NCBI RefSeq assembly: GCF_015910535.1
Contig: NZ_JACBJG010000004.1
Coordinates: 310,001 to 374,000 of the forward strand
DNA from: Saccharomonospora sp. NB11
GTDB lineage: Bacteria > Actinomycetota > Actinomycetes > Mycobacteriales > Pseudonocardiaceae
Reading direction: 5' to 3'
DNA: 64,000 nt
The notes below the pieces were generated by a model. That model saw only the letters and a list, made by a program, of their open reading frames with translations. It was not told where the DNA came from and did no database searches. Each line of letters opens with the position of its first letter. The first letter of the stretch is position 1. Made by a program: the position numbers and the translations under genes. Positions 1 to 64,000 of the stretch are shown here, piece by piece.

Positions 1-123
1 AAACGCCACACCTTCGTGATCGGCACCGACAGCACGGTGCTCGCCGTCATCAGAAGCGAACTCCGCATGTCGGTTCACGCCGACAGAGCACTCGAGGCCC
101 TGCGCGCTCACCGCACAAGCTGA
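1..123 (+). CDS. Peroxiredoxin, C-terminal fragment (cut by window edge)
   Basis: Only the last 40 codons lie in the window, ending at TGA 121-123. The peptide contains TFVIGTDSTVLAVI followed by MSVHADRALEAL, which matches the C-terminal beta strand and helix of AhpC/TSA peroxiredoxins of the Bcp type, where 'xVHADxALExLR' is a common ending. Such enzymes reduce peroxides with thiol donors in the cytosol. The catalytic cysteine region is outside the window, so the family call rests on this tail alone. The regulator that follows starts 18 bases downstream on the same strand. Confidence 0.65.
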   Translation, partial: KRHTFVIGTDSTVLAVIRSELRMSVHADRALEALRAHRTS

Positions 124-141
124 CCACCGCGGAGGTGCCGA

Positions 142-3042
142 GTGGCCGAGATCCGCTTTCACCTCCTGGGTCCGCTCGCCGTCGAGATCGACGGCAGAGA
201 AGTGTCGCTGGGCGGTCGGAAACCCCGCCTGCTGCTCGCGGCACTCCTTCTCGAATCCGGCACCCTGGTCTCGACGGACTCGCTGATCGACGTCGTGTGG
301 CCCGAGGACCCGCCCCGCTCCGCGGCGGCCAATCTCCGCACGTACGTCCACTCGCTGCGGCGCGTGCTCACCGAAGAGCGGATCCACCGGGGACCGGCGG
401 GTTACCGGATCGCGGTGGCCCGGGAGGAACTCGACACCACGGCCTTCGCCGACCACGTGACGGCCGCTCGACGAGCCATGGCCGAGGATCGCCCCGCCGA
501 CGCGTTGGCCGAGTTGGCAGCCGCGGAACCACACTGGCGGGGTGCCCCGCTGGCCGACGTCCCCCACCATCACTCCTGGGGTCCGGTGCTCGCCCGCCTC
601 GACGAACTGCGCCTGGCCGCCGACGAACTGCGTGTCCGGGCTCGGCTGGCGTGTGGCGAGCATCGCGACGTCGTGCCGGAACTGCGGGAGATGCTCGGAC
701 GCGACCCGTTGCGCGAGGAACTGTGGGCGCACCTCATCGTCGCGCTCGACCGATGTGGCCGCCGCGCGGAGGCCCGGGAGGCCTACGACGAGGTCGAACG
801 ACTGCTCCGCGAGGAGATGAACGCAGCGCCGGGACCGCAGCTCCGGGGTCTTCGGGCGCGGCTCGCGACCCCGGTGGTGACGGCCGCGCCCCGCACCCCG
901 CAGCGTCCGCCACGCCGTGCCCGAGCGGTGTGTCAGCTCCCGCTCGACGTTCCGGACCTCACCGGTCGCGAGGAGCACGTGGCCGAGGTGATCGCGCTCG
1001 TCCGCCGCCGCCAGGCCTCCGGCGACCCGACGGTGATCGTCCTATCGGGACCACCAGGCGTCGGCAAGTCCAGTTTGGCGATCCACATCGCTCACCGACT
1101 GCGGCGGAACGTCGACGACGACCACCTGCACGTCGGGCTCGCGGGAACCACGCCGGCCCCTCGCGAGCCCTCCGACGTCCTCGGTGAGGTGCTCCGCTCG
1201 CTCGGTGCGTCCGACAAGACCCTGCCTGCCGGTGAGGCCGAACGTGCCGCGGCTCTGCGGTCGGCTCTGGCCCACCGCTGTGCGTGTCTGGTCCTCGACG
1301 ACGCCGCATCGGCCGCCCAGGTGCGTCCTCTACTGCCCGGTGCGGGCACCTCGGTGGTGCTGGTGACCTCCCGCACCCGCATGCCCGAACTCACCGCCGC
1401 CGTCCACCTCGATCTGGACGTACTCGACCACGCGTCCGCGGTGCGGTTATTGGCGGGCATCGTCGGTCAGGCGCGGATCGACGCCGAGCCCGACGACGTC
1501 GCACGCATCGTCGACTCCTGTGGTCGGCTGCCGTTGGCCCTGCGGGTGGCGGGCGCGCGGATAGCCGGACGCCGTCGCCTGTCGCTGTCGTACTTCGCCG
1601 ACCTGCTCACCGACGAACGGCGTCGGCTCGACGAACTCCGCGTCGGCGACCTCGCGGTGCGGGCGAGCCTGGAGTTGAGCTACGCGCGGCTGCCCCAGGA
1701 GGCCGCCACAGTCTTCCGCGCACTCGGGACACTCGGTCCCATCACGTTTCCCGGGTGGACGGTGGGCGCGATCCTGGGCGAGACCGACGACGCGAGCCCC
1801 GTGCTCGACCTGCTCGTCGACGCGCACCTGGTGGACCTCGTCGGCGAGGACGCGACCGGCGCTCCCCGCTACCGCTTGCACGACCTGCTCCGCTGCTACG
1901 CCGCCGAACGCGCCGACGAGACCGACCGGCATCGCATCCGGAGGGTCGTCGAGGGCTACTACGCCACCGCCAGCAGCGCAGTGGAACGCATGCCCGTGCG
2001 GTTCTTCGGCGTCACCCCGCCGTCGGTCCCCGCGGCGTACTGGACTCCCCCGGACCGCGAGCGGCTCGTGCGTGACCCGGTCGCGTGGTTCGACTCCGAA
2101 CACGCCACCGCTGCCGCTCTGCTCGAACACGCCATCGACTTCGCCGCCGACGAACCCGCGTGGCGGCTCGCCACCGTGCTGACGCCCTACTACGACCTGC
2201 GCAACCGCTGGGAGGACTGGTGGCGCGCGGACGAACACGCCCTCGGCGCGGCCCGCAGGGCGAACCAACGGCACGGCGAGGCGATCGTGCTGCGTGACCT
2301 GGGTCAGGTGCGCGTCTACCAGGACCGCTACGAGGAGGCCCTGGCCCTGTTCGACCGCTCGACCGAGCTGTTCGTCGTGCTCGGGGACGAGCAGGGCGAA
2401 GCCGTCACCGTCGCCAGCCGGGGCACGGTGCATCGCATCCGAGGAGAGCGCACCCGGGCGCTCGACTGCTGCCGTAGGGCGCTGGAGTTGTTCTCCCGCA
2501 TCGGCGACCTCCACGGCGAAGCGGTGGCGCGCATCGCGATCGGCACGGTCCGCATGGACGACGGCGCGTTCGACGACGCCGAGACGTGGTTCACCGACGC
2601 CTACGCGCTCGCGTGCGCGATCGGCGACCGCCACCGCGCCGCACACGCCGTCCACCGCCAGGCCCTCCTCCACCAGCGGCGCGGGCAGCTCGGGCTCGCG
2701 CGGCAACGACTCGACGAGGCCATCGCCGTGTTCGACGACCTCGACGACGACCACTGCGCCGGGTACGCGCAGCAGAGCCTCGGCGAGTTGTGCCTGCGCA
2801 GCGGCGAGTTGGCCCACGCCCAACTGCTCCTGGCCAACTCCCTCGCCGTGCACCGCGACACCGGGGATCGCCGCTCCGAGGCGGTCGTCAGCCAACGGCT
2901 CGGCGAGCTCCACGAATCCCTCGGCCAGGAGCAGACCTCCCGGGACTACTTCCACCGGGCGTTGGCGCTGTGGCGGGAGTTGTCGGCCGAACCCCAACGC
3001 TCCGCCGTCGAACGCAGGCTACGACCGGTCGACGAAGCCTGA
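142..3042 (+). CDS. SARP/AfsR-type transcriptional regulator with NB-ARC and TPR domains
   Basis: 966 aa from a GTG start. Residues ~1-95 form a winged-helix OmpR-like DNA-binding domain (RFHLLGPLAVEIDGREV, then GGRKPRLLLAALLL), and ~100-245 a bacterial transcriptional activation domain (BTAD). An NB-ARC ATPase module follows, with P-loop GPPGVGKS at 303-310 and Walker B LVLDD near 383-387. The C-terminal third (~650-960) is a run of TPR helices. This is the AfsR/large SARP architecture, in which nucleotide binding and TPR contacts control activation of target promoters, often secondary metabolite genes. No biosynthetic cluster adjoins it, so the target is unknown; the carotenoid genes are 48 kb away. 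The ORF is intact and of usual length. Confidence 0.88.
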   Translation: MAEIRFHLLGPLAVEIDGREVSLGGRKPRLLLAALLLESGTLVSTDSLIDVVWPEDPPRSAAANLRTYVHSLRRVLTEERIHRGPAGYRIAVAREELDTTAFADHVTAARRAMAEDRPADALAELAAAEPHWRGAPLADVPHHHSWGPVLARLDELRLAADELRVRARLACGEHRDVVPELREMLGRDPLREELWAHLIVALDRCGRRAEAREAYDEVERLLREEMNAAPGPQLRGLRARLATPVVTAAPRTPQRPPRRARAVCQLPLDVPDLTGREEHVAEVIALVRRRQASGDPTVIVLSGPPGVGKSSLAIHIAHRLRRNVDDDHLHVGLAGTTPAPREPSDVLGEVLRSLGASDKTLPAGEAERAAALRSALAHRCACLVLDDAASAAQVRPLLPGAGTSVVLVTSRTRMPELTAAVHLDLDVLDHASAVRLLAGIVGQARIDAEPDDVARIVDSCGRLPLALRVAGARIAGRRRLSLSYFADLLTDERRRLDELRVGDLAVRASLELSYARLPQEAATVFRALGTLGPITFPGWTVGAILGETDDASPVLDLLVDAHLVDLVGEDATGAPRYRLHDLLRCYAAERADETDRHRIRRVVEGYYATASSAVERMPVRFFGVTPPSVPAAYWTPPDRERLVRDPVAWFDSEHATAAALLEHAIDFAADEPAWRLATVLTPYYDLRNRWEDWWRADEHALGAARRANQRHGEAIVLRDLGQVRVYQDRYEEALALFDRSTELFVVLGDEQGEAVTVASRGTVHRIRGERTRALDCCRRALELFSRIGDLHGEAVARIAIGTVRMDDGAFDDAETWFTDAYALACAIGDRHRAAHAVHRQALLHQRRGQLGLARQRLDEAIAVFDDLDDDHCAGYAQQSLGELCLRSGELAHAQLLLANSLAVHRDTGDRRSEAVVSQRLGELHESLGQEQTSRDYFHRALALWRELSAEPQRSAVERRLRPVDEA

Positions 3043-3078
3043 CCGAACCCCGCTCCACCACGTCGTAGGGTGGGAAGC

Positions 3079-3278
3079 GCAGCGGTTCGCCCCGCTCTCC
3101 GGTGGGGCGTCGCAAGAGGGAACCCGGTGCGAATCCGGGACTGCCCCGCAGCGGTGAGTGGGAACGACCGCCGTCATCGAGCACTGGGCCGACCCGGCCT
3201 GGGAAGCGACGGCCAGTAGGAACCGCCTTCCGGTCAGGAACCGGCGGTGTGCCCGCGAGTCCGAAGACCTGCCGCTGC
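3079..3278 (+). promoter_or_regulatory. Cobalamin (B12) riboswitch aptamer
   Basis: The conserved cobalamin core is directly visible: GGTGCGAATCCGGGACTG, then CCCCGCAGCGGTGAG, then later CTGGGAAGCGACGGCCAGTAGG-like sequence and finally GCGAGTCCGAAGACCTGCC. The closing P1 helix pairs GCAGCGG at 3079-3085 with CCGCTGC at 3272-3278. A GC-rich hairpin (GTGCGC/GCGCAC, 3281-3296) follows and could be the expression platform. No U-tract follows it, so control is more likely on translation or by Rho than by an intrinsic terminator. The only gene it can control in this orientation is the thioesterase at 3331. Confidence 0.92.
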
Positions 3279-3330
3279 CCGTGCGCGCCCGCGCACGGCC
3301 GTCCGCCGCGACTCGCGAAGGAGAGCTCAC

Positions 3331-3759
3331 GTGGCACACCGCAGCACCGTCCGTTCCGCACCCGGGCGCAAGGCACCGGCCGACTCCCGGGTGACGCTCG
3401 CCCACATCATGAGCGAGCACGACACCAACCTCTACGGCACCATCCACGGCGGGGTGGTGATGAAACTGATCGACGACGCGGCCGCGGCAGCGGCGGCCCG
3501 CCACGCCGACGGACCGGCAGTGACCGCGTCCGTCGACCGCATGACCTTCCTGGCTCCCGTGCGGGCCGGCGACCTGCTCAGCGTCCATGCGGAGCTGGAG
3601 AGCGCCGGACGGACCTCGATGGCCACGGTGGTCCGGGTGACCTCCGAACGCTGGAACGCCTCGGGTCCCACCACCGACGTCGCGACAGCCCGGCTGACGT
3701 TCGTCGCCATCGACGCACACGGACGTCCCCGGCCCGTGCCCGCCCTGATCACGACGTAG
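3331..3759 (+). CDS. Hotdog-fold acyl-CoA thioesterase under a B12 riboswitch
   Basis: 142 aa from GTG 3331, chosen because GAAGGAGAG lies about 7 bases upstream and the riboswitch ends just before. The motif GTIHGGVVMKLID, the aspartate in DRMTFLAPVRAGD and the following strand are typical of YciA/ACOT-type hotdog thioesterases, which hydrolyse acyl-CoA to free acid and CoA in the cytosol. It stands alone: the next gene is convergent, 14 bases away. Riboswitch control by cobalamin is unusual for this family. A role in draining propionyl- or methylmalonyl-type CoA esters when B12 is short is an inference; substrate cannot be read from sequence. Confidence 0.85.
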   Translation: MAHRSTVRSAPGRKAPADSRVTLAHIMSEHDTNLYGTIHGGVVMKLIDDAAAAAAARHADGPAVTASVDRMTFLAPVRAGDLLSVHAELESAGRTSMATVVRVTSERWNASGPTTDVATARLTFVAIDAHGRPRPVPALITT

Positions 3760-3773
3760 GCGGTCGAGACCTC

Positions 3774-4958
3774 TCACTCCATGAGGGCGTCCTCGGGGAT
3801 CGGCGAGTCGGTGCGCAGTGCCTCGAACAGGGCCTCCGACTTCGCCGGGTCCCACGACTCGGCGGAGGACGAGGTGACCGGCACGGTGGTGGTGACCACG
3901 CCGCCGTCGCCGATCCCCCGCAACGCCCACGCGAGGCCCACCAGGTCGGACAAGCCGTCGTCGGTGTCGAGCGCCAACGCGTCGGGCACCGCGCCCAACA
4001 ACGGGAAGACGTCGAACGGGTTCAGCAAGGTGGCCGGGCTCGCGATCTCGGAGGCGAGCGCGCCGATGAACTTGCGCTGGTTCGCCACGCGGTCGAGGTC
4101 CGAGCGCGGCGTGGCGTCGCTGTACCGCATGCGGACGAAGCCGAGTGCCTGCGCGCCGTCGAGGGTCTGCGTGCCCGCCGGGATCACGATCCCGGTCTTC
4201 GTGTCCCGCATCTCCTTCGGGATGTCCATTTCGACCCCGCCGATGGCGTCGACCACGTTGGCGAACCCGCCGAAGCCGATCTCGGCGTAGTGGTCGATGC
4301 GCAGGCCGGTGGCCTGTTCCACCGTCTGCGCCAGCAGCGGAGCGCCGCCGAAGGCGAACGCCGCGTTGATCTTGTTCACGCCGTGGCCGGGAATCTCCAC
4401 CCGCGAGTCACGGGGCAGGCTCAGCACGGTGGGCGGCGTGTCGTTGTCCGGGATGTGGACGAGCATGATGGTGTCGGTGCGCTGGCCACCCGCGTCACCG
4501 GCGGACAGCTTGGCCCGCTGGTCCTCGTCGAGCCCCTCACGGGAGTCCGAGCCGACGAGCAACCAGTTCGTGCCTTCCGCCGCCGCGGGCCTGCCCTCGT
4601 AGTCGGGCAGCGCGTCGATGCGGTTGATGGAGCTGTCGAGGTAGAACCACACCGCGCCGAGTGCCAGGACCAACACCAGGAACAGCGCCAACAGCACCTT
4701 GCCGAAGGACAACCGCTTCTTGCGCGGGCCTCGTGGCTGCGACGGCGGTGCCTGCGGCGCACGCCCGCGCGGCGGGGGCTGCTGCGGAGCCGGTGCGACC
4801 CGGGTCCGCTGAGGTTGCCGCGGAGCCTGCCGGGCTCCCGCGCCGCCTGGGACGCGCATCATCTGCGCCTGTTGGTGTCGCCCTTGTGGCGGTCTCCGGC
4901 CCGGAGGGGGTGGCCGGTGCCCACCACCTTGTCCACCCGTCTGCCCGCCGTAGGTCAT
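3774..4958 (-). CDS. LytR-CpsA-Psr (LCP) family cell-wall ligase
   Basis: 394 aa. ATG 4958 is preferred over an upstream in-frame codon at 4994 because AGGAG sits 8 bases before it. Residues 1-80 are a Gly/Pro/Gln/Arg-rich cytoplasmic tail, ~86-107 a single membrane helix, and ~128 onward the extracellular LCP domain. Family motifs include LLVGSDSR, RTDTIMLVHI and the arginine-rich SLPRDSRVEI. LCP enzymes transfer lipid-linked polymers such as arabinogalactan or teichoic acids to peptidoglycan. The gene is monocistronic and convergent with the thioesterase. The acceptor polymer cannot be told from sequence. Confidence 0.88.
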   Translation of the reverse strand: MTYGGQTGGQGGGHRPPPPGRRPPQGRHQQAQMMRVPGGAGARQAPRQPQRTRVAPAPQQPPPRGRAPQAPPSQPRGPRKKRLSFGKVLLALFLVLVLALGAVWFYLDSSINRIDALPDYEGRPAAAEGTNWLLVGSDSREGLDEDQRAKLSAGDAGGQRTDTIMLVHIPDNDTPPTVLSLPRDSRVEIPGHGVNKINAAFAFGGAPLLAQTVEQATGLRIDHYAEIGFGGFANVVDAIGGVEMDIPKEMRDTKTGIVIPAGTQTLDGAQALGFVRMRYSDATPRSDLDRVANQRKFIGALASEIASPATLLNPFDVFPLLGAVPDALALDTDDGLSDLVGLAWALRGIGDGGVVTTTVPVTSSSAESWDPAKSEALFEALRTDSPIPEDALME

Positions 4959-5093
4959 GACCACTCCTGATCTGGTGCGGCTGCTGTGCTGCACGCATAC
5001 CTAACCGCATGCTTCGTCACCTAGACGCGGCATCCCCCGAACAGGTTGTGTCGAGATCAGGATTAATCATGGTCGAGACCAGAAAATCCCCGG

Positions 5094-5801
5094 TCAGAGC
5101 ATTCGCCGCCACCGGGAGGGAGCATCGTGAGCAAAGGCACGCGGCAGAATCCCCTCCTCGGGCACGAGTCCCGTGACCTGCGTCGCGAAGTCCGCCGCGA
5201 GCCTGTTCCAGACCAGTGGTCGGCGCATCAGGGCGTGACTCTCCGCCACGACCTCGAACCGGGCCAGCCGCGCGGCGTGGGCGTCGGCCCGTCGCGCGTA
5301 GCGATAGGAGTCCCCGGGCCCGGTCACCGTGTCGTGCACGCCGTGGGCGATGACGACGGTGCGTCCCGCGACGTGCTCGACCGGCTCGTCCTCGGGCGTC
5401 CACGGCGCGAACGCGCAGGCACCGACGACCGCCTCGTCGCCACACACCCTCAGCGCCACGCGCCCACCCATGGAGTGCCCCACGACCACGACGGGCAGCT
5501 CGGGATGCTCGGCGCGGATGGTCTCCAACGCCCACCACGCGTCCTGCACCGGATGCCGGTCGGGCTCGTTCCAGCCCCGCAGCCGGTTACGCAGGAGCCG
5601 CACCTCCAACCCGTGTCGTGCTCCGGCCGCGGACACGGCACGCGCCACCGGCACCATCCGCAGGTACGCCAATCGCCACGGCCGCACGACCTCGGCTCCG
5701 TACTCGGCGCCGCCGTGCAGGACGAGCGCCACCGCCCGGGGCCGTGAGGTGCGGGCCGGGAAAGTGAACAACGACGGTCGGGGGCCTTCGGCAGCGGTCA
5801 T
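5094..5801 (-). CDS. Alpha/beta hydrolase
   Basis: 235 aa. LVLHGG near residue 28 forms the oxyanion region, the nucleophile elbow is GHSMGG with Ser as nucleophile, and a late HGVHDTVTGP segment supplies the acid region and ESHALMRR the likely histidine. No signal peptide is seen. The start overlaps the stop of the upstream ABC transporter by ATGA (5798-5801), so the two are translationally coupled. Substrate is unknown; a soluble esterase or lipase-like serine hydrolase is the safest call. Confidence 0.85.
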   Translation of the reverse strand: MTAAEGPRPSLFTFPARTSRPRAVALVLHGGAEYGAEVVRPWRLAYLRMVPVARAVSAAGARHGLEVRLLRNRLRGWNEPDRHPVQDAWWALETIRAEHPELPVVVVGHSMGGRVALRVCGDEAVVGACAFAPWTPEDEPVEHVAGRTVVIAHGVHDTVTGPGDSYRYARRADAHAARLARFEVVAESHALMRRPLVWNRLAADFATQVTGLVPEEGILPRAFAHDAPSRWRRML

Positions 5802-7666
5802 GCGACCGACCGTTCGTCCGTCGCGAACTGCGTGCGGTAGAGGTCGGCGTACCGACCGCCGGCCGCGAGCAGCTCGGCGTGGGTGCCGCGTTCGGCGACC
5901 CGCCCGTCGTCGACGACGAGGATCTCGTCGGCCGCCCTGACCGTGGAGAGGCGATGGGCGATGACGATGGCGGTCCGGCCGTTCAACGCGTCACCCAGCG
6001 CCTCGCTCACCGCGACCTCCGACTCGGAGTCCAGGTGAGCGGTGGCCTCGTCGAGCACCACCACCCGTGGCTGGGCGAGCAACAACCGAGCGATGGTCAG
6101 CCGTTGCCGCTCGCCGCCGGAGAGTCGGTAGCCCCGTTCGCCCACCACGGTGTCCAGACCATCGGGCAGCGACCGCATCAGCTCCTCCAGCCGGGCACGT
6201 CGCAGGGCCGCCCAGATCTCCTCGTCGTCGGCGTCCGGCCTGGCGTAGGTGAGATTGGCCCGGATGGTGTCGTGGAAGAGGTGCCCGTCCTGCGTGACGA
6301 AACCCACCGTGGTGCGCAGCGACTCGAAGGTCAGGTCCCGCACGTCCACACCGCCCAGCCGCACGGCACCGGAGTCGACGTCGTAGAGGCGTGCCACCAG
6401 GGACGCGATGGTCGACTTCCCGGCTCCCGACGGACCCACGAGCGCCACCATCTGCCCGGGCTCGGCACGGAAGCTGACTCCGTGCACCACCTCCTCACCG
6501 CCTCGGGTATCCACAGTGGACACCTCTTCGAGCGAGGCGAGCGAATGGGTGGACGGCGAGGGATAGGCGAACCGCACGTCGTCGAACTCCACCGACACCG
6601 GCCCGGACGGAACCGCCCTCGCATCCGGCTTCTCGGTGATCGAGGGCTTGAGGTCGAGCACCTCGAAGACCCGCTCGAACGACACGAGGGCCGTCATGAT
6701 GTCCACGCGCACGTTCGCCAACGCCGTCAACGGCGTGTACAGCCGGGTGAGCAACAGCGCCAGCGCCACGACCGTGCCCGGGTCGAGGCGGCCGGTGAGC
6801 GCGAGCCACCCGCCGAGGCCGTAGACGAGAGCCTGGGCCAACGCCGACACGAGCGTGAGGCTCGTCATGAACCACCGTGTGAGCATGGCCGTGCGCACCC
6901 CGATGTCGCGGACCCGGCCCGCCCGCACGCCGAACTCCTCGGCCTCGACCTTCGGCCTGCCGAACAACTTGACGAGCGTGGCGCCGGCCGCCGAGAACCG
7001 CTCGGTCATCTGCGTCGTCATCCCGGCGTTGAGTTCCGCCGCCTGGTGCTGGAGATCAGCCATGCGGCGCCCGATCCGTCGAGCAGGCAGGACGAAGATC
7101 GGCAGCAGCGCCAGGACCAGAAGCGTCACCTGCCACGACAACGTCACCATCACGGCCAGCGAAAGCACGAGCTGGATGACGTTGGTGACGAGCCCGGACA
7201 GCGTGGCGGTGAACGTGCGCTGCGCCCCGATGACGTCGTTGTTGAGCCTGCTCACCAACGCGCCGGTGCGGCTGCGCATGAAGAACGCGACGGGCATGCG
7301 CTGCACGTGTTCGAACACGGCACGTCGCAGGTCGAAGATCAGGCCCTCGCCGATGTGGGCGGACTGCCACCGTTCGGCGAGTCCCAGCGCGGCGTCGGCC
7401 ACGGCGATACCCGCGATGATCACCGCGAGCCAGACCACGGTGGACGCGGACTTGCCCTCGACGATGGCGTCGACCACCCGCCCGGCCAGCAGCGGCGTGG
7501 TGACGGCGAGGACGGCCGACACGACGGTCAGCAGCAGGAAGACGGCCAGCCTGCGCCAGTGCGGTTTCGCGAACGACGCCACCCGACGGACCGTGCCCTT
7601 GCGCAGTCCTCGGGGCGCATCAGCCGACTGCATCGCCCCCCGCAACAGCCCCCACGTATGGTCCAC
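5798..7666 (-). CDS. ABC exporter, fused membrane and ATPase domains
   Basis: 622 aa from GTG 7666, chosen because GAGAGGAG lies 9 bases upstream; an in-frame ATG at 7696 has no such site. Six membrane helices span about residues 45-320. The ATPase has Walker A GPSGAGKST near 411-419, signature LSGGERQRL, Walker B VVVLDEATAHLD and H-loop IAHRLS. It is a type IV (MsbA/LmrA-like) half transporter that would act as a homodimer, exporting lipids, peptides or drugs. The downstream hydrolase overlaps by four bases, which suggests a joint role. Substrate is not predictable. Confidence 0.92.
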   Translation of the reverse strand: MDHTWGLLRGAMQSADAPRGLRKGTVRRVASFAKPHWRRLAVFLLLTVVSAVLAVTTPLLAGRVVDAIVEGKSASTVVWLAVIIAGIAVADAALGLAERWQSAHIGEGLIFDLRRAVFEHVQRMPVAFFMRSRTGALVSRLNNDVIGAQRTFTATLSGLVTNVIQLVLSLAVMVTLSWQVTLLVLALLPIFVLPARRIGRRMADLQHQAAELNAGMTTQMTERFSAAGATLVKLFGRPKVEAEEFGVRAGRVRDIGVRTAMLTRWFMTSLTLVSALAQALVYGLGGWLALTGRLDPGTVVALALLLTRLYTPLTALANVRVDIMTALVSFERVFEVLDLKPSITEKPDARAVPSGPVSVEFDDVRFAYPSPSTHSLASLEEVSTVDTRGGEEVVHGVSFRAEPGQMVALVGPSGAGKSTIASLVARLYDVDSGAVRLGGVDVRDLTFESLRTTVGFVTQDGHLFHDTIRANLTYARPDADDEEIWAALRRARLEELMRSLPDGLDTVVGERGYRLSGGERQRLTIARLLLAQPRVVVLDEATAHLDSESEVAVSEALGDALNGRTAIVIAHRLSTVRAADEILVVDDGRVAERGTHAELLAAGGRYADLYRTQFATDERSVA

Positions 7667-7775
7667 GCCGCCGACTCCTCTCCACGCGTTCGACACAACA
7701 GCGGTGGGGCCGCCCTTCTTCCCGACCTCCGCGCGCCGATTCTGCCCGGTACCACCGACGACGGGGACCCGCCGG

Positions 7776-7781
7776 TAGTCT
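7776..7781 (+). promoter_or_regulatory. -10 element of a leaderless promoter
   Basis: TAGTCT is followed by 8 bases and then ATG 7790. No ribosome binding site precedes that ATG, so a leaderless transcript is likely. Confidence 0.55.
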
Positions 7782-7789
7782 CGACCGCC

Positions 7790-9145
7790 ATGGGGACCCA
7801 GGCCGACGAACGGGGGGCGCGCGTGCCGACGGGCACCGTCGCACGCCTACGGGCGGCGCTGAACCGGCGGCCGCTCGTGGTCGACGCACTGCTCTACCTC
7901 GGCTGCGCCTGCTACGCCCTCGTGATGGCGTTCACGGACAAGCACCTCGGATTCCGGGTGTGGGGTGCCTTCGCCACGGCGGGGTACGGACTCGCGCTGC
8001 TGCACACCACCTGGCTGCTCCTCACCCCGAAGGCAGGCCCGTCCCGCGCGCGGTCCCGCTGGCTCGGCCTCGCGGCGGTGGGTCTCGTCGGGATGCTCGC
8101 CCCGCTGGTGACGTTGCTCGTGCGTCGCCAGGTCGCGTACGCCGACTGGACCGACGCCGAAGGGCTGTGGAGCGCACAGCCGGAGGTCTGGGTCATCGAG
8201 CGGGCGGCGAGCACGCTGCTGGACACCGGGAGTCCGTATCTCGACATCGCCGCGCTCGACCGGGCGCCGCACGTGCACGACTACACGCCGTACGGCCCGG
8301 TGATGGCGATCTTCGGGCTGCCGCGAGCGCTGCTCGGCGGCACGCCCGTCGCGGACGCGTTCACCGACGCCCGCGTGTTGTTCACCGTCACCGCGGTGGC
8401 GTGCGTGCTCGCGAGCCTGCGGCTGCTGCGGGTGCCGACACCGTCGATTCGAGCCGCACAACTCGCCGTCGTGTTTCCCCTGACCGCGCTGACCTGGGCG
8501 ACCGCGGGCCCCGACCTGGCGGTCGTGGGGTTGGTTCTGGTGGCGGTCGCTCTCGCGGCCGCGGACCGGCCCGCATGGGCGGCCCTGATCTGCGCGCTCG
8601 TGACGAGCGCCAAACTGATCGCCGCCCCGGCCGCCGTGGTCGTGGGCTTCCTCGTGCTGAGCAGGCTGGGCGTGCGCGCCCTGTTGCGGTCGGGCGCGGT
8701 GTTCGTCGGTGTCACGGCCGCGGTGACGGTGCCCGTGGTGTTGGTGAACCCGAGGGCGTTCACCGAACACGTCCTGCTCTTCCCCGCAGGTCTGGGGGAG
8801 GTCGCCTCACCCGCCGCGAGCCCGCTGCCCGGCAGGTTGCTCGCGAGCACCGGAGCCGTCGGCACCGTGCTCGCGCTGGTGCTCCTGCTCACGGCGGCGC
8901 TCGCCGTGTTGCTGTGGTTGATTCGCCGTCCGCCGACGACGGCAGCCGACGCGGCCTTCCGCATCGCGGTCGGACTCTTCGCCTTCACGATGCTGACGAC
9001 GGCCACCCGCTTCGGCTACCTCGTCTACGTGACGGTGTTACTGGGCGCCGCGTTGGCGTTCCGGAGCCGGGCCACGGCTCCCCTCGGCACCGGTGAACCC
9101 GGCTCCGGAACCCACGGAGATCGGGCCCCTCTTACTTCTTCTTGA
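7790..9145 (+). CDS. Polytopic membrane protein, GT-C/GT87-like glycosyltransferase candidate
   Basis: 451 aa from ATG 7790; the frame is open far upstream but only antisense to the ABC transporter, and a leaderless -10 fits this start. About ten hydrophobic helices are visible. A loop with TGSPYLDIAALDRAPHVHDY followed by TPYGPVMAI resembles the luminal loops of DUF2029/GT87 mannosyltransferases, where an acidic pair near 'DPY' is typical. A polyprenyl-phosphate-mannose dependent transferase of the cell envelope is possible, but this is a weak family match. The 3' end overlaps the convergent HTH gene by 14 bases. Confidence 0.6.
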   Translation: MGTQADERGARVPTGTVARLRAALNRRPLVVDALLYLGCACYALVMAFTDKHLGFRVWGAFATAGYGLALLHTTWLLLTPKAGPSRARSRWLGLAAVGLVGMLAPLVTLLVRRQVAYADWTDAEGLWSAQPEVWVIERAASTLLDTGSPYLDIAALDRAPHVHDYTPYGPVMAIFGLPRALLGGTPVADAFTDARVLFTVTAVACVLASLRLLRVPTPSIRAAQLAVVFPLTALTWATAGPDLAVVGLVLVAVALAAADRPAWAALICALVTSAKLIAAPAAVVVGFLVLSRLGVRALLRSGAVFVGVTAAVTVPVVLVNPRAFTEHVLLFPAGLGEVASPAASPLPGRLLASTGAVGTVLALVLLLTAALAVLLWLIRRPPTTAADAAFRIAVGLFAFTMLTTATRFGYLVYVTVLLGAALAFRSRATAPLGTGEPGSGTHGDRAPLTSS

Positions 9146-9341
9146 CGCGGGTGGCGCCGCCCCTGCCCCGAAGCTGGACACCGGACTCCGACAGGACCCG
9201 GTGCACGAAGCCGTAGGAGCGTCCCGTCGACTCGGCCAGAGCGCGGATGCTCGCTCCCTTCTCGTACTTCTTCTTCAGGTCAGCGGCCAGCTTGTCGCGC
9301 GTGTTTCCGGTGATGCGCGCACCCTTCTTCAGGTCTGCCAC
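9132..9341 (-). CDS. Small helix-turn-helix protein
   Basis: 69 aa from GTG 9341, with GGAAGGTGG 7 bases upstream. The protein is very basic: a Lys-rich first half (TRDKLAADLKKKYEKGASIR), then ALAESTGRSYGFVHRVLSESG, a clear helix-turn-helix in which SYGFVHRVL is the recognition helix. It ends in VKKK. Proteins of this size and pattern are widespread in actinobacteria without known function; the HTH resembles resolvase or Lsr2-like DNA-binding tails. It is probably an independent small DNA-binding protein. Confidence 0.85.
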   Translation of the reverse strand: MADLKKGARITGNTRDKLAADLKKKYEKGASIRALAESTGRSYGFVHRVLSESGVQLRGRGGATRVKKK

Positions 9342-9710
9342 GTCAATCCACCTTCCGCCCGTTGATGTTTCGGGCCACTTTCAGCCCCTGCCGTGGCAAT
9401 GATCGAACACGACGCGGCCGAATGCCAGACGACAACGGAAAAACATGCTCGAATGGCGCCGAAAACGTCCGATACGGTACTTGCTGTAGACGGAACAATG
9501 ACAGAACGCGCTAAACCACTTCGTTCTCGTGACCAGTGGTGCGCCACACTCCACCCGATAGGGGGCCGTGTGGACGACGCCCCGGCCACACACCAATCTC
9601 ACTGGTCAGAACGCCGTCCGTGATCTTTCGATCACGCAATGAGCACATCGGACTCGCGTGTCGACCTCAGATGTGAAGTGGTCGACACATTTCGCCGACT
9701 AAACACCCGA
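9342..9710. other. Intergenic region, relatively AT-rich
   Basis: 369 bases between the HTH gene and the end of the ABC-F gene. Base composition is less GC-rich than the surroundings (9400-9530 especially), as expected for the HTH gene's promoter, but no convincing -35/-10 pair was identified. Two hairpins lie at its right side: CGTGATC/GATCACG (9619-9636) and the terminator at 9658-9688. An open frame of 76 codons at 9393-9623 has no recognisable features and is not called. Confidence 0.5.
9658..9688 (-). terminator. Hairpin downstream of the ABC-F gene
   Basis: Perfect 9-bp arms GTGTCGACC and GGTCGACAC separated by 13 bases, beginning 23 bases after the ABC-F stop codon. There is no clear U-run, as is common for actinobacterial terminators. 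Confidence 0.6.
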
Positions 9711-11339
9711 TCAGGCGAGTTCGACGAGTTCCCGATAATCGTCGGACCACAGATCTTCGGTGCCGTCCGGCAGAAGGATCACCCGTTCGGGTTCGAGTGC
9801 TTCCACAGCGCCCGGATCGTGGGTCACGAGAACGACCGAGCCCTCGTATCGGCGCAAAGCGTCGAGGACCTGTTCCCGGCTCGCCGGGTCGAGGTTGTTG
9901 GTGGGCTCGTCCAGCAGGAGGACGTTCGCCGCGCTCGACACCAGCCCCGCGAGCGCCAGCCGGGTCTTCTCCCCGCCCGACAGCGTCTTGGCGGGCTGGT
10001 CGAGCTGCTCGCCACTGAAGAGGAACGAGCCCAGCAGGTTGCGCAGCTCCTGTGCGCCGGTGTCCGGGGCGAGATGCCGGATGTTCTCCCACACGGTCGC
10101 CTCGTGGTCCAGCGTCTCGTGCTCCTGGGCGTAGTACCCGAGCCGAAGGCCGTGGCCCGCCACCACCTGTCCGGTGTCGGGCGTCTCCAGGCCTGCCAGC
10201 AGCCGCAACAGCGTGGTCTTGCCCGCACCGTTGAGCCCGAGCACCACGACCCGGGAGCCGCGGTCGATGGCCAGGTCGACGCCGGTGAAGATCTCCAGGG
10301 AGCCGTAGGACTTCGACAGGTTCTCCGCGGTCAGCGGCGTACGTCCGCACGGAGCCGGGGCGGGGAACCGGATGTGGGCGACCTTGTCGGCCTGACGCTC
10401 CTCGTCGAGGTTGGCGAGCAACTGTTCCGCGCGGCGGGCCATGTTCTTCGCCGCCACGGCCTTCGTCGCCTTCGCACCCAGCTTCGCCGCCTGCTGTTGC
10501 AGCGCCGCGGCCTTCTTCTCCGCGTTGGCGCGCTCCCGACGGCGGCGCTTCTCGTCCGTGGCCCGCGCGTCGAGGTAGCGCTTCCAGGTCATGTTGTAGT
10601 TGTCCAGCTCGCCCCGGGTGGCGTCGAGGAACCACACCTTGTTGACGACCTCGTCGAGCAGGTCGACGTCGTGGCTGATGACGACGAGGCCACCGCTGTG
10701 GGACTTGAGGAAGCCGCGCAGCCACGTGATCGAGTCGGCGTCGAGGTGGTTCGTCGGCTCGTCGAGCAGCAGGATGGTGCCCGAACGACCGCCCGCGCCC
10801 GCCTCGGACGCGGCGAAGAGGATGCGGGCCAGCTCGACGCGACGCCGCTGCCCACCGGACAGCGTGCGCAGCGGCTGCGGCAGGACGCGATCCTCCAGGC
10901 CCAGGTTGGCGCAGATGCGCGCGGCCTCGCTCTCGGCGGCGTAACCGCCCAGTGCCGAGAAGCGTTCCTCCAATCGCCCGTAGCGACGCACCGCCTTGTC
11001 GCGCGCGGTGTCGTCGACGAGCTCCGCCATGGCGGTCTGCGCCTTCTCCATGTCGCGCAGCAGCACGTCGAGCCCCCGGGCGGAAAGCACCCGGTCCTTG
11101 GCCGTGACCGACAGGTCACCCTCGCGCGGGTCCTGCGGGAGATAGCCGACCTCGCCGGTGTGGTGGACCTCGCCCGCGTACGGGTCGCCCTCCCCGGCGA
11201 GCACGCGCATCGTGGTGGTCTTGCCCGCACCGTTGCGTCCGACGAGACCGATGCGGTCGCCCGGCTGCACGCGCAGGGTGGTGTCGGACAGCAGAATGCG
11301 CGAACCAGCACGCAGTTCCAGCCCGGTAGCCGTGATCAC
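9711..11339 (-). CDS. ABC-F family ATPase
   Basis: 542 aa with two complete ABC ATPase domains and no membrane segments. The first Walker A is GRNGAGKTT (~residues 35-43), the second GLNGAGKTT, with two LSGGQRRR/LSGGEKTR signatures and LLLDEPTNHLD/LLLDEPTNNLD Walker B motifs. The linker (~residues 230-300) is long, basic and coiled-coil-like (AEKKAAALQQQAAK). ABC-F proteins bind the ribosomal E site and act in translation or in protection against ribosome-targeting antibiotics. Upstream on the same strand is a VLRF1-type release factor, which fits a ribosome-rescue setting. Subfamily (Uup, EttA, ARE) cannot be fixed without a phylogeny. Confidence 0.9.
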   Translation of the reverse strand: MITATGLELRAGSRILLSDTTLRVQPGDRIGLVGRNGAGKTTTMRVLAGEGDPYAGEVHHTGEVGYLPQDPREGDLSVTAKDRVLSARGLDVLLRDMEKAQTAMAELVDDTARDKAVRRYGRLEERFSALGGYAAESEAARICANLGLEDRVLPQPLRTLSGGQRRRVELARILFAASEAGAGGRSGTILLLDEPTNHLDADSITWLRGFLKSHSGGLVVISHDVDLLDEVVNKVWFLDATRGELDNYNMTWKRYLDARATDEKRRRRERANAEKKAAALQQQAAKLGAKATKAVAAKNMARRAEQLLANLDEERQADKVAHIRFPAPAPCGRTPLTAENLSKSYGSLEIFTGVDLAIDRGSRVVVLGLNGAGKTTLLRLLAGLETPDTGQVVAGHGLRLGYYAQEHETLDHEATVWENIRHLAPDTGAQELRNLLGSFLFSGEQLDQPAKTLSGGEKTRLALAGLVSSAANVLLLDEPTNNLDPASREQVLDALRRYEGSVVLVTHDPGAVEALEPERVILLPDGTEDLWSDDYRELVELA

Positions 11340-11476
11340 TGAGACTCTCCGTGGTGTCGACGAGGTGGTCGGACAGGCGATGCACAGGGCGCGACGAAGC
11401 GCCTACTCGAGTCGAACGACCACGACACCCAGTGTAGGGGCGAGGGTCCAGCGAATTTCGCCCGTGGTGGCCTGCC

Positions 11477-12145
11477 TCACCGCACGACGATCTCGACAGC
11501 GCACGCGCGGCGGGCCGCCTCGTCGAGGACCGTGCGTCGCGGTTCCGCCACGTCCAGCACGCGCGGCTCCGCCTTCGCGAACACGGCGTCGAGCCTGCGG
11601 TCGGTCCGCAACTCGTCCAGGGCCCGGCGGTCACCCCCGAGCACCACGGCGTCGAGCTCGGCGATCCGCGAGCCCACCACGTCGGCGATGTCCTCGGCCG
11701 CGGCTCGCAACGCCTGCCGGGCCTGACCGTCCCTGCGCCGCGCGAAGCGCTGCTGCGACCAGCCACCGGCAGCGCTGCGGCCGTGAACCAGGTGCCGGTC
11801 CGTACGCGACACCGTCACGCGACCGCCCTCGGCGACGCCGACGCTGTGGCCGCCGAGGCGGGCGAGAACCAGGCCGATACGACGGGGCCGCCTCACGTGG
11901 TCGACCAGGATGTCGAACGCCGCGCCCGCGATGCCGGTGCCCGGCTCGACGGCCAGCGGCTCGAAGGGGATCGCCACGGTCGCGGTGACGCCATTGCCTC
12001 CCGTGTATCGCACTCGACGCGGGTCGAGCTCGGTCCTGGCGACGCCGTCGTTGCGTTCGGCGAAGCGCTCCAGCCACCGGCTCAGTCGTTCGGGCTCCAC
12101 CTCGACGGCCGTGCCGCCGCCCGCCGCCTGCCGCTTGCGCGCCAT
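11477..12145 (-). CDS. acVLRF1-type peptidyl-tRNA hydrolase / release factor
   Basis: 222 aa. The core motif GGWSQQRFARRR begins at residue 127. It follows GGHSVGV and a VSRTDRHLVHGRS strand and is succeeded by a helix and a VVLGGDR strand. This is the signature of actinobacterial VLRF1 proteins, relatives of eukaryotic Vms1/ANKZF1, in which a conserved glutamine in this loop helps release nascent chains from stalled 60S/50S subunits. The N-terminus has a WLERFAERNDG helix. It is co-directional with the ABC-F gene, 137 bases upstream of it. The call is by motif memory, not by search. Confidence 0.78.
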   Translation of the reverse strand: MARKRQAAGGGTAVEVEPERLSRWLERFAERNDGVARTELDPRRVRYTGGNGVTATVAIPFEPLAVEPGTGIAGAAFDILVDHVRRPRRIGLVLARLGGHSVGVAEGGRVTVSRTDRHLVHGRSAAGGWSQQRFARRRDGQARQALRAAAEDIADVVGSRIAELDAVVLGGDRRALDELRTDRRLDAVFAKAEPRVLDVAEPRRTVLDEAARRACAVEIVVR

Positions 12146-12227
12146 CGCCTCTCCGTTCGTCCCGCGTCGCTGCGCCGAGGTTAGCGTTCGGCCGAGCAGG
12201 GCACGACCGACCTGCCGAGCCGACCGC

Positions 12228-13802
12228 TCAGAGCACCGACGGCTCCGTCCACGGCTGCGCCGAGCGACCGGAGATCGCGTCGAGCATGGCCGAGGCCTGC
12301 CGGTCGGTGAGCGAGGACACGAAGTCGATCACCGCACGGCCCCGGGCGAGCGCGCGGACGGCGTCCGCACCGTGCACCGGCTCCCCCGTCGCGCCGACCA
12401 ACAGCTCGGGAGCCTCCCTGGCCAGGTCGGAGTACTCCGCCTGCGCGAGTTCCACAAGATCGTGCAGGCGCCGGGGAAGCCGGGACACCTCCTCGCGATC
12501 GGTCAGCCACGCATCCAGCGCGTCCACGAGCGTGACCACGAGACTCGCCTGGCCTCGCTGGTGCAGGGCGAGGTCGGGACGCTGCAACACGAATCGCTTG
12601 TGGACGAACTTCAGGACCTGGACCTCGTGCCACTGCGCGGGTTCCAACGTCACGTGCCCCGTGCGCGGCGACGGCGACGGCGTCACGACGACCCCGTCGA
12701 CCAGCCGCGCCGTCCAGCCCGCCGAGAAGCGCGCCGTCGCCTGCTCCGCCTCCACCGACCCGTCGAACGGGATGCCGAGCAGTTCGTCCACGAGCTGCTC
12801 CCGCACCCGCACGACCGCCTCGGCGAAGGCGTCCGCGTTGGTGATCCAGGAGTCCTTCGTGTGCAGATGGCGGCGGAGCTGTTCGAGTGACCGGCCGGGC
12901 CTGCGATGCGTCTGCCGCAGCTCGTTCTCGGGCAGCGCGGCGAGTTCGGACTGCCGTGACAGCCAGTGCCCCAGTTCGGTCGCCACCTCCGCGTGTTGCA
13001 GCACGCCGATGCGGTGGAAGTCCTGGAGGTCGTGGATCGCGTAGGCGATGTCGTCGGCGAGGTCCATCACCGACGCCTCCACCGTCTGCTGCCAGTACTC
13101 GATCTTGTCGGAGAACGGTGCCCGGCTGGACTCCAGCTCGGCCAACTCGGTGGAGTACACGGAGAACTTCGCCGAACCCGAGCCCGGTGCCTGCGACGGT
13201 TCGGAAGCACCACGCGGGGGCACGGGAAGCTGCGAGGGATGTGGCTGCGGATGGTGCAGCCGCGCCCACGGGTACTTCAACAACGAGGCGCGGGTGGCGG
13301 CCGTCAGGTTGAGACCCCGCGGGACCGGGCCGCCCACCTCCGTCGTCGTGACGATGCGGAACGTCTGCGCGTTGCCCTCGAAGCCGTCGGCCAGGCCGTA
13401 ACGGTGTCGGGCGATGCGGTCGAGCACCTGCTCCCCGAGGTGCCCGAACGGCGGGTGCCCGAGGTCGTGGCCGAGCGCGGCGGCCTCCGCGACGTCCGGG
13501 TCGCACCCGCCGAGCTTGGCGACGAGCGCGGCCGAGTCCTCGGCGGAGGAGATGCGTTCGGCGATCGCCCGCGCCACCTGGGCGACCTTGAGACTGTGGG
13601 TCAGGCGGTTGTGGAGCAGGGCGGAGCCGCCCGCGCTCACCACCTGCGTCACCCCGGCCAGTCGGGCGAAGAACGGCGACGCCACCAGCCGGTCCCGATC
13701 GGCGCGGAACGGGCTCGACGACAACTCCGCGAATCCACCGGTCTCCGCGGCCTCGTCCCCTCGCCTCGCACGAGGGTCGGGGCTGTTCACCTCGCTCACC
13801 AT
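12228..13802 (-). CDS. dgt: Deoxyguanosinetriphosphate triphosphohydrolase (dGTPase)
   Basis: 524 aa. ATG 13802 is preferred: a TACCGT -10 element stands 6 bases before it, implying a leaderless message; a GTG at 13808 is in frame but less likely. HD-domain metal ligands appear in NRLTHSLKVAQVAR and in LGHDLGHPPFGHLGE. The N-terminal SSPFRADRDRLVASPFFARL is typical of dGTPase/dNTPase proteins, which split dNTP to deoxynucleoside and triphosphate to control the pool. Residues ~185-205 (PHPSQLPVPPRGASEP) look like a disordered insert. Length agrees with other actinobacterial homologues. Confidence 0.92.
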   Translation of the reverse strand: MVSEVNSPDPRARRGDEAAETGGFAELSSSPFRADRDRLVASPFFARLAGVTQVVSAGGSALLHNRLTHSLKVAQVARAIAERISSAEDSAALVAKLGGCDPDVAEAAALGHDLGHPPFGHLGEQVLDRIARHRYGLADGFEGNAQTFRIVTTTEVGGPVPRGLNLTAATRASLLKYPWARLHHPQPHPSQLPVPPRGASEPSQAPGSGSAKFSVYSTELAELESSRAPFSDKIEYWQQTVEASVMDLADDIAYAIHDLQDFHRIGVLQHAEVATELGHWLSRQSELAALPENELRQTHRRPGRSLEQLRRHLHTKDSWITNADAFAEAVVRVREQLVDELLGIPFDGSVEAEQATARFSAGWTARLVDGVVVTPSPSPRTGHVTLEPAQWHEVQVLKFVHKRFVLQRPDLALHQRGQASLVVTLVDALDAWLTDREEVSRLPRRLHDLVELAQAEYSDLAREAPELLVGATGEPVHGADAVRALARGRAVIDFVSSLTDRQASAMLDAISGRSAQPWTEPSVL

Positions 13803-13811
13803 GCACACACG
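13803..13811 (-). promoter_or_regulatory. -10 element region of dgt (leaderless)
   Basis: Reading leftward, TACCGT is followed by GTGTGC and then ATG 13802. The six-base spacing fits a leaderless start; no Shine-Dalgarno sequence is present. Confidence 0.5.
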
Positions 13812-13883
13812 GTACGTGAGAACGTTCCCGGTTCCGTCACGTCACGACAGGCGCCCGCCAAGCGCGAACACCCGTACGTAGAA

Positions 13884-13927
13884 CGAGGACATGCCGGTGA
13901 GGGGGTCTCCCCACCGGCGTGTCCTCG
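13884..13927. terminator. Strong hairpin terminator after the SUF operon
   Basis: Arms CGAGGACATGCCGGTG and CACCGGCGTGTCCTCG enclose a short G/C-rich loop, with a single wobble position. It lies 34 bases beyond the sufT stop and upstream of dgt, separating the two leftward units. Confidence 0.8.
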
Positions 13928-13961
13928 CTTCACCAACGCGTGTTGGCGCTTCCGGGACTGG

Positions 13962-14366
13962 TCAGACGGTGAAGCCCAACGCCCTGAGCTGCTCCCGGCC
14001 TTCCTCGGTGATCTTCTCGGGACCCCACGGCGGCATCCAGACCCAGTTGATCCGGAAGTCCTTCACCACGGGATTGGCCCCGGTGAGCACCGACGCCGTC
14101 TGGTCCTCGATGACGTCGGTCAGCGGGCACGCCGCCGAGGTCAACGTCATGTCGATGGTGGCCGTGTTCTCCTCGTCCACCCGGATGTCGTAGACGAGGC
14201 CCAGGTCGACCACGTTGATCCCCAGCTCGGGGTCGACGACGTCGCGCATGGCCTCCTCGACGTCCTCGATCTTGGCCACGTCGCCGCCGGGACCGGGCTC
14301 GGTCTGCTCCGGCAGGTCGGCCGCGGTGCGCCCCTCGCGGGGGTCGGCCGTCTCGGTCTCGCTCAT
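13962..14366 (-). CDS. sufT: SufT-type Fe-S assembly factor (MIP18/DUF59)
   Basis: 134 aa. A disordered acidic N-terminus (~1-30) precedes the MIP18 fold: VEEAMRDVVDPELGINVVDLGLVYDI and MTLTSAACPLTDVI, whose cysteine is the conserved one of the family. These proteins help move Fe-S clusters from the SUF scaffold to target enzymes. The start overlaps sufU by ATGA (14363-14366), making it the last gene of the operon. Its M. tuberculosis counterpart holds the same position. The symbol is by position and family. Confidence 0.88.
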   Translation of the reverse strand: MSETETADPREGRTAADLPEQTEPGPGGDVAKIEDVEEAMRDVVDPELGINVVDLGLVYDIRVDEENTATIDMTLTSAACPLTDVIEDQTASVLTGANPVVKDFRINWVWMPPWGPEKITEEGREQLRALGFTV

Positions 14367-14811
14367 GCCTTCACCTCACTGGTCGACGTCCTACCCACAG
14401 CGTCCTTGAAGGCCATCCAGCCGAGCAAGGCGCACTTGACGCGCGCGGGGTACTTCGCGACGCCGACGAACGCGACGCCGTCCTCCAGCACGTCCTCGTC
14501 GGGCTCGGCCTCACCGCGGCTCTGCATGAGCTCGGTGAACGCCTCCAACTTCGCGAGCGCCTCGTCGAGCGGACGCCCGATCACGAGGTCGGTCAGCACC
14601 GACGTGGACGCCTGACTGATCGAGCAGCCCTGCCCCTCGTACGACACGTCGGCCACCAGGTCGCCCTCGAGTCGCACGCGCAGGGTCACCTCGTCGCCGC
14701 AGGTCGGGTTGACCTGGAACGACTCGGCGTCGTAGGGCTCCCGCAGGCCACGGGCGTGCGGGTTCTTGTAGTGGTCCAGGATGATCTCCTGGTACATGGA
14801 TTCGAGATCCA

Positions 14812-14812
<1 letters not shown>
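14363..14812 (-). CDS. sufU: Fe-S scaffold / sulfur acceptor SufU
   Basis: 149 aa. The three conserved cysteines of SufU occur in NPTCGDEVTL, GQGCSISQAS and VKCALLGW, with the aspartate between the first two that completes the zinc site. SufU accepts persulfide from SufS and hands it to the SufBCD scaffold. MYQEIILDHYKNPHARGL is the typical N-terminus. It shares one base with the sufS stop (TGATG) and four with sufT, so translation is coupled on both sides. Confidence 0.94.
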
Positions 14813-16903
<2,091 letters not shown>

Positions 16904-16964
16904 GCCTTCTCTTCGATCTTTCCGTGAGTCTTCGTGAGCGTGATCAGCGTGGTGGTCGGGCCGC

Positions 16965-18143
16965 TCAGGCGCCGATGGCCTTGAGCTCCTCCTCGATCGC
17001 GGCCTCGAGGCGCTCGCGCACCTCGGGGATGTCGATCTTCATGAGGATCTCGTGGAAGAACCCGCGCACCACCAGCCTGCGCGCCTGCTCCTCCGCGATG
17101 CCCCGCGACTGCAGGTAGAACAGCTGCTCGTCGTCGAACCGGCCGGTGGCGCTGGCGTGGCCCGCGCCCTCGATCTCACCCGTCTCGATCTCCAGGTTCG
17201 GCACCGAGTCGGCGCGAGCGCCCTGGGTGAGGACGAGGTTGCGGTTCAGCTCGAACGTCTCGGTGCCCTCCGCGGCGGCGCGGATCAGCACGTCGCCGAT
17301 CCACACCGAGTGCGCGTCGTCGCCCTGCAGCGCGCCCTTGTAGAGCACGTTGGACTTGCAGTGCGGCACCGCGTGGTCGACGAAGAGCCGGTGCTCCTGG
17401 TGCTGTCCCGCGTCCGCAAAGTTCAGGCCGAGCATCTCGACACTGCCTCCGGGGCCGGAGAACGTGGCCGTGGGGCTCACGCGCACCAGGTCACCGCCGA
17501 GGGTGACGACGATGTGCTTCAGCGTCGCGTCGCGGCCGAGCTTGAGGTGCTGCTCGGACACGTGCACCGCGTCGTCGGCCCAGTCCTGCACGCTGACCAC
17601 GGTGAGGTTCGCCCCGTCGCCGATGACGAACTCGATGTTGTCGGCGTAGGTGCCGGACCCGACGTGGTCGAGCACGATCGCGGCCTCGGCGAACCGCTCG
17701 GCGCGCACCTGGACGTGACCGTAGGCGGTCTTGCCCTCGCCCGGCCCGGTCAACCGGACCAGCGTGCGACCCGACGCCTTGGTCTCCTTCGGCACGGTGA
17801 TCAGCGTGGCCTTCTCGAAGGACGAGTACGCCTGCGCCGCGACGCGGTCGCTGGGCACCCCGGCCTCGCCGAGCCGGGAGTCGTCGCGCGACACCGTCTC
17901 GACCGTGACCTCGGGCGCGGCCTCCGCCTCCAGCGTGACCGTGCCCGTGGCGGGCGCGGAGCCGTCGTGCAGGCCCCGCAGCCGCTTCATCGGCGTGAAC
18001 CGCCAGTTCTCCTCACGACCGCCCGGCACCTCGAACGCCTCGACGTCGTAGGAGGTGAACCGCTCGCCGCGAGAGGCGGCGGGCACGACAGCCTCCGCCG
18101 CGGCAGCGGTGTTAGCGGTGTTCGTGTTCTCGGCGACCGTCAT
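16965..18143 (-). CDS. sufD: Fe-S assembly protein SufD
   Basis: 392 aa with the SufBD beta-helix core: long repetitive strands including [35 protein letters not shown] and the C-terminal [14 protein letters not shown]-like segment. The motif [30 protein letters not shown] is shared with SufB but placed as in SufD. It pairs with SufB and SufC in the scaffold complex. Its ATG follows the sufB stop after one base. The Ala-rich N-terminus ([17 protein letters not shown]) is probably disordered. Confidence 0.94.
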
Positions 18144-18144
18144 G

Positions 18145-19593
18145 TCAGCCGACGGCTCCTTCCATCTGCAGTTCGATCAGGCGGTTCAGCTCGAGCGCGT
18201 ACTCCATGGGCAGCTCGCGCGCGATCGGCTCGACGAACCCGCGAACCACCATGGCCATCGCCTCTTCCTCGGTGAGGCCGCGCGACATCAGGTAGAACAG
18301 CTGGTCCTCGCTGACCTTCGAGACGGTGGCCTCGTGGCCCATCGACACGTCGTCGTTGCGGATGTCGACGTACGGGTAGGTGTCCGACCGCGAGATCGTG
18401 TCCACCAGCAGCGCGTCGCACACCACACTCGACTTGGAGCCATGCGCACGCTTGGCGACCTTGACCAGCCCTCGGTACGAGGTCCGGCCACCGCCGCGAG
18501 CCACCGACTTCGACACGATGGTCGAGGACGTGTTCGGAGCGAGGTGCTCCATCTTGGCGCCCGCGTCCTGGTGCTGGCCCTCGCCCGCGAACGCCACGGA
18601 CAGCACCTCACCCTTGGCGTGCTCGCCCATGAGGAACACCGACGGGTACTTCATCGTCACCTTGGAGCCGATGTTGCCGTCGATCCACTCCATGGTGGCG
18701 CCCTCTTCGGCCTTGGCGCGCTTGGTGACCAGGTTGTAGACGTTGTTCGACCAGTTCTGGATCGTCGTGTAGCGGCAGCGGCCACCCTTCTTCACGATGA
18801 TCTCGACGACGGCCGAGTGCAGCGAGTCCGACTGGTAGATCGGCGCCGTGCAGCCCTCGACGTAGTGCACGTACGCGCCCTCGTCGACGATGATCAGCGT
18901 CCGCTCGAACTGGCCCATGTTCTCGGTGTTGATCCGGAAGTAGGCCTGCAGCGGGATGTCGACGTGCACACCCGGCGGGACGTAGATGAACGAGCCACCG
19001 GACCAGACGGCCGTGTTCAGCGCGGAGAACTTGTTGTCACCCGCGGGGATGACGGAGCCGAAGTACTCCTTGAACAGCTCGGGGTGCTCCTTGAGACCGG
19101 TGTCGGTGTCGAGGAAGATGACGCCCTGCTTCTCCAGGTCCTCACGGATCTGGTGGTAGACGACCTCCGACTCGTACTGCGCGGCCACACCGGCGATGAG
19201 GCGCTGCTTCTCCGCCTCCGGGATGCCGAGCTTGTCGTAGGTGTTCTTGATGTCGGCGGGCAGGTCGTCCCAGCTCGTGGCCTGCTTCTCGGTGGAGCGG
19301 ACGAAGTACTTGATGTTGTCGAAGTCGATCCCCGACAGGTCCGCGCCCCAGTTCGGCATCGGCTTGCGCTCGAACAACTTGAGCGCCTTGAGGCGCGTCT
19401 CGCGCATCCACTCCGGCTCGGACTTCTTCGCGGAGATGTCGGCGACGACCTCCTCGTTCAGCCCGCGGCGAGCGCTCGCGCCCGCCGTGTCCGGGTCGGC
19501 CCAACCGAACTGGTACTTGCCGAGAGCCTCGATGGTCTCTTCCTGGCTGAGCGGCTCGGTGGTGGGATTGCGCTGCTCGGCAGCGGCAGTCAT
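18145..19593 (-). CDS. sufB: Fe-S scaffold protein SufB
   Basis: 482 aa. Family features include [26 protein letters not shown], the [20 protein letters not shown] stretch, the cysteine in VEGCTAPIY, and the glutamate/cysteine-bearing [13 protein letters not shown]. The C-terminal helix [28 protein letters not shown] is diagnostic. No intein is present, unlike M. tuberculosis SufB. SufB carries the nascent cluster in the SufBC2D complex. The start overlaps sufR by ATGA (19590-19593). Confidence 0.95.
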
Positions 19594-20387
19594 GCGGTAG
19601 TCCCTCCGTTCGGAGTTGCACTGTCGATGTCCTGGTGCTCCTCGGCACTGTCGGCCGAGGGGGGCGGATGTCGACGTCTCCCTTCGCTACCCACCGGATC
19701 GGCGGGTACGTGCGTGGTGCACGCGGCGTCGCCGCGCGCGATCGTCGCCAGCCGCTGCACGTGTGTGCCGAGCAGCTCGGCGAACGCCTCGGTCTCCGCC
19801 TCGCACAGCTGCGGGAACTCAGCTGCGACGTGCGCGACCGGGCAGTGGTGCTGGCACAGTTGCGCACCGTGTGTCGCCGCGGTCGAACCCGGTGTCGCCA
19901 CCTTGCGGGTCGACGCAGCGTAGCCCTCCCTGCTGAGGGCACCGGCAAGGGCCTCGGCCCTCGACTCGGCGTCGGCGTGACGGGTCACCGCCTCGCGGTA
20001 CGGGCCCACGAGGGCCGCCACCCGACGTTCGGCGAAAGCCTTGACAGCCTGTTCCCCGGCGTGCTCGGCCAGGAACCGGATCGCCGAGACGGCGAGGTCG
20101 TCGTAGGCGTGGCCGAAGCGGGCTCTACCCTGCTCGGTGAGCAGGAAGAGCTTGGCGGGCCTGCCTCGGCCACGACGGCCGCGGCGAGGCGCCTGGCGCG
20201 TCCGCGCCTCGTTGTCGGCCACCAACGCGTCGAGGTGTCGGCGCACCGCAGTGGCGCTGATGCCCAACTGCTCGGCGACGGCGGCCGCCGACAACGGCCC
20301 CTGTTCCAGCAGGAGCCTCGCGACCTCGTTGCGGGTGCGGCCTTCCGCACCCTGCGCAGAGTGCTCTGACGCAGCGGACGACGGCAT
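19590..20387 (-). CDS. sufR: SufR, Fe-S cluster-sensing repressor of the suf operon
   Basis: 265 aa from ATG 20387, which has GAGG 5 bases upstream. A GTG at 20426 is in frame but lies inside the operator and upstream of the likely start of transcription. Residues ~15-75 are a winged helix ([35 protein letters not shown]). The C-terminal half holds [22 protein letters not shown]-type cysteines (CX3C plus a third Cys 12 residues on) that match the [4Fe-4S] ligands of SufR. The protein represses suf transcription when clusters are plentiful and is autoregulated. The tail after ~230 is disordered and acidic. Confidence 0.9.
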
Positions 20388-20422
20388 GCCGCCTCGCTGT
20401 CGGTCGAGCGCACCCTGCTTTT

Positions 20423-20437
20423 TCACAACATAAGTGT
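20423..20437 (-). promoter_or_regulatory. SufR operator with embedded -10
   Basis: On the minus strand the site reads ACACTTATGTTGTGA, an exact ACACT-N5-TGTGA palindrome like the reported mycobacterial SufR box. A TATGTT hexamer (20427-20432) within it is a plausible -10, so bound SufR would block transcription of sufRBDCSUT. The mptB promoter lies about 75 bases away on the other strand. Confidence 0.82.
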
Positions 20438-20509
20438 GTCGTATTTCGAGAGACGGGGCAAAGCGGCCCCTGAGGCGAGTGACCGGACTCACGCGCGGAA
20501 GGGAGTCGA

Positions 20510-20515
20510 TACCCT
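20510..20515 (+). promoter_or_regulatory. -10 element of mptB (leaderless)
   Basis: TACCCT followed by six bases and GTG 20522; no ribosome binding site is present. Confidence 0.6.
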
Positions 20516-20521
20516 CACCCC

Positions 20522-22162
20522 GTGAATTCGGGCAAGGGCGGGCTGATGACGCGATCACCGGTGACTCCGGGACGGACGGACCCGCTCGACGCCGACGAGA
20601 CCCGAGCCCTGGAAGTGACCCGGCGCTTCGGCATCATCGGGGCGCTGCTGCTGGCGTTCGGTTCTCTCGGCTCGGGCGCGGCACCGGTACTCAACCCGGT
20701 TCTGGAGATTCCCGTCCTGCGGCTGTTCACGCGCATCCCGACCGTGTCGGTCGCGATCGCCTTCACGGGCATGGGGATGATGGTCATCGCCTGGCTGTGG
20801 CTGGGACGGTTCGCCCGACCGGGGCGGAACCGGATCGCGAGCCAGGGCCAAGTGCTGCGCACGCTCGTCACCTGGACGTTGCCGCTGCTGGTCATCCCGC
20901 CGCTGTTCTCCCGCGACGTCTACAGCTACCTCGCGCAGAGCGAGATCGTGCGCCGCGGCTTCGATCCGTACGCGCTCGGCCCGGCCGAAGCGCTCGGCGT
21001 CGGCGACCCGTTCACCGCGGGTGTGTCGAACATGTGGCGCGACACCCCCGCGCCGTACGGACCGGCGTTCCTGGAGATCGGAAGCTGGCTCACCGGAATC
21101 GCGGGCACGAACGTCGCCGTCGGCGTGCTGCTGCAACGTCTCGTCGCGCTCGTCGGCTTCGGACTCATCGTGTGGGCGCTGCCCCGGCTCGCGCGCCGCT
21201 ACGGCGTCGCGCCCGGCACGGCGCTGTGGTTGGGAGCCGCGAACCCGCTCGTGCTGTTCCACCTGGTGGCGGGCGCGCACAACGAGGCGCTCGGCATCGG
21301 GCTCATGCTGGCGGGCCTGGAACTGGGCATGCGGCGACTCGCCGTCCGGGTCAAGGGCGAGCCACCGCCCCCGTGGGTCAAGGGCGAGTTCACGTTCATC
21401 GTGCTGGGCGCCGTGGTGATCTCACTCGCGGCGATGGTGAAGATCCACGCGATCGTGGCACTCGGGTTCTTCGGCGTCATGATCGCGCGACGCGCCCGGG
21501 GACGGTTCACCGACCTGGCCGCCGCAGCGGCGCTCATGCTCGTCGTCTTCGTGGCCGTCACGCTGGCCGTCAGCTTCGGAACGGGCCTCGGCCTGGGCTG
21601 GGTCGGCGCGTTGGAGACTCCGTCGAAGGTGTGGAGCTGGCTGTCGCCGGTGGCCGAACTCGGCCAGCTCGGCGGTGTGCTCGGCATCGTGCTGGGCCTC
21701 GGCAACCACACCGGCTCGGTGATCTCGATCCTCGGCCTGCTCGGCTACGGCGTGGCCGGCGCGGTGACGTTGAAGTTCCTGTGGGACAGCTTCCACTGGC
21801 GTTACCGGCCGATCATCGGCCTCGGCGTCTCGCTGGGCGCCTTCATGATGCTGCACGTGTCGATGCAGCCGTGGTGGCTGCTGTGGGCCGTCGTCCCTCT
21901 CGCGGCCGCGGCGGGCACGTCGCGCTTCCGCAACGCCGCCACCGCGGTGAGCGCGGCTCTCGCCCTGCTCATCCCGCCGACGGGCAGCCCCTTCGACAAC
22001 CGGTCGTTCCTGCTGCACCAGGCATTCGCGGCGGCGGTGATCGTCGTCGGCCTCATGGTGCTCGTCGCGTGGCGGCTCTCGCCGATGTTGCTCAGCCGTC
22101 CCGGACGGTCCCCGCAATCGGACGCTCCTCACACCGGCGGTCGCCCGACGGCCGACTCGTGA
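20522..22162 (+). CDS. mptB: Polyprenyl-phosphomannose-dependent alpha-1,6-mannosyltransferase, MptB type
   Basis: 546 aa from GTG 20522, favoured by the leaderless -10; ATG 20546 is an alternative. About thirteen membrane helices. The luminal loop FSRDVYSYLAQSEIVRRGFDPY carries the acidic residues of GT-C enzymes, followed by TPAPYGPAFLEI and a GAHNEALGIG segment, all as in MptB. MptB starts the alpha-1,6-mannan backbone of lipomannan in mycobacteria and corynebacteria. Position next to sufR is conserved in Mycobacterium (Rv1459c). Whether lipomannan is its product here is inferred from family. Confidence 0.88.
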   Translation: MNSGKGGLMTRSPVTPGRTDPLDADETRALEVTRRFGIIGALLLAFGSLGSGAAPVLNPVLEIPVLRLFTRIPTVSVAIAFTGMGMMVIAWLWLGRFARPGRNRIASQGQVLRTLVTWTLPLLVIPPLFSRDVYSYLAQSEIVRRGFDPYALGPAEALGVGDPFTAGVSNMWRDTPAPYGPAFLEIGSWLTGIAGTNVAVGVLLQRLVALVGFGLIVWALPRLARRYGVAPGTALWLGAANPLVLFHLVAGAHNEALGIGLMLAGLELGMRRLAVRVKGEPPPPWVKGEFTFIVLGAVVISLAAMVKIHAIVALGFFGVMIARRARGRFTDLAAAAALMLVVFVAVTLAVSFGTGLGLGWVGALETPSKVWSWLSPVAELGQLGGVLGIVLGLGNHTGSVISILGLLGYGVAGAVTLKFLWDSFHWRYRPIIGLGVSLGAFMMLHVSMQPWWLLWAVVPLAAAAGTSRFRNAATAVSAALALLIPPTGSPFDNRSFLLHQAFAAAVIVVGLMVLVAWRLSPMLLSRPGRSPQSDAPHTGGRPTADS

Positions 22163-22173
22163 CCGACCGGCTC

Positions 22174-22179
22174 TACCCT
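22174..22179 (+). promoter_or_regulatory. -10 element of the ABC exporter operon (leaderless)
   Basis: TACCCT, then eight bases, then GTG 22188, with no Shine-Dalgarno sequence. This spacing decides the start in favour of GTG 22188 over TTG 22179. Confidence 0.55.
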
Positions 22180-22187
22180 TGTCAGTC

Positions 22188-23114
22188 GTGAACGAAACGG
22201 CCGTCGACATCACCGGACTGGTGAAGCGGTTCGGTCCCGTCACTGCCGTCTCCGGCCTTGACCTGACGATGCCCCGGGCCAGCGTGCTCGCCCTGCTCGG
22301 CCCCAACGGGGCAGGCAAGACCACCACGGTCGAGATCTGCGAGGGCTTCCAACGCCCCGACGAGGGCACCGTGCGAGTCCTGGGCCTCGATCCCGTCCGC
22401 GACGGTGCCGCGCTGCGCCCGCGCATCGGCGTCATGCCGCAGGGCGGCGGTGCCTACCCTGGCGTGCGCGCCGCGGAGATGGTGCGGCTGGTGGCCTCGT
22501 GCGCGGCGAACCCGCTGGACACCGACTGGCTGCTCGACGTGCTCGGCCTCGGGCCGGTGCGGCGCACCCCGTTCAAGCGGCTCTCCGGAGGTCAGCAACA
22601 ACGGCTGTCGCTCGCGTGCGCGTTGGTCGGCCGACCCGAACTCGTCTTCCTCGACGAACCGACCGCGGGCATGGACCCGCAGGCGCGGCGCCTCGTGTGG
22701 GACCTGCTCCGCGCCCTCCGCGACGACGGCGTGAGCGTGCTGCTCACCACCCACTTCATGGAGGAGGCCGAGACGCTGGCCGACACCGTGGTGATCGTCG
22801 ACGGCGGCCGGGTCATCGCGTCGGGCTCGCCCACCACCCTCACGGCCGAACACGCCGACGACGCCCAGCTCCGGTTCAAGGCCCGCCCCGGCCTCGACAC
22901 CGAGCTGCTCGCCGAGGCACTGCCCGAGGGCTACGTCGTCGCGGAGTCGACCCCGGGTTCCTACCGCATCTGCGGTCCGGTCGACCCGCAGGTGGTGTCG
23001 ACCGTGACGTCGTGGTGCGCTCAACAGGGCGTGCTCGCCGAGGAGCTGCACGTCGGCAAGCGGGATCTCGAAGAGGTCTTCCTCGAACTCACCGGACGGG
23101 AGCTACGGGCTTGA
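22188..23114 (+). CDS. ABC-2 exporter, ATP-binding subunit
   Basis: 308 aa. Walker A GPNGAGKTT, Q-loop in VMPQGGGAYPG, signature LSGGQQQRLSL, Walker B LVFLDEPTAGMDP, and H-loop LTTHFMEEAE. The 'HFMEEAE' and C-terminal extension (~residues 225-308) are typical of DrrA/CcmA-like drug or lipid exporters. It works with the permease whose start overlaps its stop (TTGA). The same pair lies between mptB and ctaA-type genes in mycobacteria. Substrate unknown. Confidence 0.92.
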   Translation: MNETAVDITGLVKRFGPVTAVSGLDLTMPRASVLALLGPNGAGKTTTVEICEGFQRPDEGTVRVLGLDPVRDGAALRPRIGVMPQGGGAYPGVRAAEMVRLVASCAANPLDTDWLLDVLGLGPVRRTPFKRLSGGQQQRLSLACALVGRPELVFLDEPTAGMDPQARRLVWDLLRALRDDGVSVLLTTHFMEEAETLADTVVIVDGGRVIASGSPTTLTAEHADDAQLRFKARPGLDTELLAEALPEGYVVAESTPGSYRICGPVDPQVVSTVTSWCAQQGVLAEELHVGKRDLEEVFLELTGRELRA

Positions 23115-23917
23115 GCACCACGAGCGCCACGGGCCGACCGCGCTTCGAGCCCGGCACCTTCACCCCCGCTCCGGGACGCGGGCGCATCGTCACGATGCTG
23201 TTCACACACGCCCGCACCGAGATCGGCCTCACCCTCCGCCACGGTGAGCAGATCCTGCTCACGCTGCTCATCCCGCTGGCGCTGCTGGTCGGCATGAGCG
23301 TGCTGGACGTCGTCCCGGTGCCCGACGACGTGACCCACCGAGTCGACTGGGTCGCTCCCCGCATCCTCGCGCTCGCCGTGATGTCGTCGGCGTTCACCGG
23401 CCAGGCCATCGCGCTCGGGTTCGATCGCCGCTACGGGGTGCTGAAGCGGCTCGCCGCGACCGTCCTGCCTCGGTGGTTGCTCGTGGCGGGGAAACTGGTC
23501 GCGGCGCTGGTCGTCGTGGCCGTGCAGCTTCTCGTGCTGGGCGGCACCGCGTTCGCGCTCGGCTGGTCGCCCACCGGCTCCGGTCTCGCCGGTGCGCTGC
23601 TGCTGGTCGTGACCGGCACGGTCGCGTTCGGTGCGCTCGGCGTGCTGCTCGGCGGCGCGCTGCGCGCCGAGGCGGTGCTGGCACTGGCCAACATCGTGTG
23701 GTTCGTGCTGCTGCTCGCGGGCGGCATCGTGATCGGTCCCGACACGCTCCCCGGACCACTCGGCACCGTGGTGACCTACCTGCCCTCGGGCGCTCTGGCC
23801 GAGGGATTGCGCTCGGCGTTCACCGACGGTGTGCTCGTCTGGCAGCCCGTAGCGGTCCTCGTCGGCTGGGCGATCGCGGCCACCGCCCTGGCCTCCCGCA
23901 CCACGAAACTCACCTGA
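23111..23917 (+). CDS. ABC-2 exporter, permease subunit
   Basis: 268 aa from TTG 23111, overlapping the ATPase stop by four bases. After a ~40-residue Pro/Arg-rich cytosolic start (PRFEPGTFTPAPGRG), six membrane helices follow, with an amphipathic segment and GFDRRYGVLKRLAATVLPRW, the cytosolic loop shared by ABC-2 permeases. It dimerises and pairs with the upstream ATPase. The TTG start is inferred from overlap alone; the next in-frame ATG (MLFTHARTE) would remove the disordered N-terminus. Confidence 0.88.
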   Translation: MSTTSATGRPRFEPGTFTPAPGRGRIVTMLFTHARTEIGLTLRHGEQILLTLLIPLALLVGMSVLDVVPVPDDVTHRVDWVAPRILALAVMSSAFTGQAIALGFDRRYGVLKRLAATVLPRWLLVAGKLVAALVVVAVQLLVLGGTAFALGWSPTGSGLAGALLLVVTGTVAFGALGVLLGGALRAEAVLALANIVWFVLLLAGGIVIGPDTLPGPLGTVVTYLPSGALAEGLRSAFTDGVLVWQPVAVLVGWAIAATALASRTTKLT

Positions 23918-23923
23918 CCCCGG

Positions 23924-24028
23924 CGTGTCCTCGACTCCCGCACGCGTGTCCGCACGCTGCGCACCCGTGTCCTCGCGTCGCGCACCCGTGTCGTCGCGTC
24001 GCGCACCCGTGTCCGCATGTCCCGTACA
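23924..24028 (+). repeat. Five 21-bp tandem repeats
   Basis: Five head-to-tail units start at 23924, 23945, 23966, 23987 and 24008. Each begins CGTGTC and most end GCGCACC or CGCACG; units 3 and 4 differ at one position, units 1 and 5 are the most diverged. They begin 7 bases after the ABC permease stop and stop about 100 bases before ctaA. Multiples of 21 keep a frame, but no supported gene spans them. Confidence 0.88.
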
Positions 24029-24120
24029 CGCGCGGTGAGCCACCGGACCCGTTCGTCGTCACACGACCCACGTCAGGCACACCACCGCCACCCTCGAGGC
24101 CGCGCTACGCGCGGTAGTAA

Positions 24121-24126
24121 TACTCT
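24121..24126 (+). promoter_or_regulatory. -10 element of ctaA (leaderless)
   Basis: TACTCT, seven bases, then GTG 24134. The seven bases are GGGGGCC, which could be read as a weak ribosome binding site but is too close to the start. Confidence 0.6.
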
Positions 24127-24133
24127 GGGGGCC

Positions 24134-25105
24134 GTGCAGTTGTCTTCGCTCGTCGGCCGCCTGCCGTATCCGTCGCACCGGCTCCAGCGAGCTCTCGCCG
24201 TCGCCGCCATCGTCGCCCAGGCAGGCATCGGCGTCACGGGCTCCATCGTGCGCGTCACGGGCTCCGGGCTCGGCTGCCCCACCTGGCCGCAGTGCTTCCC
24301 CGGCAGCATGGTCCCGGTCGAACACCCCGAGTACGCGACGCTCAACCAGTGGATCGAGTACGGCAACCGCCTGCTCACCATCGCGGTCGTGATCGTCGCG
24401 GCCCTGTGCGTCCTCGCGGCCTGGCGGGTCTACCTCGACCACCCGAACCGCAAGCGACTGCTCCGCCTCGCGTGGGTCATGCCCGCCGGTGTCGTCGCAC
24501 AGGCCGTGATCGGCGGGATCACGGTGCTCGCCGATCTGCTCTGGTGGGTCGTCGCACTGCACTTCCTGCCCTCCACCATCCTGGTGTGGATGGCGGTCGT
24601 TCTCCTACGAGCGTTCAACGAGGGTGACGAACCGCCTCGGCCACTGATCCCCCAGGCCAGCCGTCCCGTGCTCGGAGCACTGGTGATGGCGTTGGCCGGG
24701 CTCATCGTCGTGGGGACGATGGTCACCGGCGCGGGCCCGCACGGTGGCGACCCCGACGTGGAACGCTTCGACGCTCCCATCGCGACGTTGGCGACGATCC
24801 ACGCGGCGTTCCTCTACAGCTTCCTCGCCCTGCTCGTCGTGCTGGGTATCCAGTTCCGGCGCGCCCACGCCGACCGGACACTGTGGACGCGCTACGCCGC
24901 GGTATGGGCCGTCGCGGTCGGCCAGGGCGTGCTGGGCATCGTCCAGTACCGACTCGGCATCCCCGAGCCGCTCGTCTCGCTGCACGTCCTCGGCTCGATG
25001 CTGGTGATCGCGGCGACCGCCGCTCTGTGGTGTGCGACCAGGGACCGTGGTCCCGTCGTGAGCGCGGTTCCCGCACCCAAGGCAAGCGCCGTCGGCGTGA
25101 GCTGA
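24134..25105 (+). CDS. ctaA: Heme A synthase (COX15/CtaA)
   Basis: 323 aa. Eight membrane helices with the diagnostic GSIVRVTGSGLGCPTWPQCFPG segment and heme-ligand histidines in VVALHFLPSTILVW, ATIHAAFLYSFLAL and LHVLGSMLVIA. CtaA oxidises the C8 methyl of heme O to the formyl of heme A for cytochrome aa3. The cysteine pair in GCPTWPQCF is the disulfide seen in the family. Its partner ctaB lies 10 kb away on the opposite strand. Start set by the leaderless -10. Confidence 0.93.
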   Translation: MQLSSLVGRLPYPSHRLQRALAVAAIVAQAGIGVTGSIVRVTGSGLGCPTWPQCFPGSMVPVEHPEYATLNQWIEYGNRLLTIAVVIVAALCVLAAWRVYLDHPNRKRLLRLAWVMPAGVVAQAVIGGITVLADLLWWVVALHFLPSTILVWMAVVLLRAFNEGDEPPRPLIPQASRPVLGALVMALAGLIVVGTMVTGAGPHGGDPDVERFDAPIATLATIHAAFLYSFLALLVVLGIQFRRAHADRTLWTRYAAVWAVAVGQGVLGIVQYRLGIPEPLVSLHVLGSMLVIAATAALWCATRDRGPVVSAVPAPKASAVGVS

Positions 25106-25251
25106 TTTTCGCTGGTCCGAGGCGTCGTTCCGGGGCGCCTCAGCGCCGTCGTCGGCCCGCATGCGATCGCCGCTACGCTGTGCTGCACTGAGTTCGGGAT
25201 CCCTTTTTGCCCGTTCTCCCTTCTTTTGCGATGCGAGGTCACGAGCACACG

Positions 25252-26199
25252 ATGAGCAGCAGCACCGTACAAGCGCACGACGAACGTCGGCCCGGACCGA
25301 AGCCCCTCGTCGGGGCGGAACGCACCACGGCACAGATGATCGTGCTCAAGGCGTTCCTCCTGATTCCGTTCGTGGCCCTCGTCGTCGCGATTCCCTTCGC
25401 CTGGGGGTGGGGAGTCACCTGGCTGGATCTCATCCTGGCCGCGATCTTCTACACGATCGGCACGCTCGGGGTGACGGTCGGCTACCACCGCTACTTCACC
25501 CACGGCGCCTTCAAGACCAACCGACCACTGCGGATCGCCCTCGCGATCGCCGGCAGCATGGCGGTGCAGGGTTCGGTCATCTTCTGGGTGGCGAGTCACC
25601 GCCGACACCACGCCTTCGCCGACAAGGAAGGTGACCCGCACTCCCCCTGGCTGTTCGGCACCTCCCCCATGGCTCTGCTGCGGGGTTTCTGGCACGCGCA
25701 CATGGGCTGGATGTTCAAGCGTGAGGTGACGAACTACGAGCGGTTCGCACCGGACCTGCTCTCGGACAAGGACCTCAAGGTCGTCAACAAGTACTTCTGG
25801 TTGTGGATCGTCGCGAGTCTGGCTCTGCCCGCGCTGCTCGGCGGCCTCATCACGTGGTCGTGGTGGGGTGCGGTGACGGCGTTCTTCTGGGCGGGCCTCG
25901 TGCGCATCGCCTTCTCCCACCACGTGACGTGGTCGGTGAACTCGATCTGCCACATGGTGGGCGAGCGGCCGTTCGCCAGCCGTGACAAGGCCGCCAACTT
26001 CTGGCCGTTGGCGATCCTGTCGATGGGCGAGTCGTGGCACAACAGCCACCACGCCGACCCGACCTGCGCCCGACACGGCGTGCTGCGCGGGCAGGTCGAC
26101 ATCTCCGCGCGGCTGATCTGGCTGTTCGAGAAGCTGGGTTGGGCGACCAACGTCCGGTGGCCGAAGCCGGAACGGCTCGCCGCCAAGCGGATCGCGTAA
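25252..26199 (+). CDS. Membrane acyl-CoA/acyl-lipid desaturase (delta-9 type)
   Basis: 315 aa from ATG 25252; ATG 25231 is an in-frame alternative. The three histidine boxes are complete: HRYFTH at 79-84, HRRHH at 116-120 and HNSHH at 263-267, binding the di-iron centre. Four membrane helices flank them. The enzyme would introduce a cis double bond into saturated acyl chains, as DesA3-type stearoyl-CoA desaturases do. A TACGCT -10 element at 25174-25179 gives a leader of about 65 bases. No ferredoxin reductase gene adjoins it. Confidence 0.92.
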   Translation: MSSSTVQAHDERRPGPKPLVGAERTTAQMIVLKAFLLIPFVALVVAIPFAWGWGVTWLDLILAAIFYTIGTLGVTVGYHRYFTHGAFKTNRPLRIALAIAGSMAVQGSVIFWVASHRRHHAFADKEGDPHSPWLFGTSPMALLRGFWHAHMGWMFKREVTNYERFAPDLLSDKDLKVVNKYFWLWIVASLALPALLGGLITWSWWGAVTAFFWAGLVRIAFSHHVTWSVNSICHMVGERPFASRDKAANFWPLAILSMGESWHNSHHADPTCARHGVLRGQVDISARLIWLFEKLGWATNVRWPKPERLAAKRIA

Positions 26200-26211
26200 C
26201 GAGCCGGGCGG

Positions 26212-27075
26212 TCAGCGCAGCTGCCCCCGGATCGCCGAGGCGAATCGGGCCGGAGCGGCGGAGTCGGCGTGGGCGAAACCCAGGTACGGCTCCGTCAGCT
26301 CCAGTTCGAGCAGCACGGGACGGCCGTCGGCGCCGGTCACCACGTCCACCCGCGCGTACAGCAGGTCGGCACGCGACACGCCCAACAGCCCGGCGCCGAC
26401 GTCCAAGGCGTTCTCGGCCAGCTCCCGGTCGGCGGGTCGCGGCGTCGCCGCGGTGAGCTTCTCGTCGCCGGGAGCGCGGTCGCCGGTCCTGGGCAGCAGG
26501 GCGGCCTTGGCGAAGCTGTGCGAGTACCGTCCCCCGACGAAGACGAGCGCGGTCTCCCCGTGAGCGTCGACGTGGTCCTGGTACGGCTGCACGAGTGCCG
26601 CGCGGCCGTCGGCGTGCAAGGCCGCGAGATGATCAGCAGCGAGGTCCTGCTCCCCCGGCGCGAACCGACGTGCTCCCGCCGCCCCGGCTCCGACTGCCGG
26701 CTTGACGACGAACTCGCCGTCGGGCCACTGCGGGCTGTCACCGACGTCCACCACGGTGGTGGGCACGATCGGCAGTCCGGCGGCGGCCAGGTCGAGCAGG
26801 TAGCGCTTGTCGGTGTTCCACCGCACGACGGACGCGGTGTTGCTCAGCCTCGGCACGGTCTCGCACCAGGCGAGGAACTCCTCCCGCCGTGGCGAGTAGT
26901 CCCACGTGGCTCGCAGGACCACCAGCTCGGCGGCGGCGAAGTCGACGTCCGGGTCGTCCCACACGGCCCAGCGCGTCGGTGTCCCGGCGTCGACGAGGGC
27001 CTGGACGACCGCGTGCTCGTCACCGGTGCCCTCGGGCAGTCGCCGACACCCGGCGAACAGAACGCCGACGGTCAT
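26212..27075 (-). CDS. ATP-grasp domain protein
   Basis: 287 aa from ATG 27075, which overlaps the upstream stop by ATGA. An N-terminal Rossmann-like part (VGVLFAG, VVLRATWDYSPRREEFL) precedes the ATP-grasp core: NTDKRYLLDLAAAGLPIVPT, EFVVKPAVGAGAAGARRF (nucleotide lysine and glycine-rich loop), LVQPYQDHVDAHGE and the metal-binding LLELELTEPYLGF. It resembles RimK/glutathione-synthetase-like ligases that join a carboxylate to an amine. Substrate unknown. It probably forms an operon with the small gene and PAP2 gene before it. Confidence 0.85.
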   Translation of the reverse strand: MTVGVLFAGCRRLPEGTGDEHAVVQALVDAGTPTRWAVWDDPDVDFAAAELVVLRATWDYSPRREEFLAWCETVPRLSNTASVVRWNTDKRYLLDLAAAGLPIVPTTVVDVGDSPQWPDGEFVVKPAVGAGAAGARRFAPGEQDLAADHLAALHADGRAALVQPYQDHVDAHGETALVFVGGRYSHSFAKAALLPRTGDRAPGDEKLTAATPRPADRELAENALDVGAGLLGVSRADLLYARVDVVTGADGRPVLLELELTEPYLGFAHADSAAPARFASAIRGQLR

Positions 27076-27392
27076 CGACGAGCGTGCGGCCCCGCCATCC
27101 GCCTGCGGTGTTCGGCACCGATCACGGTGGCACCCACCGTGTCGGAGTCCCACTCGGCGGCCTCGACACCGTCGACGGCCTCGATCAGAGCCTCACCCGT
27201 CTCGACGCTCGGCACCACGACGTCCCCGAGAGCACCATCGTCGCCCACGAGGACGACCCTCGCGCCGATGCGCCCGATGCGTTCGACGACGGCCTTCACG
27301 GGCTTGCCGTGCTGGGCGACGAACGCGCGGGCGGCGGCCAGCTGCGCGGACTTCACGGGGGCGGGAGCGGCGTCGGCTGCGGTCTCAGTCAC
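27072..27392 (-). CDS. Small conserved-looking protein nested in the PAP2 frame
   Basis: 106 aa if translated from GTG 27392. The protein has an Ala/Pro-rich first 12 residues, then SAQLAAARAFVAQHGKPVKAVVERIGRIGARVVLVGDDGALGDVVVPSV and ETGEALIEAVDGVEAAEWD: a compact alpha/beta protein without membrane segments. A TACACT -10 lies six bases before this GTG. Its stop overlaps the ATP-grasp start by four bases. I do not recognise the family; function unknown. Confidence 0.6.
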   Translation of the reverse strand: MTETAADAAPAPVKSAQLAAARAFVAQHGKPVKAVVERIGRIGARVVLVGDDGALGDVVVPSVETGEALIEAVDGVEAAEWDSDTVGATVIGAEHRRRMAGPHARR

Positions 27393-28259
27393 GCCGCCAG
27401 TGTAGAGATACTGACGAGTAGGCCACAGTCCTCGGCCGCCGGAAGCGGTCCACGTCACCGCGGCGCCACCTGGCGACGGCGCTCGGTGATGCCGTACCCA
27501 AGCGCCCTCGGTCCTGTCGGACGGCCGGCGCGTCGCCACCCACGCCCCGAACCACACCACGGCCACGCCACCGACGGCATCGAGCCAGTAGTGGTTGCCC
27601 GTGGCGACGACGACCGCGAACGTCACGGCCACGTGCACCGCGCTGGCGAGTTGGGCCCACTGCGGCGCAGAGGCTCGCGTGAGAGCCACCGACGCCCAGA
27701 AGGCCCAGCCGATGTGCAGCGACGGCATCGCCGCGAGCTGATTGGCGCCCTCCACCATGGGCGAACCCCACGACCCCCAGGTGCCGCCGACCCGGACCGT
27801 GTCCACGAAACCCGCGTCCGGCAGCAATCGTGGCGGCGCGACGGGATAGAGCCAGAAACACAGAATCGCGACCAGATTGAGCACCACGAACGCGTCCCGC
27901 GCCCACGAATAGTGCGCGGGCCTGCGCCGATACAGCCACACCAGCGTCACGAGCGTGACGGCGAGGTAGCTGAACGCGTACTCGTAGTTCGCCGCGACCA
28001 TGAGCCAGCCCTGGTCGGCCAGCCAGTGGTTGACGACCCGCTCGACGTCGAGGTGGAGGGCGCCTTCGATGTCGAGGAGGCTCTCACCGTGGCCGAGGGC
28101 GCGTCGTTCGTGCTCGGGCAACGGCAGCGAGCCCAGCGCCGAGTAGACACCGAAGAGCGCGAGTCCGAGCAGGAGTTCGAGCCACCACCTCGGGCGCCGG
28201 CGTGATCGCCGACCGGTCGCTTGCCGGGTGGTGCTCGACACCGACCCTGCCGTGAGCAC
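27072..28259 (-). CDS. PAP2-family phosphatase, frame continuous with a C-terminal small protein
   Basis: 395 aa from GTG 28259. Residues ~25-245 are a six-helix PAP2 phosphatase with MPSLHIGWAFW (179-188) and the GNHYWLDAVGG histidine motif (221-231). These fit the inositol-phosphoceramide-synthase-like PAP2 branch and an extracytoplasmic active site acting on lipid phosphates. No stop codon separates this domain from the ~106-residue segment from V290 that looks like an independent small protein with its own promoter. Either a true fusion or an in-frame nested gene is possible; missing stop versus sequencing error cannot be settled here. Confidence 0.78.
   Translation of the reverse strand: MLTAGSVSSTTRQATGRRSRRRPRWWLELLLGLALFGVYSALGSLPLPEHERRALGHGESLLDIEGALHLDVERVVNHWLADQGWLMVAANYEYAFSYLAVTLVTLVWLYRRRPAHYSWARDAFVVLNLVAILCFWLYPVAPPRLLPDAGFVDTVRVGGTWGSWGSPMVEGANQLAAMPSLHIGWAFWASVALTRASAPQWAQLASAVHVAVTFAVVVATGNHYWLDAVGGVAVVWFGAWVATRRPSDRTEGAWVRHHRAPSPGGAAVTWTASGGRGLWPTRQYLYTGGVTETAADAAPAPVKSAQLAAARAFVAQHGKPVKAVVERIGRIGARVVLVGDDGALGDVVVPSVETGEALIEAVDGVEAAEWDSDTVGATVIGAEHRRRMAGPHARR
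27399..27404 (-). promoter_or_regulatory. -10 element inside the PAP2 frame (leaderless)
   Basis: TACACT on the minus strand, six bases before GTG 27392. It suggests the small protein is made from its own leaderless transcript. Confidence 0.5.
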
Positions 28260-28327
28260 ACATTCCGTATACCACGTGGTCAGGGCCGGTGCGTCGACGC
28301 GCGAACAGGAGAGTGACGCGGCGTCCG

Positions 28328-29080
28328 TCAGACGGGGACGGGCTCGGCGGCGGGCTCCGGTTTACGTCCCAGGCGCAACGTGACACCCGGGACCGAGCGG
28401 AGTCTGCGCCATCCGTGGGCCGCGCACACCGCGATGGTGAGCGCCGTCAACAGGCCGCTCAGCACGCCGCGCGAGAACAGGCCCGCGTCGACGCCCCACT
28501 GCAGGAAGCCCAGCGTCATGGCCGCGTCGAGCAGGCGCGAGCCACCCCACATGAGCGCGACGTTGACGAACACCTTCTTCACCCGCCGATGAGCGAACAA
28601 CTCGGCTGGCAGGTGGACGAAGTCCCGTGCCAGGCGTTCGGTGATGGGTTTGCCGAGCACGGCGCTGCCGACGAACAGCAGACACATGAGCACCGAGCCG
28701 ACGACCGGTTGGAGGACGTACACCACGGCACTCGACGTGATCAGCGCGACGAGGGCTCTCGCGACGAGCATGCCCGTGGCCAGCACGAGCGTGTGAGGCA
28801 CCTGCCTTCGCATGGCCCGGCGCAGGCCCACGACGAAGGCACTCCAACCGAGGACGGCCACCAGGCCGGGGACGAGGCCCGCCACGTTCAGCAGGAGCAT
28901 GAACAGCAGCGTGGGCACGACCGCGGTCTCGAGTGCCAGGACGACGGCGCGGGTGATCGTGGCCCGCAGATGGGGGATCTCGATGCACAGGTGCCGTTCG
29001 AGGGACGGCACGGATACGGGTGTGTGCACGATGGGGAAGTCTTTCGGGTCGGGTCCAAGGGCCGGGGGGAGCGGCTCCAC
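28328..29080 (-). CDS. Multi-pass membrane protein, VC0807-like
   Basis: 250 aa from GTG 29080. The first ~40 residues are cytosolic, followed by about six hydrophobic helices. LVPGLVAVLGWSAFVVGLRRAMRRQVPHTLVLATG, GKPITERLARDF and a late AMTLGFLQWGVDAGLFSRG resemble VC0807-type membrane proteins annotated in many actinobacteria, of unknown function. There is no strong ribosome site at GTG 29080, so the exact start is uncertain. It follows the DMT-like transporter gene by 49 bases on the same strand and may be cotranscribed. Confidence 0.7.
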   Translation of the reverse strand: MEPLPPALGPDPKDFPIVHTPVSVPSLERHLCIEIPHLRATITRAVVLALETAVVPTLLFMLLLNVAGLVPGLVAVLGWSAFVVGLRRAMRRQVPHTLVLATGMLVARALVALITSSAVVYVLQPVVGSVLMCLLFVGSAVLGKPITERLARDFVHLPAELFAHRRVKKVFVNVALMWGGSRLLDAAMTLGFLQWGVDAGLFSRGVLSGLLTALTIAVCAAHGWRRLRSVPGVTLRLGRKPEPAAEPVPV

Positions 29081-29129
29081 GCCGGGCGAGCGCGTCCTCC
29101 ATCAGGATGACTCACCACGGCGTCGTGTC

Positions 29130-30113
29130 CTAAACGTTACCTCGAAGGGGGTAAACGCCATGTGTTGCCGTGCTGCGCGTCTCCGTCCGCACCGCCGGTG
29201 AGTGCGACAGGCCGAAGGCACCGGCGACCAGCAGGACGCCCGACAGCGCGACGGCGGCGAGCGGGCCGGCTTCGGTGGAGGGCACCGCGTCGAACACCAG
29301 CAGTCCGATCGTGAAGCTCACCACCGGGTTCACGGTCGACATCACGGCCACCGCGATCGACAACGAGCCCGAGCCGTAGGCCTGGTGCCCCAGGACGAGG
29401 CCCGAGAACGTGGTGAGGGCCAGCAGGTAGCCCGGCCAGTCCAAGGCGGTGGCGAGCACGCCGTCGTCGACGAGGCTGTCGGCCGTCAGTTTCATCATCG
29501 CGGCGCTCATCGCGTAGCAGATCCCGGCCGAGGCGGCGACCAACGCGCTGTACACCATCGGCCCCCGACGCTGGGCAATCTGCAACAGAGTCGCGATCGT
29601 GAGCACGGCCACGATGATCGCGACGACGAGGCGACTGCGGTCGGCCTCGCCCTCCAGCGGCGCGGCACCCTCCACCGAGAGGAACAACGCCACGCCACCA
29701 CTGATGGCGAGCGCGGCCAGCCAGTCCCGGAACGGAGGCCACTGCCGCATCGCCGCGGACGCCATGGGCAGCGCGAACAGTAGCTGGGTGACCAGCAACG
29801 GCTGCACCAGGGCGACCGAACCGAAGTACAGGGCCGCCGCCTGCGACGCGAACCCCAAGAGGTTCGTCGTCCACCCCGCGAGCCACACCCGCTGCCGCAG
29901 CAGCCTCCGGAACAACCACAGCACGGGGATCCGGTGGGTGCTCGCCCGGTGCTCGGCGTCGGAATCGGCCGCCCGCAACACCGCACGGCGTTGCAGAGCC
30001 GCCGAGGCGGCGAAGAGGAACGCCGCCACGAAGCCGAGAAGGACAGGCAGTACCACGGTGGAAGTCAGCGTCACGGCGCCGCGCGGGATTCCCGATCGGA
30101 GCGGATGAGACAC
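29130..30113 (-). CDS. DMT-superfamily-like transporter
   Basis: 327 aa from GTG 30113; a TACCCT -10 at 30126-30131 would give a five-base leader. Nine to ten membrane helices with an internal duplication are visible. GFASQAAALYFGSVALVQPLLVTQLLFALPMAS and a second half with LVLGHQAYGSGSLSIAVAVMSTVNPVVSF resemble EamA/NIPA-like carriers. Between them is a hydrophilic Arg-rich loop. The substrate is not predictable; metabolite export and Mg transport are both known in the superfamily. It is divergent from qor. Confidence 0.8.
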   Translation of the reverse strand: MSHPLRSGIPRGAVTLTSTVVLPVLLGFVAAFLFAASAALQRRAVLRAADSDAEHRASTHRIPVLWLFRRLLRQRVWLAGWTTNLLGFASQAAALYFGSVALVQPLLVTQLLFALPMASAAMRQWPPFRDWLAALAISGGVALFLSVEGAAPLEGEADRSRLVVAIIVAVLTIATLLQIAQRRGPMVYSALVAASAGICYAMSAAMMKLTADSLVDDGVLATALDWPGYLLALTTFSGLVLGHQAYGSGSLSIAVAVMSTVNPVVSFTIGLLVFDAVPSTEAGPLAAVALSGVLLVAGAFGLSHSPAVRTETRSTATHGVYPLRGNV

Positions 30114-30216
30114 GACGCACGCTTCAGGGTAGTCCGGCCGCACCGCCCTCCGGACCCGCTCGACGGCATCGTGTTGAGTGGAGTCGAGGAAGCTCACCGA
30201 CTGAGGGAGGACACGC

Positions 30217-31188
30217 ATGGTGCGAGCGATCCGCATGGAGCGGACGGGAGGCCCCGAGGTGCTCGACGTCGTCGACGTCGAGGAGTCCGAGCCGGGCCAG
30301 GGAGAGCTGCTGGTCGAGGTGGCCGCCGCCGGGGTGAACTACATCGACACCTATCAGCGCAGCGGGATCTACCCGGTACCGCTGCCCTACACGCCCGGGC
30401 TGGAGGGCGCGGGCCGGGTCACCGCGGTGGGCCCCGGCGTGACCGAGTTCTCCGTGGGTGACCGGGTGGCCTGGCAGGGTTCGCCGGGTGCCTACGCCGA
30501 GCGGGCCGTGGTGCCCGCGGACGTCGCCGTGCGGGTTCCCGAGGCGGTCAGCGACGAGACGGCCGCCGCGGTCATGCTGCAGGGCATCACCGCGCACTAC
30601 CTCACGTCGTCGACGCACGCGGTGCGCGAGGGCGAGACCGTGCTGGTGCACGCGGCGGCCGGAGGCGTCGGGCTGCTGCTCATCCAACTGGCGAAGGCGC
30701 GTGGCGCGCGGGTGATCGGGACCGTGTCCACGCCGGAGAAGGAGGCGCTCGCCCGTGAAACGGGCGCCGACGAGGTGATCCGCTACACCGAGCAGGACTT
30801 CGTGGAAGCCGTGCGCGAACTCACCGACGGTGAGGGCGTGGACGTGGTCTACGACGGCGTCGGCGCCTCGACGTACGAGGGAAGTCTGACGTGTCTGCGT
30901 CCGCGGGGGCTGCTGGCCCTGTTCGGCGCGGCGAGCGGACCCGTTCCGCCGATCGACCCGCAGCGGCTCAACCGAGGTGGGTCGCTGTTCCTCACCCGGC
31001 CGACGAGCGGGGACTACACGCGGACGCGTCAGGAGCTGGAATGGCGGGTCGGTGAGCTGCTCGACGGGTTGGCCAAGGGCACGCTGACGGTCCGGGTCGG
31101 CGGCCGGTACGCGCTGTCGGACGTGCGCGCGGCGCACGAGGACCTCCAGGGCCGGCGCACCGCGGGCAAGCTACTGCTGCTCCCCTGA
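30217..31188 (+). CDS. qor: Zinc-independent quinone oxidoreductase (MDR family)
   Basis: 323 aa with GGGAGGA 6 bases before ATG. GroES-like N-terminal domain, then a Rossmann fold with VLVHAAAGGVGLLLIQLAK and the NADPH-binding ARVIGTVSTPEKEALAR. The zinc ligands of alcohol dehydrogenases are missing, as in Qor/zeta-crystallin. VNYIDTYQRSGIYPVPLPYTPG is the family's N-terminal signature. The enzyme reduces quinones with NADPH in the cytosol. Rv1454c holds the same genomic position in mycobacteria. Confidence 0.92.
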   Translation: MVRAIRMERTGGPEVLDVVDVEESEPGQGELLVEVAAAGVNYIDTYQRSGIYPVPLPYTPGLEGAGRVTAVGPGVTEFSVGDRVAWQGSPGAYAERAVVPADVAVRVPEAVSDETAAAVMLQGITAHYLTSSTHAVREGETVLVHAAAGGVGLLLIQLAKARGARVIGTVSTPEKEALARETGADEVIRYTEQDFVEAVRELTDGEGVDVVYDGVGASTYEGSLTCLRPRGLLALFGAASGPVPPIDPQRLNRGGSLFLTRPTSGDYTRTRQELEWRVGELLDGLAKGTLTVRVGGRYALSDVRAAHEDLQGRRTAGKLLLLP

Positions 31189-31195
31189 CACCCGG

Positions 31196-31235
31196 GTCGT
31201 GAGTGGACGGGCGTCGCGCCACGTCCACTCACGAC
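31196..31235. terminator. Bidirectional hairpin terminator between qor and the FKBP gene
   Basis: Perfect 14-bp arms GTCGTGAGTGGACG and CGTCCACTCACGAC with a 12-base loop, between two converging genes. The GTGAGTGGACG motif is a typical intergenic element in this group of actinomycetes (from memory). Confidence 0.85.
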
Positions 31236-31244
31236 GCCGGCTCG

Positions 31245-31853
31245 TCACTGCTGCGGTGCGATGTCCACGACCTCGGCGACCACCACGAGGGTCTCGCCGT
31301 TGAGCGGGTTGTCGCTGTCCTGGGCGAAGCCCATGGTCTCGGGCACGACGATCAACCGTTGCGTGCCCTGCTTGGCTCCCTGCAACGCCTCGTTCCAGCC
31401 CTCGAAGCCCGCCTGCTGCTCGCCGAGCTGGACGCTCAGCGTGCCGAGCGTGCCGAAGGAGCTCTCCTTCACCTCGCCGTCGGACCACGCGACGATCGAG
31501 TAGTCGAGGTCGAGCTGGTCGCCCTCGGCGGCGGCCGGACCGGAGCCGGGCTGCAGGTCGCGGGTCAGCAGCTCGGTCGGCTCGGCGCAGTCCTTCGGGA
31601 TGGTGACCTCGTAGCCCTCGCCCTCGGCGGACTGCGTGACCTCGATGTCCTCGGCCGTGCAGGGCTCACCCTGACCGTCCTGCTCACCCTGCGTCGGGGG
31701 CTGCTGCGTGCCCTGCGTGGGCTGCGCCGCCTGCTCCGACGGCGTGGGATCGGCCCCCGGAGGCAGGTCCGAGGGCTGCTCGTTCGGCGGCGAACACGCC
31801 GCGAGCGCCGCGGCGACGGCCGCCACGGTGATGATCTTGCCAGCGTTGCGCAT
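31245..31853 (-). CDS. FKBP-type peptidyl-prolyl isomerase lipoprotein
   Basis: 202 aa from ATG 31853, set by a TAGGGT -10 seven bases upstream. The signal peptide VAAVAAALAAC gives lipobox LAAC with C20, so the mature protein is lipid-anchored outside. Residues ~25-65 are a Pro/Gln/Gly-rich linker. The FKBP domain has GDQLDLDYSIVAWSDGEV, FEGWNEALQGAKQGTQRLIVVPETMGFA and the final LVVVAEVVDI. It would catalyse proline isomerisation during folding of exported proteins. Frame upstream of M34 is unsupported. Confidence 0.9.
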   Translation of the reverse strand: MRNAGKIITVAAVAAALAACSPPNEQPSDLPPGADPTPSEQAAQPTQGTQQPPTQGEQDGQGEPCTAEDIEVTQSAEGEGYEVTIPKDCAEPTELLTRDLQPGSGPAAAEGDQLDLDYSIVAWSDGEVKESSFGTLGTLSVQLGEQQAGFEGWNEALQGAKQGTQRLIVVPETMGFAQDSDNPLNGETLVVVAEVVDIAPQQ

Positions 31854-31860
31854 GGTTGAC

Positions 31861-31866
31861 ACCCTA
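31861..31866 (-). promoter_or_regulatory. -10 element of the FKBP gene (leaderless)
   Basis: TAGGGT followed by seven bases and ATG 31853 on the minus strand; it lies at the end of helR. Confidence 0.55.
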
Positions 31867-34278
31867 TCCGGCCGCCGACAAGGCGCTTTGCTCGCCTGAG
31901 AGTGCGGGCATCGGCGTCGTCGTGTGGACGATGCCGAGCCGCTGCGTGGCACGCGTCAGCGCCACGTAGACGTCGTTGAGTCCCCGGGGCGACTCGGCCA
32001 CGACGCCCTCGGGGTCGACCACGATCACCGAGTCGAACTCCAGGCCCTTCGACCGGCTCACCGTGAGCACCGACACGCGCGGGTTGTCACCGGTGTCGTC
32101 CGTGCCCGCTGCCTGCTGGATCTCGGCGAGATCCGCCTCCAGCTCGGCTTCCTTCGACTCCGGACACAACACGGCCAGAGTGCCGCCGCCCCGGTCGGCG
32201 GTGAGTTCCTCCAACTCCTCGGCGACCCAGCGCCGCAAGTCGGCCGTGAGCGAGTCGTCGGAACTGGACCGCCGCCAGGGACGCGTCCCGGACTCCCGGA
32301 CCGACGTGGGCGCGGACAGGCCGGTGTCGAGTTCGGCCAGCACGCGGGAGGCGAGTTCCATGATCTCCGCCGGTGTGCGGTAGTTCACGGTGAGTTCCCG
32401 CAGCCGCCACCGGTCCCCCACGTACGGGCGCAGCACCCGCTCCCACGACGACGTGCCCGCGGCCGATCCGGTCTGCGAGACGTCCCCCACGAGCGTCATC
32501 GACCGGCTCGGGCAACGGCGCATGAGCAGCCGCCAGTCCATCTCGGACAGCTCCTGGGCCTCGTCGACGATCACGTGACCGAACGTCCAGGAGCGGTCGA
32601 GCGCGGCGCGCTGCGCGGCAGTGAGGTCGCTGCGCGCCTCCTGCCGTTCGGCGAGCAACTCCGCGTCGAGGACGTCGCGCACCCGCACGACCTCCTCGTC
32701 GATGATCTCGTCGTCCTGTTCCAGGACGTGCAGCACGCCCTCCGCGTAGGCCCGCTCCTCACGACGCTGCCGTTCCCGACGGGCGCGTGCCTCCGTGTCG
32801 TCCTCCCCCAGCAGCTCGGCGAGTTCGTCGAGCAGGGGCACGTCGGCGGGCGTCCACAGCGCACCGGGGCGACGCAGCAGACTGCGCCATTCCCGCTCGG
32901 TGAGGAGGTCGCGGGCGGCCGAGGCAAGGCGGTCGGCGTCTGTCAGCAAGTCGCTCAGCAGCTCCTGCGGGGTGAGCTTCGGCCACAGGCTCTGCAACGC
33001 CGCCTGCACCGCGGAGTCCTCGGCGAGCTCCTGGCGCACCGTCGCGAGATCACGGGCGTCGAGCATGGGGCCGCTGTCGACCTCGTCGTCCGCCAGCGGC
33101 ACCTCGGGCAGGTCGTCCAGGACGTCGGACTCCAGCTTGCGCACCGCCTGGTCGGCCAGCGCGTCGAGCAGTCGGTCGACGAACACGCGACGCGCCACGT
33201 TGTGGGGTCGCTGCGTCTCACGTGCCTTCGCCCGCGCCCGCTCGCAGGTGCGCCGGTCGAGCGTGAGGACCTCCCCGCCTTCGACCTGCACCTCCAGGAC
33301 GGTCTCCGGCACGATCTGGCGGTCGCGCACGGCCTGCGCGAGCACCTCGGCCATGACGAGCCTGCCCTTGACCTCGGCGACCTCCGGGGTGTCCGTTCCC
33401 GTGGCCGCGAGCCCGGGGAAGAGCTCGCCCACCGTGGCCAGCAGGACGCCCGTCTCCCCCAGCGAGGGCAGGACCTGGCCGATGTAGCGCAGGAAGGTGC
33501 TGTTGGGGCCGACCACGAGCACACCACGCGTGGTGAGTTGCCTGCGGTAGGTGTAGAGCAGGTAGGCCGCGCGGTGCAGCGCCACGGCGGTCTTGCCCGT
33601 CCCGGGCCCGCCCTGCACCACGAGCACGCCGTTCATGTCGGCGCGGATGATGCGGTCCTGCTCCGCCTGGATGGTCGAGACGATGTCGGACATCTCGCCG
33701 GTGCGGCGACGCTCCAGCGCGGCCAGCAACGCCGCTTCGCCGGCCAGCCCGAGGTGGTCGGTGTGCTCACCGGCGCCGAGGTCGAGCACCTCGTCGTCGA
33801 TGCCCACGACGCGGCGGCTGAGCGACCGGATGTGCCTGCGCCGCCGCACTCCCTGCGGGGAGGCAGCGGTGGCGAGGTAGAAGGGCCGCGCGGCGGGTGC
33901 CCGCCAGTCGATCAGCAGGGGCCGGTAGTCGTCGCTCTCGTCGAACAACCCGACCCGCCCGATGTACATCGTCGGGTCGTCGTCGGTCCGGTCGGCCCTG
34001 TCGGCGAAGTCGAGCCTGCCGAAGCACAGCCCCTGCTCCACGGACTTGAGCTGCGCCAGCCGGTCGCTGTAGGTGGCGGTGGCCGCCTCCCGCTCGGCGT
34101 CGGCCTGCGGCGTCCCGCCCGTGCTGCGCAAGGCTTCGGTGAGCCTGCGGTCGGCCAGCTCCCGCTCGGCGTCGAGCCGCGCGTACAACGTCGAGACGTA
34201 CGCCTGCTCGGCGGCGATCTCGGTGTTCTTGGCGTCGGACGGTGCGGACGACGGGTCGATCTGCGGGTCGAACGTCAT
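31864..34278 (-). CDS. helR: HelR/HelD-type RNA polymerase recycling ATPase
   Basis: 804 aa from ATG 34278; the open frame upstream is antisense-like and lacks recognisable protein. The N-terminal coiled coil (~20-85: AYVSTLYARLDAERELADRRL) is the arm that HelD proteins place in the RNA polymerase secondary channel. Walker A is GGPGTGKT at 223-230, and helicase motifs include VIVDEAQELSEMDWRLLMRR, TLVGDVSQTGS and VLTVSRSKGLEFDSVIVVDPEG. These ATPases free stalled polymerase and, in HelR form, can give rifamycin tolerance. HelR versus HelD was judged by general pattern only. Confidence 0.82.
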   Translation of the reverse strand: MTFDPQIDPSSAPSDAKNTEIAAEQAYVSTLYARLDAERELADRRLTEALRSTGGTPQADAEREAATATYSDRLAQLKSVEQGLCFGRLDFADRADRTDDDPTMYIGRVGLFDESDDYRPLLIDWRAPAARPFYLATAASPQGVRRRRHIRSLSRRVVGIDDEVLDLGAGEHTDHLGLAGEAALLAALERRRTGEMSDIVSTIQAEQDRIIRADMNGVLVVQGGPGTGKTAVALHRAAYLLYTYRRQLTTRGVLVVGPNSTFLRYIGQVLPSLGETGVLLATVGELFPGLAATGTDTPEVAEVKGRLVMAEVLAQAVRDRQIVPETVLEVQVEGGEVLTLDRRTCERARAKARETQRPHNVARRVFVDRLLDALADQAVRKLESDVLDDLPEVPLADDEVDSGPMLDARDLATVRQELAEDSAVQAALQSLWPKLTPQELLSDLLTDADRLASAARDLLTEREWRSLLRRPGALWTPADVPLLDELAELLGEDDTEARARRERQRREERAYAEGVLHVLEQDDEIIDEEVVRVRDVLDAELLAERQEARSDLTAAQRAALDRSWTFGHVIVDEAQELSEMDWRLLMRRCPSRSMTLVGDVSQTGSAAGTSSWERVLRPYVGDRWRLRELTVNYRTPAEIMELASRVLAELDTGLSAPTSVRESGTRPWRRSSSDDSLTADLRRWVAEELEELTADRGGGTLAVLCPESKEAELEADLAEIQQAAGTDDTGDNPRVSVLTVSRSKGLEFDSVIVVDPEGVVAESPRGLNDVYVALTRATQRLGIVHTTTPMPALSGEQSALSAAG

Positions 34279-34421
34279 GGTGTTGTCGGGTTCCCGATGC
34301 TGCGGGGACACGGACACAAGCAGCCCACTTTCGCGGTCGAGGGACTCACACAGCCCAGAGATAACGAACGCGGTCCGCGGACCATTCCCGGCCCCACCCG
34401 ATCCGGGGACCGGAAGGGGAA

Positions 34422-35402
34422 TCAGAAGGGCAGTCCGATGACCGGCAGCCCGATGGCCGAGTCGACGGCCAAGGCGACGAACACGATCATCAGATAGGTG
34501 TTCGACCGGTGGAACAGCGACATGGGCTTCGTCTTCTCGCCCCGGGCCACGGCCGCGTAGAGGCGGTGGGCGTAGAAGAGGAACCACGCACCGCTGAGCA
34601 CCGCGAAGGCCGTGTAGAGCCAACTGGTGGCAGGCACCAGCAGGAGCGTCCAGCCCACCATGACCCACGAGTACACGACGATCTGCTTGGCGACGTGCTT
34701 CGGTGTGGCCACCACGGGCAGCATCGGAACGCCCGCCCGCTCGTAGTCCTCCCGGTACCGCATGGCGAGCGCCCAGGTGTGCGGCGGGGTCCAGAAGAAG
34801 ATCACGCCGAACATGACGAAGGCGGGCCACTCCACCGTGCCCGTCACCGCGGCCCAGCCGATGACCACCGGCATGCACCCGGCCGCACCGCCCCAGACCA
34901 CGTTCTGCGGCGTCCTGCGCTTCAGCAGCAGCGTGTAGACGAAGATGTAGAAGAGGATCGTGGCCACCGCGAGGACGGCGGCGAGCAGGTTCACCGTCGC
35001 GTAGAGCAGCCCGAAGGACGCCAGCCCGAGCGCGACACCGAAGATGAGCGCGTTGCGCCTCGGCACGGAGTCCCGCACCAGCGGTCGCCGCTTGGTCCGG
35101 TTCATCACCTTGTCGATGTCGGCGTCGATGACGCAGTTCAGCGCGTTGGCGCTACCCGCGGCCATCGTTCCGCCGACGAGCGTGGCCAGGACCAGCCACG
35201 GTGACGGGATCTCGCGGCCCGCGAGGAACATCGCGGGGATGGTGGTCACGAGCAGCAGCTCGATGACCCTGGGCTTGGCCAGCGCGGCGTACGCGCCGAT
35301 GACGTCACGCAGACCCCGCCGGCCACCAGCTTCCGACTCGCCAGTGGGATGCACGGCGCTGGTGTGCTCACTGCGCCCGTGCGCAGCGTTCACCAACGAC
35401 AT
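34422..35402 (-). CDS. ctaB: Protoheme IX farnesyltransferase (heme O synthase)
   Basis: 326 aa from ATG 35402, with AGGGAG 5-6 bases upstream. Nine membrane helices of the UbiA superfamily. The prenyl-diphosphate motif [20 protein letters not shown] and the second acidic site in [18 protein letters not shown] are both intact, and [19 protein letters not shown] is the family N-terminus. It makes heme O from protoheme for ctaA. The gene is divergent from tkt, as in mycobacteria. The N-terminal ~45 residues are cytosolic and Ser/Gly-rich. Confidence 0.94.
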
Positions 35403-35797
35403 TTCGCTCCCTGTGCCTTGAAATTCGTCCCCGCGCCGAGCTGGGCGCGATACCTTGACAGATCGTAGTAGAGCGCGTGTTCGACCTGCCCGGCGGCACC
35501 CGGGCGGGGGACGCACGTCACGCCCGCGCCGACGCCGCAGGGTCACGGCCTCGACGAGCCCCGCGCTGCCCGGCGACGATCTCCGGCGCGCCGAGGCGGT
35601 CGACTAGGCTGGCCGACGTATTCCCGGTACCGCCGCCGACGTCGCACATGTCCTCGATCCATGCCCGAATTTCTGCAGGCCAGTCCCGTGAGATGGCAGC
35701 ACACAGGGTTCAGGATCGATTAAGATCGTCTGTGACGACGACGATCGGGTAACCGGGCAAGGAACACCAACGCGCGAGACTTCAGGGAGCCGAGTCA
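35403..35797. promoter_or_regulatory. Divergent ctaB/tkt control region
   Basis: 395 bases without a supported gene. TTGACA occurs at 35455-35460 but without a matching -10. TAAGAT at 35721-35726 is the best -10 for tkt, giving a leader of about 65 bases. It is part of the 12-mer ATCGATTAAGAT (35715-35726) that recurs upstream of gap. A TAGGCT at 35606 has no start codon after it. The ribosome site of tkt is AGGGAG close to GTG 35798. Confidence 0.5.
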
Positions 35798-37891
35798 GTG
35801 TCGGAGATCGCCCCTTCGGATAACAACCCTCTGTTGCGCCGGAACTACCCGGCAGACTGGTCGGATCTGGACACCCGTGCGGTGGACACGATCCGTGTTC
35901 TGGCGGCCGACGCCGTCGAACACTGCGGCAGCGGGCACCCCGGCACGGCCATGAGCCTGGCGCCGGTGGCCTACTCGCTGTTCCAGCGCATCATGCGCCA
36001 CGATCCGGCCGACCCGGAGTGGCCCGCGAGGGACCGCTTCGTCCTGTCCGCCGGGCACAGCAGCCTCACGCTGTACCTGCAGCTCTTCCTCGCCGGCTAC
36101 GGCCTGGAGATGGAGGACATCAAGCAGCTCCGCAAGTGGGGCTCGGCCACGCCGGGACACCCCGAGTACCGCCACACGCCGGGCGTGGAGACCACGACCG
36201 GTCCGCTGGGCCAGGGCCTCGCCAACGCGGTCGGCATGGCCATGGCGGCCCGGCGGGAGCGGGGTCTGCTCGACCCCGACGCGCCGCAGGGGCAGAGCCC
36301 GTTCGACCACCACATCTACGTGATCGCCTCCGACGGCGACATCGAGGAGGGTGTCACCTCCGAGGCGTCCTCGATCGCGGGCCGGCAGGAACTCGGCAAC
36401 CTCGTCGTCATCTACGACGACAACAAGATCTCCATCGAGGACGACACGGCGATCGCACTGTCCGAGGACACCGCCAAGCGCTACGAGGCGTACGGCTGGC
36501 ACGTCCAGGTGGTCGACGGCGGTGAGGACGTCGTCGCGTTCGAGAAGGCCATCGAGGCCGCGAAGGCGGAGACGACGCGCCCGTCGTTCATCCTCCTGCG
36601 CACCGTGATCGGCTACCCCGCGCCGACGAAGATGAACACCGGCAAGGCCCACGGTGCCGCCCTCGGCGCCGACGAGGTCGCAGGTGTGAAGAAGGCCCTC
36701 GGCTTCGATCCCGAGGTGTCGTTCCACATCGACGACGAGGTCCTGGCCCACACCCGCAAGGTCGGCGAGCGCGCCAAGGCCGAGCGCGAGAAGTGGCAGC
36801 AGGCCTTCGACGAGTGGGCGAAGGCCAACCCGGAGCGCAAGGAGCTGGCCGACCGCCTCCGCACCCGGACCCTGCCCGCGGGCTGGGAGGAGAAGCTGCC
36901 GAGCTGGGAGCCGGACGCCAAGGGCATCGCGACCCGCAAGGCCTCCGGTGAGGTGCTCAACGCCATCGGCGACGTGCTGCCGGAGCTGTGGGGCGGCTCG
37001 GCCGACCTCGCCGAGAGCAACAACACGCTCATCAAGAACTCCGACTCGTTCGGTCCGGAGAGCGCGTCGACGGGCATGTTCACCGCCCACCCCTACGGGC
37101 GGAACCTGCACTTCGGTGTCCGCGAGCACGCGATGGGCGCGATCCTCAACGGCATCGCCCTGCACGGCGGGACCCGCCCCTACGGCGCGACCTTCCTCAT
37201 CTTCAGCGACTACATGCGGCCGTCGGTCCGGCTCGCCGCGCTGATGAAGGCTCCCGTGGTGTACGTCTGGACGCACGACTCCATCGGCCTCGGCGAGGAC
37301 GGCCCGACGCACCAGCCGATCGAGCAGCTCGCGTCGCTGCGTGCCATCCCCGGTCTGAACGTGGTGCGTCCGGCCGACGCGAACGAGACGGCCGCGGCGT
37401 GGAAGGCAGCGCTGGAGGACATCGAGGCCCCCACCGGCCTCGCGCTGACCCGCCAGAACGTGCCGGTGCTGGAGGGCACCGACCCGGAGGGCGTGGCCAA
37501 GGGCGGTTACGTGCTGGCCGAGGCGTCCAACGGTTCCCCCGAGGTCGTGCTGATCGCGACGGGTTCCGAGGTGCAGCTCGCCGTCGAGGCGCGCGAGACG
37601 CTGGAGGCCGAGGGCACGCCCACCAGCGTGGTCTCGATGCCGTGTGTCGAGTGGTTCGACAAGCAGGACGCCGCCTACCGCGACGCCGTCATCCCGCCGA
37701 CCGTGAAGGCTCGGGTCGCCGTGGAGGCGGGCGTGGCGCAGCCGTGGCACCGCTTCGTCGGTGACGCGGGCGAGATCGTGTCGATCGAGCACTTCGGTGC
37801 CTCGGCCGACTACAAGACGCTCTACGAGAAGTTCGGGATCACCGCCGAGGCCGTGGTGGCCGCGGCCCGCCGCTCGCTGGCCAAGAGCTGA
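35798..37891 (+). CDS. tkt: Transketolase
   Basis: 697 aa from GTG with AGGGAG upstream. The thiamine-diphosphate motif runs from [18 protein letters not shown] to the [11 protein letters not shown] metal site. [15 protein letters not shown] is the N-terminal substrate loop, and [23 protein letters not shown] the C-terminal domain signature. Transketolase moves two-carbon units between sugar phosphates in the non-oxidative pentose phosphate pathway. It heads the operon tkt-tal-pgi-zwf-opcA-pgl, with 92 bases to tal. Length is normal. Confidence 0.96.
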
Positions 37892-37983
37892 CGTCGCGGT
37901 ACGCACAACCCGGTGGTGGGGGCGTCGTGGGCACGACGCGACGCCTCCACCCCAGGACTCGATACGTGGGAAGGGATGACGTC

Positions 37984-39105
37984 ATGGGCAACACCGACAG
38001 GCTGGCCCAGCTGTCCGAGGCAGGGGTGTCGATCTGGCTCGACGACCTGTCGCGCGAGCGGCTGCGCTCCGGGAACCTCGCGAACCTCATGCGGGACAAG
38101 CACGTCGTCGGGGTCACCACGAACCCGACGATCTTCGCCGGCGCCCTGTCGAAGGGCGAGGCGTACGACGAACAGATCCGCGAACTGGCCGCGCGCGGCG
38201 CGGACGTCCACGCCGCCGTCCGCGAGCTGACCACCAGCGACGTGCGCGAGGCCGCGGACCTCTTCCGCGACGTCTACACCGCGACGGGCGGGGTGGACGG
38301 CCGCGTGTCGATCGAGGTGGACCCGGGACTGGCCCGCGACACGGACAAGACCGTCGCCGAGGCCGAGGAACTGTGGAAGACCGTCGACCGGCCCAACATC
38401 TTCGTCAAGATCCCGGCCACCGAGCAGGGGCTGCCCGCGATCACGCGCACGCTCGCCGACGGCATCAGCGTCAACGTCACCCTGATCTTCTCGGTCGAGC
38501 GCTACCGCGCCGTCATCGAGGCGTTCTTCACCGGGCTGGAGCAGGCCAAGGCCAACGGGCACGACCTGGCCGCGATCGAGTCCGTGGCGTCGTTCTTCGT
38601 CTCCCGGGTCGACACCGAGGTGGACAAGCGTCTGGAGGCCATCGGCACCGACGAGGCCCTCGCCCTGCGCGGTGAGGCCGCGATCGCCAACGCCCGCCTC
38701 GCCTACGCCGCCTACGAGGAGCTGTTCGCGAGCGAGCGCTGGGCGGCGCTCAAGGAGGCCGGGGCCCGGCCGCAGCGTCCACTGTGGGCGTCCACCGGCG
38801 TGAAGAACCCGGACTACTCCGACACGCGCTACGTGGACCAGCTCGTCGTGGCGGGCACGGTCAACACGATGCCGGAGAAGACGTTGGACGCCGTCGCCGA
38901 CCACGCCGAGGTCACGGGCGACACCGTGACGGGCACGGCCGCCGAAGCACAGCAGGTGTTCGACCGGCTCGCCGCCGTGGGCATCGACGTCAGCGACGTC
39001 TTCCGCACGCTGGAGGACGAGGGCGTGGAGAAGTTCGACAAGTCCTGGGCCGAACTGCTCGACACCGTGCGCGGCCAGCTCGACTCGGCGAAGGCGGAGG
39101 GCTGA
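37984..39105 (+). CDS. tal: Transaldolase
   Basis: 373 aa from ATG 37984. The Schiff-base lysine is in [16 protein letters not shown]; other motifs are [45 protein letters not shown] and [19 protein letters not shown]. The size and pattern fit the actinobacterial transaldolase branch, not the short MipB-like one. It exchanges dihydroxyacetone units between sedoheptulose-7-phosphate and glyceraldehyde-3-phosphate. Its stop shares a base with the pgi start (TGATG). Confidence 0.95.
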
Positions 39106-40724
39106 TGGCCGAACGGACGACGGTCGACCTCGACGACGCCGCCCTCGCCGAGGCGGCACGTCCACTGCTGGATCGGCTCGTCGCCGACCGGGTGGCGAGC
39201 GCGCTCACCGCACAGGACCCCACGCTGTGGGGTGCCGAGGCCGAGCCGGAGGCCTCGATCCGCCTGTCGTGGACCACGCTGCACAAGAGCTCCCGACCGC
39301 TGATCGGCGAGATCGAGGCGCTGCGCACGGAACTGCGGTCCGAGGGCATCGACCGCGTCGTGCTCGCGGGCATGGGTGGCTCATCGCTCGCCCCCGAGGT
39401 GATCACGGGAACCGAGGGCGTGGCCCTCACCGTGCTGGACACCACCGACGCGGGCCAGGTCGCCGACGCGCTCGAAGGCGACCTGGAGCGCACGGTGCTC
39501 GTGGTCTCGTCGAAGTCCGGCACCACGGTGGAGACCGACAGCCACCGGCGCATCTTCGCGAAGGCGTTCACCGACGCCGGGATCGACCCGGCGCGGCGGA
39601 TGGTCGTCGTGACCGACCCGGGGTCGCCTCTGGCGGAGTTGGCCGAGGCGGAGGGCTACCGCAAGGTGTTCCTGGCCGACCCGCACGTCGGGGGCCGCTA
39701 CTCCGCGCTGACGGCGTTCGGGCTGGTGCCCGCGGGTCTGGCGGGCGCGGACGTCGCTCGCCTGCTCGATCAGGCCGCCGGGGCCGCCGAGGCGCTGTCC
39801 TCGGACTCGCCCGACAACCCGGCGCTGCGCCTGGCCGCCGCACTCGGTGCGGCACACGAGGGTGGCGCCGAGAAGGTGGTGCTCGCCGACACGGGCTCGG
39901 GGATCGCGGGCTTCGGCGACTGGGCCGAACAGCTCATCGCCGAGTCGACCGGAAAGCAGGGCACCGGCCTGCTGCCGGTGGTCGTCGAATCGCCCACCGC
40001 GCCCGGGTTCGCCGACGCGGGCACCGACGCCACCCCCGTGGCTGTCGGGCCGTCCGTGGAAGGCGCGGCGATCGCCACCTCCGGCCCGCTGGGCGCGCAG
40101 TTCCTCCTGTGGGAGTACGCGGTGGCCGTGGTGGGCAGGCTGCTCGGCATCAACCCGTTCGACCAGCCCGACGTGGAGGCCGCGAAGAAGGCCGCCCGCG
40201 CACTGCTCGACAACCCGCAGGCCCTCTCGGGCACCGAGGAACCGTCGGCCGTGATCGGCGCGGTCGAGGTGTACGGGCCGGTGGGCGCGACGGCTGCCAC
40301 GGGCACGCTCACGCAGGTGCTGCAGGAGTTCGTCGACGGGGTCGCCGAGGGCGGTTATCTGGCCGTGCAGGCCTACCTCGACCGGCTCGACGACGCCTCC
40401 GCCACGCTGCTGCGCAGTGAGCTCGCCAAGCGCTCGGGACGACAGACGACGTTCGGCTGGGGCCCCCGCTTCCTGCATTCCACTGGTCAGTACCACAAGG
40501 GTGGTCACCGGGGCGGCAGCTTCCTGCAGATCACCGGTGCCGTCGAGGCGGACCTGCCGGTGCCCGGCCGCCCGTACACCCTGGGCACGCTGCAACTGGC
40601 CCAGGCCCTCGGGGACGGACAGGTGCTGGCCGACACGGGTAGTCCCGTGCTCCGGCTGCACCTCACCGACCGGGCCGCCGGTCTCGCGGACGTGGTTCGA
40701 GCCGTACAGGAGCTCACTCGATGA
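39105..40724 (+). CDS. pgi: Glucose-6-phosphate isomerase
   Basis: 539 aa. The SIS domains show VLAGMGGSSLAPEVI and VSSKSGTTVETDSHRRIFAKAF for sugar-phosphate binding, and a C-terminal QYHKGGHRGGSFLQI with the catalytic histidine and lysine region. The sequence is of the shorter actinobacterial type found with tal in some species. It interconverts glucose-6-P and fructose-6-P, linking glycolysis to the pentose pathway; its presence in this operon is sensible. Coupled by overlap to tal (one base) and zwf (ATGA). Confidence 0.9.
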   Translation: MAERTTVDLDDAALAEAARPLLDRLVADRVASALTAQDPTLWGAEAEPEASIRLSWTTLHKSSRPLIGEIEALRTELRSEGIDRVVLAGMGGSSLAPEVITGTEGVALTVLDTTDAGQVADALEGDLERTVLVVSSKSGTTVETDSHRRIFAKAFTDAGIDPARRMVVVTDPGSPLAELAEAEGYRKVFLADPHVGGRYSALTAFGLVPAGLAGADVARLLDQAAGAAEALSSDSPDNPALRLAAALGAAHEGGAEKVVLADTGSGIAGFGDWAEQLIAESTGKQGTGLLPVVVESPTAPGFADAGTDATPVAVGPSVEGAAIATSGPLGAQFLLWEYAVAVVGRLLGINPFDQPDVEAAKKAARALLDNPQALSGTEEPSAVIGAVEVYGPVGATAATGTLTQVLQEFVDGVAEGGYLAVQAYLDRLDDASATLLRSELAKRSGRQTTFGWGPRFLHSTGQYHKGGHRGGSFLQITGAVEADLPVPGRPYTLGTLQLAQALGDGQVLADTGSPVLRLHLTDRAAGLADVVRAVQELTR

Positions 40725-42250
40725 GGCAAGGTTGGACCAACCCGTTACGGGATCCCCGTGACAAGCGGCTGCCGAGGATCGCCGGACCGTCGAGTCTGGT
40801 GATCTTCGGCGTCACCGGGGACCTGTCGCGGAAGAAGCTCATGCCCGCGATCTACGACCTCGCCAACCGAGGTCTGCTGCCCGCGGGCTTCTCCCTCATC
40901 GGGTTCGCGCGCCGCGAGTGGGAGCACCAGGACTTCGGCCAGCAGGTGCACGACGCCGTGGCCGAGCACGCGCGCACCCCCTTCCGCGAGTCCGTGTGGG
41001 AACGGCTGGCGGAGGGCATCCGGTTCGTCCAGGGCTCGTTCGACGACGACGCAGCGTTCGACGAGCTCGCCGCGACCGTCACCGAGTTGAGCGAGAAGCG
41101 CGGCACCGGCGGCAACACCGCGTTCTACCTCTCGATACCGCCGTGGGCGTTCCCCGTCGTGACCAAGCAACTCGCGCGCTGCGGTCTCGCGGAGTCCAGT
41201 GAGGACGTCTGGCGGCGAGTGGTCGTGGAGAAGCCCTTCGGCCACGACCTCGCCAGTGCGAAGGAACTGAACGCCATCGTCAACGACGTCTTCCCCGAGG
41301 ATGCGGTGTTCCGCATCGATCACTACCTCGGCAAGGAGACGGTCCAGAACATCCTGGCGCTGCGGTTCGCGAACCAGTTGTTCGAGCCCATCTGGAACGC
41401 GCACTACGTCGACCACGTGCAGATCACGATGGCCGAGGACATCGGTCTCGGCGGACGTGCGGGCTACTACGAGGGCATCGGTGCGGCGCGGGACGTCATC
41501 CAGAACCATCTGCTGCAGTTGCTCGCCCTCACGGCGATGGAGGAGCCGGTGTCGTTCGACCCGAAGGCTCTGCGCGCCGAGAAGGTGAAGGTGCTGGGGG
41601 CGACGACGGCCGTGGGTCCGTTCGACGAGACCACGGCCCGCGGGCAGTACACCGGGGGCTGGCAGGGCGGCAAGAAGGTGCCGGGCCTGCACCAGGAGCA
41701 GGGTTTCTCGAAGGACTCCACCACCGAGACCTACGCGGCCGTGACCCTGGAGGTGCGCAACCGGCGTTGGGCGGGCGTGCCGTTCTACCTGCGCACGGGC
41801 AAGCGGTTGGGCCGACGGGTCACCGAGGTGGCCGTGGTGTTCAAGCGGGCCCCGCACCTGCCGTTCGACTCGACGTCCACCGAGGAGCTCGGCGAGAACG
41901 CCCTGGTGATCCGGGTGCAGCCCGACGAGGGTGTGACGTTGCGCTTCGGCTCCAAGGTGCCGGGGACCACGATGGAGGTCCGCGACGTCACGATGGACTT
42001 CGGCTACGGGCACGCGTTCACCGAGAGCTCGCCCGAGGCCTACGAGCGGCTGATCCTCGACGTGTTGCTGGGCGAACCGTCGCTGTTCCCCGGCAACGAG
42101 GAGGTCGAGCTGTCGTGGCAGATCCTCGACCCGGTGCTGGATCACTGGGCGAAGCTCGGCACGCCGGAACCGTACGAGCCGGGGTCGTGGGGGCCGCCGT
42201 CGGCGGAGGCGATGCTGAAGCGCACGGGACGCAACTGGAGGCGTCCGTGA
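40721..42250 (+). CDS. zwf: Glucose-6-phosphate 1-dehydrogenase
   Basis: 509 aa. The N-terminal dinucleotide fold has FGVTGDLSRKKLMPAIYDLANRGLLP, and the active-site motif is RIDHYLGKETVQN, with the catalytic histidine further on. EKPFGHDLASAKELN supplies the conserved lysine-proline. The enzyme oxidises glucose-6-P to 6-phosphogluconolactone with NADP, first step of the oxidative branch. It begins within the pgi stop (ATGA overlap) and is followed after 148 bases by opcA, its allosteric partner. Confidence 0.96.
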   Translation: MRQGWTNPLRDPRDKRLPRIAGPSSLVIFGVTGDLSRKKLMPAIYDLANRGLLPAGFSLIGFARREWEHQDFGQQVHDAVAEHARTPFRESVWERLAEGIRFVQGSFDDDAAFDELAATVTELSEKRGTGGNTAFYLSIPPWAFPVVTKQLARCGLAESSEDVWRRVVVEKPFGHDLASAKELNAIVNDVFPEDAVFRIDHYLGKETVQNILALRFANQLFEPIWNAHYVDHVQITMAEDIGLGGRAGYYEGIGAARDVIQNHLLQLLALTAMEEPVSFDPKALRAEKVKVLGATTAVGPFDETTARGQYTGGWQGGKKVPGLHQEQGFSKDSTTETYAAVTLEVRNRRWAGVPFYLRTGKRLGRRVTEVAVVFKRAPHLPFDSTSTEELGENALVIRVQPDEGVTLRFGSKVPGTTMEVRDVTMDFGYGHAFTESSPEAYERLILDVLLGEPSLFPGNEEVELSWQILDPVLDHWAKLGTPEPYEPGSWGPPSAEAMLKRTGRNWRRP

Positions 42251-42398
42251 GGGAGGCTGGCATGGCCCTCGCGGACGCCGACCTGGTCAGGCCCACGCTC
42301 CGGCTCGCACCACGAGCCCGAGTGGGGAGGGTGTCCCGCACGACACCGAGCATGTCCGTGCGCCGTCCGGCGAGCGCGGATCAACACAGGAGACTTCG

Positions 42399-43541
42399 AT
42401 GATCATCGATCTGCCGTCGACCACGACGTCGCAGTTGAACAAGAAACTCGTCGAGATCCGTGAGCGCGGCGGCGCGGTGGCGCTGGGTCGGGTGCTGACG
42501 CTCGTCATCGCCGCGGAGGACGACGACCAGCTCGAGGACGCCATCGACGCCGCCAACGAGGCGAGCCGGGAGCACCCGTCGCGGGTGATCGTGGTGGCCA
42601 AGGGGGCTCGCTCCGCCGCTCCTCGGATCGACGGACAGATTCGCGTGGGCGGGGACGCGGGCGCGAGCGACGTCATCGTGCTGCGCCTGTACGGGGCGCT
42701 CGCGAATCAGGGCCGCAGTGCCGTGGTGCCGCTGCTGCTCCCGGACACCCCGACCGTCACGTGGTGGCCCGGCAAGGGCCCGAAGGCACCGTCGAAGGAC
42801 CAGCTCGGCCAGCTCGCGCAACGCCGCATCACCGACTCGGCGGCGGAGACCAACCCGATTCGCGCACTGACCACCCGCAGCAAGTCCTACGTGGACGGTG
42901 ACACCGACCTGGCGTGGACGCGGCTCACGAACTGGCGGGCCCAGTTGGTGGCGGCGCTCGACCTCCCGCCGTTCGAGCCGATCACCGGTGCGACGGTCAC
43001 GGGCGAGGCGGACTCCCCGTCGACGGAGTTGCTCGCGGGCTGGCTCGCCGAGTACCTCAACGTGCCGGTGAAGCGGATCAAGACGTCCGAGGCGCAGGGC
43101 ATCATTTCGGTGCGGCTCGACCGGCCCTCGGGCCCGATCGAGCTGTACCGCCCCGACGGCAAGACCGGCACCCTCACGCAGCCTGGTCAGCCGACGCGGC
43201 GCGTCGCGCTGCACCGGCGGGACAACCGTGACTGCCTGATCGAGGAACTGCGCCGGCTCGACCCGGACGAGGTCTACGAGGCGGCGTTGCGGGGGCTGTC
43301 CAAATTCTCCGCAGCCCGCAAGCCCACCAGGGCGAAGGCCACCACCACCCGGGCCGCCGGGGCGAAGTCGAGCGCCGGCAAGTCCGCGGGAGGCAAGTCC
43401 CCCAGTGGCAAGTCCACCGAGGCCAAGTCCACCGGCACGACGTCTTCGGGGAGGAAGACGGCCGCCGCGAGCAAGCGCTCGGGTCGGACGTCGGCCACCA
43501 CGAAGGCGAAAGCCACGACCGACGCGGAGGCCAAGGCATGA
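42399..43541 (+). CDS. opcA: OpcA, glucose-6-phosphate dehydrogenase assembly protein, with extended tail
   Basis: 380 aa with AGGAGA before ATG. Residues 1-305 are a standard OpcA (MIIDLPSTTTSQLNKKLVEIR, TVTWWPGKGP, NPIRALTTRSKSYVDGDTDLAWTRLTNWRAQLVAALD). Residues 306-380 add a Lys/Ser/Ala/Thr/Gly-rich disordered tail with recurring GKS, AKS and KSTG elements and no acidic residues until the last few. OpcA supports activity of Zwf. The tail would about match a histone-H1-like basic domain; its role is unknown. A GGTGTC/GACACC hairpin (42330-42347) lies in the leader. Confidence 0.92.
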   Translation: MIIDLPSTTTSQLNKKLVEIRERGGAVALGRVLTLVIAAEDDDQLEDAIDAANEASREHPSRVIVVAKGARSAAPRIDGQIRVGGDAGASDVIVLRLYGALANQGRSAVVPLLLPDTPTVTWWPGKGPKAPSKDQLGQLAQRRITDSAAETNPIRALTTRSKSYVDGDTDLAWTRLTNWRAQLVAALDLPPFEPITGATVTGEADSPSTELLAGWLAEYLNVPVKRIKTSEAQGIISVRLDRPSGPIELYRPDGKTGTLTQPGQPTRRVALHRRDNRDCLIEELRRLDPDEVYEAALRGLSKFSAARKPTRAKATTTRAAGAKSSAGKSAGGKSPSGKSTEAKSTGTTSSGRKTAAASKRSGRTSATTKAKATTDAEAKA

Positions 43542-44341
43542 GCACGGCGTTCGATCCCACGAAGTCCGATCCGACGGTGGTCGTGCACCCCGACCCGGAC
43601 GTGCTGGCCGCCGCCGCGGCGGCACGACTCATCGCCACCCTCGCCGACGTGCAGGCGCGCAAGGGGTCGGCGTCCGTCGTGCTCACCGGTGGCGGCACGG
43701 GCATCGCCGTCCTCGACCAGGTGCGCCGCAGTCCTGCCCGTGACGCCGTGGACTGGTCCGCCCTCGACGTGTTCTGGGGCGACGAGCGGTTCGTGCCCGC
43801 CGACGACCCCGAGCGCAACGAGAAGCAGGCACGGGAGGCCTTGCTCGACCACGTTCCCGTGGACGAGGCTCGCGTGCACGCCATGGCGGCGTCGGACGGG
43901 CCCTTCGGCGACGATCCCGACGCGGCGGCCGCCGGATACGCCGAGGTGCTCGCCGCGGCAGCACGGTCCGCCGACACGGCCACCAGCGCCGCCCAGGTGC
44001 CGTCGTTCGACGTGCTGCTGCTCGGGCTCGGTGGAGAAGGCCACACGGCGTCGTTGTTCCCGCACACCGCCGAGGTGCGCGAGGACCGGGCGTCGGTCGT
44101 GCCCGTCCGCGACTGCCCGAAGCCGCCGCCGACGCGACTGTCGTTGACGCTGCCCGCCATCCGCGCCGCCGAGGAGGTGTGGCTGCTGACCGCCGGGGAG
44201 GCCAAGGCCGAGGCCGTCTCCCTCGCCCTCGCGGGCGCCGACCCGGTGAGCCTCCCGGTGGCGGGCGCGCGGGGCAAGCAACGAACCGTGTGGCTGCTCG
44301 ATCGTGCAGCGGCGAGGAGATTCAAGCCACACACAGAGTGA
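43538..44341 (+). CDS. pgl: 6-phosphogluconolactonase
   Basis: 267 aa, overlapping the opcA stop by ATGA. SVVLTGGGTGIAVLDQV and the FWGDERFVPADDPERNEKQAREALLDHVPV segment are the DevB/Pgl signature, followed by LLLGLGGEGHTASLFPHT with the catalytic histidine. It hydrolyses 6-phosphogluconolactone to 6-phosphogluconate. It ends the pentose phosphate operon; the terminator hairpin starts five bases after the stop. Confidence 0.94.
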   Translation: MSTAFDPTKSDPTVVVHPDPDVLAAAAAARLIATLADVQARKGSASVVLTGGGTGIAVLDQVRRSPARDAVDWSALDVFWGDERFVPADDPERNEKQAREALLDHVPVDEARVHAMAASDGPFGDDPDAAAAGYAEVLAAAARSADTATSAAQVPSFDVLLLGLGGEGHTASLFPHTAEVREDRASVVPVRDCPKPPPTRLSLTLPAIRAAEEVWLLTAGEAKAEAVSLALAGADPVSLPVAGARGKQRTVWLLDRAAARRFKPHTE

Positions 44342-44345
44342 AACG

Positions 44346-44385
44346 AAACGTGGACGTAACCCGATATAGTGGGTTCTCCACGTTT
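44346..44385 (+). terminator. Terminator hairpin after pgl
   Basis: Arms AAACGTGGA and TCCACGTTT (44346-44354, 44377-44385) enclose a second pair AACCC/GGGTT (44358-44362, 44371-44375) with loop GATATAGT. It ends the pentose phosphate operon, although the histidine kinase lies 94 bases further on the same strand. Confidence 0.75.
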
Positions 44386-44478
44386 AGTTGCAACCGCACA
44401 CGGCCTAAGGGTTGCGCTCCGTGACCAGTCACAGAAACCTCTCAGTGTCGAGTCCACACAATCGAGAGGTCGCAACCA

Positions 44479-45690
44479 ATGACCACACAGGGAGTCTCCC
44501 TCGCCGGAGCCCCCGTCGGCGGTCCTGGCTCGGGGACCGCCGACCCGCCGCGGGACACCACCCCCGCTCTGTCACTCCGGTCGCGCATCCTGACCAGACA
44601 TCCCGCCCTCACCGCCGTGGCGATGGATGTCCTCTTCGTCGCCGTCGCGGTACTCGACGTGTGGCTGGTGATTCCTGAGGAAGCCCCGTCGTATCCGATC
44701 TATCTGTCCGCGGCGAGCTGTGTGGCGCTCCTGCTCCGCCGCCGGCTGCCGTTCACCACCGTCCTGCTTGCCGTTCCGGGCTTCTTCGCGGGGTGGGCGC
44801 AGTTGGCGGCCATGCTCGCGTTGGGCTATCTCGCGCTGCGGAAGCAGTTCCACTGGCACACGTGGGTCGGTGCGGCGCTGGTGTGGCTCTGCCGGTTCTT
44901 CCTCTGGCCCGTCTCCGACTTCCTCGACCTCACCTGGCGCATCCACGTTCTCGACGCGATGTACGGCGTCATCGTGGCGGGCATGCCCGTCGCAATCGGC
45001 CTGCTGATCGCCGCGCGGTGGGAACTGGCCGCCAAGCTGGAGGAGCTCGCGGCGAGCCGCGATCGGGAACGGCAACTGCACGCCCAGGCAGTGCGCGCGG
45101 AGGAACGGGCTCGGCTCGCGAGGGAGATGCACGACGTCGTGTCCCACGACATCACGCTCATCGCCATGCAGGCAGGAGTGCTGTCGGCGGCGAAGGTCGA
45201 CACCCAGGCCAAGGAGACCGCCGACACGATCCGCACCCTCAGCACCCGCACCCTGGAGGAACTCCGAGGACTCGTGGGTGTGCTGCGGTCGGGGGCCGAC
45301 ATGGCCGTGCAGGCGGATCTGCGTGATCTCGACGAGCTGGTGCAGTACGCGGGGGTTCCGGTGCGGCTGACCATGGAGAACGTGCCCGCGGACCTCCCGG
45401 CGCCGATCTCCGCCGCCGCCTACCGGACGGTGCAGGAAGGACTCACCAACGTCCGCAAGCACGCGCCCGGCGCCACCGCGTACGTCCAGGTGTCCGCGAC
45501 CTGCGACACGCTGACGGTCGAGGTGCGCAACGACAAGCCCCAGGCACGACGCAACGCCGCGATCCCCCGCGGAGGAGGGTACGGGCTGGCGGGGCTCACC
45601 GAACGCGCGAAGCTGCTCGGCGGCACGTTCGAAAGCGAGTGCACCGAGGACGGCGGCTTCCGCATCCGCGCCACCTATCCGTTCGACTGA
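44479..45690 (+). CDS. Sensor histidine kinase, orphan (HisKA_3 type)
   Basis: 403 aa from ATG 44479 with GAGAGG 10 bases upstream. A cytosolic start, then four to five membrane helices (~45-190), a coiled linker, then the dimerisation domain with ARLAREMHDVVSHDITLIAMQ (phospho-acceptor H218) and a GHKL ATPase with YRTVQEGLTNVRKHAPG and GGGYGLAGLTERAKLLGG. This is the NarL/DesK-type kinase class. No response regulator lies on either side, which is unusual as these usually come in pairs. The signal is unknown; membrane helices without a large sensor loop suggest envelope or lipid sensing. Confidence 0.9.
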   Translation: MTTQGVSLAGAPVGGPGSGTADPPRDTTPALSLRSRILTRHPALTAVAMDVLFVAVAVLDVWLVIPEEAPSYPIYLSAASCVALLLRRRLPFTTVLLAVPGFFAGWAQLAAMLALGYLALRKQFHWHTWVGAALVWLCRFFLWPVSDFLDLTWRIHVLDAMYGVIVAGMPVAIGLLIAARWELAAKLEELAASRDRERQLHAQAVRAEERARLAREMHDVVSHDITLIAMQAGVLSAAKVDTQAKETADTIRTLSTRTLEELRGLVGVLRSGADMAVQADLRDLDELVQYAGVPVRLTMENVPADLPAPISAAAYRTVQEGLTNVRKHAPGATAYVQVSATCDTLTVEVRNDKPQARRNAAIPRGGGYGLAGLTERAKLLGGTFESECTEDGGFRIRATYPFD

Positions 45691-45766
45691 CCACGAAGGC
45701 CGCTTTTCCCGCGCAAGTGAAGGCCACCTTTCCCTGCGGCTGGCGTAGGAAAGGTGGCCTTCGTGG
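45691..45766. terminator. Three-arm competing hairpin between the kinase and rbpA
   Basis: GGAAAGGTGGCCTTCGTGG (45748-45766) can pair with either of two upstream arms: the exact GAAGGCCACCTTTCC (45719-45733) or the 17/19-matching CCACGAAGGCCGCTTTTCC (45691-45709). The region lies between convergent genes and likely stops transcription from both sides. Confidence 0.75.
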
Positions 45767-45842
45767 TTGTTCCGTCGTGCTGTTGAGCTGTCGTCGTCCG
45801 CGTGGTCGCCCCACCCGTTGCCGGGCGGGGCGTCCGGGCTGA

Positions 45843-46184
45843 TCAGCCCTCGCGTCGGCGCCGCAGTCGCTCCAGCGCCTCGGCGAGAATGGCCTCTCCG
45901 TCGGCGTCGCTCCGGCGTTCCTTCACGTACGCCAGGTGGGACTTGTACGGCTCCGTCCGCGGCGCGGCGGGAGGTCGCTCCCGGTCACGCCCCGCCGGAA
46001 GACCGCAACGAGGGCAGTCCCACTCCTCCGGAACCTCCGCGTCCATCGCGAACGATGGACGCGACTCGTGTCCATTGGCGCACCAGTAGGAAACCCGACG
46101 ACGCGGAGCAGCCTCCCCACGCTCCGACTCGCCGGAGGGACCTGCTCCGATCCGCGTGCCTCGAATCGCGTTACCGCCAACCAT
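45843..46184 (-). CDS. rbpA: RNA polymerase-binding protein RbpA
   Basis: 113 aa. The zinc module uses WCANGHE and WDCPRCG (C35, H39, C57, C60), followed by a basic linker and the sigma-interacting C-terminal helix PYKSHLAYVKERRSDADGEAILAEALERLR. RbpA binds RNA polymerase and the principal sigma factor and stabilises open promoter complexes. The N-terminal VGGNAIRGTRIG is typical. It follows secG by 46 bases on the same strand, and could be read from the gap operon. Confidence 0.95.
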   Translation of the reverse strand: MVGGNAIRGTRIGAGPSGESERGEAAPRRRVSYWCANGHESRPSFAMDAEVPEEWDCPRCGLPAGRDRERPPAAPRTEPYKSHLAYVKERRSDADGEAILAEALERLRRRREG

Positions 46185-46230
46185 GAATCGTCACCCCACC
46201 AGAAAGTTGACGCACGCACGCCAACGTCGA

Positions 46231-46461
46231 TCAGAGTTTCACCAGCAGGCCGAGCCCGACGATGGCGATCACCCACACCGCCCCGAGACCGAGCGTGATC
46301 CGATCGAGGTTCTTCTCGGCCACACTCGACCCCGAGAGGCTCGACTGCATACCGCCACCGAACAGGGACGACAGCCCGCCGCCGCGACCACGGTGCAGCA
46401 GCACCGCGATGATGAGCAGCACGCTGGAGACGATCAACAAAATTTGCAGGAACAGTTCCAT
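46231..46461 (-). CDS. secG: Preprotein translocase subunit SecG
   Basis: 76 aa. Two hydrophobic helices, MELFLQILLIVSSVLLIIAVLLH and the C-terminal ITLGLGAVWVIAIVGLGLLVKL, flank the cytosolic loop RGRGGGLSSLFGGGMQSSLSGSS, the family's hallmark. SecG assists SecYE in protein export. Its position after tpiA is common in actinobacteria. A GAGGA site precedes the ATG. Confidence 0.94.
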   Translation of the reverse strand: MELFLQILLIVSSVLLIIAVLLHRGRGGGLSSLFGGGMQSSLSGSSVAEKNLDRITLGLGAVWVIAIVGLGLLVKL

Positions 46462-46521
46462 GTCATCCTCTGTGTACAGCGTGTGGCGGGAAACTCAAGG
46501 GTAGCGTAAACGCGCCCTCTG

Positions 46522-47306
46522 TCACGGGAGTGGGCCGCCCGCGGCGAGCGCGCACAGCTTCGTGAACTCCTCGCCGTCGAGACTGGCCCCGCCGACGAGG
46601 GCTCCGTCGACGTTGTCGCACTTCACGAGGTCGGCGACGTTGCTCGACTTCACCGAACCGCCGTAGAGGATGCGCATCCCCTGGGCCAGTTCCGCACCGT
46701 ACTTGTCGGTCAGGGCGGACCGCAACGCGGCACAGACCTCCTCGGCATCGGCGGGCGTGGCGACCCGGCCGGTGCCGATGGCCCAGACCGGTTCGTAGGC
46801 CACGACCACCTTCTCGACCTGCTCCGCCCGCAGTCCCTTGAGGGCCGCGAGGAGCTGCGAGGTGGTGTGCTGGATGTGGTCGCCGGCCTCCCGGACGTCG
46901 AGCTTCTCCCCCACGCACAGGATCGGGCTGATCCCGTGCTTGAGGGCCGCGCGCACCTTCTTGTTGACGAGCTCGTCGCTCTCGCCGTGGTACTCACGGC
47001 GCTCCGAGTGCCCCACGACCACGTAGGTGCAGCCGAGTTTGGCGAGCATCGGGCCCGAGATCTCGCCGGTGTATGCGCCGGAGTCGTGCGGCGAGACGTC
47101 CTGCGCGCCGTAGGTGAGCAGGAGCTTGTCGCCGTCCACCAGGGTCTGCACGCTGCGGATGTCGGTGAACGGCGGCAGCACCGCCACGTCGACCTTCGCG
47201 TAGTACTTCTCCGGCAGCGAGAACGCGATCTTCTGCACCAGGGCGATGGCCTCGAGGTGGTTGAGGTTCATCTTCCAGTTGCCGGCGATCAGCGGCTTGC
47301 GGGCCA

Positions 47307-47307
<1 letters not shown>
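46522..47307 (-). CDS. tpiA: Triosephosphate isomerase
   Basis: 261 aa. Active-site pieces GNWKMNLNH (lysine), [14 protein letters not shown] (histidine) and [18 protein letters not shown] (glutamate and loop 6) are complete, with [11 protein letters not shown] binding the phosphate. It interconverts dihydroxyacetone phosphate and glyceraldehyde-3-phosphate. The start shares one base with the pgk stop, so the two are coupled. The barrel is of full length. Confidence 0.97.
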
Positions 47308-48515
<1,208 letters not shown>

Positions 48516-48519
48516 GTCG

Positions 48520-49896
<1,377 letters not shown>

Positions 49897-50367
49897 CTAC
49901 GACCGCGACGTGGGCCCCGGTGGGACGTCGCCCCGCCACGAACCCGTCTCGTGGCCCCGGCGCTCGATGTACTCCTTGAACCGGTGCAGATCGGCGTCCA
50001 CCCGACGTTCGAGCAGTCCCGCCTTGTCGGCGACCTTCTCCAGGAACGTGTCCGGGTCGATGTCCATCTGCGCCGTGACCCGCGTGCGGTCGGGGCCGAG
50101 CCGGTGGAAGGTGATCACCCCGGCGTGCGTCGGTCCCGAGTCGGAGGTCCACGCCACCCGTTCGTCCGGGTGCTGTTCGGTGATGGTCGCGTCGAACTCG
50201 CGGGTGACGCCGCCGACCTGGGTCACCCAGTGCGTGTGGGTGTCGTCGAGCTGCTGCACCCGCTCGACACCCTGCATGAACTCGGGGAACGACTCGAACT
50301 GGGTCCACTGGTTGTAGGCGGTGGACAGCGGGACGTCCACGTCGACGGCTTTCATCACCGTGCTCAC
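49897..50367 (-). CDS. SRPBCC/polyketide-cyclase-like protein
   Basis: 156 aa from GTG 50367, which sits 8 bases after GAGAGG; ATG 50373 is the alternative start. START-like fold: VMKAVDVDVPLSTAYNQWTQFESFPEFMQGVERVQQLDD, then VGGVTREFDATITEQHPDERVAWTS and a C-terminal helix RRVDADLHRFKEYIERRG. Such proteins bind hydrophobic ligands and are often stress-related in actinobacteria. It diverges from the next gene. Ligand unknown. The C-terminal 15 residues are probably disordered. Confidence 0.85.
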   Translation of the reverse strand: MSTVMKAVDVDVPLSTAYNQWTQFESFPEFMQGVERVQQLDDTHTHWVTQVGGVTREFDATITEQHPDERVAWTSDSGPTHAGVITFHRLGPDRTRVTAQMDIDPDTFLEKVADKAGLLERRVDADLHRFKEYIERRGHETGSWRGDVPPGPTSRS

Positions 50368-50454
50368 GGGCATCACCTCTCGCGACGTGCCGTGTGTGCG
50401 CACCGAATGTCGGAATGCGCATCAACCGTGCACACTCCGGGTACCCGAGCGTTC

Positions 50455-50925
50455 ATGACGCACACATCGCAGGGCGACGCCGCCACCGTGCGCGCCGTGG
50501 GGAAGCTCACCGAGGCGCTCGAGGTGGTGGAGGAGGCACGGGGGCACCTGTACGCGTTCCACCGGCTCACCGGGACCGCCGACTTCACGCTGGAAGAGGC
50601 GATCACCATGCTGCGCGACGCCGGGCACGCCGACCTCGCGGACCGGCTCGACCGGGAACTGCTCGGTCGCAACGTGCTGCCCGGCCGGTGGACCTACCAG
50701 ATCGTCGAGGACTACGAGGACACCTACTACGGCGTCTTCCGGCAGTTCGTCGACGAGGCGCGCCGGTTCACACCAGGGCAGCGGCACGCGTACGAGGCGG
50801 AGCTGAAGCGCACACGCCGCACCCCCGGGCAGGCGGGGCACGAGGCCGAGCCTCGGGACGTGGCCGGTGGTGAGGCGTCGCGCACCGCCACCGACCGGGC
50901 CGTGCCGTCGAGCACTCCGCGCTGA
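50455..50925 (+). CDS. Hypothetical actinobacterial protein
   Basis: 156 aa from ATG 50455; the frame upstream has no supporting feature. Helical and charged: [24 protein letters not shown], then [77 protein letters not shown]. The last ~35 residues are disordered. No signal peptide or membrane segment. I do not recognise the function; similar small proteins occur in actinomycetes near stress or envelope genes. It lies 14 bases before crtB and may be cotranscribed with it. Confidence 0.75.
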
Positions 50926-50939
50926 CGGGAGGACCGGCC

Positions 50940-51962
50940 GTGCTCACCCGTCCTTCCGGCGACGGAGCGTCGTCGGTGAACGCCATGGTGCGCCGCGAAC
51001 TGGCGGCGGCGCGGATCGTCGAGCCGACCTTGCAGGCGGCCTACGCGCGGTGCCGGGAACTGAACGCTCGGCACGGTCGCACGTACTTCCTCGCCACCCG
51101 ACTGCTGCCCGCGTCCCGGCGACCCGCCGTGCACGCCCTGTACGGCTTCGCCCGGTACGCCGACGACATCGTGGACGGCGACCTCCCGCAGGCCGACGTC
51201 CGGCTGGCCGCCCTCGACGCCGCGCTGCGCCCTGCGCTCGCCACCGGGCACAGCGACGAAGCGGTGCTCGCGGCGTTGGCGGACACGGTCGCGCGCTACG
51301 GCATCGAGCCCGACCTGTTCACGCGGTTCCTCCACTCGATGCGGATGGACCTGACGACCACCGACTACCCCACGCGCGCCGCGCTGTCGGAGTACGTGCA
51401 CGGGTCGGCCGAGGTCATCGGGCTGCAGATGCTGCCTGTGCTGGGCACCGTGTGCGCCCCCGAGGAAGCCGCGCCCCACGCCGCCGCGCTCGGCTACGCG
51501 TTCCAGCTCACCAACTTCCTGCGGGACGTCGCCGAGGACCTGGACCGGGGCCGGGTCTACCTCCCCGCCGACGAGTTGGCCGCCCACGGGGTCGATCGCG
51601 ACCTGCTGCTGTGGTGCCGCCGGGTGGGCCACGCCGACCCGAGAGTCCGGCGCGCTCTGGCCGAGCAGGTCGAGCGCACGAGGGAGGTGTACCGGCGGGC
51701 GTGGCCCGGGGTGTTGTTGTTGCGGCCGGAGTCCCGGCCGTGCGTGGCGACCGCGTTCACGCTGTACTCGCGCATCCTCGACGTGATCGCCGAGGCCGGG
51801 TACGACGTTTTCGGCGCTCGGGCCGTCGTGCGGCCGTCTAGGCGGGTCGCCCTGGCCACCGGCACGATGGTGCGCACCTGGGCGGGCCGGGTCCACCGGG
51901 AGCCGCCCTTGCGACGGCGCGTCGTGACACTCGGGGCCGAGCCGACGGCAGGGAGGTGCTGA
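50940..51962 (+). CDS. crtB: Phytoene/squalene synthase family, likely phytoene synthase CrtB
   Basis: 340 aa from GTG with GGGAGGA upstream. The two aspartate motifs are DDIVD at 75-79 and DVAED at 196-200, in YADDIVDG and [17 protein letters not shown], which bind diphosphate-magnesium. [26 protein letters not shown] is the family N-terminal signature. It condenses two geranylgeranyl diphosphates to phytoene. The adjacent lycopene cyclase and crtU-like genes support phytoene rather than squalene. Its stop shares a base with crtYc. Confidence 0.93.
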
Positions 51963-52318
51963 TGCCCACGGCGGCGGTCCCGGACGCCACGACGTTCCCT
52001 CCCGACCAGTGGCACTACGCGCTCGCCCTGGCGGCCTGCCTCGCCGTCACCCTGCCCCTGGAGTTCGCGGGGGCCCGCGTGTACCGGCGGCCACGGCGAC
52101 TCGCGCGCGCGTTGGCGCCCGCGCTGCTGTTCCTGGCCTGGGACCTGCTCGCCGTGGCGGCCGGGGTCTGGGAGATCAGCCCGAGTTACACGCTGGGGGT
52201 GCGCCTCGCGCCGGCGTTCCCGATCGAGGAGGCGTTGTTCTTCGTGACGATCCCGCTGTGTGCGCTGCTCACCTTCGAGACCGTGCGCAGGCTGAGCCGG
52301 GTGGGTGAGCCCGTATGA
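51962..52318 (+). CDS. crtYc: Lycopene cyclase subunit CrtYc
   Basis: 118 aa membrane protein with about three helices. WHYALALAACLAVTLPLEFAGARVYRRPRRL and PAFPIEEALFFVTIPLCALLTFE match the heterodimeric lycopene cyclase; PIEEALFF holds the catalytic acidic motif. With CrtYd it cyclises lycopene ends to beta rings. Overlaps crtB (one base) and crtYd (ATGA). The ATG is preceded by GGGAGGTG within crtB. Confidence 0.9.
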   Translation: MPTAAVPDATTFPPDQWHYALALAACLAVTLPLEFAGARVYRRPRRLARALAPALLFLAWDLLAVAAGVWEISPSYTLGVRLAPAFPIEEALFFVTIPLCALLTFETVRRLSRVGEPV

Positions 52319-52635
52319 CCGGTGTCGGATACACGCTGCCCGCGGTGCTGTCGGTGATCGCCGTGGTGGTCGCCGAACTGGCGTGGCTGCGCACGGGCCT
52401 GTTCCGGAACCGGGTGTACTGGCTCACCGTCGCGATCGTGCTCGCCTTCCAGGTGCCGGTGGACGGCTGGTTGACGAAGTTGTCGGCGCCGGTCGTCGTG
52501 TACGACCCCGCTCATGTCCTCGGCGTGCGGTTCCCGTTCGACATCCCCGTCGAGGACTTCCTGTTCGGCTTCAGTCTGGTGACCGCGACTCTGCTGGCGT
52601 GGACCGCGAGCGAACGCCGGGAGGCCGTCTCATGA
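52315..52635 (+). CDS. crtYd: Lycopene cyclase subunit CrtYd
   Basis: 106 aa with three membrane helices. The cyclase motif is DIPVEDFLFGFSLV, paralleling the PIEEALFF of CrtYc, and SAPVVVYDPAHVLGVRFPF resembles other CrtYd proteins. Two small subunits are the usual actinobacterial arrangement, in contrast to the fused or soluble CrtY type. Overlaps both neighbours by ATGA, so expression is stoichiometric. Confidence 0.9.
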   Translation: MTGVGYTLPAVLSVIAVVVAELAWLRTGLFRNRVYWLTVAIVLAFQVPVDGWLTKLSAPVVVYDPAHVLGVRFPFDIPVEDFLFGFSLVTATLLAWTASERREAVS

Positions 52636-53366
52636 GCATCGCCGCACTGCTCGATCGCGCGGAGGTCCCGGCGGCGTTCGACCGCGCTGCCCGCCACTAC
52701 GACCGGTTGGTCGGGCTCAACCCCGGCTATCACGCACACCTGCGGTCCGCGGCGCGTGCCGCCCGGGTCGCGGGACCGGGCGCCCGGGTGCTGGACGTCG
52801 GCTGCGGCACGGGCGCGTCGACCCGGGCCCTGCTGTCCACGCTCGTCGACCCGGAAATCACGGCCGTGGACGCCTCGGCGGCCATGCTGGAGATCGCGCG
52901 CGGCAAGCCGTGGGCGGCGTCGGTGCGGTGGGAGCACGCCGCCGTCGACACGCTGTCCACGGCCGTCGTGGGCGGCCCGTTCGACGTCGTGTTCGCCGCC
53001 TACCTGCTGCGGAACGTTCCCGACCCGGACGCCACGCTGGCGACCCTGCGGACCCTGTTGCGCCCGGGAGGGACGCTCGTGCTGCACGACTACACGCTCG
53101 CCGAGCGACTGCGCCCCCGCGTCGTGTGGACGGCCGTGTGCTGGTCGGTGATCATCCCGGCGGCGTGGGCCACGAGCGGGGACACCACGCTGCACCGCTA
53201 CCTGTGGCGGAGTGCCCGCGAGTTCGACTCGCCGTCGCGGCTGCGCCGCCGTCTGCTCGACGCCGGGTACACGCCCGTCGGTGTCGAGACCGTCGGCGGC
53301 TGGCAACGCGGCGTCCTGCACACGGTGACGGCCACGGTGCCGCGGTCGCCGAGGAGGACGTCGTGA
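52632..53366 (+). CDS. SAM-dependent methyltransferase, CrtT-like
   Basis: 244 aa class-I methyltransferase. RVLDVGCGTGASTRALLS binds SAM (motif I), TAVDASAAMLEIARG is motif II, and PFDVVFAAYLLRNVPDPDATLATLRTLLRPGGTLVLHDY holds motifs III-IV. The UbiE-like organisation and the place between crtYd and crtU-like genes match CrtT of Streptomyces griseus type carotenoid clusters. Whether it methylates a carotenoid ring is not shown. Overlaps crtYd (ATGA) and the next gene (GTGA). Confidence 0.85.
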   Translation: MSIAALLDRAEVPAAFDRAARHYDRLVGLNPGYHAHLRSAARAARVAGPGARVLDVGCGTGASTRALLSTLVDPEITAVDASAAMLEIARGKPWAASVRWEHAAVDTLSTAVVGGPFDVVFAAYLLRNVPDPDATLATLRTLLRPGGTLVLHDYTLAERLRPRVVWTAVCWSVIIPAAWATSGDTTLHRYLWRSAREFDSPSRLRRRLLDAGYTPVGVETVGGWQRGVLHTVTATVPRSPRRTS

Positions 53367-54937
53367 ACATGCCCCGCGACCCCCGTCGCGAGACGGTCCC
53401 CGCCGTCCCCGGAGCGGGGCAGGTGTCCCCGCGACGGCACGTCGTCGTGGTCGGGGGCGGGATCGCCGGACTCGCCGCCGCGACGGGACTGGCCGAGCGC
53501 GGCGTCGCCGTGGACATCGTGGAACGCCGCCCGTACCTGGGCGGTCGGGTCGGCGGCTGGACGGTGTCGTTGCCCGACGGCAGCCGCACCGGCATGAGCC
53601 GCGGCTTCCACGCGTTCTTCCGCCAGTACTACAACCTGCGCGCGTTGTTGGCGCGCGCCGAGCAGCGCTCCGGTGACCCGCTCCTGACTCCGGTGGCGGA
53701 CTACCCGCTGGTGGACGCGCAGGGGCGGCTCGACTCGTTCCGTGGCCTGCCCCGCACCCCGCCGTGGAACGCCCTCGCCTTCGCCGTGCGGAGCCCGACG
53801 TTCGGGGTGTCCGCGCTGCGCCGGGTGGCGGCCCGGGAGGCCCTGCCGCTCACCGACGTACGGGTGCCCGAGATCTACTCGGCGTGGGACCACCTCGACG
53901 CCGCGACCCTGCTGGACCGGGTGCGGTTCCCCGAGGCGGCGAGGCACCTGGCGTTCGACGTGTTCTCGCGCAGCTTCTTCGCGCCGCCGACCACGTTCTC
54001 CGCCGCCGAGCTGGCGCTGATGTTCCACCTGTACTTCCTGGGGTCGGCGGAAGGGCTCGTGTTCGACGTCCCGGAGCGGCCGTTCCACACCCTGTGGGAT
54101 CCGCTTCGCGCGTACCTGTCCGGCCTCGGTGTCCGGCTGCGCACCGGGGTGGCCGTGGAACGGATCGACCGCGTGTCACAGGGGTTCGAGATCCACGTCG
54201 GCGGCACCACCGTCACGGCCGACGCGGTCGTGGTGGCGGCGGACGTGCCCGGGCTGCGGGAACTGGTGGCGGCATCACCCGACCTCGGGCCCGAGCCGTG
54301 GCGCGAGCGGGTCGCCGGGCTCGCCACCGCACCGCCGTTCTGCGTGCTGCGCGCCTGGCTCGACCGGCCCGTGGACGCCACCCGGCCCGCGTTCCTCGCC
54401 ACCGGCGGCAGACCGCCGCTGGACAACGTCAGCGTGCTCGACCGCTACGACGTCGACGCGGCGGCGTGGGCCCGACGCAACGCGGGGTCGGTGGTGGAGC
54501 TGCACGCCTACGCCGTGCTCGGCGGCAACGACACCGGGATTCGGCGCGACACCGAACGTCGACTGTGGCAGCGGCTGCACGAGGTGTACCCCGAGACCCG
54601 CGCGGCGCGGGTCGTCGCGCAGGAGTCGGTGTGGCGCGCCGACTGCCCCTTGTTCGCGCCCGGCTCCCACGCCGCCCGCCCCGGCGTGGTGACACCGGTG
54701 CCGGGCCTGGCCCTCGCGGGCGACGGCATCCGGGTGGACCTGCCCGTGGCCCTGATGGAACGCGCCGCCACCACGGGCTGGCTCGCGGCGAACCACCTGC
54801 TCGCCGGATGGGGCGCGGCCGGACACGACCTGGTCACCGTCCCGAGGCGGGGTCGCAACCGGGTGCTGCGCGCGCTGGCCTCCCGATACGGGGCCCGTCC
54901 CGACGGCCGCGTCTCCAGTCCCCACGTGCCGGTGTGA
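53363..54937 (+). CDS. crtU: FAD-dependent CrtU-like carotene desaturase/methyltransferase
   Basis: 524 aa from GTG 53363, overlapping the methyltransferase stop by GTGA. FAD motif GGGIAG at 31-36 in VVVVGGGIAGLAAATGLAERG, then MSRGFHAFFRQYYNLRALLAR and FEVFSRSFF-like AFDVFSRSFFAPPTTFSAAELALMFHLYFLGSAEGLVFDVPERPF. These match CrtU (isorenieratene synthase) of Streptomyces from memory. CrtU desaturates beta rings and shifts a methyl group to give aromatic isorenieratene. No membrane segment beyond the FAD fold. CrtE and CrtI are not in the window. Confidence 0.82.
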   Translation: MNMPRDPRRETVPAVPGAGQVSPRRHVVVVGGGIAGLAAATGLAERGVAVDIVERRPYLGGRVGGWTVSLPDGSRTGMSRGFHAFFRQYYNLRALLARAEQRSGDPLLTPVADYPLVDAQGRLDSFRGLPRTPPWNALAFAVRSPTFGVSALRRVAAREALPLTDVRVPEIYSAWDHLDAATLLDRVRFPEAARHLAFDVFSRSFFAPPTTFSAAELALMFHLYFLGSAEGLVFDVPERPFHTLWDPLRAYLSGLGVRLRTGVAVERIDRVSQGFEIHVGGTTVTADAVVVAADVPGLRELVAASPDLGPEPWRERVAGLATAPPFCVLRAWLDRPVDATRPAFLATGGRPPLDNVSVLDRYDVDAAAWARRNAGSVVELHAYAVLGGNDTGIRRDTERRLWQRLHEVYPETRAARVVAQESVWRADCPLFAPGSHAARPGVVTPVPGLALAGDGIRVDLPVALMERAATTGWLAANHLLAGWGAAGHDLVTVPRRGRNRVLRALASRYGARPDGRVSSPHVPV

Positions 54938-54947
54938 GGAGATTCGC

Positions 54948-55484
54948 GTGCAGACGTTCCTGCCGTATCCCGACTTCGCCGCGACCGCCCGCGTGCTCGA
55001 CCAGCGCCGGCTGGGCAAGCAGCGGGTGGAGACGCTGCAGGTGCTGCGCGCGTTGACCGTGCCGGGACACGGCTGGCGGCGGCACCCCGCCGTCCGCATG
55101 TGGGCGGGATACGAGGAAGCGCTCACCCGGTACGGACTCGCGATGTGCGAGTACTGGAGTTCCCTGGGCCGTGCCGACACGTGTGCGGTCAAGCTCGTCG
55201 CCGACCTCGCGGGCGCACTGGGCATCACGACGGTGCGCGACCAGGACGCCCTGGCCGCCTCCGGTGACCTGCCGCCCTGGTTCGGCGACGAGGACTTCCA
55301 CCGCAGCCACCAGTCGTCGCTGGTGCGCAAGGACCCCGAGTTCTACCGCCCGCTCTTCCCGGACGTGCCCGACGACCTGCCGTACGTGTGGCCCGAGTCG
55401 GACCGACCGCAGCTCACCGCCGATCCACCGAAGGAGGAGGCGGAGCAGGCGCCGGGCCGTCAGTCGCGTCGCCGCAAGGCGTAA
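54948..55484 (+). CDS. MSMEG_6728-like protein (pyrimidine dimer glycosylase fold)
   Basis: 178 aa from GTG 54948 with GAGGAG 7 bases before it. MQTFLPYPDFAATARVLDQRRLGKQRVETLQVLRAL, HPAVRMWAGYEEALTRYGLAMCEYW and FHRSHQSSLVRKDPEFYRPLFP are the motifs of a family that includes T4 endonuclease V-like DUF proteins. In that fold the first residues and the Arg/His pairs contact DNA. It might repair UV lesions next to a pigment cluster, but that is inference. The end overlaps the convergent Rieske gene by 25 bases. Confidence 0.78.
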   Translation: MQTFLPYPDFAATARVLDQRRLGKQRVETLQVLRALTVPGHGWRRHPAVRMWAGYEEALTRYGLAMCEYWSSLGRADTCAVKLVADLAGALGITTVRDQDALAASGDLPPWFGDEDFHRSHQSSLVRKDPEFYRPLFPDVPDDLPYVWPESDRPQLTADPPKEEAEQAPGRQSRRRKA

Positions 55485-56500
55485 CGGCGTTCGGCGTAGG
55501 CGAGGTCGTCGCGCCACAGCCGGCGGGCCGCCGCCCGCACCACGGGACGCACGGCGGGTGCGACGCGCCGGGCGAGCAGGAACCCGGTGCGCGGCGACGT
55601 CGCCACGACGGCCTCGATGACCGCCGAGCGGTGCCGTCCGTCCGGACCGGCGCCGAGCGGCGTCGCGTGGGTCTCCACGACGCTGCCCTCCCCTTCGCCC
55701 GAAACGATGCGCATGCACACGGTGCGCGGTTCGGGGCACGTGAACTCCGCGACCACCGGGACCCCGAAGCGGGGGCCCACACGGAAGGTGACGGCCACGA
55801 CGAAGCGGTCCTGCCCGTTGGTGGTGTCCACGGCGGGGGCCTCCAGGACGCGCAGCCGCGCGAAGGAGTACGGGTGGAACCACGAGCCGTGCCAGGGGTC
55901 GAGCCGGTTGGCCACGACGTCCACGGGTTCGCACACGCCGTCGACGCGGGTCACGGCCGCCAGGGCGGTGTCGAGGTCGGGACGGTCGGGCACCACGGGG
56001 CGCGGGGTGGGCGGTTCGCCGTCCACGTCGTCGAGGCGCGCCCACACGAGCACGCCGTCGTCGTGGGAGGGAAGGGGACACCAGCCCCAGCCGGGCAGCC
56101 CCGAGGCGGGCACCGCGAGCCCGTGCCATCGGCACACCAACCGATGGTCCACGACGCGCCCCTCCGCCAGTGGCGCCCCGAGGTGCGGGCACACCCCGGA
56201 CCCGACGACGACACGTCCGTCCGCGTCCCGCCACGCGACCAGCTCACGGCCCGCCACGGTGACGCCGTAGGGACGGTCCGGGCGCACGTGACGCGAGTCG
56301 GCGACGACGAACCAGTTGCCCGACGGCCGTGCCAGCGCGTGTTTCACCGCCGCGTCGATCACCGCGACGTCGGCCTGCCCCACCGTCGGCCGTTGTCGCG
56401 CCCAGTCCTCGCGGGGAAGGGGCTGCAACGGCCACCGCTCCGGCCACCGCCGCGCCACCGCCTCGGTGAGTCCCCGCACCGTCCGTCGTCGTTCGACCAC
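55460..56500 (-). CDS. Rieske [2Fe-2S] protein of the carotenoid cluster
   Basis: 346 aa from GTG 56500, chosen for GGAGG 6 bases before it; the frame reaches a TTG at 56548. Rieske motif C104-X-H106 ... C123-X2-H126 in GVCPHLGAPLAEGRVVDHRLVCRWHG. The rest resembles a ring-hydroxylating oxygenase-like catalytic part (DVVANRLDPWHGSWFHPYSFA with metal-binding His/Asp). Position beside CrtU suggests hydroxylation or ring modification of an aromatic carotenoid. Proteins with this pairing are seen in other actinobacterial carotenoid clusters (from memory). Reductase partner absent here. Confidence 0.82.
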   Translation of the reverse strand: MVERRRTVRGLTEAVARRWPERWPLQPLPREDWARQRPTVGQADVAVIDAAVKHALARPSGNWFVVADSRHVRPDRPYGVTVAGRELVAWRDADGRVVVGSGVCPHLGAPLAEGRVVDHRLVCRWHGLAVPASGLPGWGWCPLPSHDDGVLVWARLDDVDGEPPTPRPVVPDRPDLDTALAAVTRVDGVCEPVDVVANRLDPWHGSWFHPYSFARLRVLEAPAVDTTNGQDRFVVAVTFRVGPRFGVPVVAEFTCPEPRTVCMRIVSGEGEGSVVETHATPLGAGPDGRHRSAVIEAVVATSPRTGFLLARRVAPAVRPVVRAAARRLWRDDLAYAERRYALRRRD

Positions 56501-56561
56501 AGCCCACCTCCGATCGGAAGCGGTGTTGCCGAGCGGGCCTGGCGCCAAACCCGCACCGCAC

Positions 56562-56987
56562 CTACTCGGCGACCCGGGCGTAGGCCACGACCTTCGTGAT
56601 CCGCGCCGTCACCAGCAGCTCACCGGGCACGGCGTTGCGTCGGCCGAACTCCTCCGCCTGCTCGGCGCCCATGTAGCGTTCGGCGACCCGCACCGCCCAC
56701 GGATACAGGGCGTCCGGGTCGTCGGACAGCGAAGCCTCGGCCGTGAACTGCACGAACGAGTAGGGCGGGCGCTCGTCGTCCACCACGAGCGACAGGCGGG
56801 GACGGCGCCGCAACGCCCGGGCCTTCACGCTGTCGGCCCCGGTCGTGAACACCAGCGCGTCGCCGTCGGAGTCGGTGAGCGTGAACCAGACCGGCGTGAC
56901 ATGCGCATTCCCGCGTGGAGTCACCACGCCCACCTTCCCCGTGCGCGTGCCCTCCGAGGCGAAGGCCCACCACTCGGACCGCTCCAT
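56562..56987 (-). CDS. PPOX-class, probably F420-dependent, oxidoreductase
   Basis: 141 aa from ATG 56987, with GTG 56990 and 56996 as alternatives near GGTGGAG. Split-barrel flavin/deazaflavin fold: GKVGVVTPRGNAHVTPVWFTLTDSDGDALVFTTGADSVKARALRRRPRLSLVVDD, with the family's VKARALRRRP loop that binds the cofactor phosphate. F420 use is inferred from these motifs. It reduces an unknown small substrate. It lies 17 bases after the gpgS stop on the same strand. Confidence 0.85.
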   Translation of the reverse strand: MERSEWWAFASEGTRTGKVGVVTPRGNAHVTPVWFTLTDSDGDALVFTTGADSVKARALRRRPRLSLVVDDERPPYSFVQFTAEASLSDDPDALYPWAVRVAERYMGAEQAEEFGRRNAVPGELLVTARITKVVAYARVAE

Positions 56988-57004
56988 CACGTACACGGCT
57001 CCAC

Positions 57005-58012
57005 CTACCCGGTAGGAGTGCGGATCGTGCGCAGCGGTGGGCGTTCGTTCACGGCGAGGTCGGTCACCACCAGCTCCCTGGCCGTGCCCTCGGCGGCTCG
57101 GCGGAACTGCGCCAACAGCGTGGACGGCGCCTCCTGCGCGGTGAGCCGTCCGCTGCGGTCGAGGCGGTCCATCACGGTCAGCATGATCTGCCCGGCCATC
57201 TGCCCCAACGCCTGCGTGCTCTGGTGCCGATGGGTGCGCATGCCGAGATCGACCTGGGCCAGCGCATCGAGACCCCGCCACCGCAGCAGGTCGATGAGAT
57301 GTCCGACCTCCACGCCGTAGTGCGTGACGAACGGGATGCTCTCCAACACTTCCCGCCGGCCCGCGTACTCGCCCGCCAGTGGCTGCACGAAGCCCGCCAG
57401 ATCCGGCCAGTACATGTTCAACAGCGGTCGGGCCACGAGTTCGGTCACCCGACCGCCACCGTCGACGTCCGTGTGGGAGCCGTTCACTAGCGGCCGGTGG
57501 TAGAAGCCCTTGACGTAGTCCACGGCCTCGTCGGTCAGCAACGGTCCGAGCAGGCCGATGACGTAGCCCGCGGTGAAGTCGAAGAGGTCGCCGTCGACGA
57601 AGACGACCAGGTCGCCCTCGGTTGCGGCCAGCCCCTTCCACAGGGCCTCCCCCTTGCCGTGCATGCCGGGCAGCGGACGCAACACGTCGTCCTGGGCCAC
57701 CACCCTGGCCCCGGCGTCCGCCGCCACCCGCGCGGTGGCGTCCCGCGAGCGGGAGTCGACGACCAGCACCTCGTCGACGAGGGGAACCTCCTCGACCAAC
57801 GTCGTGCGGATGGTCCGCACGATCTGTCCCACCGTCTCCTGCTCGTCGCGTGCGGGGATGACGACGCTGACGGTGCGGCCGCCCTTCAGTGCCGCCAGTT
57901 GGGCGGCCGTCCAGTCGTCGGCCCGTGATGACCTCCGCCGCAACCAGGAACGAACACGGGGCGAGAGGGCCAGTTCGGCCTCCGAGTCCAGGCCGATGCG
58001 AGTCGTGTCCAC
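57005..58012 (-). CDS. gpgS: Glucosyl-3-phosphoglycerate synthase
   Basis: 335 aa from GTG 58012, with AGGGGA just upstream. GT-A fold: VSVVIPARDEQETVGQIVRTI, then VDSRSRDATARVAADAGARVV, the metal-binding VVFVDGDL and HRPLVNG...GGGRVTELVARPLLNMYWPDLAGFVQPLAGEYAGRREVLESIPF, which matches GpgS. It joins UDP-glucose and 3-phosphoglycerate to give glucosyl-3-phosphoglycerate, the precursor of glucosylglycerate and methylglucose lipopolysaccharide. No GpgP phosphatase is adjacent. Confidence 0.93.
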   Translation of the reverse strand: MDTTRIGLDSEAELALSPRVRSWLRRRSSRADDWTAAQLAALKGGRTVSVVIPARDEQETVGQIVRTIRTTLVEEVPLVDEVLVVDSRSRDATARVAADAGARVVAQDDVLRPLPGMHGKGEALWKGLAATEGDLVVFVDGDLFDFTAGYVIGLLGPLLTDEAVDYVKGFYHRPLVNGSHTDVDGGGRVTELVARPLLNMYWPDLAGFVQPLAGEYAGRREVLESIPFVTHYGVEVGHLIDLLRWRGLDALAQVDLGMRTHRHQSTQALGQMAGQIMLTVMDRLDRSGRLTAQEAPSTLLAQFRRAAEGTARELVVTDLAVNERPPLRTIRTPTG

Positions 58013-58235
58013 GAGGTCCCCTTTCGTGCGAGAGCGGCCGTCGGGTCTACGAGGGGGAAAGCGTCGGCCGTTCAGCGGGTCGCCCACCGAGCGACGAAGG
58101 ACCCGGCGACGACCTGACCTCTCCACCCGGATGGACGTATCGCGGCCGGTTCACACCTCGAACCCGGCGGCAATTCGCACCACTCCTCGCCGCAGGCGTG
58201 CCACGACGGGGAGTGAGTACGAACGCGTCGTCGCG

Positions 58236-59222
58236 TCAGAGGGTCTGTTCGAGCAGTTCCTGGGTGACCGCGGACTCGGTGTCCGGCACGCCGAGTTCCT
58301 TGGCGCGCTTGTCGGCCATGGCCAGCAGCCGTCGAATGCGTCCGGCCACCGCGTCCTTCGTCATGGGCGGATCGGACAGTTGCCCGAGTTCCTCCAACGA
58401 GGCCTGCCGGTTGGTCAGTCGCAGCTTGCCCGCGGCGAGCAGGTGGTCCGGCGCGGTGTCGCCCAGGATCTCCAAAGCCCGCTGCACGCGCGCTGCCGCG
58501 GCCACTGCCGCCCTCGCCGACCGACGCAGGTTCGCGTCGTCGAAGTTCGCGAGGCGGTTGGCCGTGGCCCGCACCTCGCGGCGCATGCGCCGCTCCTCCC
58601 ACGCGAGCACGCTGGAGTGCGCGCCCAGCCTGGTGAGCAACGCCCCGATGGCGTCGCCGTCCCGCACCACCACACGGTCGGCGCCACGCACCTCGCGTGA
58701 CTTCGCCTGGATGCCCATCCGTCGGGCCGCCCCCACGAGCGCCAGCGCGGCCTCCGGACCGGGGCACGTGACCTCCAGCGACGACGACCGGCCGGGTTCG
58801 GTCAACGACCCGTGGGCGAGGAACGCGCCGCGCCACGCCGCCTCGGCATCGGCGACCCCGCCCGAGACGACCGCCGCGGGCAACCCGCGCACGGGGCGTC
58901 CCCGCTGGTCGATGAGTCCGGTCTGCCGGGCCAGGCCCTCACCGTCCTTGACGACACGCACCACGTACCGGGTGCCCTTGCGCAACCCGCCCGAGGTGAT
59001 CACGTGGACGTCGGACGTGTGCCCGTACAGCTCGTGGATCTCCTTGCGCAGCCGCCGTGCCACCGACCCGGTGTCGAGTTCGGCCTCCACGACGACCCGT
59101 CCCGCGACGATGTGCAGCCCGCCCGCGAACCGCAACAGCGCCGACACCTCGGACCGGCGCGGGCCGGTCTTGGTGATCTCCACGCGGCTCAGTTCGTCCT
59201 TGACCGCTGCCGTCATCGCCAT
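58236..59222 (-). CDS. whiA: Sporulation/cell-division regulator WhiA
   Basis: 328 aa. N-terminal LAGLIDADG-like domain ([56 protein letters not shown]), then a C-terminal helix-turn-helix with [50 protein letters not shown]. WhiA activates cell-division genes with WhiB in Streptomyces. GGAGGGG in the end of yvcK lies before its ATG, which begins immediately after the yvcK stop. It closes the uvrC-rapZ-yvcK-whiA operon. Confidence 0.96.
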
Positions 59223-60197
59223 CTATTGCCCCTCCTCCACGCTCTCGGTCAGGCCGAGAGCCTCTCGCACACAGCCGGCCAGGGCATCCGGATCATGTCT
59301 GCCCGCCCCGCCGGGGGCGGCGACCGACGCCAGATGCGCTCGCCCTCCCAGGGCCTCGGCCGCCCGGCGCAACCGCGCGGGGGTGGGCACGGAGTCGCGA
59401 TCGGCGATCACCGCGTCCACCTTGAGCCGAGGAGCGTGTTCGAAGAGTACGTGTAGGTGCCGTTCCGGTGAGAAGCCAGCCGTCTCCCCCGGCTGCGGGA
59501 TCAGGTTCAGGATCACGATCTTGGTGGCGGACGTGGTCAGCAGCGCGTCGTGCAGGTCGGGCACCAGCAGGTGCGGGAGCACACTCGTGAACCACGAGCC
59601 GGGCCCCAGGAACACGGCGTCGGCCTCCAGCACCGCCTCGACGGCGTCGCGGCAGGCCACCGGGGGTCGGTGGGGACGGCCGGGATTGTGCAGGCTGATG
59701 CGTCGCACCCGCCCCGGCGTGCTGGCGACGGCCACTTGGCCTCGGATACGACTGACCGCGCCGTTCTCCAGACCCGTGACCTCCGCCTCGATCTCGAGCG
59801 GCTCGGTCGACATCGGCAGCACGCGCCCGGTGATGCCGAGCAGCTTCGCCGCCTCGTCGAGGCCCGCCACGGGATCGCCGAGCACCTCGAACAGCCCGGC
59901 GAGCAGCAGGTTCCCCACGGCGTGACCGGTGAGCGCCCCGCTGCCGCCGAAGCGGTGCTGGAACACCTCGGCCCACAACGTGCCGCCGTCCTCGGCCGCC
60001 GCGAGTGCGGCGAGCGCCTGCCGCAGGTCTCCCGGCGGCAGCAATCCCAGCTCGCGGCGTAACCGTCCGGAGGAGCCGCCGTCATCGGCGACGGTCACGA
60101 CCGCAGTGACGTCGGCCGTGATCCGCCGCAACGCCGACAACGTCGCGTGCAATCCATGCCCTCCGCCGAGCGCGACGGCACGCATCCCCGGCCTCAC
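59223..60197 (-). CDS. yvcK: YvcK/CuvA-type UDP-GlcNAc-binding protein
   Basis: 324 aa from GTG 60197, overlapping the rapZ stop by GTGA. N-terminal VALGGGHGLHATLSALR binds nucleotide; TVADDGGSSGRLRRELGLLPPGDLRQAL and HAVGNLLLAGLFE are characteristic. These proteins regulate cell shape and carbon flow into cell-wall precursors and bind UDP-sugars. ATG 60185 is a possible later start. Position between rapZ and whiA is conserved in Gram-positives. Confidence 0.95.
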   Translation of the reverse strand: MRPGMRAVALGGGHGLHATLSALRRITADVTAVVTVADDGGSSGRLRRELGLLPPGDLRQALAALAAAEDGGTLWAEVFQHRFGGSGALTGHAVGNLLLAGLFEVLGDPVAGLDEAAKLLGITGRVLPMSTEPLEIEAEVTGLENGAVSRIRGQVAVASTPGRVRRISLHNPGRPHRPPVACRDAVEAVLEADAVFLGPGSWFTSVLPHLLVPDLHDALLTTSATKIVILNLIPQPGETAGFSPERHLHVLFEHAPRLKVDAVIADRDSVPTPARLRRAAEALGGRAHLASVAAPGGAGRHDPDALAGCVREALGLTESVEEGQ

Positions 60198-61105
60198 TCC
60201 CTGCCCAGGTCCCGGTGCACCACCTTGACCGCCATGCCGTCCTCCTTGGAGAGCCGCTTGGCGAGTTCCTCGGAGATGGCCACGCTGCGGTGTTTGCCGC
60301 CCGTACAGCCGACAGCCAGGGTCAGGTACCTCTTGCCCTCCCGCTTGTACCCGGCCCCGACGAGGCGCAGCAACTCGTGGTACTGCTCCAGGAACTCCTC
60401 CGCGCCCTCCTGCCCGAGGACGTAGTTGCGGACGTCGCCGTCGAGGCCGCTGTGTTCGCGCAGCTCGGGGATCCAGAACGGGTTCGGCAGGAACCGCACG
60501 TCCATCACCAGGTCGGAGTCCATCGGCAGGCCGTACTTGTAACCGAACGAGAGCACGGTGACGCGGGTCTGCGTGCTCGACTCCGACCCGAACGCGTCCT
60601 CGATCTTGGCGCGCAGGTCGTGCACGGACAACGCCGACGTGTCCAGCATGAGGTCGGCCTCCTCGCGCAGCGGCGACAACAGCGCCCGCTCGGCGGTGAT
60701 GCCGTCGACGAGGCGACCGTCACCCTGCATGGGGTGGCCTCGACGGACCTGCTCGAAGCGCCGGACGAGCACGGCGTCGGTGGCCTCCAGGAACAGCACG
60801 CGAGGCTTGTAACCCCGCGCGTCGAGGTCCTTGATCACCGAGGCGAGGTCGTCGGTGAACGCGCGCGACCGCACGTCCATGACCACGGCCACCTTGGTGA
60901 TGGCGCCCCTCGCCTGAGCGCCCAGCTCCACCATCGTGGAGATCAGCTCCGGCGGCAGGTTGTCCACGACGAACCAGCCCAGATCCTCCAGGCACTTGGC
61001 GGCGGTGCTGCGGCCCGCACCGGACAGGCCGGTGACCACCGCGACCTCCATGCCGGAACCTCGCCCGTCCGCCGACGACGCGGCGTAGCTGTCGGTGTCG
61101 GTCAC
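60194..61105 (-). CDS. rapZ: RapZ-family nucleotide-binding protein
   Basis: 303 aa from GTG 61105, overlapping the uvrC stop by GTGA. P-loop is GLSGAGRST, with arginine where canonical P-loops have lysine; [15 protein letters not shown] and RGHPM follow, and the C-terminal [20 protein letters not shown] is diagnostic. E. coli RapZ controls GlcN-6-P synthase mRNA; in actinobacteria GTP binding and UvrC/WhiA linkage are conserved but function is less clear. The variant P-loop is common in this group (from memory). Confidence 0.94.
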
Positions 61106-63078
61106 GTCTGCGACTCCCCTCTGCTGTCGGTGCGCTCCCCTGCGAGCGCGGCGTGCACGGCCTCGGCCGTCCGAGTGCCGAACCCCGGCACCTGCGCGAT
61201 CTCGGACACGGTGGCCTGCCTCAGCTTCTTCACCGAGCCGAAATGCTTGATGAGGGCGGTCTTCCTGGCCTGTCCGAGGCCGGGAATGCCGTCCAGTGCC
61301 GAGGCCTGCACCCGCTTCGAGCGCTTCTGCCGCTGGTACGTGATCGCGAAGCGGTGCGCCTCGTCCCTCACTCGCTGGAGAAGGTACAGCGCCTCCGAAT
61401 TGCGCGGCAGGATGACCGGCTCGGCCGCCTCGGAGGCGGCGCTGTCGGCGGGCAGCCACACCTCTTCGAGGCGCTTGGCGAGCCCGACCACGGCGACGTC
61501 GGTGACGCCGAGTTCGGCCAGGACGTCCGCCGCGGCCGTGGCCTGGGCACCAGCCCCGTCCACGACCAACAGGTTGGGCGGGTAGGCGAACTTGCGCGGC
61601 CGTCCGGTCTCCGGGTCCAGCGCGCCCTCCGGACCGCTCGCGGCGGCCTCGCTCGTCTCCTTGAGGTACCGGGCGAACCGACGGCGCACGACCTCCGCGA
61701 TCGCCGCCACGTCCCCCTCGTCGGCGGCCTCGCGCAGCGCGAACCGGCGATACTCGGACTTGCGGGGCAAGCCGTCCTCGAACACCACCAGGGAGGCGAC
61801 CACGTCGGTGCCCGCGAGGTGGCTGATGTCCACACACTCGATCCGCAGCGGCGCGCTGTCCAGCCCGAGGTAGTCCTGCAACTCCGACAACGCCGCCGAG
61901 CGCGCGGTGAGGTCACCGGCCCGCCGCAGCTTGTGCTGGGTGAACGCCTCCACCGCGTTGCGGGCGACCGTGTCGGCCAATGCCCGCTTGTCCCCGCGTT
62001 GCGGCACCCGCAGTCGCACCTTCGACCCTCGCAGCTCGGACAGCCACGCCTCCATGGCCTCCGCGTCGGCGGGCAGTTCGGGGACGAGGACCTCGCGCGG
62101 CACCACGACCGCGTCGCCGGAGGACTCGGCCACCAGCTCGGTCTGTTCGGCGTAGAACTGCGACAGGAACTGCTCGACGAGGTCCGGCACCCCCATCTCG
62201 TCGACCTTGTCGATCACCCAACCGCGCTGGCCGCGCACCCGGCCCCCGCGCACGTGGAACACCTGCACGGCCGCTTCCAGCTCGTCGTGCGCGAACGCGA
62301 TGACGTCGGCGTCGGTGCCGTCCCCCAGCACCACAGCCTGCTTCTCCATCGCCCGGCGCAACGCGCCGAGGTCGTCGCGCAGGCGCGCCGCCCGCTCGAA
62401 CTCCAGGGCGTCACTGGCCTCGGCCATCTCCTTCTCCAGCCTGCGGATCATCAGATCCGTGCGGCCGGAGAGGAAGTCGCAGAACTCCTCCACGATGGCG
62501 CGGTGTTCGTCCGCCGACACCCGGCCCACGCACGGCGCCGAGCACTTGTCGATGTAGCCGAGCAGACACGGCCGCCCGATCTGCGCATGCCGACGGAACA
62601 CCCCCGCCGAACACGTCCGCGCGGGGAAGACCCGCAACAGCAGGTCGAGGGTCTCGCGGATCGCCCACGCGTGCGCGTAGGGGCCGAAATAGCGCACCCC
62701 CTTCTTGCGGGGACCGCGGTAGACGTGCAGGCGTGGGTACTCCTCGTTCAACGTCACGGCCAGCACCGGGTAGGACTTGTCGTCCCGGTACCGCACGTTG
62801 AACCTCGGGTCGAACTCCTTGATCCAGGAGTACTCGAGCTGCAGGGCCTCCACCTCGGTGCCCACGACGGTCCACTCGACGCTCGCGGCCGTGGTGACCA
62901 TCTGCCGGGTCCGTGGATGCAGTCCGGCGAGGTCGGCGAAGTACGAGTTCAGCCTGCTGCGCAGGCTCTTGGCCTTGCCGACGTAGATGACCCGGCCGCC
63001 GGCGTCACGGAACTTGTACACACCGGGCGAGTCCGGGATCGTCCCCGGTGCGGGTCGATAGGTGGAAGGGTCCGCCAC
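61102..63078 (-). CDS. uvrC: Excinuclease ABC subunit C
   Basis: 658 aa from GTG 63078, set by a TAGGGT -10 seven bases upstream. N-terminal GIY-YIG nuclease [36 protein letters not shown] motif [32 protein letters not shown], RNase H-like core with [33 protein letters not shown], and C-terminal helix-hairpin-helix [24 protein letters not shown] plus [12 protein letters not shown]. It makes the dual incisions in nucleotide excision repair with UvrAB. Confidence 0.97.
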
Positions 63079-63085
63079 GCCATCC

Positions 63086-63091
63086 ACCCTA
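63086..63091 (-). promoter_or_regulatory. -10 element of uvrC (leaderless)
   Basis: TAGGGT on the minus strand, seven bases before GTG 63078; no ribosome site is present. Confidence 0.6.
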
Positions 63092-63255
63092 TGGCTCCGG
63101 TCCGACACGATGTCCGACCCCTGTGCGTGCGGCCGGACACCGTCACACCGGACAACTCGGGCACCCCACCTCGCTCGTTGCCGTCGCCGTGCGGCGCGTC
63201 GGCGTCTCGACACCCACGGCACGATCGCACGACCCACGGCCGAGCCGAGCCGAGC

Positions 63256-63273
63256 CGTATAGGACGTTATACG
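63256..63273. repeat. Palindrome in the uvrC/xth divergent region
   Basis: CGTATA, six bases, TATACG: an 18-base inverted repeat, AT-rich amid GC-rich sequence, lying 45 bases before the xth start and 180 bases before uvrC. The flank is a short GAGCC tandem repeat. It is a candidate protein-binding site; it is not the actinobacterial LexA box. Confidence 0.5.
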
Positions 63274-63317
63274 AGCCGGTGACCCAGTCGTCCGACCGGG
63301 TGTGCCATTCTCGCGGC

Positions 63318-64000
63318 ATGCGCATCGCGACCTGGAACGTCAACTCGATCACCGCCCGCCTGCCCCGCGTGCTCGCGTGGCTGAGCAGCGCGCAGCCCGA
63401 CGTGGTGTGCTTGCAGGAACTCAAGTGCGGCGACGACGCGTTCCCCCGCGACGCGATCACCGAACTCGGCTACGACGTCGCCACCTACGGCACCGGCCGC
63501 TGGAACGGCGTCGCCGTCCTCTCCAGGGTCGGCCTGACCGACGTCACGCGCGGACTCGTCGACGAACCGTCCTACGAGGACGAACTCCAGCCCCGCGCCC
63601 TCGGCGCGACGTGTGGCGGCGTGCGCGTGTGGTCGGTCTACGTGCCCAACGGCCGCGAACCCGACCACCCGCACTACGCGTACAAGCTGCACTGGCTGGA
63701 CGCCCTCCACACGACCGTGCTCGCCGAGAACGCCCCCGACCGTCCGTTCGCGGTGCTCGGCGACTTCAACATCGCGCCCACCGACGACGACGTGTGGGAC
63801 ATCTCGGTGTTCGCCGACTCCACCCACGTCACCGAACCCGAACGCAAGGCGCTCGCCGTGCTGCGCGACGCGGGGCTGTCGGACGTCGTGCCGCGCCCGT
63901 TGAAGTACGACCACCCGTACACCTACTGGGACTACCGGCAGCTCGCCTTTCCGAAGAACCGCGGCATGCGCATCGACCTGGTCTACGCCTCCCGCCCGTT
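63318..64000 (+). CDS. xth: Exodeoxyribonuclease III, 5' part (cut by window edge)
   Basis: The first 227 codons are present, running off the right edge. [36 protein letters not shown] holds the metal-binding Asn and Glu. [43 protein letters not shown] and GLSDVVPRP follow, all typical of the exonuclease III/APE1 family. It removes nucleotides and cleaves abasic sites in base excision repair. ATG 63318 starts the conserved block; no clear ribosome site. The catalytic C-terminal DH is beyond the window. Confidence 0.93.

Follow-up and report, generated by a model that had tools for sequence, protein, structure and literature searches.

A cobalamin riboswitch recurrently paired with a hotdog thioesterase gene in Saccharomonospora and Streptomycetaceae

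In Saccharomonospora sp. NB11 a complete cobalamin riboswitch aptamer directly precedes a gene for a predicted hotdog acyl-CoA thioesterase, an arrangement that recurs and is found almost only in a single thioesterase clade, made up of genes from this genus and from Streptomycetaceae. Riboswitches of this class are known to control B12 supply, B12 enzymes or B12-free substitutes. The present target itself lies outside the classical B12 regulon, being neither a B12 supply function nor a substitute for a B12 enzyme, and a classical link is found in relatives, where metE stands in tandem or in line with the thioesterase gene. Comparative evidence argues strongly that the thioesterase is regulated by B12. 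The explanation we favour, to which we give about an even chance when all its parts are taken together, is that of a genuine B12-regulated unit with a switch derived from metE and an origin in Streptomycetaceae, which would be off with B12 and would probably serve acyl-CoA relief. Throughout, the window is the whole 64-kb stretch of DNA analysed; G-labels denote genomes, G000 being that of the window, and L-labels denote loci.

A single RNA-family match was returned by cmscan for the whole 64-kb window, namely to RF00174, with 89.4 bits against a gathering cut-off of 31.5 (E 9e-21) and covering model positions 1-189 of 189, which is far above chance level. In the Rfam alignment the aptamer is full length, with P1 closed and the conserved core present (Table 1). 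The original prediction, made from the letters of the window, had described a complete B12 aptamer with P1 at 3079-3085/3272-3278, in agreement with the Rfam helix, and had placed it directly before GTG 3331; 40 bases on the same strand separate the end of the RF00174 match from that start codon. An alternative, longer in-frame ORF starts at GTG 3247; an alignment of the leaders of 11 relatives shows the GTG 3331 start to be conserved, together with its preceding box.

Table 1. Coordinates of the riboswitch, its leader elements and the thioesterase gene in the window.
Feature	Position	Strand	Basis
Cobalamin riboswitch aptamer, complete	3066..3290	+	RF00174
P1 5' strand, pairs with 3271-3278	3079..3086	+	Rfam alignment
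P1 3' strand	3271..3278	+	Rfam alignment
Part of conserved 3' core CGCGAGUC; fully complementary to 3310-3317, possible alternative helix	3254..3261	+	RNAalifold
G+C-rich hairpin directly 3' of P1	3279..3298	+	Fold
Conserved box GACUCGCGAAGGAGAG... including ribosome-binding site AAGGAG 3318-3323	3310..3330	+	Sequence
Predicted hotdog acyl-CoA thioesterase, 142 aa, GTG start	3331..3759	+	PF03061; profile match to structures

To the right of the thioesterase gene lies a convergent LytR-CpsA-Psr family gene (3774-4994, minus strand), followed by two further minus-strand genes, and the next plus-strand gene, a GT87 gene, starts near 7790. Because its neighbour is convergent, the thioesterase gene is the last gene behind the switch, and its earlier designation as the only possible cis target holds. 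Upstream, a large SARP/AfsR-like regulator gene (BTAD, NB-ARC, TPR) occupies 142-3042 on the plus strand. A gene of this kind comes and goes among the genus genomes while the switch stays: it is called next to the pair in G128 and G144, but G111, G062 and G090 show the switch without a call for it, and we therefore place it outside the switch-thioesterase unit. Further upstream, beyond the window, nrdA and nrdB for class I ribonucleotide reductase (G000:C24:303916-307454; L276 5917-9455) lie about 5.6 kb before the switch on the same strand; the names were taken from the G111 copy, to which the G000 genes are 92-96% identical, and neither L276 nor L277 showed a switch ahead of them.

The 142-aa product carries a 4HBT domain (PF03061, 72.9 bits against a cut-off of 20.6), and a profile of 16 homologues has its best match among structures of cytosolic acyl-CoA thioester hydrolases of the same 4HBT family (6vfy, 7.5e-47; 4zv3), both of which we take to be ACOT7/BACH. 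Residues N33, H39-G41 and D48 are invariant among the 16 homologues, and N33 and D48 align in the solved relatives with the catalytic Asn and Asp of the cytosolic hydrolase type. On these alignments the gene product is assigned to the hotdog 4HBT thioesterases of cytosolic acyl-CoA hydrolase type. It differs from the solved enzymes in being bacterial, in standing behind a B12 switch and in lacking tandem hotdog domains, with one 4HBT stretch in 142 aa where solved ACOT7-type chains show two. YciA of Haemophilus and E. coli is likewise a related hotdog thioesterase, with 1yli and 3bjk among the profile matches, but the window protein falls below the NCBIfam cut-offs for the YciA equivalog (58.2 vs 162 bits) and for the PaaI equivalog (44.3 vs 118.9 bits).

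Within the genus the gene was found in six of 12 genomes at E 1e-10 or better, and three of the six genomes without it are only 82-83% complete. A search of relatives for the same pair, which the original prediction had proposed as a check, bore it out: a same-strand switch stands directly upstream in all six gene-bearing genus genomes (G000; L005, L006, L007, L008, L023), as it does upstream of 19 of 24 Streptomycetaceae genes of the same clade, within about 440 bases. Four of the genus genes are intact and two broken, that of G062 having two in-frame stops and the G090 match being without residues 1-51; switches persist before both. The four intact genes, with dN of 0.007-0.084 and dS of 0.043-0.756, are under purifying selection.

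The phylogeny of the thioesterase (69 proteins, 129 columns, with many forks unresolved) contains one split, supported at 98/100, between 31 window-clade rows (plus a distant outgroup row) and 37 rows of a sister clade that we call ordinary. Across the 31 window-clade loci, all from the genus or from Streptomycetaceae, 26 have the switch directly upstream (L201, with its switch about 440 bases away, was scored so by hand), two have the order switch-metE-thioesterase (G609, G617), one has a metE remnant without a switch (G618) and two have neither (G865, G820). The ordinary clade has a switch in one locus of 37, L010. These counts rest on Rfam and on a profile, a regular-expression search having missed L008 and L023. 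The aptamers before clade genes score 43-95 bits in distant genomes.

Fifteen loci outside the genus (L009-L022, L024), from a family sample of 150 genomes, were scanned with Rfam; L010 was the only one with a same-strand switch, and at L013, L014, L016, L017 and L018 a switch faces the opposite way. Among the best 80 of 176 loci from named genomes, the five at 75-85% identity (L091-L095), all from Streptomyces or Kitasatospora, have a switch directly upstream, while Rfam found none at 13 others and a profile built from these switches found none at the 75 ordinary-type loci; the same profile was negative at 28 further ordinary-type loci (L172-L199). In 394 class-level genomes a near-window gene occurred outside the genus only in G397 (81%). 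Streptomycetaceae, sampled with 394 genomes, gave 29 matches at E 1e-50 or better, which the tree divides into 24 of the window clade and five of the ordinary clade (L222, L223, L224, L226, L227), so that the clade gene is patchy (24/394). At L010 the switch (2078-2287, minus strand) has no counterpart in the syntenic sister L009, and its pairing with an ordinary-clade gene may possibly be a separate gain.

The genus probably received its thioesterase gene from Streptomycetaceae: its four rows form one group (99/92) among Streptomycetaceae rows, a wider 16-row group not being starred (97/79). The switch itself shares 67% identity with the metE switch of the same genome; against thioesterase switches of Streptomycetaceae the range is 52-78%, and against three metE switches from that family it is 69-77%. 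A DNA tree of switches is poorly resolved, with four of 32 inner branches starred. As the window switch is equally close to metE and thioesterase switches, joint transfer of gene and switch is not proven.

Several arrangements tie the thioesterase to metE. In three genomes the order is switch-thioesterase-switch-metE (L230, the S. chumphonensis locus, which is also L092; L249, whose first switch was found by Rfam and profile; L250). At L244 and L241 it is switch-metE-thioesterase, with a 4-base overlap between the end of metE and the thioesterase ORF, and at L241 metE matches in two frames; at L243 metE residues 492-756 remain. Two other genera have an ordinary-clade thioesterase back to back with switch-metE (metE at L013, L016, L260, L261). 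Directly behind the ribosome box, two of 21 switch-thioesterase leaders scored (28 were supplied) carry DNA that resembles the beginning of metE: 27 of 30 nt in L171, whose leader lacks the ribosome-box motif used and was cut by hand at another box, and 26 of 29 nt in L201, with none of 300 shuffles as good in either case. The next best were L205 (11/300 shuffles) and L211 (13/300), the others being unremarkable, and at the protein level tblastn scores for metE pieces in the leaders were no better than those of shuffles. Some long leaders (L210, L211, L216) contain short ORFs that end on the thioesterase start, in which no clear resemblance to metE was seen. Since metE lies between switch and gene in two relatives and pieces of it in two leaders, the switch probably once served metE and was probably taken over by the thioesterase, which would once have stood in or beside a switch-metE unit and retained the switch after the loss or relocation of metE. 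A B12 gene inserted between the two in relatives had been named beforehand as grounds for doubting the pair; in form such an insertion exists, metE in G609 and G617, but the pairing itself stands, because switch and thioesterase occur together without metE in 26 of the 31 clade loci. One 14-kb stretch of G023 (L261, 6-2712 and 6751-10117) holds a switch-nrdA-type gene, the ordinary-clade thioesterase and switch-metE.

Control is likely to be off with B12 and on when B12 is short, a direction taken from the riboswitch class and from S. coelicolor metE, for which the excerpted text of PMC4365011 describes repression by B12 through termination 155 nt before the start codon. From that distance we infer that termination there falls just 3' of the aptamer, the place occupied in the window by the hairpin at 3279-3298. 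The two switches share their aptamer class (PMC4365011, in excerpt); metE leaders of Streptomycetaceae share the ribosome box, and the long ones share further elements with the switch-thioesterase unit, metE being adjacent in several relatives. They differ in that the Streptomyces target is a B12-independent isozyme and here a thioesterase, and in that the window leader is short, without the long metE-type segment. In the proposed mechanism adenosylcobalamin would shut down the thioesterase transcript, ending transcription at the hairpin, masking the ribosome-binding box, or both, and the enzyme would be made at B12 shortage together with metE, itself under a separate switch elsewhere in the genome.

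The leader gives a mixed picture of this platform. The hairpin has no U-run, a consensus scan called neither a promoter nor a terminator, and shuffled versions of the leader fold just as stably (folding energy z -0.06). The box GACUCGCGAAGGAGAG is nearly unchanged before the start codon in clade leaders, and variants of it precede metE; it opens with eight bases perfectly complementary to aptamer 3254-3261, and RNAalifold on 11 leaders chooses the helix 3254-3261/3310-3317. Within those 11 leaders no pair of the helix shows two-sided covariation. The helix is weakened or broken in L006, L220 and L225, failing in the latter two, and for most leaders between 2 and 61 of 200 shuffles give a pairing at least as good, in a test where L203 and the first rows of L171 and L204 were read at the wrong place.

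The host genome has three RF00174 matches at E 0.001 or better, before the thioesterase gene, metE and a Peripla_BP_2 binding protein gene. The last of these, at L003 (1472-1634, minus strand), is weak, with 42 bits to the AdoCbl model (cut-off 50) and 30 bits to RF00174, under the cut-off; the Peripla_BP_2 gene behind it and a permease-like frame likely form a B12 uptake operon. A metH-type match (PF02965) accompanies the switch-bearing metE, so B12-dependent and B12-free methionine synthases coexist in G000. The genome has three PF01642 mutase-family matches, and searches for CbiC and for PF03972 (PrpD/MmgE) gave no match in it. CbiC, a marker of B12 synthesis, is present in 42 of 50 genomes overall; in the genus it is absent from G000, G111, G144 and G090 and present in G128 and G062, from which it follows that B12 synthesis does not track the thioesterase gene.

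A role in acyl-CoA relief is plausible. The thioesterase would hydrolyse short acyl-CoAs accumulating ahead of B12-dependent mutases, namely propionyl-CoA, methylmalonyl-CoA and perhaps isobutyryl-CoA, and so free CoA. The proposal draws on knowledge of the family, on the connection with metE and on a parallel from engineering, where YciA thioesterases have been used to release acids of the ethylmalonyl-CoA pathway according to the excerpted text of PMC10560148, whose reference list, as excerpted, includes a title on cobalt-deficient conditions. The mutases of G000 and its want of a PF03972 match are compatible with, but do not demonstrate, the drainage of propionyl- or methylmalonyl-CoA, and mutase presence cannot discriminate, PF01642 being found in all 50 genomes tested. 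Among the 394 Streptomycetaceae genomes, taken as the same sample as in the thioesterase survey, PF03972 at 1e-50 occurs in 1/22 vs 71/372 (one-sided p 0.064, kinship ignored), and when only genomes with the switch next to the gene are counted, in 1/19 (p 0.108); this association test of the PrpD family gives the relief role no support.

An apparent anticorrelation of PF03972 with the unit was considered and rejected. Both genus genomes whose gene is broken and both clade members with neither switch nor metE had matches with E below 1e-50, as against one of 26 others (intact gene with switch, metE order or remnant), and the Fisher value of 0.0002 came from a grouping made after seeing the data and was removed by inspection of the gene clusters. 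In G062, G090 and G865 the neighbours of the strong match are CitE/RipC-like genes, joined by CaiB-type CoA-transferases in the latter two, while in G820 they are a gene of the aconitase family and a PrpB-like one under the cut-off; in G090, which has two weaker matches as well, the inspection covered one 15-kb stretch. The sole prpD-prpB-prpC-like cluster among the five inspected belongs to G594, a genome with the pair, where PrpB is over its NCBIfam cut-off and the PrpD and methylcitrate synthase models are just under theirs. The PF03972 family also holds enzymes other than PrpD.

The favoured explanation can be cast as a mobile B12-shortage module, in which the thioesterase took a metE riboswitch and would relieve a mutase backlog alongside MetE, with, in some lineages, a small ORF left in the leader, its stop codon overlapping the start of the thioesterase gene; in this specific form we hold it tentatively, as less likely than not. 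Much of the metE evidence would also suit a hitch-hiking thioesterase caught behind a metE switch, with B12 control left over from metE and either no mutase-linked benefit or a benefit in methionine or one-carbon metabolism under MetE use. This account, which we consider rather unlikely, draws on the interposed metE of G609 and G617, the remnant of G618, the metE pieces in the L171 and L201 leaders, the lack of support from the PrpD test and the broken genes of two genus genomes, but it sits less well with a switch kept beside the gene, with a shared ribosome box, at 26 of 31 clade loci in distant genomes, with the separate pairing at L010 and with the tandem loci, where separate switches precede metE and the thioesterase.

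Regulation by B12 could also serve another substrate or purpose, such as ethylmalonyl-CoA, fatty-acid or polyketide-precursor acyl-CoAs, or a general rise in acyl-CoA turnover. Cytosolic acyl-CoA thioester hydrolases have a broad or long-chain substrate range, and the nearest solved relatives of the window protein are of this kind; YciA, moreover, releases acids of the ethylmalonyl-CoA pathway (PMC10560148, in excerpt), and glyoxylate genes lie near the thioesterase in L091, L232 and L246, namely aceA and a RamB-like regulator gene in all three and malate synthase (aceB) and 3-hydroxybutyryl-CoA dehydrogenase genes in the last two (names direct at L246, with the RamB model just under its cut-off, and by clustering at L091 and L232). 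Yet this neighbourhood occurs in only three of the loci laid out, and the residues that separate the two thioesterase clades (24, 47, 59, 68, 79, 139) give no substrate clue; we regard such a purpose as improbable. The L232 stretch carries switch-metE at its other end. That the switch is inert, a decayed or accidental neighbour, seems to us very improbable indeed: switches do persist before the broken genes of G062 and G090, and the leader has an ordinary folding energy and no called terminator, but aptamers well recognised by Rfam precede the same clade in distant genomes, the ribosome box is common to metE leaders, and ordinary-clade genes, all but one, have no switch.

A search of the open-access literature by titles and abstract starts, with most subscription papers lying outside it, found among the papers listed no report of a thioesterase under a cobalamin riboswitch. 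By term counts 'thioesterase' is absent from the main texts of PMC2258182, PMC4991794, PMC8123684, PMC4365011 and PMC9600662, and where papers combine 'thioesterase' with 'cobalamin riboswitch' and 'metE', the word has, in the portions retrieved, only unrelated senses. A cobalamin riboswitch of Veillonella parvula mutA is named in the excerpted text of PMC9600662; it is likewise tied to methylmalonyl-CoA metabolism, but its target is mutA, the mutase, and not a thioesterase. We thus regard the present case, on comparative grounds, as a known switch class in a real and conserved pairing with a target not found in print.

Acyl-CoA balance is linked to polyketide precursors in actinomycetes. If the favoured explanation is true, a branch of the B12 regulon would handle a metabolic backlog instead of replacing a B12 enzyme; the recurrent thioesterase target would add to the known logic a relief of backlog while the mutases are without cofactor, and through it B12 status would bear on acyl-CoA balance, hence on polyketide precursors. 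It would also be a case of a riboswitch passing from a gene to its neighbour with the intermediates still visible. At L095 a gene for a HoxN/NixA-type nickel/cobalt transporter (4952-6328, minus strand), with an RF00174 switch of its own, lies about 0.6 kb downstream of the thioesterase gene, beyond a Fur-like gene named by eye.
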